A stretch of 49,777 nucleotides of DNA. It comes from a virus. Positions within the stretch are counted from its first letter, which is position 1, and every line of letters starts with the position of its first letter. Below the pieces are notes generated by a model. The model was not told where the DNA came from. It was given only the letters and a program-made list of their open reading frames with translations, and made no database searches. Made by a program: the position numbers and the translations under genes. Location of the stretch: IMG/VR virus record IMGVR_UViG_3300037468_000276, positions 1 through 49,777 of that record; one strand, written 5' to 3'. Below, in pieces: positions 1 to 49,777 of this stretch.

Positions 1-355
1 GATTACTGCTGTCCAGATTGTTCTGGCCCGAGTTGCTAAATTTTAGTGAAGCCTGATCCGATCCAACGGCGGAGGTGTATGCCGGCTTGCGGGCATCCGT
101 AGCCTGGACGAAACTGCCCGTTCGGGCTAAGGCATCTTGAACGGACGATACCTTGCCGCCGCTTTCCAATGTGAAACACTGCGGCAACGCAATATCCATC
201 CAGAAGGTACTGGGGACTGCGCTCAATATGCTACTGGCCGTCACCACCCTCCGCCGCTGCACACCAATCACTTTGGGCACCTCCCGGTCCGGCTTCCCAG
301 CTGCAGGGCTGATCCACGGTGGCGGGAGTCGTAATCCATCACTGTTCAATTCCAT
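1..355 (-). CDS. Adhesin or fibre protein, 3' part beyond left edge
   Basis: A reading frame with no stop starts at ATG 355 and runs off the left edge, giving at least 118 residues. The start overlaps the stop of the upstream gene at 339, which suggests translational coupling. The second half (SGGKVSSVQDAL, then ATDARKPAY and a SLKFSNSGQNN stretch) resembles the opening strands of LamG/concanavalin-like domains often found on phage adhesins, where a label of this kind precedes a jelly-roll fold. The position beside collagen-like fibres supports a receptor-binding role. The fold is inferred from motif resemblance only, and the rest of the protein is not visible. Confidence 0.6.
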   Translation of the reverse strand, partial: MELNSDGLRLPPPWISPAAGKPDREVPKVIGVQRRRVVTASSILSAVPSTFWMDIALPQCFTLESGGKVSSVQDALARTGSFVQATDARKPAYTSAVGSDQASLKFSNSGQNNLDSSN

Positions 356-1001
356 TGACCCAACCCGCGAGTTGTTGGCCATTAGCGTCGAGTGTAGCCA
401 TCTTGCTAAACGGCCAATCGTCGATGTTACCAGATTCTCCGGCTTCTTCAATTTTTGCGTAAAGCTGGGTTAACCTGGCGTCATTGTGAAATGATGCCTG
501 TAGCAGCGCCTCATGTCGCGCAAGTAATGCAGTGTATCCTGGTAGCCTATTGTTAGCTGCTACTTGTTTTTCTGCATAGGCTAGCTTTTCAGTGTAACCA
601 TTCTCTTGCGGCCATAGTTGATTGTTATTGCTTTCAGCGTAGCCTTTGGCCAGCGTTTTCAATTCGGCCTTGCTGCGGCGCTTGGTCGTTTGCGTCTCTT
701 CGTAAGTTCCCTGCGGGTGGCCGACCGGAGGCGTCGGAGTTGTGGGCTTCAGTACCCGCCCGCTGTTTGCTTCGTCAATTACGCGCAATTCGGGATCAAA
801 TGGCACCGGGACAAAAGGAACCAATTCAAAGTATTCAGCGGCCTGGTCATGTTCGCCACCAAACAGAAACGGCCAGCGCACGCCGTTGGGATTGAGAATT
901 TGGCCATTGACGACGGGCACATAAAGCTGTACGCTCTGGCCCTCTAGGGTGCCATCGAGGTAATACTCGACACCGGTTGCGGGGTTTGTAGATGTGGTCA
1001 T
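339..1001 (-). CDS. Tail fibre accessory protein (putative)
   Basis: 220 residues, starting at ATG 1001, right after the collagen-like fibre gene that ends at 1007. The N-terminal half is beta-rich and describes itself as a fibre-like label (EYYLDGTLEGQSVQLYVPV), while the C-terminal half is a charged helical region (KRRSKAELKTLAKGYAE, AYAEKQVAANN). This layout, a short beta domain followed by helices, is common in fibre assembly or fibre-tip proteins encoded beside fibres. I do not recognise a named family. Its stop overlaps the start of the next adhesin gene. Function is inferred from neighbours. Confidence 0.55.
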   Translation of the reverse strand: MTTSTNPATGVEYYLDGTLEGQSVQLYVPVVNGQILNPNGVRWPFLFGGEHDQAAEYFELVPFVPVPFDPELRVIDEANSGRVLKPTTPTPPVGHPQGTYEETQTTKRRSKAELKTLAKGYAESNNNQLWPQENGYTEKLAYAEKQVAANNRLPGYTALLARHEALLQASFHNDARLTQLYAKIEEAGESGNIDDWPFSKMATLDANGQQLAGWVNGIEQ

Positions 1002-1006
1002 GGGAT

Positions 1007-3463
1007 TCAGGAGTAGCGAACAATGATGGTGAAAATGTGGCCGGAAGATCCGGTGCCGACTGACACCAGGTCAACTCCAATCGTGTCCCCAGCCGCGAGG
1101 GTCAGGGTGCCGGTCAGGATGGCGCTGGCATCGGTCAGGATGGCGCTGGACGCCAGGCTGGCGTTAGCGCTCAGCAGGTTTGTTTTGGTGCCACTACGGC
1201 GGGCGTATAGCATTGCCTGGCTGGCGCTGCTGCCAGCGGCAGTGGGGGCCAATTCCCAGAACGCACCTGTAACCGTGCAGGCACGTTGCACCGTTGTCTC
1301 AACGTAGTTGGTGGCAGCAGTGGCGGTTTCGCCCTTATTGGACACCACCAGCTTGATTACATCACTTGGGACAAAAGTGCCACTCTGGAGGGATAGCCCC
1401 CCGGACAAGGTTGCTCCAGCAGCAACACCACCGTTGTTGTAAATAACTTGGCCTGTGGTACCGGCGACGGGGCCTGTTGCCCCTGTGGTACCAGCGGCAC
1501 CTGTGGCTCCAGATGCGCCTATGGGGCCCGTGGCCCCGGAAACCCCTATGCCGGTAGCACCGGTTGGGCCGGTTGGGCCGGTTGGGCCGGTTGGGCCGGT
1601 TGGGCCGGTTGGGCCGGTCATCCCAGTTATACCCTGTGGACCAGTCGCGCCGGTTGCCCCAGACGTTCCAGCTCCAGTTGCCCCAGTTATACCAATAGGC
1701 CCGGTTGCTCCAGTGACTCCAATCCCAGTAAGACCAGTAGGACCAGTCGCACCGGAAACCCCTATGCCGGTAGCACCGATTAGGCCCGACACCCCAGTTA
1801 TACCCTGGGGGCCTGTTGCCCCCGTTGTTCCAACAACACCTGTTCCACCGATGGGGCCTGTTGCCCCCGTAGATCCCTGGGCACCGTTAACTAATGCTAG
1901 GAATAACGAATGGTTATTACTGAAGTTGGTTGTCCCTGACCCGGAGGAATTTAGTAGAGATACGGGATATTGCCAGTAACTATTTGAAGTTCCGGGATTT
2001 ATGTTGGAGGGTATGCCATTAATCACCCAAGTTTGATAGTTTAAGCTATTATCCCTATCTTGTATAGTAATTTTTTCAGTTTGGGTTAATTGCGATAAGA
2101 AAATATCGATATCTATGTTGTCGTCTGTTAAATGACTAATGTTTAATGCGGTTGAGTTGATTTGTGTGGCATTGTTCCAGATTAAGAGCCCCTGGCCAGG
2201 ATTTCCCGTAGTGACTGTAGTTTTGGCGCGGTATAGGAATAAACTAGAGGAGTACCCTTGGGGGCCAGTCGCCCCGGTAGCCCCTACGGCGCCATTCGCA
2301 CCAGTTGCACCAGACGTTCCAACTCCAGTCGCACCAGTTATACCAATGGGCCCGGTTGCTCCAGTGATTCCAATGGGCCCAGTTGCTCCAACAGCTCCGG
2401 TTGCCCCTGTTGCACCGGTAGCCCCGGAAACTCCAATTCCAGCAGGTCCAGTAGCCCCCGTTGTGCCGACAACGCCGGTCGCACCGGTAGCCCCAGACGC
2501 TCCAAAACCTGACACCCCAGTAGCCCCTATCGCCCCAGTGGCCCCGGTAGCTCCAGACGTTCCAACTCCAGTCGCGCCGGTTATACCTATGGGACCGGTT
2601 GCTCCAGTCGCACCTGTTGCTCCGGTAGCTCCAGACGCTCCAAAACCTGACGCCCCGGTTGCGCCTATCTCACCAGTTATACCAATGGGCCCAGTCGCAC
2701 CGGTTGCCCCTGATGCTCCAAAACCCGATGCCCCGGTAGCTCCATCCGCCCCAGTAGCCCCGGTAGCCCCGGTAGCTCCATCCGCCCCAAAACCTGACGC
2801 CCCTGTTGCGCCGGCTAGTCCGGTAGCCCCGGTAACACCAATTGGGCCCGAAGCCCCGGTTGCCCCTGCTGCCCCAGTGGGTCCAGTGTCCCCACGGAAG
2901 CTAGACACCCATTGGCCACCCGAAAGGTCAACATACCATACTGAAAGATACGAAGACAAAGTGTCAAACCACAAGTCGCCTTCATTTGGGTTTTGAGGTG
3001 CTGACGCAGAAACCGTTACAGGTGAACTTGTCTGTGGTGTTTGACCGGATACTAATACCCAGTTGGAGCCGCTCAGAGACTCAACCCAAACGTATAAGCT
3101 ATTATTTGTGGTGCGATACCAGAGGGTGCCGTTTACGGGATTCGATGGGGCCGACGCAGATACAAACACACAAGGGGTGCATCCATTACCAGGGGACGAA
3201 GTGACTTCTTTCCACTCTCCGGGGCCACCTGGTTCTAGAACCCAAATATATAAAATTTCGCTTACAGTATTAAACCAGAATGACCCCTGGAGAATCGGGG
3301 GTGCAGGCTGAGAAGTGGAGACGTATATTGGGACCGTAGTCGGTTCGGGTTCAGACAGGTTGATCCACTGTCTTCCGTTCCAACGGTAATCAGAGCCTTG
3401 CCATGAGAAAGTCTCCCATAGTGAAGGGTTTGGCGGGAAATTTTGGGGGAAATTCTCAACCAT
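1007..3463 (-). CDS. Collagen-like tail fibre protein, 818 aa
   Basis: The N-terminal 190 residues contain three copies of a beta unit with the pattern APxxPxxGxLWYxTxxxxLYVW, at about residues 50-80, 100-130 and 150-180. Two long collagen-type Gly-X-Y tracts follow, about residues 190-420 and 545-690, dominated by GATGATG and [10 protein letters not shown] units. A globular insert of roughly 120 residues ([18 protein letters not shown] onward) separates them. The C-terminal 130 residues form a beta-rich head ([12 protein letters not shown] onward). Phage collagen tracts normally form trimeric fibre shafts, so a side or tail fibre is the likely role. The DNA repeats behind the tracts are near-identical and prone to slippage and length variation. 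Confidence 0.85.
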
Positions 3464-3464
3464 C

Positions 3465-3695
3465 TTAGGCTTCGGGGGATTGTGTCCGAGGGTTCAAGGT
3501 ACCACCACTCAGTTGGACCTTTTGTATTCGAACACCAAGGTCATAATAAACGTCGAAGATATCAACCATTTTGTAAGCTCGGACAACATCAACAGTGCCA
3601 TCTTTTCGAATAACCGTGTGACAATCCGAAGTTAATTGCCCAGGGATAATATCATAGAGCTTAACATCTTCAGCAACGACTTTCACCTTTGACAT
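3465..3695 (-). CDS. Hypothetical small protein, 76 aa
   Basis: A 76-residue soluble protein ([20 protein letters not shown] start) lying one base upstream of the collagen-like fibre gene and probably co-transcribed with it. Beta strands are suggested by the [19 protein letters not shown] region. The family is not recognised. It is preceded by a GGGTAAA element 28 nt upstream of the ATG, the same spacing as in front of the 1500-aa tailspike gene, so it is probably the first gene of a late fibre operon. A chaperone or connector role is possible but not shown. Confidence 0.6.
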
Positions 3696-3723
3696 TTGAC
3701 CTTGGGTTCAACCTTTGGATACT

Positions 3724-3730
3724 TTTACCC
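3724..3730 (-). promoter_or_regulatory. GGGTAAA late-promoter-like element
   Basis: Context TAGGGTAAAAGTATCC, with 28 nt between the heptamer and ATG 3695. One member of the recurrent element set described in the findings. Confidence 0.55.
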
Positions 3731-3745
3731 TACTCTTTACACAAC

Positions 3746-3847
3746 TCACAGAAGTATCAGAGCCAGCAATGGCACAACCATTATTAAAAACGCGATTAAA
3801 AAGCCCCCCACCCCATTGGCAAGGGGCCATAGACTGTCAGGTTCCAT
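3746..3847 (-). CDS. Small single-span membrane protein, 33 aa (putative)
   Basis: A 33-residue frame fills the otherwise empty gap between two fibre genes. After MEPDSLWPLANGVGG comes one hydrophobic helix of about 20 residues (FLIAFLIMVVPLLALILL) ending at the stop. Small one-helix proteins in phages may be holin or lysis helpers, and in cyanophages may be photosystem accessory subunits; I cannot choose between them. No strong ribosome binding site is visible. A GGGTAAA element sits at 3898-3904, 50 nt upstream, which supports transcription across the gap. It may equally be a chance frame. Confidence 0.4.
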   Translation of the reverse strand: MEPDSLWPLANGVGGFLIAFLIMVVPLLALILL

Positions 3848-3897
3848 GTTTGTTTGTTTGCGGGGTCACTTTGATTTGGGGTCTTTGCTGATGGAGT

Positions 3898-3904
3898 TTT
3901 ACCC
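3898..3904 (-). promoter_or_regulatory. GGGTAAA element, distant from start
   Basis: Context GGGGGTAAAACTCC, 50 nt upstream of the 33-aa frame. The spacing is longer than for other copies, so it is the weakest member of the set. Confidence 0.35.
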
Positions 3905-3991
3905 CCGTTTTCCTCTGGGGATTCAATCTGTAACTAATTCCTTTCCCCCACAATATCATACATTACTGAGTAGAGATGGTGACGTGTTGAT

Positions 3992-6900
3992 TTATTGCCC
4001 CTCATTGTACGGCGTAAACCCGAATTTCCCGTCGTTTTCGTAAAAGAACATTGCCCCAAATTCTACGTCATAGGTCTGTGACTTGTCGTCAAAGTAGAAC
4101 TTTAATAAGGCGTTGGAAGTGTACGGATCAACGAGAGTCAGGTCTAAGTCTGGGGCTTCAATGGCGAATGTATATTTCCTCCAGAATGGGGGCACGTTGA
4201 ACTTAGTGTGAAAGCCCCCATCAACCCTAAAGTTGTTGCCGCTTGTTCCGGCATAGAACTGTGTGAACAGAGATACTGAGTTTTTTCTGGCAGACCTTGC
4301 CCAAAGGCATAAGAGCAACTTTTTTCCTCTGAGCCTATCCAGCTCTTCTGGGTAGCCTGGTCTTGCCACCCATGCCCTAAACTCACAGGTTTGAAATGTG
4401 TAAGCCGTAACCCCCGTCTCAGCTGCCTTTTGGAATCGATAAATATAGTAGGAAGGGTTTATCTGGCCCGCACTGTAAGAGCCTAGACCTGCCCTCCGAT
4501 CTGTAGCGATATCGTTCTTTGATCTTCTGGTTATATACATTGGTTTTTGTATAGATGAACTGGGGCCTAACTTAATGGAATTAGATCGGTCGGCAAAGAA
4601 AAATTCCGTTTCCGCAGCAGCGGGGGAATACACAAGGGTGTCCGGCGGTAGGGAACCAAGGTTTACGATACTGAATGCGCGAGTCTGTGGCTTCAGTGTT
4701 GTTAGCAATCCATACCTGGAAACAGGTTTAGTTATTCTAATCTGCTGCAAGTATCCCTGGAAGAAGTCGGTTGCACCCGTAAACCCCCCGCGACCCATGA
4801 TTGGCCTATTAAACCCGGATATAATGAACCTTCCACTAAACGAAATGGTTAGGCTTGGCTCGATGAGATCGTCAATATACACTCTTGCCACACTCCTAGT
4901 TATGGTCATAATGATCTTAGTGAAGGCGTTAATTGGGATCGTCCGGGCACTGGTGGCGTCTATAGTTTGCCCGCCTGTGCTGCGATTCCTGGCTAGCGCC
5001 AGCTTTCCATTCGCGTCAAGGATAAGTGCAAACGGCGCAGATTCAGACGTGGCCCCAAAGTCGATCAGGGTCTGACTTACATTATTCCTAAGCGGATGAA
5101 CCAAAAGCTCTAAAGTTAGATCATCCGTACCAAAGTAAAACGGAGCAGCGATGTTGTTGTTATCGGCTACACCCAGGGTCAGCAGCGAGCTTGTTCCATT
5201 AAAAGAAAAGCTGCCCGTGCCGAACTTAAAGACAGAAGTGTTAATCGTGACGTTTGTATTGTTTACAGTTAAGCCCCTTGGACTTCTATCGACAAATTCA
5301 TTTCCCTGCAGCAAAAGTACATTGCTAGGGAAGTAAGTATCTATATTGTCCTCGGTGCCTTCAGGTGTGAAATTAGCCTTAGAAGGGTTTTTCAGTAAGT
5401 TTACAACGGGTTGTTCATTCTGCGAGAAAGTTTCAAATTGATTTGTTAGGTGGACCGTATTTCCACTTAAAAGAGCATCGTTGTATTCAAACTCAAATTC
5501 GCTTTCAATCGAAACAATAGACTCTCTTGTGCAGCCATCTAGCCCGTTACCGGATATCTTGAACCCCTTGCAACGTTCCAGGACGATGGAAGCGTAGGGC
5601 CGAATGTAAAGCCTTCTGCCATTTGATTCGTATCTCCTAAGGTAAGTTGAACTTGACCCCCCGTTATCGCATCCTCGCACCATGTTATTGGCGCCGATAA
5701 CCCAATCCTTGCAGTCGATAGCCTTAATATGAGTAGAAATGTCTACGGGGCTATCGGGCATATAGTATCTACCCCGTGGCGGGACACGCCGACCGCCTCG
5801 GAACAAGAAGCAGCCGCTCATCGTCCAATAGTCGCAGCGATCAGCGCTTATTGCAGCGTACCCGCATGTGTCCCAATAGACAGAGTTCCATACATTGTCC
5901 GGAGAGAACAATGCGGTTACCCCATGCTCATGGATGTATTCAATTCTTCCATTAGTGTAGGTATTAGCGGCCGTTCCGCCCCTCATTTGCAGGCCAATTC
6001 TTGTGTTATAGATGTAGAAACTCTGTAACCGTGAGTCGAACATATTGTCAGAAGAAATTCCTACATCACACGCATTAATAAAGAAGTTTTCAAAAATGTG
6101 GACATTGCTTGGCCCGTCAATTTTGACGCCTGCTGCGCCCCTAAAGTTTCTTACTGTGAAATTGCTCATCTTGACGCTCCATTCACACGCGACCCCATTG
6201 GCATACCTGCCGCCAATAGGAGTGCCGGAAATGAGGCCTGCAGCGGAGATTGCTAGGCCAGAAGGCAAGGCCTTTGCGCTAAAGGTGCAACCTGATACGG
6301 TTGCTTCAACCTGATAAGAATAGGGCTGGTCTTTAACGGCAACAGGAAGATTCCAAATCAACGATGTTTTCAGCTGTGGTCTTGCTGCCCAGGTATTTCC
6401 TAAAAAGCTGATCAGCCCACTTACCGACTTTCCAGTTGAATCAGTGCCGATAAGGAAGAATGAGAAGTTTCCAGATGTTGTCGGTGTTCCTGTTACAAGC
6501 GCTCTGATACCATCAGTCGAAAGAGTTAGCCCCGGAGCGGGTGATGTTGTGGTGGGATACCCGGCTTGATTGTTCCCGGTAGAACGAGCGGGGTCAATCA
6601 GCCATGTGAACGGGCCAACTCCACCGACAGGGTAAATGGTCCCCTGGTAAGCCACCCCTACAGCTGCATCCGAAAGGCTGCCATACAAAGAAGGGTATGC
6701 GGTATTTTCAACTGTAAGATTTATCAAAATTTCATCAATGAGGGTATTAGCCTCAAAGTTGGCCGTACTGGTGGCACTTGTTATTGCTACTTTTAGCGTG
6801 TACTGTCCGAACGAGTTGACGGTGGGAGTGCCGGTGACCTCTCCGGTAGTTCGGTTCATTACCAGGCCTTCAGGTCCATTAACTATCCACCAATAATGGG

Positions 6901-8494
6901 AAATGCCATCGTTGTTGAGGACATTGAATGTATATTTATAGGCTTGGTTAATGGTGGCAGGGGGAATACCTACCAAAGGCAGTTCGATATATTTCCCAGT
7001 CACCTCTAGAATAAGATCTCGCTGCGCTGTGCTACCGCTTGCATCAGCTACTTGGATCGTTACAAATTGCTTGCCTATTACGGCGGTTGAGGCATTACAT
7101 GTCACCCACCCGGAGCTAGAGACTGCAAACCCCGTAGGAATGGTGCCGGAAATGACATCCCACTGGTAAGGGTTGGCGGGCGTGATTTGTGTATAGGTGG
7201 AAGTCCCCGGACCGACTCCAGTAACATTGCCGCCCATTGCTTTTAGCTGAAAGCCTGCATACCATGCGTCTCCATATTGGTGGGACGGTATAACGAGAGT
7301 CTCCAGCTCTAGGGGCTTGTTTTGCTTAGGGTCGCTGGGGTCAATGACGTACAGCTCCCCATTAAATGCGTAAGACCCTCCAACCCCTAGAGGGGATGTT
7401 GCGATTTTGACAATTGGGTACCATGACCCGAAGGCCATCTCATACCCATCTACCACGATTCCATCTAGCTTGGAGGCGTCCCCTCGCAGGGCGACAGCGC
7501 AGTTATAGTCGTTTGGTCGATATAAAACACAATCTGGATCCACGTAGATAACAGTAGGGACAGCTACGTTGTAGTCCCCCGCGAAACTGGAATCCTGGAC
7601 AGGGTACACTAGAGTATTCTTATTCCCTTGGATTGTCATTCTTGCGCCTACTTCAAGGTATCTTTTGATTCTGCAGTTTCCATTTACCTGAACGACGCTA
7701 GTTTTGCCGACAAACCATTTACCCACTGTCTCTACGCTGTTCATGTCGTAAGCAACATCCAAAGCTTGCTGAATTGAGGGATAATCGTCAGCAATTCTGT
7801 TACCAACACAGCCGAAAAAATCAGCGGAAATAATGTCATCCCATATTCTTCTCCATACTCCATTAGTGCCTGGGGCAGCCTCACCGACACCATTGAGGAA
7901 ATCCTCAAGATTTGCCCTGGTCCCATTGTACGGAACCGTGGGACTTATGAAAGTTCCGCCATCGTGAAGTGCTTTAGGGGTGTCTGCTTCCCACTGAAAC
8001 CATCCGCTTCCTCGTGTGGTTTCGTATGGGGACGTTAAGGTCAATACTGCTTCCTGATAGGAGGCGTAGAACCTTTTAACAAACACCATCCCCGAATTTG
8101 GGGCGGTTTGAAGGTCTGTTATTGACCCGAGCGAAACTGACCCAGCTGCACCCGTTGCTCCGGTTGCCCCGAAACCAGTCGCACCCTGGGCACCAGTCGC
8201 ACCCACTGGCCCTGTTGCTCCAGACGTTCCTATACCAGTCGCACCGGTTATACCAATGGGTCCGGTTGCGCCGGTTGCCCCGAAACCAGTCGCCCCAGTT
8301 GCACCCTGAGCACCTGTCGCCCCAGTGGTTCCAACACCCGTTGCTCCTGTTGCGCCGGTTATACCACCACCGGAAGGCACAATATCCCATGTCGAAGCTG
8401 CATCATTCCACTCGTATTGGTTGACGCCAGGGACGGGGATCTCCGGAAACAATTGTCCATTGATTGGGTTATCTGGGAAGACAATCACCGTCAT
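3992..8494 (-). CDS. Tailspike or long tail fibre with beta-helix, 1500 aa
   Basis: The N-terminus (about residues 1-40, [18 protein letters not shown]) is a phage fibre head type with a [13 protein letters not shown] strand. A short collagen tract follows at about residues 45-120 ([15 protein letters not shown]). The middle resembles a pectate-lyase-like beta-helix entry ([15 protein letters not shown]). Three putative-Ig-like (He_PIG-type) units at about residues 430-690 carry GxVTGTPT signatures. A second beta-helix region follows (about 780-980). A LamG-like domain lies near residues 1080-1240 ([16 protein letters not shown]), then a C-terminal jelly-roll-like domain. Such proteins bind or cut host surface glycans; no catalytic residue can be assigned here. 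A GGGTAAA element lies 28 nt upstream. Confidence 0.8.
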
Positions 8495-8500
8495 TGCGAA

Positions 8501-9262
8501 CTAGATAGGGGCTCTGTCTAGTTTTACCCTTGTTTCGGTTAGTTGGGCTAGAATATAGGGGATCGCAGCAGGGTGGAGTAATTCGGTTGTGGTTGGCGAG
8601 GAGTATCGGTGGCCGTGCTGCTTGGCCCAACGAAGAAGGGATTGTTCTAGGTCGAAGCATTCACCGAGGGTGGCGTGGTGGAGGTGGATTATAGATATTA
8701 GGCTGTCGCCCAACCTTTCTTTTAAGGTGCGTTTAGTGATGCCAATTTTGAAGTGAGTGCCGGATTCGTCAAGGTAGCGGACCAGGTAGAGGGTGCCTGG
8801 AAGGAGGCGTTGTTCGGGGGTTGGGATCCAGGTGGCGTCAAGGTTTCCCGGTGACGCAATAACCCCACTTCCCCTCATTTCTGATAGCCATTCTGATCTT
8901 GCCTCCAGGACTCCTGGTTTCCAGTTCTTTTTAACCCCGACAAGATGGGGTCTAGGTCCTTTGGTTTTTTCTGAGATCTTTTGCCGAACTTCAATTCTCT
9001 TCGCCGGGTTGTTCTCCCCAGTCATCATGATTGCGTGCTCGGGACGAGGTTTAGACTTTCGTGCACTATCACATTTTTTGCAAGAGTTTTTAGCAGCGCG
9101 ATAAGAATGTATTCGTTGCTCATACTCGTGCCCGCAATGACAACGGACCCGGAGTAAAGGGTGTTCCAGGGACAACAGAATGTGATTTCGGTTGTCGCAT
9201 TCCTCCTTCATCCTCTCGAAAGTTAAGCGATTGTGAGCGGGTTTCCCAACTGGATACGACAT
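8501..9262 (-). CDS. Free-standing GIY-YIG (T5orf172/MUG113-type) homing endonuclease
   Basis: 253 residues. The N-terminal half carries a zinc-binding candidate with paired cysteines (RCHCGHEY at about 55 and CKKC at about 78) and an NUMOD3-like stretch (MTGENNPAKRIEVRQKISEK). The C-terminal half (about 155-250) has the GIY-YIG signatures of the T5orf172/MUG113 branch: TLYLVRYLDESGTHFKIGIT, then KRTLKERLG and a downstream acidic ECFDLEQ metal-site candidate. It lies directly behind the intron-rich psbA gene. A free-standing endonuclease next to psbA is known from cyanophage S-PM2, where it helps an ORF-less intron to spread. The same role is plausible here but is an inference. Confidence 0.8.
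   Translation of the reverse strand: MSYPVGKPAHNRLTFERMKEECDNRNHILLSLEHPLLRVRCHCGHEYEQRIHSYRAAKNSCKKCDSARKSKPRPEHAIMMTGENNPAKRIEVRQKISEKTKGPRPHLVGVKKNWKPGVLEARSEWLSEMRGSGVIASPGNLDATWIPTPEQRLLPGTLYLVRYLDESGTHFKIGITKRTLKERLGDSLISIIHLHHATLGECFDLEQSLLRWAKQHGHRYSSPTTTELLHPAAIPYILAQLTETRVKLDRAPI
8523..8529 (-). promoter_or_regulatory. GGGTAAA late-promoter-like element
   Basis: Context AAGGGTAAAACTAGAC, with 28 nt between the heptamer and ATG 8494 of the tailspike gene. Confidence 0.55.
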
Positions 9263-9263
9263 G

Positions 9264-9297
9264 CAAAAAGTCCTCCACGGCTATTATACCGCAGAGG
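9264..9297 (-). terminator. Rho-independent terminator of psbA
   Basis: On the minus strand CCTCTGCGG and CCGTGGAGG form a nine-pair stem (two G-U pairs) around an eight-base loop, followed by ACTTTTT. It starts 18 nt after the psbA stop codon. The T-run ends only a few bases before the ATG of the downstream endonuclease gene, so that gene would need read-through or its own promoter. Confidence 0.75.
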
Positions 9298-9314
9298 AAG
9301 TAAAGTAAACTAAA

Positions 9315-13294
<3,980 letters not shown>

Positions 13295-13657
13295 TTAAAC
13301 AAAAGAGTAAGTAAGTGATCTTAGGGAAAGATCGTTTTCTTAACCCTTCACTACCCTCATGTGAAGGGAGTTTTAGGGACGGATTGTCTTGCCTAGTCCC
13401 GGTACGGCAAGGCGGTTGAGAGAATCAACCGCGACACCAGTATCATAGCATACGTGAAGAACGGTAAACGTTGGTTTGGAAACTTTTGGGCGGTTTACCG
13501 AACTCTTTCGCTGACGCGAAAGACTTACTGCGAAGGCAGTTGGATTCCGGATAACCGCCGTTTATTGGGAAAACAACTACTTTCCGGAAATCTAGGGGAT
13601 CTCTCTTCAGAGACCCATCCTTTCATACACGTATTCCCGGTTTCTTTGGTAAAGTGT
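13295..13657. other. Non-coding region upstream of psbA with several hairpins
   Basis: No convincing gene in about 360 nt. On the minus strand the leader contains hairpins with stems CCCTTCAC/GTGAAGGG (13347-13371), GCGGTTGA/TCAACCGC (near 13413-13433), CTTTCGC/GCGAAAG (near 13505-13522) and ACTGC/GCAGT (13528-13542). A -10-like TATGAT lies near 13440 with TTTACC about 15 nt upstream, a candidate psbA promoter. A long structured leader would fit regulated psbA expression, but no known RNA family is recognised. Confidence 0.5.
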
Positions 13658-13870
13658 TCATTTTCGACTATTTGTCGTCGCTTCTTCAGCCCTCTGCTTC
13701 ACCAGCGCCGCTTTGATGGTTTCTTTATCCGGCACCTTCGCCTTTTTCAAGGCAGCAGCGAACTGTTCCTTGGCAGCCCTTGATCGTATCTCGCCACCGT
13801 GCTCCGCTGCTACACTGTTGCGAATGTTAGCGTGAAGCATCATTATGTTCGCCAAGTGCTGCCCTTTCAA
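13658..13870 (-). CDS. Hypothetical small protein, 70 aa
   Basis: A helical, basic, alanine-rich protein (KEQFAAALKKAKVPDKETIK) with no recognised family. The frame starts at TTG 13870, 13 nt after a GGGGAGG stretch; an alternative ATG lies at 13843. It follows the 448-aa accessory gene by 26 nt and is probably co-transcribed with it. A small DNA-binding or virion-associated role would fit its charge, but this is a guess. Confidence 0.5.
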   Translation of the reverse strand: MKGQHLANIMMLHANIRNSVAAEHGGEIRSRAAKEQFAAALKKAKVPDKETIKAALVKQRAEEATTNSRK

Positions 13871-13896
13871 CGGTTTAGGGGTTGCCGCCTCCCCTG

Positions 13897-15243
13897 TTAC
13901 TTTCCCGCTGCTCTTTCTTCTTCACGTTGTTCCGGAGTCATCGTTTGAGCTTTCAAACCTGAAACAGCTGCCGCTTGCTCTTTCAGCTTCTTGCTCAGAG
14001 GGTCATTACGACCTACTTTTCCACCACCTTTGACAATTTCGTCAATCTTGTTAGAAGTTTCCAATAGTTTTGCTTTCATAGATTCGAGTTCGAGCCTTGC
14101 TTTTTTCTGAAGCGTATTTTTCATCCTCTGACTCTGCTCACCGGGTGCTGTATTTCCATGAATGGCAGACACGACGGCATTCTTAAGATCAACAAGGGAG
14201 TCTTTAACTGTAAGACCGTGAATCCGCTGATGCTGGCTAAGCTTTGATAGTACTTCTTCTTTGGACTTCCCTTTCAGGCCGTTATAAGTTTTCTCTCTCT
14301 CTTCGTACCATCTATCCTTGGCTACTTCTGTAGGGTCTTTCTTGCTCTCGGCCTCTCTTCGGTCAATTTCCTTCCTCAAGCTATCCTTTCGAGAAGTTGT
14401 CTTTGCTCTGTTCCATTCCGTCTCAAGGTCTTCCTGAGAAAGGGCTTTTAAACGGTCCGAAGACAACTTAAGAGGGTGGCCCATTTCATCGCGAATAGCG
14501 TTCGGAGTTTCTGGGCGGTCGGCAATAATTCCCTTAACTTCAGCCTGACTACGCAAAATACCGGGGACGGGATCTTTAATAGGCTTCGGTGGTACTGGTG
14601 CCGTAGCAATTTCTCCCGAACTGCCTCCTCGGCCCCCTACCTTCTTGGCTTCACGCTCCCAAACTGCTTCCTCAATCTTTTCATCGCTCATGCCTCTTTT
14701 CTTCAAGCCATCGACCAACTTATACCTGCGCTCAATCTCGTTCTTGTAGGCTTGGTGCCCTTCTGTACCGGGTTTGAATGCTCCTTTTCCTTCATACAAC
14801 TCATCGCGAGACATGGAAGTTATCTGCTCCGAAGTCGGCTTGCTAGATGGCTTTTTCTTTTCTGGTCCGCTGCCGAATACCCCTCCCGAACTTGTTACAA
14901 TCTTTTCCCCCTTCGGAAGCATCTGTTGCAACTGAGAAAGGGCATCGTGCTCTTCCTTCTCTTCAGGGGTGCCCTTGCGGCAGGTTCCTCCGGTGCCATA
15001 GGCAGTGCCATTGGGGCGAACGCAGCGGGTGTAATCGTAATTTTCAATATACTCCCCTCGAACCTCGCCAAAGTCAGCGACGTTACCGGACCAAACATCG
15101 CCCTGAGTGGCGCCAGGATTGATACCAAGTTCAGAGAAATTCTGCAGTCCGTCCGAATCAGGAAGGGCGGAAGTTTCGTAACCAGCTTCTCGCATCAATT
15201 CGAGAAACTTTTCGGCCGAGTTAGGGGTGAAAGAACCGTGCAT
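13897..15243 (-). CDS. Accessory protein with two-cysteine module, 448 aa
   Basis: The N-terminus GSFTPNSAEKFLELMREAG matches the F-S/T motif shared by neighbouring genes. At about residues 69-92 lies the two-cysteine module YDYTRCVRPNGTAYGTGG followed by TCRKGT, also found in three other proteins of this block. The remaining 350 residues are charged, with long helical and probably coiled-coil stretches (KKARLELESMKAKLLETSNK) and a Pro-rich linker at about 215-235. No enzyme motif is seen. A GGGTAAA element precedes the ATG by 23 nt. It may be a virion or injected protein; the function is unknown. Confidence 0.7.
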   Translation of the reverse strand: MHGSFTPNSAEKFLELMREAGYETSALPDSDGLQNFSELGINPGATQGDVWSGNVADFGEVRGEYIENYDYTRCVRPNGTAYGTGGTCRKGTPEEKEEHDALSQLQQMLPKGEKIVTSSGGVFGSGPEKKKPSSKPTSEQITSMSRDELYEGKGAFKPGTEGHQAYKNEIERRYKLVDGLKKRGMSDEKIEEAVWEREAKKVGGRGGSSGEIATAPVPPKPIKDPVPGILRSQAEVKGIIADRPETPNAIRDEMGHPLKLSSDRLKALSQEDLETEWNRAKTTSRKDSLRKEIDRREAESKKDPTEVAKDRWYEEREKTYNGLKGKSKEEVLSKLSQHQRIHGLTVKDSLVDLKNAVVSAIHGNTAPGEQSQRMKNTLQKKARLELESMKAKLLETSNKIDEIVKGGGKVGRNDPLSKKLKEQAAAVSGLKAQTMTPEQREEERAAGK

Positions 15244-15266
15244 AACATTTACCGTGTATGTAATAC

Positions 15267-15273
15267 TTTACCC
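15267..15273 (-). promoter_or_regulatory. GGGTAAA late-promoter-like element
   Basis: Context AAGGGTAAAGTATTAC, with 23 nt between the heptamer and ATG 15243. Confidence 0.6.
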
Positions 15274-15313
15274 TTTCTGCCTCGCAGAAACAAGCGCAGC
15301 AAAGACCGCCCTT

Positions 15314-15805
15314 TCACAAGTCTGCTATTTTGCTCTGTTCTTTTCTTAATCGTTTCACAAGCACTTTCAAAGTGTCCAGGCCGTCTTTCGCTTCCACCGA
15401 ACTTTGTAGCTTCCGTTGCAAACTCAAGATCTCATCCATCGTATCGTGAAACCACTGGTCTCTTTGCTTCGGTGTAAGACCCGCAAAGGGTAAGTTGACA
15501 CGGCTCATATCATACTCGTTCGCTTTTGAAGGCACAGAACTTCGCAACTTGATCATCTGCTCTTCGTTCGCCTTCAACTCTGCTACCAACCGCTGAAGGT
15601 TCGAGAGATTAACACCGCTCTTTATAAACTTTTCAATCTCCGCTTCCAGGCCCCAAACTCTCTTCAGAGAATCCCAAAAAGTCGGCGAACTTACGCTGCG
15701 AGCGAAGTTGTATACTGCTTCTTCCTCCGCAAAGCTAGCCTCATTCTCCTGAGAAACGAGTTTGTTGAAGGCATTTATAGAGTCTTGAGAGAAAGATCCG
15801 ATCAT
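15314..15805 (-). CDS. Accessory coiled-coil protein, 163 aa
   Basis: Begins MIGSFSQDSINAFNKLVSQE, the N-terminal motif shared with the accessory proteins around it, but lacks the two-cysteine module; at that position it has AVYNFARSV. The rest is strongly helical with coiled-coil character (LQRLVAELKANEEQMIKL and SLQRKLQSSVEAKDGLDTLK). No family is recognised. A GGGTAAA element lies 23 nt upstream of the ATG. It is likely a late virion-associated or structural helper protein. Confidence 0.65.
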   Translation of the reverse strand: MIGSFSQDSINAFNKLVSQENEASFAEEEAVYNFARSVSSPTFWDSLKRVWGLEAEIEKFIKSGVNLSNLQRLVAELKANEEQMIKLRSSVPSKANEYDMSRVNLPFAGLTPKQRDQWFHDTMDEILSLQRKLQSSVEAKDGLDTLKVLVKRLRKEQSKIADL

Positions 15806-15819
15806 TGGTCTTAGGGCTT

Positions 15820-16044
15820 CTAGTAAGGTTTACCCTCACTTTCTTCCTCCAGTATCCACTCTTTCAAACCAGAAACATACTCTCTTAGCATTTGCGCTTG
15901 TATCAAGTGTCTCGCATCACCCGTTCTAAGGTGCAGAGAAACGTGCCTGTCTATAGCATCTAGGCAAGTCTTTATCACTGGGTTCCAAGGTTCCCTAATT
16001 TCCGTATTGTAAGATCTTAGCGGAGTTTCTTTAAAAGTGCTCAT
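15820..16044 (-). CDS. Hypothetical protein, 74 aa
   Basis: A small helical protein (CLDAIDRHVSLHLRTGDARH) with an acidic C-terminus (EWILEEESEGKPY). Its stop lies 15 nt upstream of the ATG of the 163-aa gene, and the next gene's GGGTAAA element overlaps its last codons. No family is recognised. An out-of-frame coding-like stretch lies just upstream at about 16045-16125 (LEALAKRLETEENN) without a good start codon; it may be a further tiny gene or a frameshift product. Confidence 0.55.
   Translation of the reverse strand: MSTFKETPLRSYNTEIREPWNPVIKTCLDAIDRHVSLHLRTGDARHLIQAQMLREYVSGLKEWILEEESEGKPY
15829..15835 (-). promoter_or_regulatory. GGGTAAA late-promoter-like element
   Basis: Context GAGGGTAAACCTTACT, with 23 nt between the heptamer and ATG 15805. 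It lies within the 3' end of the upstream gene. Confidence 0.55.
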
Positions 16045-16125
16045 TGTTTTCTTCCGTCTCCAAACGTTTCGCCAACGCTTCCAGGCCAGAGGTTATATGG
16101 TCTATTTTGCTCTTTTGACACGATT

Positions 16126-16284
16126 TCAGTAAGCCATAAGGGAGTAAACCTCTTCGGTGCTTAACCCGCCGCTTTCCTCCACAGCTCTCAGAATCCGGTC
16201 TGCTTTCCCCTCTGCTTCGGGGGTGCCTTGGCGAATGAGTTTCTTTCTCTCAATCATTGCCCTTAGGTTCTTACTTTGGTTCAT
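16126..16284 (-). CDS. Hypothetical small protein, 52 aa
   Basis: A 52-residue frame starting at ATG 16284, overlapping the stop of the kinase-like gene by ATGA, so it is translationally coupled to it. The sequence is charged and helical: MNQSKNLRAMIERKKLIRQG, then a helix AEGKADRILRAVEESGG and a short tail. No family is recognised. Coupling to the kinase suggests a partner or regulator, which is inference only. Confidence 0.6.
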   Translation of the reverse strand: MNQSKNLRAMIERKKLIRQGTPEAEGKADRILRAVEESGGLSTEEVYSLMAY

Positions 16285-17066
16285 TGCTCTGATGTCGATA
16301 AATCTTTCAGGTAAGCTTCTGCAATTTCAATCCTCTTGGCTTTCGCTGCTTTGCTCGTTGAATCACCTAGGGCGGTGTAAGCGTTTAAGTGCCTGTTTAC
16401 AACTTGAAAGTAAGGGTCGGAGGCCAACTCGGGATTGCCCCATCCAACCAACTTTGCAATTTTGGAAAGATCCTGCATTACGCGGGAAGGCCGCTTAGAA
16501 ACTGGAACGCTTAAGCCAAAGTCTACCAACTTCACGTTATTACCATCAACAAGAAATTGCTGTGAGTGTGCATCCCCGTGGGCAAACCCCATATTATGCA
16601 AGTCTCGAAGGGCATACCCGGCTTTCTTGGCTTGGGCTGCGTTCATCATAGGCTCGTCTTCACCCCTAGTATACGTTTTCCAAAGAGGAGAACCCTTGGC
16701 AACATCCATTTCAATGTGAGTATCGCTACTTGAACGAATACTTGGAGAGTGACCCAACTTCCCCATTTTCGTGGCCAATTCAACTTCATAAGGACCAAAC
16801 TCACCCCACCTTCCGTCTTCACCCTTGAGCAAAGCTTTCACAACCCTTTCTCCATCGGGACTTATCGAAACTTTTCCGTTGTTGCCTTGAGCTAGAACCT
16901 TCCATTCAGAGTAAGGGACTTTTGTCTCGAGAGACTCTCTCAAGTTTTCTAGGCCCTTGCCCGCATAAGGAGGCAGTGTAGCCGAGCAGCGTTTGTACTT
17001 TGAAATACAAGCCTTGGCGCAGCTTTTCCCCCTTAAGCACTTTTTTGGTCCAACTGGCTTATTCAC
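16281..17066 (-). CDS. Protein-kinase-like protein with N-terminal Cys cluster
   Basis: 261 residues from GTG 17066. The N-terminus has a five-cysteine cluster (KKCLRGKSCAKACISKYKRC, residues 8-27), a possible zinc site. A kinase fold follows: a glycine-loop-like AQGNNGKVSIS (about 58-68), VVKALLK with the candidate ATP lysine, the catalytic loop HGDAHSQQFLV (about 163-173) and the metal loop LVDFGLS (about 180-186). The catalytic loop has HGD where classical kinases have HRD, and GlnGln where Asn is usual, so activity is uncertain. RIO or lipopolysaccharide-kinase-like folds are alternatives. The start overlaps the stop of a 26-aa frame by GTGA. Confidence 0.8.
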   Translation of the reverse strand: MNKPVGPKKCLRGKSCAKACISKYKRCSATLPPYAGKGLENLRESLETKVPYSEWKVLAQGNNGKVSISPDGERVVKALLKGEDGRWGEFGPYEVELATKMGKLGHSPSIRSSSDTHIEMDVAKGSPLWKTYTRGEDEPMMNAAQAKKAGYALRDLHNMGFAHGDAHSQQFLVDGNNVKLVDFGLSVPVSKRPSRVMQDLSKIAKLVGWGNPELASDPYFQVVNRHLNAYTALGDSTSKAAKAKRIEIAEAYLKDLSTSEQ

Positions 17067-17143
17067 TTTGCCCTCTTAGGTTGGAAAAGATTGCACCACC
17101 CTTCGTTAAAGACGAACCTTTTACCGCCGTACACTTTGTTCAT
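17063..17143 (-). CDS. Tiny basic protein, 26 aa (putative)
   Basis: MNKVYGGKRFVFNEGWCNLF followed by a basic tail. The ATG lies 8 nt after the stop of the peptidase gene, and the stop overlaps the GTG start of the kinase-like gene by GTGA. That tight packing is the main argument for a real gene; it may also act as a leader for coupled translation of the kinase-like protein. Confidence 0.45.
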   Translation of the reverse strand: MNKVYGGKRFVFNEGWCNLFQPKRAK

Positions 17144-17151
17144 GTGTTTGC

Positions 17152-17865
17152 TCAAGAGAAGGTCCACCCCCAGCAATGTCCGTCACCGGGAACGAAGATA
17201 CGTGGGTTGAAGTTCGTGTAGCTGTACAGCAAGTTCTTACCCGCACCTATAGCTCGCCTGCTCCAGCCTCCATTTTTCAGATCCAACTCGCCGTAAGGGT
17301 CGTTCACAAACCAACCCTTTTCGTTGTAGCCTCTAATTACCACGAAATGCCCTCCACCCGAAGGGTTCGACACAGACCCATGATGTAAAGCCCCTACTGC
17401 TACTGGTTTTTGCTTGTTCAGCTCAGCTTTTATTTGTGCTATGCTCAAATTCTTAGAGAAGCTCGCCCCAGTATACCCAAGCTGCTTCATAGCATTGTAA
17501 TGGGGTTGTCTCTCAGTGGTATCCCCGTACCTCTTAACAATGTTCACGTAAGTTGTATCGTCTTTGATTCCCCCGATACCAAGGAAAGCAAGACACATTG
17601 CGATAGAGGAGCTTTGGCACTCTCTCCAACCCTCGGGCCCATTATCCTTTTGATCGAAGAAAGGAACATTCAAATTCAATTGACTGAGAACTACTTGGGC
17701 CTTGGTGCGATACACTCGAACCCAGTTCGCCTCGTCCGAAAAAAGACTCGAATCTAAAGCCTGTATCTTTTGCGCAAACTCTAGCATGCTCTCTCTGTGC
17801 TTAGAGTTGGCTTTATCGTAGTTTTCTACAAAGTCTAAAAACTTTTCTGGGGTGAACTGTGCCAT
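17152..17865 (-). CDS. Papain-fold C39-like cysteine peptidase
   Basis: 237 residues from ATG 17865, chosen over a GTG two codons upstream because it lies 23 nt from the GGGTAAA element, as in several neighbours. The N-terminus MAQFTPEKFLDFVENYDKAN carries the block's shared motif. The peptidase domain spans about residues 65-225: nucleophile Cys83 in WRECQSSSIAMCL, His173 in GGGHFVVIRGY and Asp189 in FVNDPYG. This Cys-His-Asp order matches the C39/papain-like clan used in bacteriocin export and in some phage lysis or defence-blocking proteins. Likely substrates here are virion precursors or host proteins; none can be named. There is no signal peptide. Confidence 0.8.
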   Translation of the reverse strand: MAQFTPEKFLDFVENYDKANSKHRESMLEFAQKIQALDSSLFSDEANWVRVYRTKAQVVLSQLNLNVPFFDQKDNGPEGWRECQSSSIAMCLAFLGIGGIKDDTTYVNIVKRYGDTTERQPHYNAMKQLGYTGASFSKNLSIAQIKAELNKQKPVAVGALHHGSVSNPSGGGHFVVIRGYNEKGWFVNDPYGELDLKNGGWSRRAIGAGKNLLYSYTNFNPRIFVPGDGHCWGWTFS

Positions 17866-17888
17866 TTTCACTTATCAGTCTTTTTAAC

Positions 17889-17895
17889 TTTACCC
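17889..17895 (-). promoter_or_regulatory. GGGTAAA late-promoter-like element
   Basis: Context GAGGGTAAAGTTAAAA, with 23 nt between the heptamer and ATG 17865 of the peptidase gene. Confidence 0.6.
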
Positions 17896-18648
17896 TCATC
17901 CCGGAAAGTTAGAGTCTACAAGATCCCTTGCTGCCTTGAGAAGATTGTCCGCGGATTTATCAGAAGATTTACCAATTTTTGCGCCCAAGCGATAGAACTT
18001 GTCAGCCTCATCGTAGTAACCTGCATTCTCAAGTCGTATGCCTATCGAGTTCAAAGTCGAAGACGCCTCTGCTTTCGCAGCTTTCCTATCTACTCGAGAG
18101 TTGTCAAAGTCCATGATTACCGGTCGGTTCTTACTTTCGTCCCACTTTAAGTTTCCGCCGTGTAAATCCTCGTGACTTACTCCGCGTTGATTCAGCAAGA
18201 GAGAGGCTTTGTAAGCTTCTTTCTCTCTATTTAATTGGTCTGAGTCTAGCTCTTCTATTTCCTTCCCGCTAGAATTTTTGGTATCCGGGTGCGGAAGCCC
18301 CTCTATGTCTTTCGTCTGAATTCTTTCCATAACTTGAAAACCGCGCCCATCTTTCATAGTTCCCGCAGCGTGAAATCTCGGTGCTAAGCCTAATTCCGAT
18401 GCAATAGCGTGGGCTTTTGCCCCTTCTTTTTCGTACTTTCCAACCTTCAGGACTCTCTGCCGGTCAATATCATAGACTTTTCCTTCTTTCCCTCCTCCCA
18501 GGTATTTTCCGGAAAGTTTACGGTCTGCTGGCCCAACCTTAGACCCCGAACGGCAAATTCCTGAAGTCCCATAGAAGGTCCCGTTCGGTCTCTGGCAGCG
18601 AACGAACTCCCAAAGTTCTAATGCTTGTTGTGAGAAGGACCCGTACAT
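17896..18648 (-). CDS. Protein-kinase-like protein with two-cysteine module
   Basis: 250 residues. The shared N-terminus GSFSQQALELWEF runs straight into the two-cysteine module VRCQRPNGTFYGTSGICRSG (residues 16-35). The kinase fold occupies about 45-240: glycine loop YLGGGKEGKVYDI, ATP lysine in RVLKVGKYEKEG, catalytic loop SHEDLHGGNLKW and metal loop VIMDFDNSR. His-Glu-Asp-Leu-His-Gly-Gly-Asn is a complete catalytic loop, so activity is plausible. DFD replaces DFG, as seen in some bacterial and phage small-molecule or protein kinases. It starts 3 nt after the upstream 171-aa gene. Confidence 0.82.
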   Translation of the reverse strand: MYGSFSQQALELWEFVRCQRPNGTFYGTSGICRSGSKVGPADRKLSGKYLGGGKEGKVYDIDRQRVLKVGKYEKEGAKAHAIASELGLAPRFHAAGTMKDGRGFQVMERIQTKDIEGLPHPDTKNSSGKEIEELDSDQLNREKEAYKASLLLNQRGVSHEDLHGGNLKWDESKNRPVIMDFDNSRVDRKAAKAEASSTLNSIGIRLENAGYYDEADKFYRLGAKIGKSSDKSADNLLKAARDLVDSNFPG

Positions 18649-18651
18649 TTC

Positions 18652-19167
18652 TCAATTTGTGCAGATTGGAAGAGTTGGTTTTCTCTCAGCTTGGCCACCT
18701 TGCCGGCCTAAATCTTGAACTTGTTGCTGGGGTTGCTGGTCAAAGGTTTGACCTTGCTGTTGAGCCGCTTGTTGAGCTTGCTGAGTGGCCTGTCGCTGCT
18801 CAGTACTCCGGGGTTGTGGTTTTTGGCGGCAGTTTTCTTCAAAGGTTGCTGAGAGTTCGTCGAACATTGCAAGTCCTTTAAGATCTCTACGTGATCTTGG
18901 TCCTTGCTGTGGGTTTCCCTTCGGGATAGAAACCGGAAAGATGGACTCTGAACTTTGCTCTTTTTGCTTCCCTTTATTCCCCCTTTGCTTTCCAGGTCGA
19001 CTGTCAATGTCCATGTTCTGCAGTCCTTGGGCAATTGTAGTTTTGTCTTCCCTTGAAAGTTTATCTGTTGTCTTCCCTGTTAAAAACTGTTCTTTCCAGC
19101 GAGACTCCCCGTAGAGCATTTCCTCTACGGCAGCTAAAGATTCTGTTGTAAACCCGGGAACATCCAT
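18652..19167 (-). CDS. Gln-rich accessory protein, 171 aa
   Basis: The N-terminus MDVPGFTTESLAAVEEMLYG fits the F-S/T motif shared across this block. The middle is basic and low-complexity (RPGKQRGNKGKQKEQ), and the C-terminal third is a Gln-rich tract (ATQQAQQAAQQQGQTFDQQP). Such disordered Gln-rich tails occur in phage scaffolding or virion-interior proteins. No enzyme motif is present and no family is recognised. It is co-transcribed with the kinase-like gene behind it. Confidence 0.65.
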   Translation of the reverse strand: MDVPGFTTESLAAVEEMLYGESRWKEQFLTGKTTDKLSREDKTTIAQGLQNMDIDSRPGKQRGNKGKQKEQSSESIFPVSIPKGNPQQGPRSRRDLKGLAMFDELSATFEENCRQKPQPRSTEQRQATQQAQQAAQQQGQTFDQQPQQQVQDLGRQGGQAERKPTLPICTN

Positions 19168-19207
19168 AGCTTTAGAGCAGTTAGGTTAAACCTTTTTAAG
19201 ACTTCTA

Positions 19208-19879
19208 TTAACCGTTCATTCTTTTCATTAACTCTCTAATGGCTGTGGAAATTCTCTCTTGTTCCTTAGCTGTAACTGCGTCATCCAGACGCTCTTGAAG
19301 CCGGTCAAGTTGAATCTGTTGAACACTGGGGCGCTCACCTTTGGGGGAAACTTTGCTCTTAGGTAGAACAGTGGCAGCAGCGTTATCCAACTCTTTTACG
19401 AGATTCATGTGTTCTCGCATTAACTTTCTTGCAGTCTCAGTATCACCTTTGTCACGAGCTTCTCTCTCCTGCTTGAGCGAATTGTCCAGGGTAGCCTGAG
19501 AGCTTTTCTTTGTTATGCTTTGACCGGTACTCACTTCTGACCCCTTCTTGCATTTTCCTGCCGTTCTATACCGGGAACCATTTGGACGCTCACAAGTTGT
19601 AAAATCATAGGCGCTGTTAAGCATAGAAGCAACTTCTTGAGCAACACCCTCGGAATAACCCATAGAAGTCAACCTTTCCGCATGATCCTTCGACTTGCCC
19701 GCCATTGACAGCGCTATGGCAATAGCCTGGTCTTGAGACTTAACAATCTTGCCTTCCTTACCCTTTTTACCTCGTCCTGAATGCAACGGCTTCGGGTCGC
19801 CGTGCTTCCAGCGATGCATCACCTGGCCCACGACATCTTTGTGAGTCGATATCGGGTGGTCTTCAGGAAGCTTTGACAT
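19208..19879 (-). CDS. DUF6496-like protein with two-cysteine module, 223 aa
   Basis: Residues 8-60 resemble the DUF6496 type found in phages: VVGQVMHRWKHGDPKPLHSG, then a Gly-Lys-rich turn and SQDQAIAIALSMAGKSK. The two-cysteine module follows at about 90-113 (YDFTTCERPNGSRYRTAGKC), linking this protein to three others in the block. The C-terminal half is helical and charged. DUF6496 has no assigned function to my knowledge; the basic first part would suit DNA contact inside the virion. A GGGTAAA element and a TATAAT box lie upstream. Confidence 0.72.
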   Translation of the reverse strand: MSKLPEDHPISTHKDVVGQVMHRWKHGDPKPLHSGRGKKGKEGKIVKSQDQAIAIALSMAGKSKDHAERLTSMGYSEGVAQEVASMLNSAYDFTTCERPNGSRYRTAGKCKKGSEVSTGQSITKKSSQATLDNSLKQEREARDKGDTETARKLMREHMNLVKELDNAAATVLPKSKVSPKGERPSVQQIQLDRLQERLDDAVTAKEQERISTAIRELMKRMNG

Positions 19880-19909
19880 TTAAGTTAAGCGGAATGGACT
19901 TACAAAGGT

Positions 19910-19916
19910 TTTACCC
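19910..19916 (-). promoter_or_regulatory. GGGTAAA late-promoter-like element
   Basis: Context GGGGGTAAAACCTTTG, with 30 nt between the heptamer and ATG 19879. Confidence 0.5.
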
Positions 19917-19923
19917 CCACATC

Positions 19924-19958
19924 TATTATAGGGTTTTCCGCAGGAAAGGGTGTAAAAT
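19924..19958 (-). promoter_or_regulatory. TATAAT -10 box preceded by a hairpin
   Basis: A perfect TATAAT at 19924-19929 on the minus strand, with a small hairpin (TTTCC/GGAAA around TGC) just upstream and TTTACA about 20 nt away. It could be a sigma-70 promoter overlapping a weak terminator. The -35 spacing is poor, so the call is tentative. Confidence 0.4.
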
Positions 19959-19977
19959 CGTACTACCCTGTATCTGG

Positions 19978-20151
19978 CTAAAGGTAAGCTCCACCTAAGA
20001 CAGCATCTTCACTCACGTCTCCCTTCTCTCGAAGCTTCATCGCAGCTTCAAGGTACGGGTTTGCACCGTCTCTAAGTTCCCCACGCCGTTCCTTGTATCG
20101 AGACATGAGTGCAATGTACTGTGCGTCGTTTTTTCCTGTGGTCCTTTTCAT
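19978..20151 (-). CDS. Hypothetical protein, 57 aa
   Basis: A basic helical protein: MKRTTGKNDAQYIALMSRYK, ERRGELRDGANPYLEAAMKL and a short tail ending GGAYL. Its ATG overlaps the stop of the 484-aa kinase-like gene (TAATG), a translational-coupling arrangement. No family is recognised. As with the 52-aa gene behind the first kinase-like gene, a small coupled gene follows a kinase-like gene. Confidence 0.65.
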   Translation of the reverse strand: MKRTTGKNDAQYIALMSRYKERRGELRDGANPYLEAAMKLREKGDVSEDAVLGGAYL

Positions 20152-21605
20152 TAGATTCCCTCGTAGAGTGTGTTAATCACTTCCATAGCTTGCGTATCAC
20201 TTAGCTTAGCCCAAACTCCCTCCTTGTATTTCTTGTCGGGAGTTCGAAATCTGGTTTTAAGGACTTTATCTAAGTTCTCACCTTCTATCCCGAAACGTCG
20301 AAGTTTCTCGATGGCTCTCTCTTTGTTTGTGTACGCTTTGTAAGCTAACGGAGCGTCTTCTTTCAGGAATTCTAAGTAATGAGCTCTTTGCTCTGAAGGG
20401 ATATTCTTTCTTTCAACGTCTGCAATCAGGTTCCCGCCTGGACCCCAACTTGAAAAGGTGTGGTCTGCGCTTTTGCCCTTAGGCCCAGGAAAAGCTCCTA
20501 GCGCCTCTACGAGAGCAGCTTTCGGGTTGTCTTGCGCCAACCCCATATCAACGAAACGCCCCTTACCTTTCTCATCTACCAAAACATTGCCCCCATGCAT
20601 ATCATTGTGCGCTATGCCCATTCTATGCAAATCCGCACGAGCCTTCCAATAAGCATCGGTGCGCACTCTGCCATAGTTCGTCAAAACACCTAAGGTGTCC
20701 CCTTCAACTTTTGTCATAGCAATACGACCGTTCCTTAGGTCTATCCCCGTTCCATTACGGCCAGCTGGTCCTCCTATGTCCGCAGCAATCAACTTTGGCC
20801 CTAAGTTCGCTCTACCGACTTTATCTACGATAGCAGCTTCTGTTCGACTAATTATACCTCTCTTAATAACTTCGCCGTCTGGACTTAAAATTGCGGTACC
20901 GTACATACCCGACCCCAGCACCCTCGCCCCGCCCCCTAAGGTGCGACTCCAGCCGTCGTATTTAGGATCTCCTTGTCTCACATGGTTGCTCTTTTCAATC
21001 TTTGAGTCCATGATAGCGGCTATTTCTTCTTCCCAGGATAAACCAGCTGAGTTGACTTTCTTAGTGGTTTCCCTTGGGCTCCGGTGCTCCTCAAGAATGC
21101 TCCTGATGTCGTCCAGAACTTCCTTCTTCGTCGCTTTGACCACCTCCGGTTCAGTTCGTGGTTCGGTTCCGACTCTTTCACCTTTTCCCGTTACAGAAGC
21201 TTTTTGTTGTGGCAAAGCCGAGACTTTTGTGGCGCTAGCCGATGAAGGTTTCCGTTTGGCCAGGAGCTTATTCACCTGCTCTCTCTGTTTATCATTCAGC
21301 CTCGGGTCGACCAAAATTTTCTTCAGTTCTTTAACTGGCAGCGACTTCACCCTAGCAGTCAAGCGCATCCTACCGGGGGTCACTTTTTTCTCGGGTTCTT
21401 TCGCCTTTCCCTTTATGTTGGGGTTAATCTCTTTGACTTGCTCGGTTCCTTTGCGACACTTTCCTCCCGTACCGTAGGCACTGCCGTCCTGTCTCACACA
21501 GCGCGTAAAGTCGTAAACTTCTTTTTCAGAAAAATTGAATGAATGTTGTTCTACAACCAGCGCCTCGTATGCTTGAAGAGCTTCGTGGGAGAAAAAATCT
21601 TTCAT
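20151..21605 (-). CDS. Protein-kinase-like protein with two-cysteine module, 484 aa
   Basis: Starts at ATG 21605, 27 nt from a GGGTAAA element; a TTG six codons upstream is less likely. The N-terminus MKDFFSHEALQAYEAL fits the shared motif, and the two-cysteine module YDFTRCVRQDGSAYGTGG then KCRKGTE is at about residues 31-54. A basic, Pro- and Ser-rich linker (55-150) precedes a kinase fold at about 215-400: VLGSGMYGTAILSPDGEVIK, catalytic loop AHNDMHGGNVLV and metal loop RFVDMGLA. The HND catalytic triad and Asn are intact; DMG replaces DFG. The remaining C-terminal 90 residues are helical. It may be injected with the DNA to modify host proteins, which is inference. Confidence 0.82.
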   Translation of the reverse strand: MKDFFSHEALQAYEALVVEQHSFNFSEKEVYDFTRCVRQDGSAYGTGGKCRKGTEQVKEINPNIKGKAKEPEKKVTPGRMRLTARVKSLPVKELKKILVDPRLNDKQREQVNKLLAKRKPSSASATKVSALPQQKASVTGKGERVGTEPRTEPEVVKATKKEVLDDIRSILEEHRSPRETTKKVNSAGLSWEEEIAAIMDSKIEKSNHVRQGDPKYDGWSRTLGGGARVLGSGMYGTAILSPDGEVIKRGIISRTEAAIVDKVGRANLGPKLIAADIGGPAGRNGTGIDLRNGRIAMTKVEGDTLGVLTNYGRVRTDAYWKARADLHRMGIAHNDMHGGNVLVDEKGKGRFVDMGLAQDNPKAALVEALGAFPGPKGKSADHTFSSWGPGGNLIADVERKNIPSEQRAHYLEFLKEDAPLAYKAYTNKERAIEKLRRFGIEGENLDKVLKTRFRTPDKKYKEGVWAKLSDTQAMEVINTLYEGI

Positions 21606-21632
21606 TGCGAGGGGAATTTGCAACCGAGTAGT

Positions 21633-21639
21633 TTTACCC
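21633..21639 (-). promoter_or_regulatory. GGGTAAA late-promoter-like element
   Basis: Context AAGGGTAAAACTACTC, with 27 nt between the heptamer and ATG 21605. Confidence 0.6.
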
Positions 21640-21650
21640 TTGTGAGTTAT

Positions 21651-21857
21651 TCAGGGGAGTAACTTTATTCCCTCTTCTTCAATAATATTCAACAACCGTT
21701 CTGAATAATGAGTGAGCTTAGACATTAGAGAAGAAGCTCTTTTAGCATAGTCTTCTAGCTCCCCCCTACTCAAGGTAGATATTTGGTATTGCCCCATTGC
21801 ATCGGCGGCTTCTTTTTCGAGTGGGTACTTTCGTAGTTTGTAAATCTTTTGCGTCAT
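21651..21857 (-). CDS. Hypothetical small protein, 68 aa
   Basis: A 68-residue helical protein (ELEDYAKRASSLMSKLTHYS) whose ATG overlaps the stop of the sigma-factor gene by ATGA. No family is recognised. Because of the tight coupling it could modulate the sigma factor, for example as an anti-sigma or co-activator; nothing in the sequence proves this. Confidence 0.6.
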   Translation of the reverse strand: MTQKIYKLRKYPLEKEAADAMGQYQISTLSRGELEDYAKRASSLMSKLTHYSERLLNIIEEEGIKLLP

Positions 21858-22534
21858 AGCACTGTTTCTAAAGAGCCGTGGGCTATGGCCTGAAGCTCAT
21901 AAAATTTCTCAGCGGCCCATTCTCTCTCTTCCGGAGACATGTCTATGTTTTCGACATACTTGAGAACCATGTTCAGCTCTGACTCTGACAATCCTTTCAT
22001 GGAATTTACAAGTTCAGGAGAAACAACGTAAGGTTTAACGTCGTCATCGTTGAAGATAAACTCTCGGGTCGTCCAGTCTTCAGGGTTTGAATCGTAAGAA
22101 ACATGGTAGTTGTGAGTCGTCATGTCTACCATCAAGATTTTCGACTCTGTTAAACCTAGCTCTTTGGCAATTTCTTCGTAAGACTTGTTTTGTTTGAGTA
22201 ATTCGTCAACCTGGGTTTTGTACTTGGCGACCCACCGTGGAGTTTTCACCATTCGAGAGTAGTCTCGCAAAGCGTGTTGGATGTAACCTCGAGCAGTTCG
22301 CCAAGCGAAAGTGCTAAATTGAACTTTCTTGTTAGGCTCATATCGCGTTGCAGCTACGCACAAGGCGAAGTTCGCTATGGACTCAAGGTCTTCTTTTGTA
22401 AGAGAACCTGTATAACCACCCGTGGAGCACTTAGCCCCATAAGCAAGCCTACCCGCTATCCATTTATGTTCGCACACTAAACGTTGTTGCTCAGCAGAGA
22501 GTTCCGGGTATCGTCTGTGGCGTCTTTTCTTCAT
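21854..22534 (-). CDS. Phage sigma-70-family RNA polymerase sigma factor
   Basis: 226 residues from ATG 22534, just behind the nrdA stop; an upstream in-frame start would overlap nrdA by about 50 nt. Sigma region 2 lies at about residues 30-105: LVCEHKWIAGRLAYG, EDLESIANFALCVAATRYEP with the region 2.2 core-binding helix, and VQFSTFAWRTARGYIQHALR for the -10 recognition and melting helix. A region 3/4-like helix-turn-helix follows (SYEEIAKELGLTESKILMVD). Size and architecture resemble T4 gp55-type late sigma factors of cyanophages. It is the natural candidate to read the GGGTAAA elements, though this is untested. Confidence 0.85.
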   Translation of the reverse strand: MKKRRHRRYPELSAEQQRLVCEHKWIAGRLAYGAKCSTGGYTGSLTKEDLESIANFALCVAATRYEPNKKVQFSTFAWRTARGYIQHALRDYSRMVKTPRWVAKYKTQVDELLKQNKSYEEIAKELGLTESKILMVDMTTHNYHVSYDSNPEDWTTREFIFNDDDVKPYVVSPELVNSMKGLSESELNMVLKYVENIDMSPEEREWAAEKFYELQAIAHGSLETVL

Positions 22535-22535
22535 G

Positions 22536-24992
22536 TCAAGCCTCGCAACTTTGGCATTCGTTGTACGGGTTGTTTGAATCTTCATAGGCGTTTGCCGTTG
22601 CGTTGGTGTTTAATTGTTTGCAGGCTACGTAATCAGTATAGCCACCTATGTGCTTCTTGTAAAGCCATAATTGAGGGACAGTTGTCCAGTCGGAGTTCCA
22701 AAAACCCTTTTCCTCAGCTTCAGCTTTCGTGATTTCCTCATAGCGGATTCCATCAGCAGCCAGTTCTTCTTTAAGCTTCCCACACCAGGGACAATTTTCG
22801 CGAGTTACAATTAAAGCGGGGACAACCTCTTTATTTGTCAATAAACTGCTGCCCTTTAGGTAATAGAGAGACTTCAGTTTCATCTTCCAAGCAGCGAGAT
22901 GCAGACGAGTGATGTATGCAGCATCTGACTTAGGGTCTGGGAATAAATTCAGTGATTGGCCTTGACAGACGTAGGGTTGTCTATCTGATGCTTGTTTAAT
23001 CAGCTCAAACTGATCAACTTCTCGAGCGGTCTTAAAGACTTCTTTTTCCGATTCGGTTAAGCAATCGAGACCTTGAACACTGCCCTTAGCCTCCAGAATT
23101 TGATCCCATACTTCCGGGCCAATGCTCCTATCGCAGAAGATTTTCTCAAGATACTGATTTTTCCTTACGTAAGTTCCTTTGCCCTGTTTAGCAACGTAGT
23201 AGTTGCGGTCTCTCGGTTCAATCCCTTCCGTTCCAGCCCCGCAAATTACACTGTTTGTTTTAGTTGGGGCAATTGCAATTAGGTGCGTATGACGCATCCC
23301 TGTACCTTTGCACCATTCCGGTTCTCCGAACCTTTTGGCCAGCTCTTGGGAAGCTTTGACTGCTTCTTCTTTCATCCAGCGAGAGGTTTCAATGTTCAGT
23401 GCCCTAGCTTCCTGAGTTCTAACAGGTAATCCGTGAAGTTGGTATAAGGAGTGAAGCCCCATCACACCTAAGCCAAGAGCACGACTTTTCTCAGCGAATC
23501 GAACAGCTCTTCCCATGCCAACTTTATCTTTCGCTTTGCGAATGAACTCGCTAACGACGGCTTCCAAGAAGTGAATTCCGATTTGGGGAACAGTACGGCC
23601 AGAGACAGGGGACTTCCAGTTCTTGTACTCGTCGTAGCGGCTCAAGTTTAAGCTACTAAGAACACAAACGAACGAGTGATTTTCGTCTGTGTGTAGGAAG
23701 ATCTCTGAACAGTTATGGACAAGAACCCCCGAGTTTATGTCCCCAGTTTTTGTAATAATGAAGAAGTTGTGGTTGTCTTCGACGCGCAGGTCGTAAACAT
23801 CCTCTACCCCTAGGCTCCGAACACTAACGACGCGAAGGCCAGACTGCTCATTCGTCACGGTGTTGATCGTTCGATGCCCAAATTCATTCACGAAGGAGGA
23901 AAAGGGCTCAAGAGTTTCTCCTACTGAGAACTCAGCTTCCACCCATGAACAGTCCCTTCGAGCTAAGAGGTGGTCAGGGGTGCACTTAAAAGTGCTTCCG
24001 TCCTCAAGCTCTACCTCAGTGACTTCTCGAGTTCCTGTCTTGAACGCGACAGCATTTTTGATCTCGGTGACCCACTGATTCTTTAACTCTGTGCTCCGGT
24101 ACATGCGCTGACGAGCCGAATACACTGGGAAAGAAGTGTTAACCAGGTCTTTTATTGGGACGGAGTTCCTACCATCGGCAACGGCCACAAGAGTCTCTGC
24201 CGTGAAACACAAGTTACTAGTCTTGACTGAAAGACCTCTCTCAGTGTAACAACTAGGGTTTTGATTGTTAACATTATCGATGAAGATTAGGTAGGGGCTG
24301 CCTGAAATCATCCTTGTCCTCAAAACTTCAGCGAACAACTCATGTTTCAAGGTGTCACCAGCAATCATTGACTCTACCCACTCGTCTGTGATCGTCAAAG
24401 CGATATTTGAGTCTAGCCAGGCCCTAGGGTCTCCTTTTGTGTGATCCTTTGCACGAAGCAATTCTGGAACGTCCGGGTGATCAATAGGCAAGTAAAATGC
24501 GAACGACCCTCTCCTGACTCCTCCCTGAGAAACAACTCTGGCGCAAAGGTCGTATTGTTGCATCCAAGGTACAACACCGGTTGACTTACCTCCTCCAGAA
24601 ATAGGGGCACCCGCCGGTCTTACGTCTCCGAAATAGTTGCCAACGCCCCCTCCATTTTTACTCAGCTGAGCAACTTCTTTTAGGTGAGAGTAAAGAGAGG
24701 AAACGCTGTCTGAAGCGTGAACGGAAAAACACGAAATAGGTTGACCACGATTGGTACCGAAATTGGAAGCAACTGGGCTCGCCGCACCGATCCATCCTTG
24801 CCAGAGACAATGGAGTAAGTCGTCGCTTAGAGTTAGGTCGTCGTTGATTTTGCCAGCTGTAGAAGCGAGCCGATTCATCATATCTCTTGGTGTTTCACCG
24901 GGCAGGAGATAACCAGAAGAGAGAGTATGCAGAGCCTCTGCGTTCATCCATGAGGGATGAGTTTCGTTGTCAGGAATACTAAACCAGCTCAT
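22536..24992 (-). CDS. nrdA: Class Ia ribonucleotide reductase alpha subunit with mini-intein and glutaredoxin fusion
   Basis: 818 residues as translated, 652 after removal of a 166-aa intein (residues 262-427). The alpha barrel keeps the redox Cys in QPISCFS (88), the radical-site NLCSE split by the intein, the second redox Cys in FVCVLSSLNLS, and the tyrosine pair SLYYL. It lacks the N-terminal ATP-cone. From about residue 723 a glutaredoxin domain is fused: CPWC redox motif, TVPQLW and HIGGYTD. The normal redox tail with NECQSCEA follows. The enzyme makes deoxynucleotides for phage DNA. Its ATG overlaps the nrdB stop by ATGA. The fused glutaredoxin may reduce the active site in cis. Confidence 0.95.
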   Translation of the reverse strand: MSWFSIPDNETHPSWMNAEALHTLSSGYLLPGETPRDMMNRLASTAGKINDDLTLSDDLLHCLWQGWIGAASPVASNFGTNRGQPISCFSVHASDSVSSLYSHLKEVAQLSKNGGGVGNYFGDVRPAGAPISGGGKSTGVVPWMQQYDLCARVVSQGGVRRGSFAFYLPIDHPDVPELLRAKDHTKGDPRAWLDSNIALTITDEWVESMIAGDTLKHELFAEVLRTRMISGSPYLIFIDNVNNQNPSCYTERGLSVKTSNLCFTAETLVAVADGRNSVPIKDLVNTSFPVYSARQRMYRSTELKNQWVTEIKNAVAFKTGTREVTEVELEDGSTFKCTPDHLLARRDCSWVEAEFSVGETLEPFSSFVNEFGHRTINTVTNEQSGLRVVSVRSLGVEDVYDLRVEDNHNFFIITKTGDINSGVLVHNCSEIFLHTDENHSFVCVLSSLNLSRYDEYKNWKSPVSGRTVPQIGIHFLEAVVSEFIRKAKDKVGMGRAVRFAEKSRALGLGVMGLHSLYQLHGLPVRTQEARALNIETSRWMKEEAVKASQELAKRFGEPEWCKGTGMRHTHLIAIAPTKTNSVICGAGTEGIEPRDRNYYVAKQGKGTYVRKNQYLEKIFCDRSIGPEVWDQILEAKGSVQGLDCLTESEKEVFKTAREVDQFELIKQASDRQPYVCQGQSLNLFPDPKSDAAYITRLHLAAWKMKLKSLYYLKGSSLLTNKEVVPALIVTRENCPWCGKLKEELAADGIRYEEITKAEAEEKGFWNSDWTTVPQLWLYKKHIGGYTDYVACKQLNTNATANAYEDSNNPYNECQSCEA
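23712..24209 (-). mobile_element. Mini-intein in NrdA (166 aa, no endonuclease)
   Basis: Begins with Cys (CFTAETLVAVADG, block A), has block B GSTFKCTPDHLLA at about 72-84, block F VYDLRVEDNHNFF at about 138-150, and ends SGVLVHN before Cys (block G). The penultimate His and terminal Asn are intact, so splicing should work. There is no LAGLIDADG or HNH domain in the linker (about 95-125), so it is a mini-intein unable to home by itself. The +1 extein residue is the NrdA active-site cysteine, equivalent to E. coli Cys439. Confidence 0.92.
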
Positions 24993-25966
24993 GTAAGTAC
25001 GAGGTCAAGGGTTTTTAGGTTGACTCCAAGGAAGTCTTGAGTTGGTTTTGCAACATATCCGCTACCATCCTTGGCTTGGGCGAAAAAGTCTGTGCTTGTG
25101 GAACCAGCTGCAATAGGGTCGAACCACTGCTTGATTACGTTCGCAGCTTCAAGGTCTACTTGGAAGAGTGGTACAGAAATCCCCAGTTTAGTTAGCCTGT
25201 CGTTCGCCCGCCAGCGAAGATATTGCTTAGTGTTGTACAGGGTTATGGTCTCAAGTGCACGACCCTCGAAGATTTGGTTAAGAAATGCGTCCTCGTTGCG
25301 GAGAACAGCTTTAAACCCTTGAAAAATCATCTCGGCCTCGTTTTGGGTTAGAGGATCCTCTTTCACTAACTCTCGGAAGAGTTGTATTCCTGTGTCGCTA
25401 TGCTGCTGCTCATCCTGAATTGACCACGAGATAATTTGTGACAGTCCACGATATTTGCCAGTAAGATTAAGAGAAAGTAAGACAGCAAAAGAACTGAACA
25501 AAGAGACTCCCTCACCCGCACCCGAAAACACAGCCAAAGATTGCTTAACTGAGCGATCTTCAAGGAAATACCCGATCTTTTGTTGGGCAACGGGATCTCC
25601 AAGGAATGCTTCAAATTCGTTAAGTCCTAGAGTGTCAGATAACAAGTTATATGCTTCACTATGGACTACCTCCGATAAGGAGAACATTCTTGCTACGGCA
25701 GCTATTTCATGCTTAGGGAACCAAACAGGAACTTTCGCCCAGTAGTCGGACACGTGAGTTTCCAGGATCGTAAACCCCCTTAATATTCCTGCAACAATTT
25801 CACGCTCACTCTCGGAAGCATCTTGCCAGTCTCGAATGTCACTCTCGAAAGACACTTCTTGCGGGCGCCAAACCGAAGAAAGAGCTTTTTGATATTGTTC
25901 GAAGAAGAAGGGATACTCGAAGCCTTGTTCAGTTTTGTAGGCCGCCCTATAGTTCCTGATACTCAT
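24989..25966 (-). CDS. nrdB: Class Ia ribonucleotide reductase beta subunit
   Basis: 325 residues of ferritin-like fold. Iron ligands and radical site are visible: Glu in ILETHVSDYW, the ExxHxxxY cluster in SEVVHSEAYNLL, where Tyr is the radical site, and the second pair in QDEQQHSDTG. The C-terminal tail (NLKTLDLVLT) should dock on NrdA. The stop overlaps the nrdA start, as expected for an equimolar pair. The upstream neighbour is a homing endonuclease whose stop overlaps this ATG. Confidence 0.95.
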   Translation of the reverse strand: MSIRNYRAAYKTEQGFEYPFFFEQYQKALSSVWRPQEVSFESDIRDWQDASESEREIVAGILRGFTILETHVSDYWAKVPVWFPKHEIAAVARMFSLSEVVHSEAYNLLSDTLGLNEFEAFLGDPVAQQKIGYFLEDRSVKQSLAVFSGAGEGVSLFSSFAVLLSLNLTGKYRGLSQIISWSIQDEQQHSDTGIQLFRELVKEDPLTQNEAEMIFQGFKAVLRNEDAFLNQIFEGRALETITLYNTKQYLRWRANDRLTKLGISVPLFQVDLEAANVIKQWFDPIAAGSTSTDFFAQAKDGSGYVAKPTQDFLGVNLKTLDLVLT

Positions 25967-26598
25967 TGAAGTCTCTCTCTATTTTTAGTGTTAATACCCC
26001 GTGCTTTTTGATAGCTGCTGAGACCACAAGGGGTGGATATATATCCTGTGACCGTACACATCCACTTTTGTGCGTGCTGAACTTTAGAGCCTCTTTTTCC
26101 TCCGGTGGCTTTATCCTCCAGGGACTGAGCTTTTGACCCCGCTTTACACCACTCGAGGAGGTTTTCAGTGTACCTTGGGTTAAACAAACCCGTCTTTTCA
26201 GCGTAATGGCGATGACCAACTAAAGTTCCGTTCTGGTGAGCGTAGACTTCAGCTACCCTTCGAGCCCCGTTTCTGATATTCTCTTGTTTTTCCGGAGGTA
26301 GGAGCGAGAAAGTGTCTCCTCCTTCTCCACCCTTTGTGAAATTGAATAGTAAACCGTTTTCCTTGACGCTCTTCCACGATATAATAAGATGTTTTTCTAT
26401 GTTTTCACATGATGTTCTTAACCCTGAAAACACTATTTCCTGGAGAAAATCTCCCCGAAGTTCACATTCTTTTCGGTGGCCGGTGGCCCACTTGTTTCTA
26501 CGTTTAGACCTGAGTCTGCTTTCCCCCCCTATTCCAACATAGAAAGGTACTTTCTTATCAAACCATACGTAAACGTTGCATTGTTGCGAATTTGTCAT
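25963..26598 (-). CDS. Free-standing GIY-YIG homing endonuclease
   Basis: 211 residues. The N-terminal GIY-YIG core reads CNVYVWFDKKVPFYVGIGG, followed by a basic helix (SRLRSKRRNKWATGH) and the glutamate helix SCENIEKHLIISW. A C-terminal DNA-binding part carries NUMOD-like segments (PEKQENIRNGARRV and KATGGKRGSK). It overlaps the 212-aa gene upstream by about 40 nt and nrdB by 4 nt, so it has inserted with almost no spacer. It probably targets the nrd locus of competing phages, though its site is unknown. Confidence 0.82.
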   Translation of the reverse strand: MTNSQQCNVYVWFDKKVPFYVGIGGESRLRSKRRNKWATGHRKECELRGDFLQEIVFSGLRTSCENIEKHLIISWKSVKENGLLFNFTKGGEGGDTFSLLPPEKQENIRNGARRVAEVYAHQNGTLVGHRHYAEKTGLFNPRYTENLLEWCKAGSKAQSLEDKATGGKRGSKVQHAQKWMCTVTGYISTPCGLSSYQKARGINTKNRERLQ

Positions 26599-27196
26599 TC
26601 TGGCGTTTTAAACGTTTTGCTTCTTGTTCTGCGAGATATCTGTCTCTCGCGGGTTTGTGTTTTTCGTGGTCCCACCAGGTAGGAGTGCCACCATGACGCC
26701 ATTCGGCGTAGCCTTTCTCACCTAAAAGGTAATCCCGGTAGGCTTGGATAGGGTCGGCAGGGTTTTTGTACTGCTCCGGCATTGCTTGAACAAACGGAGT
26801 ATGATCTTTTGAGCAGGCTTTATTGAAGTTCCTGTATACGACAGTTCTGATTTGACTTAAACCGTGGAGAGTCCCGTGGTATTTGTTGTAACGCTCAAAG
26901 TACTCTTGATTCATTCCGTAAGCATGTTCCAAAAGCCAGTGGACATTGGAAGGGCTTTCGTAAAGCCATTTTGCACAAGGGTGGTGAGCGAAACCTTTCG
27001 TTCCGTAATACAGTTTCTCGGATTCAAGTAAGTTTAAGTGACCGCTAGAAACAGGTTTCTCGATTTTGATGTCAAAAGTATTAAAGACCCAGGGGGTTAG
27101 CAGCGTCAAGCTCTCAGCCGGCATTTTTACAACGAGCTTGTCGGGCAGTGAAGCTCCTGCAATTTGAGGATCTTCGTGCACAGCGAAAATGTTCAT
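26558..27196 (-). CDS. Conserved cyanophage protein of unknown function, 212 aa
   Basis: Starts MNIFAVHEDPQIAGASLPDK and has the HPCAKWLYES, VHWLLEHAYGMNQEYFERY and AMPEQYKNPADPIQAYRDYL blocks. I recall a family with this layout in many T4-like cyanophages, always annotated as hypothetical. The conserved His, Trp and Tyr residues suggest a nucleotide or metal-binding enzyme, but no function is established. It is followed by nrdB after a homing endonuclease and lies in the nucleotide-metabolism cluster. Confidence 0.7.
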   Translation of the reverse strand: MNIFAVHEDPQIAGASLPDKLVVKMPAESLTLLTPWVFNTFDIKIEKPVSSGHLNLLESEKLYYGTKGFAHHPCAKWLYESPSNVHWLLEHAYGMNQEYFERYNKYHGTLHGLSQIRTVVYRNFNKACSKDHTPFVQAMPEQYKNPADPIQAYRDYLLGEKGYAEWRHGGTPTWWDHEKHKPARDRYLAEQEAKRLKRQNDKFATMQRLRMV

Positions 27197-27250
27197 TTGT
27201 TTCGAACGGTGTAGTTTAGTGTTGTCTGGAAAAAGTAAACTCGATCTGCC

Positions 27251-27409
27251 TTAACTTTCAAGGCGAATGTAATTCAGAGTTTTCTCTCTCATTTCTTGTT
27301 GCTTTTTGAGGCTTTCTGCTCGTCTACCTAAAACCCAAAGTAGCAGAACGTTGGATGATAAGTTCCCGAAGAAAACAGCTAAAATAGCAAGAAAGAAATA
27401 GGTGAGCAT
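27251..27409 (-). CDS. Small membrane protein, 52 aa
   Basis: One hydrophobic helix at about residues 2-28 (YFFLAILAVFFGNLSSNVLL) followed by a basic helix (RRAESLKKQQEMREK). The N-out or N-in topology is not clear. It starts just after a strong terminator and has no recognised family. A holin-like or photosynthetic-membrane accessory role is possible, not shown. Confidence 0.55.
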   Translation of the reverse strand: MLTYFFLAILAVFFGNLSSNVLLLWVLGRRAESLKKQQEMREKTLNYIRLES

Positions 27410-27425
27410 TAAATGTACGGGGAAC

Positions 27426-27456
27426 AAAAAACCACCTTCAGGATTCCCAAAGGTGG
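27426..27456 (-). terminator. Rho-independent terminator
   Basis: On the minus strand CCACCTT and AAGGTGG pair across an 11-nt loop and run into TTTTTT. It lies about 20 nt behind the 47-aa gene and ends the hli/speD transcript before the nrd cluster. Confidence 0.85.
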
Positions 27457-27476
27457 CAGAGATTATGTGAGTGAAC

Positions 27477-27620
27477 TCAGCGACCTTGACCTCTATACTT
27501 TTTCTTCGGAGAGTTTGCCGAAGTTGGAGAGAATTTAGTTCGTTTTGAGTTGCCTTGGTAGGTCTTTTTCTCTACAATTTTGAGTTCTCGTTGACCGGTT
27601 GTAGACTTTGCTTTTGCCAT
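27477..27620 (-). CDS. Small basic protein, 47 aa
   Basis: Very basic, with Ser/Thr/Gly repeats: MAKAKSTTGQRELKIVEKKT, GNSKRTKFSPTS and a KKKYRGQGR tail. Small basic proteins with the GNSKRTKFSPTS-like core recur in cyanophages, so it is likely a real conserved gene. It may bind nucleic acid. It starts 45 nt downstream of hli and shares the transcript with it. Confidence 0.65.
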   Translation of the reverse strand: MAKAKSTTGQRELKIVEKKTYQGNSKRTKFSPTSANSPKKKYRGQGR

Positions 27621-27664
27621 TTTGAACAGCGTTGTTGTTTATCGAAAAATTAACTGAAGGTGAA

Positions 27665-27868
27665 TCACCAAATTCCAGGGATGATCTGACCGGTGAGGGC
27701 GTAAGAACCGAGTGCGGCAATAACTCCAAGCATGGCCATCCTGCCATTAAGAGTCTCTCCGACGGAGTCCCAAGCTACCATGGGCCGGTAATCGGGATCA
27801 ACGGGAACCATAGGGGGTTCTTTGGCGTAGATGTTGTTGCGATTGTTATCTTCAGTGGTTACGGTCAT
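27665..27868 (-). CDS. hli: High-light-inducible protein
   Basis: 67 residues. The C-terminal 30 residues carry the chlorophyll-binding helix of the Lhc family: ETLNGRMAMLGVIAALGSYA, then LTGQIIPGIW. This is a complete HLIP signature; the 30-residue N-terminus is divergent. HLIPs protect photosystem II and aid D1 turnover, so with phage D1 they help keep photosynthesis working during infection. The neighbour is speD with a small gene between them. Confidence 0.95.
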   Translation of the reverse strand: MTVTTEDNNRNNIYAKEPPMVPVDPDYRPMVAWDSVGETLNGRMAMLGVIAALGSYALTGQIIPGIW

Positions 27869-27897
27869 CTCTTTCGGTTGTTTGATTGTTTAACGGT

Positions 27898-28059
27898 CTA
27901 TTTTAGCTCGGCATCGTGGCCGTAAACTTCGTGTTGCTTCTTCTCAGACTTTAGGCGCTTGCGCTCGTTCAACCACAGCTGCATGTAAGCGAGTTCACCC
28001 TGAGAGAAAAGCTCAGGGTTCTTGAGTGCTTCTTTCGCAAGCTTCTTTCTCTTTGTCAT
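27898..28059 (-). CDS. Hypothetical small protein, 53 aa
   Basis: Starts at ATG 28059, overlapping the speD stop by ATGA; an earlier in-frame start would run deep into speD. It is basic and helical (MTKRKKLAKEALKNPELFSQ and NERKRLKSEKKQHEVYGHD). No family is recognised. Translational coupling to speD suggests one operon with hli. Confidence 0.6.
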   Translation of the reverse strand: MTKRKKLAKEALKNPELFSQGELAYMQLWLNERKRLKSEKKQHEVYGHDAELK

Positions 28060-28394
28060 CGTTCTATCTCCTGTATAGTGTAAGAAAGGCACCCCAGGTA
28101 CGAGCAGAAAGTTTGTGCAATTTCTGACGAAGGGCGACCACCGCAGGTGAACACGTCAACCCTGGCCTCACCTTTCTCGGGCCATGTGTGAATTGAAACA
28201 TGACTTTCGGCTAGCAAGATAATACCTGTCAAGCCTTGGGGGTCAAACTGGTGAAGAATTGGGTCGCTAAGAGCGACCAACCCATGCTCAAGAACCGTGA
28301 GTTCGAACGCCTTCCGAAGTCGGTCGATGCAGTTCAACTTATCAAAATCAGAATTGAAAACGCGAACTAGCGCGTGAGTGCCAAGAATTTCCAA
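28056..28394 (-). CDS. speD: S-adenosylmethionine decarboxylase
   Basis: 112 residues, TTG start at 28394. The proenzyme processing and catalytic motif AESHVSIHTWPE is intact: cleavage before the Ser gives the pyruvoyl cofactor. The downstream VDVFTCGGRPS is also conserved. Product: decarboxylated SAM for spermidine synthesis. speD is a known cyanophage auxiliary gene, thought to support polyamine supply for DNA packaging or photosynthesis. Confidence 0.93.
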   Translation of the reverse strand: MEILGTHALVRVFNSDFDKLNCIDRLRKAFELTVLEHGLVALSDPILHQFDPQGLTGIILLAESHVSIHTWPEKGEARVDVFTCGGRPSSEIAQTFCSYLGCLSYTIQEIER

Positions 28395-28410
28395 TGCATA
28401 CAGACCTCAA

Positions 28411-28758
28411 TTATTCAGAAGTACGTTGTTCTAAAATTTCTTTTACCCCGTCCCTTAGTTCCTTCAAGGTTAGAGCACCTTGCAAGAAGCCGATATACTT
28501 TCCCGTTTTACCCAGAAATAGGTAGGTTGGAAAGTCAATCTCATACGTTTGAGAAACTGCGTATCGTTCAAGACACTGATAGATTCTCGTTTTCGTTAGA
28601 TTGCCCTCGTAGTCTCTAAGGTTGTCAAAGGAGATTTCTTGGTAGGAAATCTCTGGGAACCCTTCGAATACGGACTTGTCAAACCGAGACATGGAGTTGC
28701 AGACTGAACAACCGTGGTCGAAAACTTTGGTGACAATAACTTTGTTATCTTGTTCCAC
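28411..28758 (-). CDS. Thioredoxin-like protein
   Basis: 115 residues from GTG 28758. The redox motif GCSVC near residues 16-20 follows the first beta strand (VIVTKVFDH), and the cis-Pro position is FPTYLFLG near 76. This layout is a thioredoxin fold of the cyanophage type. Likely electron donor for ribonucleotide reductase or other phage enzymes; nrdA also has its own fused glutaredoxin. It lies between speD and a sigma factor gene. Confidence 0.82.
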   Translation of the reverse strand: MEQDNKVIVTKVFDHGCSVCNSMSRFDKSVFEGFPEISYQEISFDNLRDYEGNLTKTRIYQCLERYAVSQTYEIDFPTYLFLGKTGKYIGFLQGALTLKELRDGVKEILEQRTSE

Positions 28759-28765
28759 TTGCCCC

Positions 28766-29371
28766 TCAAATAAAGTCTTGCAGCTCGGGAACTGCCTCTC
28801 TCACTTTCTTAGTGAAACGCGCAATGTGTCCGTTGGTAGCTTGCTTTGTAAGACCGTACTTCAGGGCAACCTCCCCTTGGCGCATGGGCTTTCTTCCAAG
28901 CAGTCCGAAGCGGTCGCAGACAATTTGAGCCTGCTTGCTATCTAGCGACCCACAACCTGTCTTAACCAGTTTGGCAATGTCGATGGAAGAAAATTCCTCT
29001 TTCAGTTCGTAAGCATTCGGATCTTCAAGGTTGTGAGACCAATCAGATTGTTCTAGAGAAAGAGCGTACTTAGGATTCTTCTTCTCTCTTCGTGCTGCCC
29101 CTTGAACTGCCCCACGAACGTTAGGGTAAATCCAGGTCATAGGACGAATCGGTTTACCATTAACTCTGTAATCTAAGTCGAAAGTTTCGATTGCCTTAAG
29201 AACGCCATCCGTGAGACCTACTTGTACAAGGTCATCGTACATGTGATCCGGAGCCATAAACTTGTACTTATGGGCGAACTTATGAACAAGTGGCGTGAAC
29301 TTCTTCAGAGTCTCTGTGACTGCGCGAGAATCGCCTCGCACAGCGTCATAAAATGTTTCGTCGGTGTACAT
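28766..29371 (-). CDS. Second phage sigma-70-family factor
   Basis: 201 residues from ATG 29371; a TTG four codons upstream is possible. Region 2 spans about residues 15-95: VTETLKKFTPLVHKFAHKYK, MYDDLVQVGLTDGVLKAIET and RPMTWIYPNVRGAVQGAAR, a -10 recognition helix. Region 4 helix-turn-helix is near 165-195 (GEVALKYGLTKQATNGHIAR). The core-binding surface is unlike that of the other sigma factor in this window, so the two should read different promoters. A TTGTCT-N17-TATACT promoter lies just upstream. Confidence 0.85.
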   Translation of the reverse strand: MYTDETFYDAVRGDSRAVTETLKKFTPLVHKFAHKYKFMAPDHMYDDLVQVGLTDGVLKAIETFDLDYRVNGKPIRPMTWIYPNVRGAVQGAARREKKNPKYALSLEQSDWSHNLEDPNAYELKEEFSSIDIAKLVKTGCGSLDSKQAQIVCDRFGLLGRKPMRQGEVALKYGLTKQATNGHIARFTKKVREAVPELQDFI

Positions 29372-29391
29372 GGAGTTTCTCAACTACTATA

Positions 29392-29420
29392 AGTATACTG
29401 TCTCTAAGGGCGGAAGACAA
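29392..29420 (-). promoter_or_regulatory. Sigma-70 promoter of the second sigma gene
   Basis: Minus strand TTGTCT, 17 nt, TATACT; the transcription start would lie about 14 nt before ATG 29371. Confidence 0.7.
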
Positions 29421-29461
29421 GGCCGGTTTACCGGCTATACAGGGCGGCTTCCCGCCCGCCC
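29421..29461 (-). other. Pair of GC-rich hairpins
   Basis: On the minus strand GGGCGG/CCGCCC around GAAG, and GCCGG/CCGGC around TAAA, separated by TGTATA. They lie downstream of the 84-aa gene and just ahead of the sigma-gene promoter. A terminator without a T-run or an RNA-processing site is possible. Confidence 0.5.
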
Positions 29462-29716
29462 TCACTCTTGTGAATTTTGATGGTCTTCTAGGAGATCCGT
29501 GGAAGGTAATCTTTCGTTGTTTTGGCGCATGATCCACAAACAAGCTGCCTTTTGAGACATCCAAGCTGACAGCAGCTGCTTAGCAAGTGCTTTCAACTCA
29601 GAAGCATTATTGCAAGAGTCAATGGCTCTTTTCATATTTTCCAACTCAAAAGCTTGAGACAAGGATAAAGAAATTGCGTTCGGTTGGTTGGGCTCAGTCG
29701 AGATGTCGGTATTCAT
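29462..29716 (-). CDS. Small helical protein, 84 aa
   Basis: Two helices are evident: SLSQAFELENMKRAIDSC at about 18-35 and ELKALAKQLLSAWMSQKAAC at about 40-59, followed by an acidic tail. Similar small two-helix proteins occur in cyanophages. The phycobilisome-degradation protein NblA also has this size and a similar helix pattern, but the sequence match is too weak to call it. It overlaps the dCMP deaminase stop by a few codons. Confidence 0.55.
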   Translation of the reverse strand: MNTDISTEPNQPNAISLSLSQAFELENMKRAIDSCNNASELKALAKQLLSAWMSQKAACLWIMRQNNERLPSTDLLEDHQNSQE

Positions 29717-30215
29717 CGATTTCGTTAAAGTAATAAACAGGAACTCCTACTTCTAGTAAAAGATCGCTAGAGGTCTTAAAATTGTCTGACCACTTAGATC
29801 CTTGAAATACAGGAGGTGGACAAATAATCTTTTTAACTCCAGCTTGTATGAGCATACTTGCGCAGAGTGAACAAGGGTGTCGAGTAATATAAGCGGTGGT
29901 TCCTTCTAGTGTGACCCCTTTTCGAGTCGCATCTATTATCGCGTTTGCTTCTGCGTGGATAATGACTTTACCCTTATAATCCGGGTCTGTTAAGCGTTTC
30001 AGGTCGTCAGACAACCCTTCAGGAAACCCGTTAAACCCTTCGCAAACTTCTCTCTTCCCTCTTACCAAGACACATCCAACTTTTCTTTTCGGGTCTTTGC
30101 TCCAAGAGGAAATTTCTTGTGCTCGGCGAATAAACCGAAAGTCCCATTCGGAAAGAAAAGGTGTGCCCCTTAAGGAGCAATCAGCGATTGTCACCGCTTC
30201 CCTGTAGAACGCCAC
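29694..30215 (-). CDS. Deoxycytidylate deaminase (dCMP/cytidine deaminase family)
   Basis: 173 residues, GTG start overlapping mazG. Zinc site: HAEANAIIDA (His and catalytic Glu) and HPCSLCASMLIQAGVKKI with the two Cys. The size and SKDPKRKVGCVLV entry match phage dCMP deaminases. It converts dCMP to dUMP, feeding ThyX encoded at 45296-46183. Together with nrdAB, mazG and thyX it makes a complete phage dTTP supply line. Confidence 0.9.
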   Translation of the reverse strand: MAFYREAVTIADCSLRGTPFLSEWDFRFIRRAQEISSWSKDPKRKVGCVLVRGKREVCEGFNGFPEGLSDDLKRLTDPDYKGKVIIHAEANAIIDATRKGVTLEGTTAYITRHPCSLCASMLIQAGVKKIICPPPVFQGSKWSDNFKTSSDLLLEVGVPVYYFNEIDEYRHLD

Positions 30216-30507
30216 GTTCAGACCTGGAGGATAGTTTCTCTAAGTTCAGTTGAGCAATGTCCTCTAAAGAATAATCAATTTCGGCGGCAAGTTGGGAAAT
30301 ATACCACATAACGTCTCCGACTTCTTTTGCAAGTTGATCTCTTTTCACATCGGTAATCACCCCTTGGTCATCTCGGATGATTTTTTTCACTTTCTCTGCT
30401 ACTTCTCCCGCTTCCCCGCATAAGCCAAGAGCGCAATACTCAAGTGCCTTGTCAAAGGGATAAACAGCGGTGGCGCGTGCTCGTTGTTGGTAAGTGTTTA
30501 GATCCAT
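30181..30507 (-). CDS. mazG: MazG-like nucleotide pyrophosphohydrolase
   Basis: 108 residues. The MazG signature is clear: LGLCGEAGEVAEKVKKI (EExxE-type metal site) and AKEVGDVMWYISQLA (ExxD). The single short domain is typical of the cyanophage form rather than the two-domain bacterial MazG. Cyanophage MazG is believed to act on dNTPs and possibly on ppGpp-like signals. It overlaps the dCMP deaminase start. Confidence 0.9.
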   Translation of the reverse strand: MDLNTYQQRARATAVYPFDKALEYCALGLCGEAGEVAEKVKKIIRDDQGVITDVKRDQLAKEVGDVMWYISQLAAEIDYSLEDIAQLNLEKLSSRSERGVLQGSGDNR

Positions 30508-30557
30508 TTTTTGGTTGAAATTCGAATACAGTTTAGCGGTTTTTATGGGTCGTATAC

Positions 30558-31058
30558 TCAGAAGCTGAATTCAACTTCTTCAACTTCCCCCTCTTCAACC
30601 ATCGCCTCATAGGACTTTTTGACGAGGCCCAAGTTGAAACGAATAGTTGTTGGAATTTTCCCAGCGAATTTTGAAACCCCTCTAAGCATATCTTGGGCTG
30701 CAAGGACATCATAGTCAAACGTTTCCACGTTCCTTTCGGGGAAGAAAATGTTTAAGCTCAGGTCACTGCCCTCGGGAATGAACTGTAGAGTCGCTTGGTT
30801 TAAAACGATTGATCTTTGAGTGTCAGTAGTTTGAGACCGTAAAGACACGAGGAGAATCAACCATTCCAAGTTGTTATAGTGGTCACCAAGAGGAGAGAAC
30901 AGGTCAAAACTGACAGGTAAAACTCGGTATCCGTAGTCAGCTTCAGCTTCAGCAACTACCGTAACATGGGTCAAATAAACTTCTTGGTGTCCGGACTTCC
31001 CTCTTTTTACAAGGCTTTCATTCAGGTAGCTGTGAGGATCTTTGTAAGTTTGTGCCAT
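30558..31058 (-). CDS. Hypothetical beta-rich protein, 166 aa
   Basis: Mixed beta strands (VYLTHVTVVAEAEADYGYRV, SFDLFSPLGDHYNN) and a strongly acidic C-terminus with aromatic end (EVEEVEFSF). The acidic tail resembles those of ssDNA-binding proteins and other replisome partners. No family is recognised. It overlaps the gene upstream and lies behind the helicase gene, so a DNA-replication partner is plausible. Confidence 0.55.
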   Translation of the reverse strand: MAQTYKDPHSYLNESLVKRGKSGHQEVYLTHVTVVAEAEADYGYRVLPVSFDLFSPLGDHYNNLEWLILLVSLRSQTTDTQRSIVLNQATLQFIPEGSDLSLNIFFPERNVETFDYDVLAAQDMLRGVSKFAGKIPTTIRFNLGLVKKSYEAMVEEGEVEEVEFSF

Positions 31059-31473
31059 TTGGTTCAGGATGTTCGTAAACTACATAGCCACCGTTCGTGA
31101 CATTTCGGAAGGGATCGTTGGGAAGCACTTCCGTTGTATTATTGCGGATGCGGTTCTTTCGTAAACCCCCTTCGTCTCCGAACTGAGGGTGCTTGCTAAG
31201 GAGGTCCCAAACGTGCCTCTTAGACTCAATGCTGAAAGCGCCAAAGTATCGGTCAACGGCGTTATTTTCCGATCCGGAAGTTGTTCTCAGAGGGTTAGCC
31301 TCAGCGAAGGTTTTTTCTTTCGGCTGAGATAAGTCTTCACGGGACTTTATTTTGCGCTGCAGAGAGCGCTTCAAGCTGAAAGAACCCGACCCGTTACCGT
31401 ACCCACCCTGAGAGTTGATAGGGGTGGGCAGGTCAGGCTGTGAATCTTCCGGATTTTGGAAAAGTCCGTTCAT
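31018..31473 (-). CDS. Hypothetical protein, 151 aa
   Basis: A polar, partly disordered protein (MNGLFQNPEDSQPDLPTPIN) with basic middle (KRSLQRKIKSREDLSQPKEK) and a HVWDLLSKHPQFGDEGG core. Its ATG overlaps the upstream stop by TGATG and its end overlaps the next gene by 41 nt. No family is recognised. Confidence 0.5.
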   Translation of the reverse strand: MNGLFQNPEDSQPDLPTPINSQGGYGNGSGSFSLKRSLQRKIKSREDLSQPKEKTFAEANPLRTTSGSENNAVDRYFGAFSIESKRHVWDLLSKHPQFGDEGGLRKNRIRNNTTEVLPNDPFRNVTNGGYVVYEHPEPNGTNLQRSSQLPE

Positions 31474-31853
31474 CAGTTGAGTGGTAAACGTAGCGAAGGT
31501 ACGAAAGAATTCTCGCTAACTTTGCGAACTCCGATAATGTACTTCGTTGCAAAGTATTGACCAGGCTCAGGAATAAGATAACCGAACTTGACAATTTGCC
31601 ACAAAGAAACTAAGTGGAAGGCATAACCGAGGTGCTCGGTCCCCTCGACGAAAGTCTTCACCAGAAGACGAGGAGTGTACAGCTCACATAGACAATTCAG
31701 TTCTTGAACTGTTCCAATTAAGTCGTACAAACCGGCAGGGTCGTCGACCAGAGTGAACCCCTCGGATTCAAGTTGTTCTTTGAGTCGCAGTTGCTTTTGG
31801 CATTCGTAAGTAAATGAATCCACGAGAATCTGTTCGGGAGTTTGTGTATTCAT
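31473..31853 (-). CDS. Hypothetical protein, 126 aa
   Basis: A helical N-terminus (CQKQLRLKEQLESEGFTLVD) followed by beta-rich segments (FVEGTEHLGYAFHLVSLWQI). The ATG overlaps the helicase stop region by 4 nt, so it is co-translated with it. No family is recognised; the place behind the helicase suggests a replication accessory role. Confidence 0.55.
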   Translation of the reverse strand: MNTQTPEQILVDSFTYECQKQLRLKEQLESEGFTLVDDPAGLYDLIGTVQELNCLCELYTPRLLVKTFVEGTEHLGYAFHLVSLWQIVKFGYLIPEPGQYFATKYIIGVRKVSENSFVPSLRLPLN

Positions 31854-34800
31854 ACTTTTACCCCTTTGCTCTCGTAGAGTTTCTTACGGGCAGCCTCTCG
31901 GAACTTCTCCGCACGATCTGGTGAATAGTGTTTGTCGAGGAGCCAATCATCAAAGCACGCTGCTTTCGGGTTCAGAAGACGTCCTTTGTCCACCTCATCA
32001 ATGAAATCAACTAGTTTTCTTCCTTCAATCACAAGTTCTTCTTGTGCGTGGCGGCAGTTGTTCCAGTTTTCGATTACGTAGTTTGCTTCCCCGCCGATCT
32101 TAAAACCGTCTCTCATTACTAATTTCTCCATGATTTCTCGGATGAGTGTAAGAGCGGTTTTATCCTTGGTTTCTTTTCGAAGTCCGGTTGTATCGTCAAA
32201 CAGGAACTCTTTCGCAAGAGCGATTGCTTTTTTAACAGATTCCCACCGAAGCTCTCGGAAACCTTGATAGTAATGGGTTGAAGGTCTTCCAGCCTCTTCC
32301 CACTCTTTTTTCATAGTAGAGGTTAAATGCTGACAGGATGGGTCTATACCCACGAAGTACAGAGAGTTCAGATAGTCATAGAGAACATCGGGAGTTAACT
32401 CCGGCATGAAGCTAAGGTCGGATCCCGTTCGAATCGAATGCGCAAATGCCATGGCATTAACTAGAGCTTGTGTTACGTCGGCTTTGAATCGAATTCTCTG
32501 CCTGGTAGTCCAATAGCGTACCTCAACCTGAAGGCGGTTAATACGCGGATCCGCAACATCGTTAATGATCTCCCAGAACCTATCGGTAGCAAGGCGGAGA
32601 CACCAGAGATACAGTGCATCGGCACTGACTCCGAGTTTATTGGCAAGGTAGGGAATGTGTGCTCGCGGGCGAAGGTCTGGTGAACCTTCTGACACTGTTC
32701 CTTGCAGGTTTTCTCTATTTTTGGATACCTCGTATTCTCTGTATGTACTAATGAGCTTGATGCGATCAATACCAAGTGTTCAAAAAAGATCGTTAATCTT
32801 TCTCCGGGACTTACCCAGCTGAATGTTACCATTCAGAGCAGACTATATCTTCACCCCTATTAAGGGGGACACTCGTTTCGGATCACTTGATCCTACTCCC
32901 TTTCGGGATAGTCGTTCGGCGTTTAAACCTTGAGGTTCGTTTAGCACGGGATTGTCCTTTCCTAAGGAGTTCCCCCGTTTAGAGTGTGTTTTTTACTGCC
33001 CGTTGCCGGACAGGGGGACTAGTGTGTCAATCCCCGGATCCAGATCGTAAGCAAACTTGCTATTCCAGTCATTGGCGTTGACCAGAATGACTGTTTTCGG
33101 CCAGATTTGCTCAGGGTTTTGGAACTTTTCTTCCACTTGAAATACCATGTGTTCAGACAACTTCGCTATGGTTATCTCGGGTCTTACCCAGCTGAATGTT
33201 ACCATTCAGAGCAGACTATATCTTACTCCCTTGAAGGAGTCTTCCCGTTTCGAACCGCTTGGCTCTACTCTCTTTCGAGATAGTCGTTAGGCTTTCAAAC
33301 CTTTCGGTTTGTTTAGCACGGTAGATTGCCCGTGAATTACACGGGGTTCCCCCGTTTAGAGAAGTTTACACTTAAGAGTTACATCTTAAGGGGGCTATTA
33401 TGCTAACCCGTTTGTAATCAGGATCTTAGTCTCCTCAGAAGCAAGGAACTTCTTAAGAGATGCCAAAGAAGTGTCATCTTTGTCCTAGTGTTCAGTCGAT
33501 TTCGTTAGTTTCGACTCGAGGTTTCCCTCAGCTACAGGTTTCCCAGTAGAGCAGACTATATCTTCATCCCCGTCTTTACGGGGAGCTTCGCGTTTCCCTT
33601 CACTTGAAGGTACGGAGTAAACTCCTAGTCGTTGAGCCTCTTCTATGATGCCCCAAAGTTTTTTCTTGTCCTCCTCTGTTAAAGGAGTATTAGCTTTTTC
33701 TCAATCTTTGGGCCTCATCTCGCCTCTTTCCTCTGTTTGCGGCATTACCCGCGAGTCTCACATCTGGATTGGCTGTCCCCAACCTTTTGCGAATCATCGT
33801 GTTGGAAATCTTTTCTCTTGTATTTTCATCATGTAGATTACCGCCGTGTGGTGTATCTAGTATAATGTTAACTTGGTGTGAAAACTTGCCAATCTGTTTA
33901 TTGACAAATCGAGTTTCAGACCTAACTTGCCAGCACCTTTGATACATATCTTCTATAAAGAGAGCCATAATGGGCTCTGAGCAGGAGTATAGTATAATTT
34001 TACCGGTAGGCTGAAAAGTAGTGTCTGCGAAACTCCCAAAGTAAGATTCCGTATGATGCTTCTGAAAGCCTACGTATAGCCTATTGCAGAGACAACCTTC
34101 ATAAGAAAGATAGCAAGTAGAAGTTGGCTGCTGATTGCCCATTGTTATATCCTCAAGGATTATTAGTTAGTGATGAGCCAACTACCCGAGGCTCTTAGGG
34201 GTTTCCAGCAAATAGCGAAGTTTTAATTGCGCAAAAGTTTACGCAATGTCACTGAGTGCCGCAGCTTTCAAACCGAATCTATCTTCCGTAGATTTAAACG
34301 TGTGAGTTACAAAACCGCACTTAGAGAAAGCAGCGGTCATTCCATTAAATAAAGTTGACTTACCTAACCTTTTGTTCCTGTCTTGTCGTTAATAAAACAG
34401 CGGGACTAACCCTGCTCATACTTTCGTATGAGAGCAGACTATATCTTCTCTTTTCCATTGGAAAAGGCACCATGTTTCGAGCTACTTAGCTCTACTCTCT
34501 TTCGAGATAGTCGTTGAGCCTTCCTCGCTAAGGAAGGGCGCTGATTGCCTATTGTTTCATCTTCTCAGATTTTCAGTTAATACATAGTACCAACTACTGA
34601 AAGCTTTAAGGTGTTCCAGCTTTGAATGGTGTTTTACGCGAGCCGTTGATAGTCAACCCGCATCTTTACCCACAATCACCCCCGCCATACGAGCGGTGTG
34701 ATCTACAGGTTGATCCTTACCTGGCGGTAAATGATTTGATCTACCAACTCCAATTCTTCCGATGATTAATCGCAACATCTCCCTTTCCGCTTCAGGGAAG

Positions 34801-35438
34801 ATGGAAAAAACGTCGGCCAAGGTAACCATGTTCAGAACTGGATCGAACCAATCTTTATCCGGCACCCATGTTCGGGGGCTAGAGACTGGGACACCGCCCC
34901 ACCTTGCTGCAGGGTCGAAGGAATGCCCGTAATCAAGAGTATCGTGGATGTTTTTGGTCATGTTAACCCTCTTCATCTTCAGCAACCTCTCCGTAAAGGA
35001 GATTAGGTCTGAATCGCCCGCTTTGGGTTTGAATAAGGGTTCCCAGAAAGTTCTCACTTCTTCTGGACACAAGTCCGGGTGGAAGCAAGATTCGACCCTC
35101 TCGAAGTCATCATAGACTGAGATGTCTTGCAACGGGTTAAAGTCTGCAGGATAACGAATACCCCTCACCATCGGTGGCGGTGTGGGCTTCAGGATACGGT
35201 GCTTGCAGTGATCACCAGTCTCGTCAATCTCGATGACGAATCCTTTAGCCTTTAGTAGAGTAATGCCTGCATTGTAAAGCTCCGATACTCTCGTTGGCGC
35301 TTTTTTCTTCTTCTCTTGTTTTTCCTCGCCGTCTTTCTTCGAGCGGAAGGACGTTGCTTTGTTTCTTTCTCGGGCTTCATTCAGGATACCAATTTCCTGT
35401 TTTGTGCTTCCGAGTCCCCCTGAATAGGGATCTGCCAT
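31850..35438 (-). CDS. SF3-type helicase / primase-helicase C-terminal domain, five exons and four group I introns
   Basis: Exons on the minus strand: 35438-34656, 34367-34241, 33483-33406, 33144-33030 and 32771-31850. Joined, they give 2025 nt, 674 codons plus stop. The AAA+ core reads Walker A VGKDAGLGKST (residues 256-266), Walker B LSDIAYKDD (to residue 307), an SF3 motif C VILVNANDW (348-356) with its sensor Asn, and the arginine-finger candidate IIDRIKL (Arg371). About 260 N-terminal residues hold no visible primase motif. The C-terminal 280 residues are helical. It is the likely replicative helicase. Introns interrupt Walker A, Walker B, the strand before motif C and the Arg-finger codon. 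Confidence 0.9.
32772..33029 (-). ncRNA. Group I intron helicase-D (258 nt, no ORF)
   Basis: Splits the Ile368 codon beside the Arg finger. P1: exon GGGGAU pairs with intron GUCCCC, U-G at the junction. P9 hairpin CTGAATG/CATTCAG with a GUAA tetraloop, S element GAAGATATAGTC (complement at 32841-32852). Ends GAACACTTGG. Almost a copy of intron C in its core. Confidence 0.9.
33145..33405 (-). ncRNA. Group I intron helicase-C (261 nt, no ORF)
   Basis: Splits the Leu330 codon. P1: exon GGGU pairs with intron GCCC. Core CTCTAAACGGGGGAAC, P9 CTGAATG/CATTCAG and the S-like AAGATATAGTC (complement near 33214-33224). Ends GAACACATGG. Confidence 0.88.
33484..34240 (-). ncRNA. Group I intron helicase-B (757 nt) with GIY-YIG ORF
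   Basis: Splits the Tyr304 codon in Walker B. P1 is strong: exon UUGCGU pairs with intron GCGCAA. S element GAAGATATAGTC (complement at 33554-33565). Ends GAACACTAGG. Confidence 0.92.
33690..34142 (-). CDS. Intron-encoded GIY-YIG-like homing endonuclease (helicase-B)
   Basis: 150 residues. The nuclease core is CNRLYVGFQKHHTESYFGSF, the YVG...YFGS variant found in phage intron endonucleases, followed by the glutamate helix MALFIEDMYQRCWQ. The C-terminal third is a NUMOD3-like, basic segment (DENTREKISNTMIRKRLG). The ATG overlaps the intron P4-region sequence GGCAATCAGCAGCC, so an internal start is possible. It should cut the intronless helicase gene near Walker B. Confidence 0.75.
   Translation of the reverse strand: MGNQQPTSTCYLSYEGCLCNRLYVGFQKHHTESYFGSFADTTFQPTGKIILYSCSEPIMALFIEDMYQRCWQVRSETRFVNKQIGKFSHQVNIILDTPHGGNLHDENTREKISNTMIRKRLGTANPDVRLAGNAANRGKRRDEAQRLRKS
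34368..34655 (-). ncRNA. Group I intron helicase-A (288 nt, no ORF)
   Basis: Inserted inside Walker A after GKDAG. P1: exon GCGGGU pairs with intron GCUCGC. S element GAAGATATAGTC (complement at 34437-34448), P9 hairpin CTCATAC/GTATGAG with a GAAA tetraloop. Ends AAAAGG. Confidence 0.92.
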
Positions 35439-35470
35439 ATAGCCTCTTGTTGTTTAGGGTTTGACGGTGT

Positions 35471-35507
35471 AGTATAGCGAAAGACCCCAGCGGTAAGCCG
35501 GGGTCTT
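35471..35507 (-). terminator. Terminator of the upstream gene plus -10 box of the helicase
   Basis: AAGACCCC and GGGGTCTT (35481-35507) form a perfect 8-pair stem behind the stop of the ssDNA-binding gene; no T-run follows. TATACT at 35471-35476 lies 33 nt upstream of ATG 35438 and is a candidate helicase promoter. Confidence 0.6.
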
Positions 35508-35541
35508 GGTTGCCTAGAGATTCAGTCTAGTTTGAGCTCAA

Positions 35542-36513
35542 TCAAAAGTCGAGGTCGAAACTCTCAGGATTTTGAACAAAGTTTGGACACTTTAGGGTAA
35601 CCTTCGCGGCAGGGTTGCCGTTGTACTCATAGTGCTCGATAACTTTAAGTGTTGCCGGAGCATCAGAAGTGATCAGGGGTTCGGCAGCTAGAATTTTCTT
35701 CATTGCTCCGTTCGGCTTGACAATAACCCAATCAGAGATTTCGGTGTCTTGGTCAACCCATACCCCCTCAACTTGAGAACGAACTGGAGCCACGAAAGGC
35801 TCAGACACTTTCGCTTGGAGGAAGTAGTCGGTTCCATAAGCTCCACCTTCCTTAACCCTGTAAGAGGTGATTGTGTACTCACCGAGAGGCAAATACGCGA
35901 CCTTAAGGAAGGGACCGATAAGGCGCTCTCCACCGGAGCTTTCACCACGCTTCGAGATGTCTGGTGCGGCGTAAACCTTTTCAGCAATTGCTTCAGGGTT
36001 TTCGTCGAGCAGAAGCTCAAGAAGATCTGCGGGCAGTTCTTCCTTGATTTCCTTCTTACGAATTGTAATGGGCAGGGTGTAGAGAGTTCCCTCTCCCTGT
36101 GCTGAGACAGAAAGAACGGGCTCGGTGTACTTACCGATCTGCTCATCTTTGAACGCGAACTTGGTACCCTTCGGTGCATTCGCTACGCCGATTTTACCGG
36201 GAGCTACAAGGAGGGGGATGTCGCGGTCGCCCCAACGAATCACCAAACCGCCTTCTTCAGTTGAGAAGATTGTAGGAGAGTACAAACGTTGGAAAGTTCC
36301 GTTGGCGTCGGCCTTCACAGTGAAGGTAGACCCTTCGAGGTCAAAGTCTTCGCCGGTTAGGGCCTTGAAGACTGTGGACAAACCGTTACGGTAAGTCTCA
36401 GGGAGTGCTTTGTTCGGGATATCCGTGTATGCCCTTGTGTAGCTCTTCGACTCAAGCCGAGCGCGGTTCTTGTCGTCAAGTTGGGGCAGGATTTTGAATG
36501 TAGTTACAGCCAT
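35542..36513 (-). CDS. Probable single-stranded DNA-binding protein
   Basis: 323 residues from ATG 36513; a TTG upstream is in frame but lies in the promoter leader. The protein is beta-rich throughout and ends in an acidic, aromatic tail, NPESFDLDF, the hallmark of phage and bacterial SSBs that bind replication partners. There is no detectable zinc site. It lies just upstream of the helicase gene and has its own promoter. The SSB assignment rests on tail and context, not on a fold match. Confidence 0.6.
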   Translation of the reverse strand: MAVTTFKILPQLDDKNRARLESKSYTRAYTDIPNKALPETYRNGLSTVFKALTGEDFDLEGSTFTVKADANGTFQRLYSPTIFSTEEGGLVIRWGDRDIPLLVAPGKIGVANAPKGTKFAFKDEQIGKYTEPVLSVSAQGEGTLYTLPITIRKKEIKEELPADLLELLLDENPEAIAEKVYAAPDISKRGESSGGERLIGPFLKVAYLPLGEYTITSYRVKEGGAYGTDYFLQAKVSEPFVAPVRSQVEGVWVDQDTEISDWVIVKPNGAMKKILAAEPLITSDAPATLKVIEHYEYNGNPAAKVTLKCPNFVQNPESFDLDF

Positions 36514-36519
36514 TTTGTT

Positions 36520-36555
36520 ACGGGTTAAGAACGCGATAACCTGAGCCTTATTGCT
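36520..36555 (-). promoter_or_regulatory. Leader hairpin of the ssDNA-binding gene
   Basis: On the minus strand CTGAG and CTCAG pair around CAATAAGG about 30 nt ahead of ATG 36513. It could be an operator for self-control of translation, as known for T4 gp32; untested. Confidence 0.4.
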
Positions 36556-36571
36556 CAGCACGTTCAAAACA

Positions 36572-36599
36572 AGTATAGGCTTTCCCTGAGACAGGTAAA
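36572..36599 (-). promoter_or_regulatory. Sigma-70 promoter of the ssDNA-binding gene
   Basis: TTTACC, 16 nt, TATACT, giving a leader of about 50 nt. Together with 29392-29420 it shows that replication and regulatory genes use TATACT-type promoters. Confidence 0.65.
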
Positions 36600-36600
36600 C

Positions 36601-38199
36601 CTATCGACCCTCAAGACGAAGCCTGTTTAGATCTCGCACTTTGTCAATAGATAGGTCTATAACGCCACTTCCATTTATGGCTCTTATGTTCAAGTACTTG
36701 GTTAAGTAATCATAGAGGGCCTTGTCTGTTATTAGAGTTTGAGAAGTTCCGAAAGGTTTGGCCAACTGTTGAAAAGAGTCCAAAGTTCCTTTTGGAGTTC
36801 CTACTGTAGCTGCCGTTTGGGGGGTTTCTGATGCCTGGGTAGTTTGTGTTGCTTTGTTGAAACCTAACGACCCCCAAGCATATTCATGCCAGCCTTCAAG
36901 AGTTCCAGTGGTTCCAACTAAATTTTTGGCTTTAGCTTTCCTTAGCCATTCTTCGCCGAGTTTCTTATTCATCAAATTGCCTAGGCCGTATTGTCTACTG
37001 GCTTGTACGGAAATTTCAACACCCCCGTCAGTCTGCGAGTATTCTATCCCATTTACCAACCAATCTTCCATGTACGTTCCACTGTAATTCGGAATGAAAA
37101 TTATGTCGCTTGGCTTAATTCCAGTTAGAGCTGGGCACATGAACAGTGAAGTGCTCAACTTAGAGCCTCGTTCTTGTTGGATTTCTATCTTTCTCTTTTC
37201 GCCGTCTTGGTTTTCTTTAAGCCTCACTCCGGGTCTCGCTCTTGAGTTTGCGGTATTACCTGCTCCGCTTCTGTTCTGGGATTGGGCTGCAGCTGCAGCT
37301 TGTTGACTTTGCGGTGTAGTCGGCGTGGGTTGACCCTGTGTCCCAGGGTCTGGCGCCTGCACCTTAGCTTGGGTGCTGTCCAAACTTGTTTGTGTTTTCT
37401 GAGGTGGTTGCCATTCTGAAGTTTTCGTGATCGTGTTAATAATTCCGGGTCCCAAGAAGTATCCGTACCTCACTGACGGGTCTGGAAATTGGCTCTGTGC
37501 GGGAAGTTCTTCAACTGTTTTGCTATCCGATAGGTAGGGACCTAACACAACGCAGTTTGCAGACAACTTTTGAGTTCCCCCTAGAGAAACAATGTTGGAA
37601 GCCATAACCAAACTCCCTGTTTGTTCAAACAGATTTTTCACACTGTCAAGGTAGTTGGTTCCTTCCGAGTAATTTGAAAGAACTTTCGTTGTTTTCAAGT
37701 TTTCTTGAGTCTGGGGTGTTATTTTCACAAGGTCATACTTATCTACACCGAACGTATAGTTCAACTGCGATAGGTTGGTTAAAGGCGAAGAACCCTGGTC
37801 ACTGGCTTGTGCTGTGCTCTTTATATTCGCGTTCACGAGACCGTCAAGTTCAGAGGCAAGTTTCACCTCAAGAGACATCTCTTTTCCGTAGATTTCTGTT
37901 TGTCCTGACCACACGAATGAAAAAGTTATCGAGCGGCCATTCAAGTAGTAGTATCTGACGGTTATGGTCTTGTTGATAGAAGTTTCCAGTAAATTCTCAT
38001 AAACTCTGAAAGCTGCCCCTGTTGGGTTCCAGCGCATGGAACCTGTAGGGGTTTGGCCAGAATCTTGTAAAGAAACCCTCACAGCATAAACCAGAGGTTG
38101 ATTTGTAAGTTCAGTAGTACTACCATCGAAGCTGTAGTTCATCAGGTTCACCTCCCCCCAGACAACTTCGCAGCGTGGAATTATTAAGCTATTTGTCAT
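36601..38199 (-). CDS. Tail protein, baseplate hub-like, 532 aa
   Basis: Starts at ATG 38199, 9 nt behind an AGGAA stretch, just after the tape measure stop. Beta-rich N-terminus (CEVVWGEVNLMNYSFDGS), then strand-rich domains. A disordered Gln- and Ser-rich linker lies at about 280-340 (PQSQQAAAAAQSQNRSG). The strand MEDWLVNGIEYSQTDGGVEI ends the third domain and resembles gpD/gp27-type late-control hubs. Position right behind the tape measure fits a tail hub. Confidence 0.65.
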   Translation of the reverse strand: MTNSLIIPRCEVVWGEVNLMNYSFDGSTTELTNQPLVYAVRVSLQDSGQTPTGSMRWNPTGAAFRVYENLLETSINKTITVRYYYLNGRSITFSFVWSGQTEIYGKEMSLEVKLASELDGLVNANIKSTAQASDQGSSPLTNLSQLNYTFGVDKYDLVKITPQTQENLKTTKVLSNYSEGTNYLDSVKNLFEQTGSLVMASNIVSLGGTQKLSANCVVLGPYLSDSKTVEELPAQSQFPDPSVRYGYFLGPGIINTITKTSEWQPPQKTQTSLDSTQAKVQAPDPGTQGQPTPTTPQSQQAAAAAQSQNRSGAGNTANSRARPGVRLKENQDGEKRKIEIQQERGSKLSTSLFMCPALTGIKPSDIIFIPNYSGTYMEDWLVNGIEYSQTDGGVEISVQASRQYGLGNLMNKKLGEEWLRKAKAKNLVGTTGTLEGWHEYAWGSLGFNKATQTTQASETPQTAATVGTPKGTLDSFQQLAKPFGTSQTLITDKALYDYLTKYLNIRAINGSGVIDLSIDKVRDLNRLRLEGR

Positions 38200-38200
38200 A

Positions 38201-41200
38201 TCAGTGGTTCCTGAGTTCGTCAATAACCATTCCGATTCTCATTGCCACCAAAGAAGCAATTTCTTCTGAATCTTGATTAGGTTGTTGATAAATTGTGATC
38301 GGGGCGTTAATGGTTGAGTGCCCAAACCCTTCGGAAGTATTTGCAGTGAAGGACGCAACTTTTGCAGAAGGTGGCATCATCTTTCGCTCCCAAGCCATAG
38401 CTTCATTCTGGTTGGAGAAGAACGCAGGGTTGCCTTGCCCTAAGGCATAGGCTACGTGGACATGGTCCATATGGTTCGGAATTGTCCAGGGAACTTTAAC
38501 ACCGTTTTTGATGCTGAAGCCGAGAGGGGTATAGTAAAGCTCGGCCATACGGCTACCAGAAGTGGATGCCAACCGTTGAGCGTAAGCTAGCATCGAACTT
38601 GGAGAGCCTCCAACGTCAATTGCTCGCCCGGCATAGTGGTAGGAACCGGGTGCATGCTTCCCGCCTGTTGTCGATGTTATCACTAATCCCATGTTCTGTG
38701 CAAGAGAACTTGCAGCCCCCAAGCCCCCTGACATCATTCCAAGGGCTCCACCCATCATCCCACCAGCAGAAGAAGCAATCTGTGAAATTTTCTGCCCCAG
38801 ACTTGCAAACATTGAAAGACTTTGGTTGTGATTATTATTTATCTGGCCTTGAACTTTAGAGAACATTTCACTATTGTATTCTTGTGCCTTTGAGAAGGCA
38901 GACCCAAGGCGGTTTAGCTGGGACTGAGATTCAACTACTTGACCTGAAACTTTAAACAAACCTTCAGTGAACCGCTTCCCGTTGTCTGAGTAAATCTGGT
39001 TGTTCGTGTTTATCGTGTTCGTGAGCCGACCGAATCCCTCTCTCAGGGTGTCCATGAAAGCACCCATGCCGAGACCACCTGCCGCTGGAATGACTGTCTC
39101 ACTACTGTTTGCGATTACAAGACTAGATCCGGAGGGTTTATTTCTCATTTCTTGAGAAATTGCATCTCCGAGACCACCCTTATACCGGACCCCGAAAGAA
39201 CCGAAAGGGGAGTTCGTTGCAAGCGGAGAGGGTGTTACTTTTCTCTGCTTCGTTCCCCCCGTCCCGTAGTCAGAAGTTTTTCCACCCTGACCTGGAGCAG
39301 CTGCGCTATTCCCCGGAATTTTGCTTTCTATTATACGGCCTATGGCGTTGAATAAATTACCGATTGCACCCACAATAATTCCCCCAAACCCCATTACACT
39401 CTGCACGACTCCCTTTAGAACTTCACCTATACCCCAAAAAATCTTCTTCACCCCTTGGACTATTCTGTCTTGGTCAGCAGTGAACATTCCAACCAGAATG
39501 TCCCAAATCCCCGTGAAAAAGTTAGTGAGACCCCTCATGATGTTTGCTAATCCTTTCAGGAAGTGCCCTGCAGCAGCTACAGCCCAGTTGGTGCTTTCTG
39601 TTAATCTACTACCAGTGTTCGTTAACCAGTCTGCTAACGCTCTCAAGGGTCTTTCAAAGACAACAAAGGCTGCTACCAGTGCAGCAGTTATTGTAGTCAC
39701 ACCTAAAACTGTCGCCAGTAAACCCCCCGCACCAGCCGCAGCCGCACCACCAGCAGAACCCGCAACAGACCCCGAAACTGCCTTAAAAATTGCATTCGCA
39801 ATTAATGGTGTGGCAGAGGATATCACGGCGCTTATAAGTGGTGGACCAAAAATGGCTCCAATAAAGGTTAAAACTAAAGGTCTAATCGGCTCATAGGTTA
39901 ATACGCTGAAGATAAACTCAAAAAGCTTCCCCACTAAGGTTGATATTCCGTCTCCTATACCTTTCTTTGCCGCGTCTAGAGCACCAGGCCCCGTGAATGC
40001 TGACATGAAACCTTTCATAAACTCACTTTGAGCCTTCCCCATTACACTATTGGGGTCTTTTATCATGTTTGCAAGATCCCCCATGATTTGACCTACTGTC
40101 TTAAAAATTTCTCCTACTATTCTGCCAAACCCTTCAGCTTGGGTCATTTTCTTAGACGGGTCTTTTGACCTCATATTAGAGGCTACATTGCTTAGTGTTT
40201 CTCCCAGGGGACCGAACACAGTGTTAGTGACTTGTATAGCTGCCAATGCGAAGTTAGTCCAAACGGGTCCTATAGAATTTAAAGCGTCAGTTAAACTCCT
40301 CACCAAGTTAGAAAAAGCATAGCTGAACGCCTTGAAGGGGGTGCTAATTTCGTCTGCCCCGTCTTTCGTCAGTTGATCTCTTGTGAGTTGAGCTTGTTCG
40401 ATGTTCGCTCTAAGCTCTTTAGCTCTTTGTGAGTCCGCTGAGACATTTTTCAGTTCTAAGCGGTACCTATCTATGCGTCCATTTTGTATTTTTATGATTG
40501 CATCATTCGCCTTCTTCTGTTCTTCTTTGGTGAATGTAACAGACATGCCTAAAATGCCTACCGAAGGATTAAAAAGTGTATCCTGAAGACCTTGTAAAGA
40601 ACCTGTTAAACTCTGAGCCATAGCTTTAGTTGACTCACTTGACATTGATTTATTGAAAGCATCCATCATGGCTTTCATCCTAACCGCGTCTGTAGCGGTC
40701 ATCATTTTAGCGGAACGCATATTCCGACCTGCAAAACCCGCTTCCTCAAGATTCTTCATCAACATAATATTGTCAGAGAAGAAGTCAATAGTGGTATCGA
40801 TTTTTCCTCGGGTGACTAGACCCTCAATACCTGCTGCTACACGGAAACCAGCCGAACCAGTTCCCTGAGAGAACAGGGCTGCCTTTTCCAAGAAGGCGCC
40901 ATAGTTTTTGGCTGAAGCTTCCAATTTTTTCGGGTCGATATCCCTCATTTTGGTTCCCTTAGCCACCCCTTCTGCAGCCAACATGAGGGGTCCCATCGTA
41001 TCCAAAGTGTATCTCTGAAGTTCAACAACTTTAGCCGTAGGTGCTGAGGACTGCCGTATCATTTCCGACACAACTTGGTCGTACTTTTTATACATTTTCT
41101 GAGAATCTTTGAAAGACCCTTCATAGCCCTTGAGCCTAAAGGACCCTTCAATACCCGAAGCAGCTTTCACGTCGGCAAGTTCATCCTCCATTGACTCTTT

Positions 41201-41764
41201 GAAAAGCCTGGCTATTGAACCCGCCCCCTTTTGGGCGGTCCCTAGCATGGTTCTCATTCCTCTCTCAAATCCACTCGCCATCGCATCCCCGAACTTACCC
41301 AGTGCGTCGGCCTTCAAGAGAGTGGACATTAAGTCATCGGCGTGACGATTAGCTCTTCCTGCCGATTCGCCTATGCCTTCAACTTCGCTACGGGTTCTGG
41401 ACGCCGCTCTAGCAGCCCCTTCCAACGAGTCCGTCAGCCCATCTAATCCCCTGACTCCCTCCCCAATTTGAGACACAGTGTCTCTAACTTTACCTGCAGC
41501 TGAAGCTGCTTCATTCAAATTCTTTGTGACTCCGTTTATGGGTTTCGAGATTAACCCTACTTTGGAATTCAGATCATCAAAACTTTTACTTAAACTCTTC
41601 AGCTCCGAGTTGGCAGACTTAAATCCATCTCGTAAAGAAGTAGCGGCGTTATTGTTCTTAAGGGGTTTGCTTAACTTAGCAATCTCCCTATTCAGGTCTT
41701 TTAACTTTTTGGTAATCTGATCGTCAAACTTACCGATCAGTGTAAAAGTTTTATTATCCGCCAT
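38201..41764 (-). CDS. Tape measure protein with C-terminal M15-like peptidase
   Basis: 1187 residues. N-terminal coiled coils (LKDLNREIAKLSKPLKNN and KSANSELKSLSKSFDDLN) and long helical stretches. Hydrophobic segments at about 640-700 and 720-840 (AAAAGAGGLLATVLGVTTIT) suit membrane insertion. Near the C-terminus the zinc-peptidase signature HAPGSYHYAGRAIDVGG followed by MDHVHVAYALG matches the M15/D-Ala-D-Ala carboxypeptidase type, which cuts the host wall during DNA entry. Length predicts a tail of well over 100 nm. A GGGTAAA element lies 40 nt upstream. Confidence 0.88.
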   Translation of the reverse strand: MADNKTFTLIGKFDDQITKKLKDLNREIAKLSKPLKNNNAATSLRDGFKSANSELKSLSKSFDDLNSKVGLISKPINGVTKNLNEAASAAGKVRDTVSQIGEGVRGLDGLTDSLEGAARAASRTRSEVEGIGESAGRANRHADDLMSTLLKADALGKFGDAMASGFERGMRTMLGTAQKGAGSIARLFKESMEDELADVKAASGIEGSFRLKGYEGSFKDSQKMYKKYDQVVSEMIRQSSAPTAKVVELQRYTLDTMGPLMLAAEGVAKGTKMRDIDPKKLEASAKNYGAFLEKAALFSQGTGSAGFRVAAGIEGLVTRGKIDTTIDFFSDNIMLMKNLEEAGFAGRNMRSAKMMTATDAVRMKAMMDAFNKSMSSESTKAMAQSLTGSLQGLQDTLFNPSVGILGMSVTFTKEEQKKANDAIIKIQNGRIDRYRLELKNVSADSQRAKELRANIEQAQLTRDQLTKDGADEISTPFKAFSYAFSNLVRSLTDALNSIGPVWTNFALAAIQVTNTVFGPLGETLSNVASNMRSKDPSKKMTQAEGFGRIVGEIFKTVGQIMGDLANMIKDPNSVMGKAQSEFMKGFMSAFTGPGALDAAKKGIGDGISTLVGKLFEFIFSVLTYEPIRPLVLTFIGAIFGPPLISAVISSATPLIANAIFKAVSGSVAGSAGGAAAAGAGGLLATVLGVTTITAALVAAFVVFERPLRALADWLTNTGSRLTESTNWAVAAAGHFLKGLANIMRGLTNFFTGIWDILVGMFTADQDRIVQGVKKIFWGIGEVLKGVVQSVMGFGGIIVGAIGNLFNAIGRIIESKIPGNSAAAPGQGGKTSDYGTGGTKQRKVTPSPLATNSPFGSFGVRYKGGLGDAISQEMRNKPSGSSLVIANSSETVIPAAGGLGMGAFMDTLREGFGRLTNTINTNNQIYSDNGKRFTEGLFKVSGQVVESQSQLNRLGSAFSKAQEYNSEMFSKVQGQINNNHNQSLSMFASLGQKISQIASSAGGMMGGALGMMSGGLGAASSLAQNMGLVITSTTGGKHAPGSYHYAGRAIDVGGSPSSMLAYAQRLASTSGSRMAELYYTPLGFSIKNGVKVPWTIPNHMDHVHVAYALGQGNPAFFSNQNEAMAWERKMMPPSAKVASFTANTSEGFGHSTINAPITIYQQPNQDSEEIASLVAMRIGMVIDELRNH

Positions 41765-41804
41765 TCGTGTTTCTCGTGCGGTGCTAGCCTTGTATTAATT
41801 AGAC

Positions 41805-41811
41805 TTTACCC
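41805..41811 (-). promoter_or_regulatory. GGGTAAA late-promoter-like element
   Basis: Context CGGGGTAAAGTCTAAT, with 40 nt between the heptamer and ATG 41764; the longest accepted spacing of the set. Confidence 0.5.
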
Positions 41812-41820
41812 CGTAAAGGT

Positions 41821-43320
41821 TTAAGGTATCTTTTGTCCTCGGTACTTGGCACCATTGAAGGTGTAAGCTGCAACATTTTGGCCCTTACTGTTCCGTGATA
41901 TGACAACATTGGTTGCTCCTGAGGGAACTCCCGGTATTTTCGCAGTTGGAGAAACATTCTGGTTGGCGCTACTTCTCACACTGCTCCCTCTCTCTCTCCT
42001 GGTCTCAGTGGTTGTGTTTACGGGTCTTTCTCTCACAACGTTGGCAACAGCACCCAAACTCGAAGTCGTGCCCGAAACCGTCTTGCTCGCCAGGTCCCTG
42101 CCGTCATCAACTTGGTAAGGAGGAACTTGAGAAAAAGAGATATCAACTTTGGCCCGAGTTGCCAAACCGGTCAAGTCTCTCATTTCCTCTTTAACCTTCA
42201 TTTCCTTGATTACGAAACAGCCACCGTCAACATCCCCATATCTTTTGTTGTTCGCGTAAATCCAGTACACGGGTACTTTCACATATCCGTTTTTTGTATC
42301 AAGGGAGAAGTTTAAGAGGGCTTCTAAGTCGGAAATTTTCCCTTCGATAGTCTTACCTCTTGTAAACCCCTCTACCAGGGCATTCGACATGCTCAGCTCT
42401 CTCATTCCTCGACTGCCAGACACTACAGGTGGGTAGTTGGTGCCGAAAATAGGCACCCGGTCTACTTGAGCTGCAGTCGACCACGAAATTTCTTCGGGGG
42501 CACAGATGAAATTCCACACCGAACTTTGAAAAGTGTCCGAAGAGAAAGGTTGCCCGACCAAGGAATACCCCAGGTTCTGAGGAACTGTAGACAAAGCTTT
42601 AAATGCGTCAGGGCTGCCGAAAGGGATGCCACTACTTGAACCTGCCGAGATAGCCTGAAAGTCTAAGTCGGTAAGGAAAGTTTTGGATGCATTTTGAAAA
42701 GTTTTTGAAAACTCCCCGACTGAAAGGGCAGGGGCACCACTAGATGAAGGAACACTCTGACCGGCTGGTAGAGATGTGGAAACACTGCCAGGACCGTTAC
42801 CGGAGACCTGATCTTTCACTTCGGCTTGAGCGCCAGTCGTAGCAGGTTTAATAGAGAAAACAACGTCAGGTCCGTTAGTTCCAGAGTTGTAGGCGAATCC
42901 CTGATAATCGGCATCGGGTTCATTTCCAGCACCCGGAAAGAACTTCGTCGGGCTGCTCGTGGTTGCAGGGAAGATGCTACCTAGCAAGTTCTGAGTCAAA
43001 TTGTTGGCCGCACCGGTCACGAGGTTTTGGACCAAAGGTCCCGCAGGCCCAAGAGCTTTAGAGTTTACGACGGAAGAGGTCAGCGCCTGAGAAATGGCCT
43101 GCCCACCTGCTGAAATCAACCCTGGAGTTGCAATTGTTCCTAGAAAGTTCGTTAGAGTCTGTGGGTTCAAGCCCAAAGAATTCGCCCACTGGTTTGATAA
43201 GTTGGGACTTAAAGCTACGCTGATTGTCGAGGAAGTCAGGTTGTTAATTAATCCACTGGCTACGCCGCTTAAAGAGCCAGACCCCAGGGAAACAAGGGGA
43301 ATCGGTCCGGAAAAAGCCAT
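41821..43320 (-). CDS. Tail protein, XkdP/hub-like, 499 aa
   Basis: Starts at ATG 43320, overlapping the previous stop (TAATG); a GTG three codons upstream is less likely. Residues 1-120 are Gly/Ser/Asn-rich and hydrophobic. A defined domain at about 265-410 (FICAPEEISWSTAAQVDRVP, SNALVEGFTRGKTIEGKISD, VYWIYANNKRYGDVDGGCFV) matches LysM-less tail assembly proteins of the XkdP type. A disordered, basic C-terminus follows. Probably connects hub and tube. Confidence 0.6.
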   Translation of the reverse strand: MAFSGPIPLVSLGSGSLSGVASGLINNLTSSTISVALSPNLSNQWANSLGLNPQTLTNFLGTIATPGLISAGGQAISQALTSSVVNSKALGPAGPLVQNLVTGAANNLTQNLLGSIFPATTSSPTKFFPGAGNEPDADYQGFAYNSGTNGPDVVFSIKPATTGAQAEVKDQVSGNGPGSVSTSLPAGQSVPSSSGAPALSVGEFSKTFQNASKTFLTDLDFQAISAGSSSGIPFGSPDAFKALSTVPQNLGYSLVGQPFSSDTFQSSVWNFICAPEEISWSTAAQVDRVPIFGTNYPPVVSGSRGMRELSMSNALVEGFTRGKTIEGKISDLEALLNFSLDTKNGYVKVPVYWIYANNKRYGDVDGGCFVIKEMKVKEEMRDLTGLATRAKVDISFSQVPPYQVDDGRDLASKTVSGTTSSLGAVANVVRERPVNTTTETRRERGSSVRSSANQNVSPTAKIPGVPSGATNVVISRNSKGQNVAAYTFNGAKYRGQKIP

Positions 43321-43991
43321 TACTTCCACCCTTGACTGCGAACACTTTTAACCTTAGTAGATTCTTTATTGTCCCTCTTCGCATCTTTCACAATCTGCGG
43401 AATTTTTTCAAGGGACGCCTCTTCCATGCGATAAGTGCATATCCAACCTTGCTCGGTTGGAGCAATCTCAAAGTGGAACCGATGGCTCTCATATTGGAAA
43501 GTTCCCGTAAAAGTGCCGTCTTCTACTTGTAAGAAGTCGTTGGAACTTGAGGGGTACTTGCCTTTTGGGTCGCGAATGCTGTTTACAGTGTCACCGAACA
43601 CGCTCTCTATCACTCCCTTCAAAACCCTCTCTACTTTTTCTGCAGTGCCGAGGTTGTCTTCAACAAAGTTCTCAGAGAGATTTTCAAATTCCTCTGGATA
43701 ATTTAGAAGCTTGTGCGGATCTATATTTTCTATAACGTCAACGGCGGGCCAGTGGTTCGGGTCGACCTTTTGCAATGATTCTAGGGTTTCATCTAACTCT
43801 TCTGGACTCAAATCTACTGCACCATTAAGCTTAGAGAGTGCTGGAACCAGAGAGATATCCCCGTCAGCAAAGTCATGGTGGAAATTATCAAGATAATGCT
43901 GAGGAATAGCCGCAGCATTTCCGCTACACGCTTCAAGAAGAAGGTGAGCCATCGGATTACATTGAGCAAAGTAGACAGAGTCGGACTGCAT
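43320..43991 (-). CDS. Hypothetical structural protein, 223 aa
   Basis: An acidic helical N-terminal half (LSPEELDETLESLQKVDPNH) and a beta-rich C-terminal half (TFTGTFQYESHRFHFEIAPT). No family is recognised. A GGGTAAA element is 24 nt upstream. The place ahead of the tail hub and tape measure suggests a tail assembly component, perhaps one of the tape measure chaperones. Confidence 0.6.
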   Translation of the reverse strand: MQSDSVYFAQCNPMAHLLLEACSGNAAAIPQHYLDNFHHDFADGDISLVPALSKLNGAVDLSPEELDETLESLQKVDPNHWPAVDVIENIDPHKLLNYPEEFENLSENFVEDNLGTAEKVERVLKGVIESVFGDTVNSIRDPKGKYPSSSNDFLQVEDGTFTGTFQYESHRFHFEIAPTEQGWICTYRMEEASLEKIPQIVKDAKRDNKESTKVKSVRSQGWK

Positions 43992-44015
43992 CCGTACGTA
44001 TTCATTCTGCCTAGT

Positions 44016-44022
44016 TTTACCC
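44016..44022 (-). promoter_or_regulatory. GGGTAAA late-promoter-like element
   Basis: Context ACGGGTAAAACTAGGC, with 24 nt between the heptamer and ATG 43991. It marks the start of the tail operon. Confidence 0.6.
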
Positions 44023-44025
44023 GTT

Positions 44026-45009
44026 TTACAACCTCACCGGTATGTCAATACCGATTTTAGCGAATTCTTTGTAAGCTTGGTCAAAGTGAGAAGTTTTTAT
44101 ATTAGCGGAGGGGTCATTCAAACACTCTTCAAGTTCAGGGTACCATGGAGCAGTTCTTTCTATAGTATATTCTGTATAAGGTTCGCACAGGTCGAAAAGA
44201 CACTTTGGGGATCCGGCGGGTAAATTGTCGGACGAGTCTCCATGTTTAACTTTCCAGTCGGCCAAATTTTTCGGGTGGTCCAGGTCGTAACCCATCCTAT
44301 GTTTCGTGTGCTCAATTACTCCCTGGTTTGAAACTAGACGCTCTTGAATTTTCTCCTTAGGGAAGGGTACGCGGGTATTAGCGAAATATACTTTGTGATC
44401 CTCGTCCACCAATTGAGACCAATCTCTGTCTAAAGAAGATAGCAAAATTTGCCGGTCTCTTACAACAGATCCCGGTCTACTGTCCCTAGACAGCCGATAT
44501 ACAGCCCCTGCTACATCGTCTGCCTCAAACCCTTCCTGAGAGAACACAGGGTAGTACTTGTTAACGTACTCCCACCCAATGTTAAAGATGCGCCAAAACG
44601 TCTCGGTTTTCTCCCCACGAGTGCCCTTGTAATGAGTTGGAATTTCCGACAGATCTTTTCCTTCTTTTTCCGCAAAAGCCAGCCAAGCCGACTGCACCTC
44701 TGCAGATCGTCTCATGAAAGTGTCGCGCCAATAGTTACCTGTGTCTGAAAACCTGCTGTCTGCGACAACAACAATGCGGTAATCGTGCCTAGGCAACATG
44801 TCCGGCCCTCGATTAATTTTCAAGGCCCAGCAACCCTTGATCAGCTTATCTTCTACTTCTTTACTGACAGATCCCTCAACTTTTTTTTCGAACCACTTTT
44901 TCACATCGTGCAAGTACACGTGAAAATCAACTACCACCAATGGAGCAGGATTGCTATCGAGTTTGAAGTAAGATTCTAGCTTGGGGCGGGTTGGTTGAAT
45001 TTCACTCAT
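44026..45009 (-). CDS. 5'-3' exonuclease / flap endonuclease family
   Basis: 327 residues. PIN-fold metal motifs: VVVDFHVYLH near residue 28 (first Asp), RIVVVADSRFSDTGNYWR near 85-102, EGFEADDVAGAVYRL near 173 (ExADD), and LLSSLDRDWSQLVD near 201. The H3TH-type region KHGDSSDNLPAGSPK follows near 262. This is the FEN/T4 RNase H set, so it likely removes RNA primers or flaps in phage replication. A 10-pair inverted repeat separates it from the gene upstream. Confidence 0.85.
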   Translation of the reverse strand: MSEIQPTRPKLESYFKLDSNPAPLVVVDFHVYLHDVKKWFEKKVEGSVSKEVEDKLIKGCWALKINRGPDMLPRHDYRIVVVADSRFSDTGNYWRDTFMRRSAEVQSAWLAFAEKEGKDLSEIPTHYKGTRGEKTETFWRIFNIGWEYVNKYYPVFSQEGFEADDVAGAVYRLSRDSRPGSVVRDRQILLSSLDRDWSQLVDEDHKVYFANTRVPFPKEKIQERLVSNQGVIEHTKHRMGYDLDHPKNLADWKVKHGDSSDNLPAGSPKCLFDLCEPYTEYTIERTAPWYPELEECLNDPSANIKTSHFDQAYKEFAKIGIDIPVRL

Positions 45010-45020
45010 GATGGGTTGTA

Positions 45021-45052
45021 ACGGTAACTCCTTTATTATTGTGAGTTACCGT
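45021..45052. terminator. Perfect 10-bp inverted repeat
   Basis: ACGGTAACTC and GAGTTACCGT enclose a 12-nt AT-rich loop between two same-strand genes. Without a T-run it may be a processing site, a weak terminator or an operator. Confidence 0.55.
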
Positions 45053-45062
45053 CTTTCGTAAA

Positions 45063-45296
45063 CTACTCGGCTTTTGGCATAGGAAGGTCGATGTAGTAGG
45101 CTGGTAAGCCAACTTCTTCCTCTAAAAATCTTGAGTCTGGTAGGCTAAGCCATTCTCCGGATTTAAACTGCCAAACATCGCAGTCTATGGTGTTGTAACT
45201 TCCTGATCTATCGGGAAATGCAACCAGATACTCTCTATCAACGGGTGGAGAATCCTCAGCAATTCTCCAGAATCCCTTTGCAATTTGGTTGTTCAT
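45063..45296 (-). CDS. Hypothetical DUF551-like protein, 77 aa
   Basis: Short Trp-rich protein: KGFWRIAEDSPPVDREYLVA, then DVWQFKSGEWLSLPDSRF and a YYIDLPMPKAE tail. The WRxxxxxPPxxxxYLV start and xPxYYxxLP end match the DUF551 type found in phages, of unknown function. The ATG overlaps the thyX stop (TAATG). Confidence 0.65.
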   Translation of the reverse strand: MNNQIAKGFWRIAEDSPPVDREYLVAFPDRSGSYNTIDCDVWQFKSGEWLSLPDSRFLEEEVGLPAYYIDLPMPKAE

Positions 45297-46183
45297 TATT
45301 CAGATAGTCGATTTTGAAGAAGGGTGATAGTAGTTTTCAAGCCCGTAATCTCGTCTTGGAGAACTGAAATTTCTCCTTGAAGTTGGGCGATTTGCTCGTC
45401 GTACTCTTTGTCTTTGTAAAAGAGACTACCCGTTTGCGGGTCGAACAAAGAGCTGTAGATGGTTGGGAACTGTGTCGCAAACACAGAACGTACAGCCCTC
45501 GCAAGTTCAACGTGTTCCCACTGAGCCACCCCGTGATCGTCTCTCACATTGATGTAGTGGATGAACGATCTTACATTTCCAGTAATGTAGAGACGAGTGT
45601 AGACCCCTTCAGGAAGAACGAAGCGGGCCAATTCCTTAGCGATACCCCGCTCAAGGAGATTATTGTAGGCAGTGATAGCAGCTTTGTAGGCAAACTCGAA
45701 TTCGGACCACATGAAGTCTGTGAGACTTGCGTCCTCCGCTACGAAGCTATTCTGCCGGTTCTTGGTGTCTTGGAGTCTCGCTTCTTCGGGCATATAGAAC
45801 AGATCTTGGTAGGCGGGAAGATCTTCTGTGTAGTTTTTCATGAAGCCTTGATCTTCATACCTTCCAGAAAATTGCTGGAAGCAAAAAGACCGGTGCCTTA
45901 GTGCCTGAATTGAGATGGCCAAAGGGGTAATAACTTCTACCGACATTGTCGCATTTTCGAACACACTCCAATGTCCATCTTTTGCACAGTACTTGAGCAA
46001 ACCAGAGATTTTAGGGTTGCTTTGATTCTTGCTTGTTACTCTAGCGATGTAAGCAATGTGCTCTTCTGCGTGAGGTGTAACGGTGACAAGACGAGATTTA
46101 CTTGACCCTTCAATAAACCAGGGGTTATTGTTTTCCACTTCAGTTCTCCACAACTCTTGAGGATTTATCGCATCTGCTGTCAC
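45296..46183 (-). CDS. thyX: Flavin-dependent thymidylate synthase
   Basis: 295 residues from GTG 46183. The signature RHRSFCFQQFSGRYED holds the RHRxxSxxxxSxR substrate and flavin motif, with a Cys in the second variable position. Downstream GNVRSFIHYINVRDD and AQWEHVELARAV complete the fold. A C-terminal coiled coil (AQLQGEISVLQDEITGLKTT) of 50 residues is an unusual extra. Converts dUMP to dTMP, following the dCMP deaminase step. Its start overlaps the upstream gene. Confidence 0.95.
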   Translation of the reverse strand: MTADAINPQELWRTEVENNNPWFIEGSSKSRLVTVTPHAEEHIAYIARVTSKNQSNPKISGLLKYCAKDGHWSVFENATMSVEVITPLAISIQALRHRSFCFQQFSGRYEDQGFMKNYTEDLPAYQDLFYMPEEARLQDTKNRQNSFVAEDASLTDFMWSEFEFAYKAAITAYNNLLERGIAKELARFVLPEGVYTRLYITGNVRSFIHYINVRDDHGVAQWEHVELARAVRSVFATQFPTIYSSLFDPQTGSLFYKDKEYDEQIAQLQGEISVLQDEITGLKTTITLLQNRLSE

Positions 46184-46421
46184 TAGTCAAATTAATGTAA
46201 CTGTAATCTCCGTGCCAAGGGGGTGCGTTAAGGCGGTTTTCTGCGTAGGTAATCTCGAGAGAATCGCCATGGTCAAGGGGGTACTCCATCACTCGAAGAA
46301 AACGCTCAAAGTTCCTGACCATTTCGTTCAGGTCTGCTTCAGAAGAAAATTGCATAGAGACCCTGCTTTCGTCTGGGTCATTATTAGGGGGATCGTAGGT
46401 GATCGTAATTTTACCGAACAT
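46140..46421 (-). CDS. Hypothetical protein, 93 aa
   Basis: Starts at ATG 46421, just after the exonuclease stop. The core MFGKITITYDPP, SMQFSSEADLNEMVRNFERF and LEITYAENRLN suggests an alpha/beta fold. The last 15 codons overlap the thyX start in another frame, so its exact end matters to thyX regulation. No family is recognised. Confidence 0.55.
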   Translation of the reverse strand: MFGKITITYDPPNNDPDESRVSMQFSSEADLNEMVRNFERFLRVMEYPLDHGDSLEITYAENRLNAPPWHGDYSYINLTSDSRCDKSSRVVEN

Positions 46422-46426
46422 GGTTA

Positions 46427-47047
46427 TCAAAAGTTTAGGGAAATTTCTTCAGAGTTGAGGGTAGCCAAGTCAATTCCTTTAGCCATCAATTCCATGATTC
46501 GAATTGTGGAAACGCAGTCAGACAGAGCGTCGTGAGCAGGCAGCCCTGAGAGGTTGGGAAGTTTTTGCCAACGAATTCCTTGTTTAGAATCGTTCCATTC
46601 TCCTTTCCACTCGGAGTATTTATCCATAGCACAAGATGCGCCGGCAATTTTAGGTTTACCGATTTGGTACTTCCCAAACAGGTGCATTAACAACTTCCAG
46701 TCAAAGTCCATATTATAGGAAATAACGTGCTTCCCCTCAAGAATAAACGATATTAGTTTCGCTACCTGGGGGAAAATGGGACTATCCGCCACCATCTCGT
46801 TGGAAATGCCATGAATGTTGACCAGCTCGTCTCTCATCGGCTGAGCAGGCTTAATCAACATGGAAAATAGGGGTCGTGTGGCTGCGTTCGTGATCGTAAG
46901 CTGCACGATTTCCGTTGTCGGATCGTTTCTTAAAATGCCAGTAGTTTCGCAGTCAATGACTACTGTTTTCGGATCAGATAGGCGTTGCTGAGCCCACTCG
47001 GAGGACTTTTGCTTGAGTTCCTTAAACTCTAACTCTGTTGGTTTCAC
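46427..47047 (-). CDS. DnaQ-like DEDDh 3'-5' exonuclease
   Basis: 206 residues from GTG 47047. Exo I VVIDCETTG, Exo II ISYNMDFDWKLLMH and Exo III HDALSDCVST give the DEDDh set; HGISN is the Ser/Ile turn after Exo I. No polymerase domain is attached, so it is a stand-alone proofreading or repair nuclease. The tail NSEEISLNF is acidic with an aromatic end, like the other tails noted in this window. Confidence 0.88.
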   Translation of the reverse strand: MKPTELEFKELKQKSSEWAQQRLSDPKTVVIDCETTGILRNDPTTEIVQLTITNAATRPLFSMLIKPAQPMRDELVNIHGISNEMVADSPIFPQVAKLISFILEGKHVISYNMDFDWKLLMHLFGKYQIGKPKIAGASCAMDKYSEWKGEWNDSKQGIRWQKLPNLSGLPAHDALSDCVSTIRIMELMAKGIDLATLNSEEISLNF

Positions 47048-47063
47048 TGTTTAAATAAAGGGT

Positions 47064-47297
47064 TTAAGGCGGGGTTTCCGCTTCGTCCTTATCATAGCCC
47101 TCTTGGCCAAGAGGTATACCCTTCTCTACCTGATACTCTCTTTCAATCCTCTCATGCCATTCTATCACCTTTGTGAAGGCGATAATTAGGTCTGTTGCGT
47201 ATCCTTTGACTCGCTCACGGTCGCCGGGTCCATCTTGTAGAATGAATTCAAAGTATTGTCTTCCTTCGAAATTCTGGCTTTTAATTTCAATCTTCAT
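47064..47297 (-). CDS. Hypothetical protein, 77 aa
   Basis: Charged helical protein: FEGRQYFEFILQDGPGDRER, then KVIEWHERIEREYQVEKG and an acidic tail. The start overlaps the upstream gene by 11 nt. No family is recognised. Confidence 0.5.
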   Translation of the reverse strand: MKIEIKSQNFEGRQYFEFILQDGPGDRERVKGYATDLIIAFTKVIEWHERIEREYQVEKGIPLGQEGYDKDEAETPP

Positions 47298-47661
47298 ATT
47301 CGTGAGTGAGAGTTATAGGGAGAACTCCATAATCTTCTAGTCCAAACAGCCCCCTGTCTATAGATTTTCCTCCGAGTCTTTTGTAGGAATATACACTTCC
47401 CTTAAAGTGAACCCGTTCGTTCTGCTCGGGTATTCTCCCAGCCTTCTTAAATTGTCTCCTTAAGACCCAAAGGTGGTCGACGTATAAAGATTCTCCAAAG
47501 GGTAAAGGAGTTACGATTACATTCACTAGGCAGATGGAGTCTAAGTCTCTTCTCTTTCCGTGGGGGCGGAACTCTTTAACTCTGCCCGAACATTCTACCT
47601 CAGCCCCAAGCAGATATTTTAGGTCTCCGCGTTGTCTGATAACTGAGGTTTTTTCTATCAC
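47287..47661 (-). CDS. Hypothetical OB-fold-like protein, 124 aa
   Basis: GTG start. A beta-barrel pattern is visible: AEVECSGRVKEF, SICLVNVIVTP, DHLWVLRRQF and ERVHFKGSVYSYK, which fits OB-fold proteins that bind nucleic acid. No named family is recognised. Divergent from the 252-aa gene on the plus strand; the 78-nt gap between them holds both start regions. Confidence 0.55.
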   Translation of the reverse strand: MIEKTSVIRQRGDLKYLLGAEVECSGRVKEFRPHGKRRDLDSICLVNVIVTPLPFGESLYVDHLWVLRRQFKKAGRIPEQNERVHFKGSVYSYKRLGGKSIDRGLFGLEDYGVLPITLTHEYED

Positions 47662-47709
47662 ATTTGTGGCGAGGCAAGAGCTGTTTCTATCTTAGTGTCC
47701 CAGGGAGGG

Positions 47710-47716
47710 GGGTAAA
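47710..47716 (+). promoter_or_regulatory. GGGTAAA late-promoter-like element
   Basis: Context GGGGGGTAAAGTTTGT, with 23 nt between the heptamer and ATG 47740. The plus-strand gene has the same spacing as the minus-strand genes. Confidence 0.6.
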
Positions 47717-47739
47717 GTTTGTTAGATTTAACCCACTAC

Positions 47740-48498
47740 ATGAGCAACACAATAGGGAAAGAAACGTTTGGACTAACTAAGAAAGATTACACGGAAAAGT
47801 TAAGTAGAGTGATTGAAAACCACAGGGTAAATTCGCGGTTGGTTGGCGAACCTCGGGACTTTGTTTTAAGATCTTGCAGACTTTCTCCAACGTGGCAGAA
47901 GTTGTCGAATGACCCCGACGTTAATGTTTACTTGAGGAATATAGAAACTGCAGGGGGGCGAAAAGTTAAAATGATGAGTCTTGAGCGAGGCAGCTCAAAG
48001 CAACCAGTTCCGAAGGCCAAGTTAATTGACTATTTGTACCCTGCCAAGAAGATAGCGACAAGCGCGAGTTTAGAAGAGAAACATTATAATGCTGTAAAAG
48101 CTTCCATGAGGAATGCAGTTTCATCCCAACTGAAAGATTTTCGAGATTCCTTGAAACTTCCCGTAACTTGTTACTTAACGGGGAAGAGTATCCGAAGAGG
48201 TATGAGAACCGACGTTGACCATGTGGGACTTTCTTTCGCGGAAATTGCCGATTCTTTTATAAGACTGAATTCTTTAACCTACACGGATGTTTCTCTAACT
48301 GGACCCCCTACTGCCAAGAAGTTCAAAGACGAGATTCTGTGGAAAGATTGGAAGTTATACCACGAAGCGAAAGCTAGATACTCTTTGGTTTGCGCTTCGG
48401 CTAATCGTTCCAAGGGGTGTGAAGGTTACGAAACGTCTTCAGAACTCTTTGGCTCTTTTTCCCAGCAAGACCCTGAAGACCTTTCACTGGACTTTTGA
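47740..48498 (+). CDS. DUF3223/DCL-like protein with degenerate HNH-like second half
   Basis: 252 residues from ATG 47740, the only clear plus-strand gene. The first half has the DCL/DUF3223 layout: LVGEPRDFVLRSCRLSPTWQ, YLRNIETAGGRKVKMMSLER and AKLIDYLYPAKK. The second half reads TCYLTGKSIRRGMRTDVDHV, then WKDWKLYHEAKARYSLVCAS, as in DUF3223-plus-HNH-like proteins of bacteria. The acidic tail (QQDPEDLSLDF) is like the ssDNA-binding gene's. Function unknown; nucleic-acid binding or a nuclease role is plausible. Confidence 0.7.
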   Translation: MSNTIGKETFGLTKKDYTEKLSRVIENHRVNSRLVGEPRDFVLRSCRLSPTWQKLSNDPDVNVYLRNIETAGGRKVKMMSLERGSSKQPVPKAKLIDYLYPAKKIATSASLEEKHYNAVKASMRNAVSSQLKDFRDSLKLPVTCYLTGKSIRRGMRTDVDHVGLSFAEIADSFIRLNSLTYTDVSLTGPPTAKKFKDEILWKDWKLYHEAKARYSLVCASANRSKGCEGYETSSELFGSFSQQDPEDLSLDF

Positions 48499-48585
48499 CT
48501 TCGATCACCCAATCCCGGGATTAGGAAGGGTCATACCTACGGGGGTCGTGTGATAACCCGTCCCAACCCAACTGAGTTAAAGCGG

Positions 48586-49179
48586 TTAATCAGCAGGGAT
48601 CAGGCTAAGTAGCATATCGACAAATCCATCTGGAAGGTGCATCAGCCTAGCTGCAGCAGCGAAACTGCGAAGGATCGCCGGATCGGGTTCCACTGAGTTG
48701 AACACTGATGATAAAGCAGCGTAAAAGGGACGGGGGTCGTAACCGCGAATAACTTCGTTAAGTTCGGTTTGAAGCCCCAGGGCATTCACCGGGTCAGAAA
48801 TAAGGGCTTGCGTGATAATATTCTTAAACTCAGGGGAACTTTGTGACAACAACTTGAATGCCACCCAGTCGGGCTGAGGGGGTGGATTATTAATAGTATC
48901 CCACTCGGAGATTTCCTGTTCGGTTGCATCACGGGTGATCCAAGTCTGTTCCCATTTGCCATCCGAATTTTGAACAGGGTCAGATTCAATAATTCGCCGG
49001 ATGCGGGGGTTTTCTAAAATGGGAGGTTCAGTTGGAATAACAAAGAAACAGTGAAAAGGTTTCAGATCCTCCTCTGAAGGGTAAACCGGGAAAGATATAT
49101 TTGGGTTTTCTACCCTTAATTGGAAAAGGCTATAAGGATAAATTGGGTTGAAGTCTGGTTTCGCTAAAATGTAATTCAT
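48586..49179 (-). CDS. Fibre-associated protein, 197 aa
   Basis: The first half is polar and beta-like (LAKPDFNPIYPYSLFQLRVE, FHCFFVIPTEPPILENPRIR), then a Trp-rich middle (ESDPVQNSDGKWEQTWITRD) as in DUF4376-type tail-fibre proteins. The C-terminal 90 residues are helical. No named family is recognised with certainty. A GGGTAAG element is 32 nt upstream and glycine-rich fibre genes follow, so it is probably a fibre chaperone or fibre tip protein. Confidence 0.6.
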   Translation of the reverse strand: MNYILAKPDFNPIYPYSLFQLRVENPNISFPVYPSEEDLKPFHCFFVIPTEPPILENPRIRRIIESDPVQNSDGKWEQTWITRDATEQEISEWDTINNPPPQPDWVAFKLLSQSSPEFKNIITQALISDPVNALGLQTELNEVIRGYDPRPFYAALSSVFNSVEPDPAILRSFAAAARLMHLPDGFVDMLLSLIPAD

Positions 49180-49211
49180 TGTGCCTGTTAATTTAATTGC
49201 GATATAAGGGT

Positions 49212-49218
49212 CTTACCC
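49212..49218 (-). promoter_or_regulatory. GGGTAAG variant of the late-promoter-like element
   Basis: Context AAGGGTAAGACCCTTA, with 32 nt between the heptamer and ATG 49179. Confidence 0.45.
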
Positions 49219-49255
49219 TTGGTTTAAGGTTGGGTCATAGGAAGCCAGGTTGGCG

Positions 49256-49777
49256 CTAAATCGGGTACCGGCATATCCAAACGCCAGAGCCACCGGCACC
49301 CCCGATGCTCGCTGGCGACGGGGACACGGCACCACCACCACCTCCGCCACCCAGCCCATTGGTCCCGGCGATTCCATTTGGTGCAGCTCTCCTACCACCA
49401 TCGCCTCCGCCTCCGATTCCCCCAGCTGCGGAAGGTGTAGTCAATGAGTTAGCGCCACCACCACCCCCACCACTATAGCGAGCGTTGCTACCGTTCGCAA
49501 TTGAGCTTTCACGTCCGGGGCCACCTACGCCACCATCCCCTACGACGTTACCACCACCCGTCCCACCAGTACCACCACCGCCACCACCGCCACCACCGCC
49601 AGTATCTGAGGCACCAACCGGGCCACCAGCCGCTCCACCAGCAAACCCACCATTGGCCCCTAATCCTCCGGCAGCGCTGGCGCGGTACCCACCACCACCA
49701 TTCCCCCCGTTACCCCCAACGAACGGCGACGCCTGACCGTTAAACCTACCCCCACCCCCACCCCCTAGCGCAGTTAA
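49256..49777 (-). CDS. Glycine-rich adhesin, C-terminal 173 residues (5' part beyond right edge)
   Basis: The frame is open to the right edge and ends at TAG 49256-49258. It is almost entirely Gly-rich: polyglycine runs separated by short loops, ending GGAGGSGVWICRYPI. The end matches the GGSGVVIIRY-type C-terminus of phage glycine-rich adhesins, which form polyglycine-II sandwiches at the fibre tip and decide host range. The coding repeats in this edge region could recombine. Plus-strand Pro-rich frames here are shadows of it. Confidence 0.8.
   Translation of the reverse strand, partial: LTALGGGGGGRFNGQASPFVGGNGGNGGGGYRASAAGGLGANGGFAGGAAGGPVGASDTGGGGGGGGGGTGGTGGGNVVGDGGVGGPGRESSIANGSNARYSGGGGGGANSLTTPSAAGGIGGGGDGGRRAAPNGIAGTNGLGGGGGGGAVSPSPASIGGAGGSGVWICRYPI

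Follow-up and report, generated by a model that had tools for sequence, protein, structure and literature searches.

The nrdA gene of a 49,777-base virus record (hereafter the window, meaning the whole stretch of DNA analysed) is interrupted at the codon of the RNR radical cysteine by an insert of 166 aa. The insert is an intein, the splicing of which is predicted from profile matches and a structural model. Very probably it is a class 1 mini-intein derived from an HNH-type homing intein whose target is the coding DNA of the RNR radical-cysteine motif, and it would splice constitutively. Splicing would most likely follow the standard route: formation of a thioester by Cys1; attack on the thioester by Cys+1; cyclization of Asn166; and restoration of the Leu-Cys bond, which would place the radical Cys in a mature NrdA of 652 aa. 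The mini-intein, its own nuclease deleted, would persist because its imprecise removal would cost the enzyme an essential residue of the active site. We infer that the window intein is spliced in the phage-infected cell and that the intein has spread by nuclease-driven homing; the position of the insert makes it likely that unspliced NrdA is inactive.

The intein and exteins of NrdA

The genes surrounding nrdBA in the window are ordered as in cyanophage S-CBWM1, which points to a cyanophage origin of the window. The nrdA precursor (22536..24992, minus strand; 818 aa plus stop) encodes a class I RNR large subunit (Pfam Ribonuc_red_lgC, E 1.5e-92) in which Pfam recognizes RNR all-alpha, barrel, intein splicing and glutaredoxin domains. 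Directly upstream, with a 4-base overlap, lies nrdB (24989..25966, minus strand; Pfam Ribonuc_red_sm, E 2.7e-47). The N-extein (residues 1-261; 24210..24992, minus strand) ends in TSNL and the C-extein (391 aa; 22539..23711, minus strand; best PDB relatives 6dqx and 6dqw) begins with CSEIF, the flanks of the junctions being VKTSNL and CSEIFL. The glutaredoxin domain identified by Pfam (residues 728-782; 22647-22811), with the motif CPWC, sits between the reductase barrel and the CxxC motif of the C-terminal tail (CQSC, 22545-22556), its expected substrate. CP[WY]C and the tail CxxC are found in 18/18 NrdAs of the window's phage group. PMC6187632 refers to two grx::nrdA fusions of viral origin.

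Translation confirms the boundaries given in an earlier, sequence-only reading of this DNA: the intein (23712..24209, minus strand; NrdA residues 262-427) starts with CFTAETLV and ends with VLVHN, so that 166 aa ending in HN directly precede a Cys and the spliced product has the claimed 652 aa (818 - 166). The insert matches Pfam Intein_splicing (E 6.7e-10, above the curated cut-off) and the NCBIfam models intein_Nterm (TIGR01445; 45.2 bits, cut-off 24.5) and intein_Cterm (19.5 bits, cut-off 15.6). Four segments on the minus strand we take to be the following splicing blocks: block A, with the nucleophile Cys1, at residues 1-10 (24180..24209); block B, FKCTPDHLLA, with Thr77 and His80, at residues 74-83 (23961..23990); the block F region, VYDLRVEDNHNFFII, at residues 138-152 (23754..23798); and block G, SGVLVHN, at residues 160-166 (23712..23732). 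C1, T77, H80 and N166 are invariant in 31/31 aligned relatives and the penultimate His is kept in 28/31, in keeping with the earlier statement that the splicing blocks are intact. Cys1, the Thr-x-x-His of block B and a C-terminal HN followed by Cys make up the class 1 pattern. An AlphaFold2 model of the intein (25 rows; mean pLDDT 89.9, pTM 0.86) has a predicted HINT fold: the first 17 PDB matches listed by Foldseek are all inteins, with Ssp DnaB mini-inteins at the top (best E 5.4e-10); another of the top matches is the Npu DnaE intein. Endonuclease profiles, HNH and LAGLIDADG included, gave no match to the 166 aa, whereas homologues of 342 aa do match HNH profiles; the absence of an endonuclease had likewise been read correctly.

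Identification of the +1 residue (codon 23709..23711, minus strand) as the radical-site cysteine also stands, as this residue aligns with C428 of yeast Rnr1 (PDB 3s8a). A further Cys, 15 residues on (C-extein residue 16), aligns with C443 of the same structure. We take C428 to be the radical cysteine (C439 in E. coli) and C443 to be one of the redox-pair cysteines (C462 in E. coli). As in RIR1-type inteins, the window insertion lies at the radical-Cys codon with that Cys as its +1 residue, as indicated both by the alignment and by relatives in which the site is empty.

Relatives at the same codon and loss of the endonuclease

Judged by the sequences of its relatives, the window mini-intein is what is left of a mobile element that occupies the same position in many other viruses and microbes. 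Full-length inteins of 342 aa with HNH occupy this codon in the cultured Synechococcus phage S-CBWM1 (L001) and in the metagenomic IMG/VR phages L006/L007, with further full-length inteins in L112 (344 aa), L114 and L118 (338 aa each) and L116 (342 aa); shortened forms occur in L008 (210 aa, half-deleted) and L004/L005 (167 aa, mini). The S-CBWM1 intein (MG450654, annotated as 'similar to intein') interrupts the same SNL/C codon and shares the window's neighbours, with nrdB upstream and a sigma factor downstream; its splicing part is 65% identical to that of the window intein, but it retains the endonuclease (HNH_3, E 1.5e-5). The nearest inteins (L006/L007, L008 and L004/L005) are 77-88% identical to that of the window and differ from it in the stage or joint of endonuclease deletion. 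An endonuclease of its own, as expected of a mobile homing intein, is present as HNH in L001 and L006 and absent from the window intein.

Compared with full-length L006, the window intein lacks ~176 aa. The scar of the HNH endonuclease (intein residues 105-124, SFVNEFGHRTINTVTNEQSG; 23838..23897, minus strand) retains the left edge of the L006 endonuclease region (SFVNEFGHRxINTVTN), followed by the right splicing half. In the intein tree the window groups with L004 and L008, though support for this is mixed (96/32). A single deletion shared by these three was rejected because the deletion joints differ among them, and independent events are favoured.

A tree of 18 close NrdA genes comprises six full-length, one partial, two mini and nine empty alleles, the empty ones reading ..SNL/CSEI.. 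across the site, and full-length L006 sits within a clade of empty NrdAs. At least four changes between empty and occupied states are needed on this extein tree, in which gains are not separable from losses. The relatives compactly document the life cycle of an intein at a single codon, as forms with the full nuclease, partial deletions, mini-inteins, empty sites and apparently fractured genes, a large part of them in phages with NrdA exteins 85-88% identical to those of the window. A second size series at the same codon is found in more distant phages, in which the inteins of L024 (333 aa) and L117 (157 aa) share a 12-residue left flank.

Other arrangements were seen at or beside this codon. 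NrdA is broken there in L035, L036, L040, L041, L037-L039 and L042, where the N-intein ends in a stop and the C-intein lies in another frame, in some cases with a longer intervening stretch; these are likely fractured genes with split inteins. L009 (6772-7188) has a different intein, located after the radical Cys (NLC/SEI), and L025 (about 6727-7854) has a LAGLIDADG intein at the same codon that ends FN/CSEI.

Comparison of synonymous divergence suggests that the intein is younger than the surrounding gene and has moved between phages, because its pS (proportion of synonymous differences) is below that of both exteins. Between the window and L004, L006 and L008, intein pS is 0.43, 0.53 and 0.43, against N- and C-extein values of 0.79 and 0.68, 0.83 and 0.78, and 0.77 and 0.66, respectively, with disjoint bootstrap 95% intervals in all three comparisons, a contrast that could in part stem from differing codon constraint. 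The control pair of the window and L112 has no such deficit (intein 0.98 versus exteins 0.80 and 0.83), so that past horizontal transfer is indicated in 3/4 intein-bearing window pairs (L004, L006 and L008, not L112). Beside the intein junctions, where synonymous differences are as high as elsewhere, no co-conversion tract was seen.

The intein dN/dS between the window and L004, L006 and L008 is 0.19, 0.085 and 0.23, respectively (0.47 between L004 and L008, with few changes), and therefore splicing function appears to have been maintained after loss of the nuclease. These values bear on the alternative that the intein is dead or splices poorly, leaving the phage with a non-functional NrdA and a decaying gene. 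The nuclease is indeed gone, and related L008 has a rearranged linker; yet the frame is intact, all catalytic residues are kept, the barrel cysteines, the glutaredoxin CPWC and the tail CxxC are all conserved, and dN/dS is well below 1 for the intein and also for the exteins where measurable, synonymous sites being saturated for many extein pairs. Decay of this kind is highly improbable.

Generality of the insertion site and redox control

A profile of eight inteins, made without extein sequence, was searched against GTDB genome contigs, which gave 26 loci, and against IMG/VR, of which the best 80 of 150 matches were taken. Together with earlier loci, the intein start was resolved in 122 loci, 94 of them distinct when flank and intein start are compared, and it lies at the RNR radical-cysteine motif in 122/122, a count drawn for its viral part from the best 80 of 150 matches and throughout from searches seeded with RNR inteins, which leaves room for the family elsewhere. 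The residues preceding the intein are NL in 32 loci, NP in 77 and NPC in 13. Wherever an HN-type right junction was recognized, the +1 residue is Cys in the NL and NP classes; in the NPC class, inserted one codon later, the radical Cys directly precedes the intein, at -1, and the +1 residues recognized are Ser. The simple pattern used missed many right junctions among the 122 loci. RNR Pfam families were matched by 9/10 sampled N-exteins (L135 matched none), and one NCBIfam match is the intein of an RtcB-related protein. Related inteins occur in RNR genes of named Dickeya, Salmonella, Vibrio, Acinetobacter and Sphingomonas phages. Within the reach of this RNR-seeded search, which covered phages, bacteria and archaea, the lineage seems to be specialized for the radical-cysteine motif of RNR.

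Several known inteins are comparable. Methanothermobacter (Mth) RIR1 is a 134-aa mini-intein at RNR NP/C with the radical Cys as its +1 residue; it is archaeal, unlike the window intein. The name of this intein occurs in PMC7765530. Acinetobacter phages SH-Ab 15599 and nACB2 and Sphingomonas phage PAU carry mini-inteins of 151-159 aa at SNL/C of the RNR large subunit, with no room for an endonuclease; these are 31-34% identical to the window intein, and in SH-Ab 15599 and nACB2 Ser replaces the penultimate His. The nearest characterized relative by site is the metagenomic NrdJ-1 split intein (PDB 8ubs; Foldseek match E 6.8e-7), which also lies at the RNR radical-Cys motif. Its host protein is presumably a class II RNR, and we take Cys76 of NrdJ-1 to be the block-B cysteine. 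Unlike the window intein, NrdJ-1 is split and located one codon later, with the radical Cys at -1 and Ser at +1, its native exteins being NPC and SEI (PMC13123727). The Aquifex aeolicus R2 intein likewise splits RNR catalytic residues (iron ligands) and has a +1 Cys, but it differs in residing in the small subunit, in having a LAGLIDADG endonuclease and in reportedly aiding iron loading (PMC8772380). Inteins in phage RNR genes have been reviewed (PMC3653736). Within the literature covered, which included few subscription papers, no print statement was found of the radical Cys as the +1 residue in phage NrdA inteins. Inteins at the RNR radical Cys and the S-CBWM1 annotation are already known; the window adds an HNH-derived mini-intein at this site to that kind.

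Because the class inserted one codon later uses Ser, the catalytic Cys is not required as the splicing nucleophile. The better explanation of the site is that it was chosen for its invariant DNA, as a conserved homing target rather than a dedicated switch. A location of inteins near active sites is also reported in the literature, both for A. aeolicus R2 (PMC8772380) and in PMC3359363, which gives a mean distance of 8.3 A versus 21.1 A for other Cys/Ser/Thr sites. As the relatives of the window intein show, an intein can parasitize an essential enzyme at its most constrained residue.

The sequence-only reading had gone further and linked reductase activity to the cell's redox and splicing state. 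As a domesticated switch, the intein would keep NrdA inactive through Cys oxidation, for example a disulfide of Cys1 with Cys+1 or Cys76, until reducing conditions prevail in the cell, and dNTP synthesis would thereby be matched to redox state. Such control is possible in principle because a disulfide of active-site cysteines inhibits another intein, that of P. abyssi PolII (PMC5874633), and the two splice nucleophiles of the window, Cys1 and Cys+1, could pair. Arguing against the tie to redox state are intein-free alleles in 9/18 near relatives and the Ser at +1, one codon later, in 13/122 loci. Cys76, the extra cysteine of block B, is present in only 28/31 relatives, its NrdJ-1 equivalent is reported to be dispensable, with a splicing half-life of about 26 s (PMC13123727), and no extra Cys that could pair with Cys1 is found at positions -6 to -1 (VKTSNL). 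The purifying selection on the window intein, which a switch would explain, is equally expected for plain splicing. According to a 2014 review, no physiologically relevant conditional splicing had then been found (PMC4031507); later papers propose it in other proteins (PMC6195587, PMC5790916). A domesticated switch is therefore very unlikely, and redox control is unsupported by the present sequence comparisons, which contain no pointer to conditional splicing. By analogy, a precursor as short-lived as that of NrdJ-1 would represent a brief maturation step and not an evident switch. A latch formed by internal cysteines was separately considered and rejected, Cys76 being found in 28/31 relatives and Cys87 in 3/31.

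The glutaredoxin domain of the precursor itself, which would also suit a switch, allows a further variant, to which we attach almost no credence: the cis-glutaredoxin would hold both splice nucleophiles, Cys1 and Cys+1, in the reduced form, and NrdA would mature only in a reducing, light-driven host cell. If true, this would couple maturation of NrdA to the electron flow that drives its catalysis.

Putatively mobile DNA next to nrdA and other window ORFs

A 1691-bp block of the window (24999-26689) is 93.8% identical to L004 3486-5176, against 67-78% for the flanks, and takes in, beside a GIY-YIG-like ORF, the end of a denV-like gene and almost the whole of nrdB. In L004 the block interrupts the resident nrdB at about codon 122, so that a truncated copy remains there, and the sister locus L008 is uninterrupted. 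Its sequence suggests an endonuclease cassette that moved recently and brought nrdB along. The ORF within it (211 aa; 25963-26598, minus strand) has a GIY-YIG-like motif at its start, identified by eye (VYVWFDKKVPFYVGIGG); similarity to hypothetical cyanophage proteins, including one or more of S-PM2, is seen in its C-terminal part, and it has no match in Pfam, PHROGs or NCBIfam.

This free-standing ORF upstream of nrdB might supply a nuclease in trans and keep the mini-intein mobile, for it adjoins nrdB in the window and in L004/L005, all of which have mini-inteins. However, no profile match confirms its GIY-YIG-like character, the 1691-bp block with which it moved stops short of nrdA, the examined stretches of intein-bearing L008 and L006 lack it, and the ancestral nuclease of the intein itself is HNH. 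A trans-acting GIY-YIG nuclease was rejected since the distribution does not fit, and continued mobility by this means is extremely improbable.

In L002 (S-TIM5), a free-standing annotated HNH endonuclease gene (3563-3925) lies between nrdB and an intein-free nrdA. Elsewhere in the window, a collagen-repeat protein of 818 aa (1007-3463, minus strand; Pfam Collagen, E 1.4e-32) is probably a fibre, and a 490-aa ORF (20151-21623, minus strand) has weak matches to phage protein-kinase families.

Follow-up and report, generated by a model that had tools for sequence, protein, structure and literature searches.

The gene for a predicted SF3/D5-type AAA+ helicase of a cyanophage is divided by four group I introns, which lie clustered in the part that encodes the ATPase core. 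Very probably these introns belong to at least three lineages that homed repeatedly into the gene and afterwards lost most of their endonuclease genes. The stretch of DNA analysed, referred to hereafter as the window, comprises 49,777 bases and is a virus record from a metagenome contig. It covers about 50 kb of a larger genome; the virus is a large cyanophage and a relative of Synechococcus phage S-CBWM1.

The joined reading frame and its introns

Five exons on the minus strand (35438-31850) join to a frame of 2025 nt, which is 674 codons plus a stop. The junctions were fixed by two independent criteria, gaps in DNA alignments with intron-free relatives and the splice rules, including P1 pairing. 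The gene has the following parts.

34656-35438, minus strand: exon 1, codons 1-261, 3' end ...GKDAG; open reading frame, gap-free alignment with intron-free L011-L015
34368-34655, minus strand: group I intron 1, 288 nt, in Walker A between G261 and L262; RF00028 47.8 bits, P1 of 8 bp
34241-34367, minus strand: exon 2, codons 262-303 plus 1 nt; alignment to intron-free relatives and joined frame
33484-34240, minus strand: group I intron 2, 757 nt, inside Tyr304; RF00028 39.0 + 28.1 bits, P1 of 7 bp
33690-34142, minus strand: open reading frame in intron 2, 150 aa, candidate GIY-YIG-type homing endonuclease; its start overlaps the intron core
33406-33483, minus strand: exon 3, 78 nt; alignment to intron-free relatives and joined frame
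33145-33405, minus strand: group I intron 3, 261 nt, inside Leu330; RF00028 62.9 bits, covarying secondary structure
33030-33144, minus strand: exon 4, 115 nt, bears motif C (ILVNANDW); alignment and joined frame
32772-33029, minus strand: group I intron 4, 258 nt, inside Ile368; RF00028 58.9 bits, P1 of 6 bp
31850-32771, minus strand: exon 5, codons 368-674 and stop; alignment and joined frame

In the intron-free relatives the gene is one uninterrupted open reading frame of 674 aa with exact empty sites. The insertion phases of introns 1 to 4 are 0, 1, 1 and 2. When the gene was read unspliced, in-frame stops appeared within 0-12 codons of every junction (with no further residue in introns 1 and 2, and with 2 and 12 extra residues at introns 3 and 4, respectively), so production of a functional helicase should require that all four introns be spliced out. 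Retention of intron 1 yields a 261-aa piece that lacks the Walker A lysine. Splicing at the four junctions is thus expected in vivo from the sequence. Automatic annotation would show a helicase of this kind as two or three unrelated fragments. The initial annotation had rebuilt the same 2025-nt frame, closing to 674 codons, with coordinates and strand that proved exact, and its proposal that helicase expression depends on splicing is supported by the stops shortly after every junction.

The Rfam model RF00028 matched all four introns of the window, in two pieces split by the open reading frame in the case of intron 2. The 50-bit gathering score was passed by introns 3 and 4 only, introns 1 and 2 being below it. 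A natural copy of intron 2 that lacks the open reading frame, found at the same site in L055, L056 and L059, scored 83.2 bits. The family yielded 21 introns, each preceded by an exon whose last base is T (U in the RNA) and each terminating in G. A family-wide scan placed a 4-8 bp P1, with its U.G pair at the splice site, in 20 of them and misplaced P1 in the remaining one, L059_i3. Compensatory changes were present in 23 of 60 predicted pairs of the introns at sites 3 and 4. The division of the gene by four group I introns, as originally proposed, is therefore upheld by the RF00028 matches, the P1 rules and the relatives with empty sites.

Identity of the joined product

The joined protein matched the PHROG profile phrog_25243, 'DNA primase', over residues 34-628 (E=1e-124) and gave a marginal match to DUF5906. 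A sequence profile search of the PDB returned no meaningful match, and structural matches came from the fold search alone. The intron-free homologue L012 was modelled with AlphaFold (pLDDT 77.5, pTM 0.61), and Foldseek with this model returned the SaPI5 primase-helicase, ASFV PrimPol, poxvirus D5/E5, the NrS-1 CTR and papillomavirus E1 at E values of about 1e-6; these matches cover the core only, with low whole-chain TM scores (0.2-0.5). Structure prediction, a check suggested in the initial annotation and run here on L012, thus gave an SF3/D5 fold. Together with the PHROG profile and the marginal DUF5906 match, the model supports the original identification of the joined product as an SF3/AAA+ helicase, predicted to be of the SF3/D5 type.

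The closest homologue in an isolated phage was the 'DNA primase' of S-CBWM1 (YP_009816494; 50.6% identity over exon 1). This relationship and the presence of psbA in the window both point to a cyanophage. A search for the helicase in bacterial genomes found nothing, and hence gave no sign of a prophage form. The dN/dS between the window and L006 was 0.038 overall and 0.021 in exons 2-4. The low value in the exons (0.04) indicates that the spliced product is under purifying selection.

Insertion sites in the ATPase core

Walker A, Walker B, the sensor Asn (motif C) and the presumed arginine finger occur in that order in the joined protein. Residues G263, K264, A303, Y304, D306, D307, G329, N352, N354, G367 and R371 were invariant in 22 relatives, and R371 is probably the arginine finger, judged by its position. 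Site 1 lies directly after GKDAG in Walker A (G261/L262), and site 2 lies inside Tyr304, directly before KDD, in which D306-D307 form the acidic pair of Walker B. Both of these placements had been given correctly in the initial annotation; its other two were not sustained. Site 3, assigned to the strand preceding motif C, was found inside Leu330, after the invariant G329 and about 20 codons before motif C (residues 349-356). Around it, the pattern T327-x-G329-x4-E334-x-K336, invariant in the 22 relatives and located between Walker B and motif C, may correspond to SF3 motif B'. Site 4, assigned to the arginine-finger codon itself, was found inside Ile368, after the invariant G367 and three codons before Arg371.

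Conservation at the four sites was greater than at random quadruples of sites drawn from the gene (five window sizes, P 0.00015-0.006). When the comparison was restricted to the ATPase core, P was 0.004-0.07, weak at some window sizes. The sites were also clustered, within 320 nt of 2022 (P 0.014). The insertion of group I introns at conserved sites is established (PMC2814812), and the earlier suggestion that the introns target conserved codons held in the site-conservation test, with P about 1e-3.

Occupancy of the sites in related loci

Across about 80 related IMG/VR loci, occupied sites were always at the same four nucleotides, in combinations of zero to three; all four were filled in the window only. 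Because one of the conserved peptides used in the survey extends across site 4, loci with an intron there were more easily missed, and the counts should not be read as frequencies. The filled sites by locus were as follows, with two intron-free loci at the end.

L006: sites 1 and 4 filled
L007 and L008: site 4 filled
L009 and L010: site 3 filled
L051: site 3 filled
L055-L057 and L059-L060: sites 2, 3 and 4 filled
L058: site 4 filled
L061: site 4 filled
L011 and L012: no site filled

The alignment of L055-L060 had suggested a fifth site, near codon 354, which proved to be an artefact; those loci have sites 2, 3 and 4. In L025 (5001-6992) and in L061 (1680 onward) the coding part of the helicase contains in-frame stops or a frameshift, which may be real or an assembly error.

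Four of the loci provided a direct view of movement. L007, L009, L011 and L012 are about 96-99% identical in DNA, yet they hold intron 4, intron 3, none and none, respectively. Such presence or absence at one exact site among close relatives is a mark of mobile group I introns. Between L007 and L012, 9 of 66 differences fell within 15 nt of site 4 (P=2e-7), a cluster that is a mark of co-conversion. At site 3, the corresponding signal between L009 and L012 was weak (P=0.009). Filled alleles have in common synonymous codons that match the intron guide.

Endonuclease genes and their remnants

Only intron 2 among the helicase introns of the window keeps a candidate endonuclease open reading frame. 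Its product had no direct match in Pfam; over 77 aa it shared 42% identity (E=1e-14) with the product of a free-standing open reading frame with NUMOD3 motifs in L095. That frame (L095 2989-3750, 253 aa) was the nearest relative found and is located between the two ribonucleotide reductase subunit genes. In the window a different open reading frame (25963-26598) lies between the ribonucleotide reductase subunit genes.

The relatives showed other states of the same introns. At site 1 the copy in L006 (1019 nt) carries a 290-aa open reading frame weakly related to a GIY-type protein, and the window copy has no endonuclease gene. At site 2 only the first codons of the open reading frame remain in L055, L056 and L059, the L055 copy being a deletion remnant. 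At site 3 no open reading frame was seen in any intron copy of the family. Site 4 showed several states. Genes with GIY-YIG and NUMOD3 domains were present in L006 (an intron copy of 929 nt) and L058, and L055 and L061 had similar frames. L059 encoded an HNH_3 protein, in L007 the gene was frameshifted, L056 had a remnant with an internal deletion, and the window copy has no open reading frame. The involvement of homing endonucleases, as initially proposed, is supported at sites 1 and 4 by genes in relatives; in the window itself a candidate is kept in intron 2 only.

Intron lineages

In a tree of the 3' cores the helicase introns formed at least three lineages, namely intron 1, intron 2 and introns 3/4. 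Because the cores are only about 110 nt long, support for the tree was modest, and it was low for the deep branches. Intron 1 grouped with introns in the tape-measure and portal genes of unrelated phages, intron 2 stood apart, and the 3/4 lineage was near the T4 td intron; the psbA introns were a separate group. Across phages, the helicase introns grouped by site. Introns 3 and 4 were 77.6% identical over 219 nt, compared with 69-72% over 186-221 nt for the best outside match, and from this similarity they may be one lineage that moved to a second site. The 3' core tree replaced a tree of whole introns, which was misled by endonuclease open reading frames of differing length. A single lineage for all helicase introns, distinct from those of psbA, was also considered and was abandoned once introns from other phages had been added to the tree, where introns 1 and 2 had no special closeness to 3/4.

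Origin and maintenance of the introns

Under repeated homing, four mobile group I introns would each have homed to a fixed site in the conserved motifs of the ATPase core. In the pre-mRNA each intron would fold, and its guide would base-pair with the final 4-8 nt of the preceding exon; excision of the intron would then leave an in-frame joint. The introns would have arrived as endonuclease-bearing homing elements, of the GIY-YIG or HNH types known from the same sites in relatives, and spread between co-infecting phages by the cutting of empty alleles and conversion of the flanks. Thereafter the endonuclease gene would mostly have been lost, leaving one in the window in intron 2 alone. The model presumes that the endonucleases are active on these targets and that the phage needs the helicase for replication.

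A single intron that multiplied within the gene, through reverse splicing or ectopic transposition, would also produce four copies. Introns 3 and 4 are indeed closer to each other than to the best outside match, and they group together by core, but intron 1 falls with introns of unrelated phages, intron 2 is apart and the grouping is by site; multiplication can therefore hold at most for the pair 3/4, and as an origin of the four introns it is unlikely. Nor is the gene likely to be a decaying pseudogene with dead introns in a phage that replicates with another helicase. A second helicase could lie elsewhere in the larger genome of which the window is a 50-kb fragment, but the five exons stay in frame over 674 codons with dN/dS of 0.02-0.04 and intact catalytic residues, and the ribozymes retain P1 and covarying helices, which makes decay highly improbable. 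That the mosaic is an assembly artefact joining different strains has to be asked of any metagenome contig; the chance is negligible here, since separate contigs, from other samples, carry the same introns at identical nucleotide positions, and the boundaries follow the splice rules.

Two further explanations concern why the introns persist. They might be kept because splicing regulates helicase expression, in timing or in response to host physiology, rather than as selfish elements, and the loss of endonuclease genes from three of the four introns while the structures persist intact speaks for such a role. The near-identical L011 and L012 have no intron at all, however, and occupancy is patchy, as expected of selfish turnover, so we regard regulation as very unlikely. 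A more speculative extension of the homing model, possible though doubtful, is that the fixed sites form a weapon-and-immunity system between co-infecting cyanophages, in which endonucleases cut the empty-site helicase genes of rivals and bare introns are kept as site protection. If so, the four filled sites would confer immunity to four endonucleases.

Irrespective of how the introns are maintained, this essential-looking gene documents the phage homing cycle within a single locus: its four fixed sites each appear in several of the states empty, endonuclease-bearing, with a swapped endonuclease, frameshifted, deletion remnant and bare. The locus is suited to asking whether a bare intron persists because it shields its site against rival endonucleases, and how costly it is for a replication gene to depend on four splicing events.

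Relation to known systems

Mobile-element invasion of this kind is basically known, and the present locus is an unusually complete case. No phage helicase with four group I introns was encountered in a partial search of the literature. The closest parallel is the haloarchaeal MCM replicative helicase, which has four intein sites in its catalytic domain (PMC10643990). It too is a replicative AAA+ helicase with four clustered self-splicing sites, one of them in Walker A, and patchy homing occupancy, but the elements are inteins, spliced from the protein in archaea, whereas those described here are group I introns, spliced from the RNA of a phage SF3 helicase. The authors of that study reported no evidence for co-homing (PMC10643990).

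Phages of the Bastillevirinae likewise carry group I introns in conserved replication and packaging genes, many with homing endonuclease genes, some frameshifted (PMC11878797). There the genes are those for DNA polymerase, terminase, thymidylate synthase and ribonucleotide reductase, with no helicase and a maximum of three introns per gene. In the parts of the account of the crAss-like Zeta group considered here (PMC7886860), intron and intein density is very high, the major capsid gene is in five fragments and introns lie inside conserved motifs; those phages, however, infect gut Bacteroidetes, intron domains are described in only three of the four capsid-gene inserts, and no series of alleles with a site empty or filled is described in these parts. 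The core of the T4 td intron is 73% identical to intron 3 over 146 nt. Chimallivirus gp210 is an intron endonuclease that adjoins catalytic residues and acts in the competition of co-infecting phages, but the td and gp210 introns are one per gene and in other host genes (PMC11620839). The S-CBWM1 homologue is about 50-57% identical and has the same neighbourhood, with dCMP deaminase and a sigma factor nearby. Its gene contains no introns, unlike the psbA of the same phage, which has two annotated group I introns.

Other features of the window

The psbA gene of the window (photosystem II D1; 9318-13294, minus strand) has eight exons and seven group I introns, two of which contain open reading frames, of the GIY-YIG type and others. 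These introns differ in group from those of the helicase, and the two genes together hold 11 group I introns in 50 kb. The large subunit of ribonucleotide reductase (22536-24992, minus strand) contains an intein (Pfam Intein_splicing) and a C-terminal glutaredoxin domain. Two very large collagen-like structural proteins of 818 and 1500 aa, with GATGATG... repeats, are encoded at 1007-8494 on the minus strand, and a gene for S-adenosylmethionine decarboxylase (Pfam AdoMet_dc) is located at 28056-28394, also on the minus strand.
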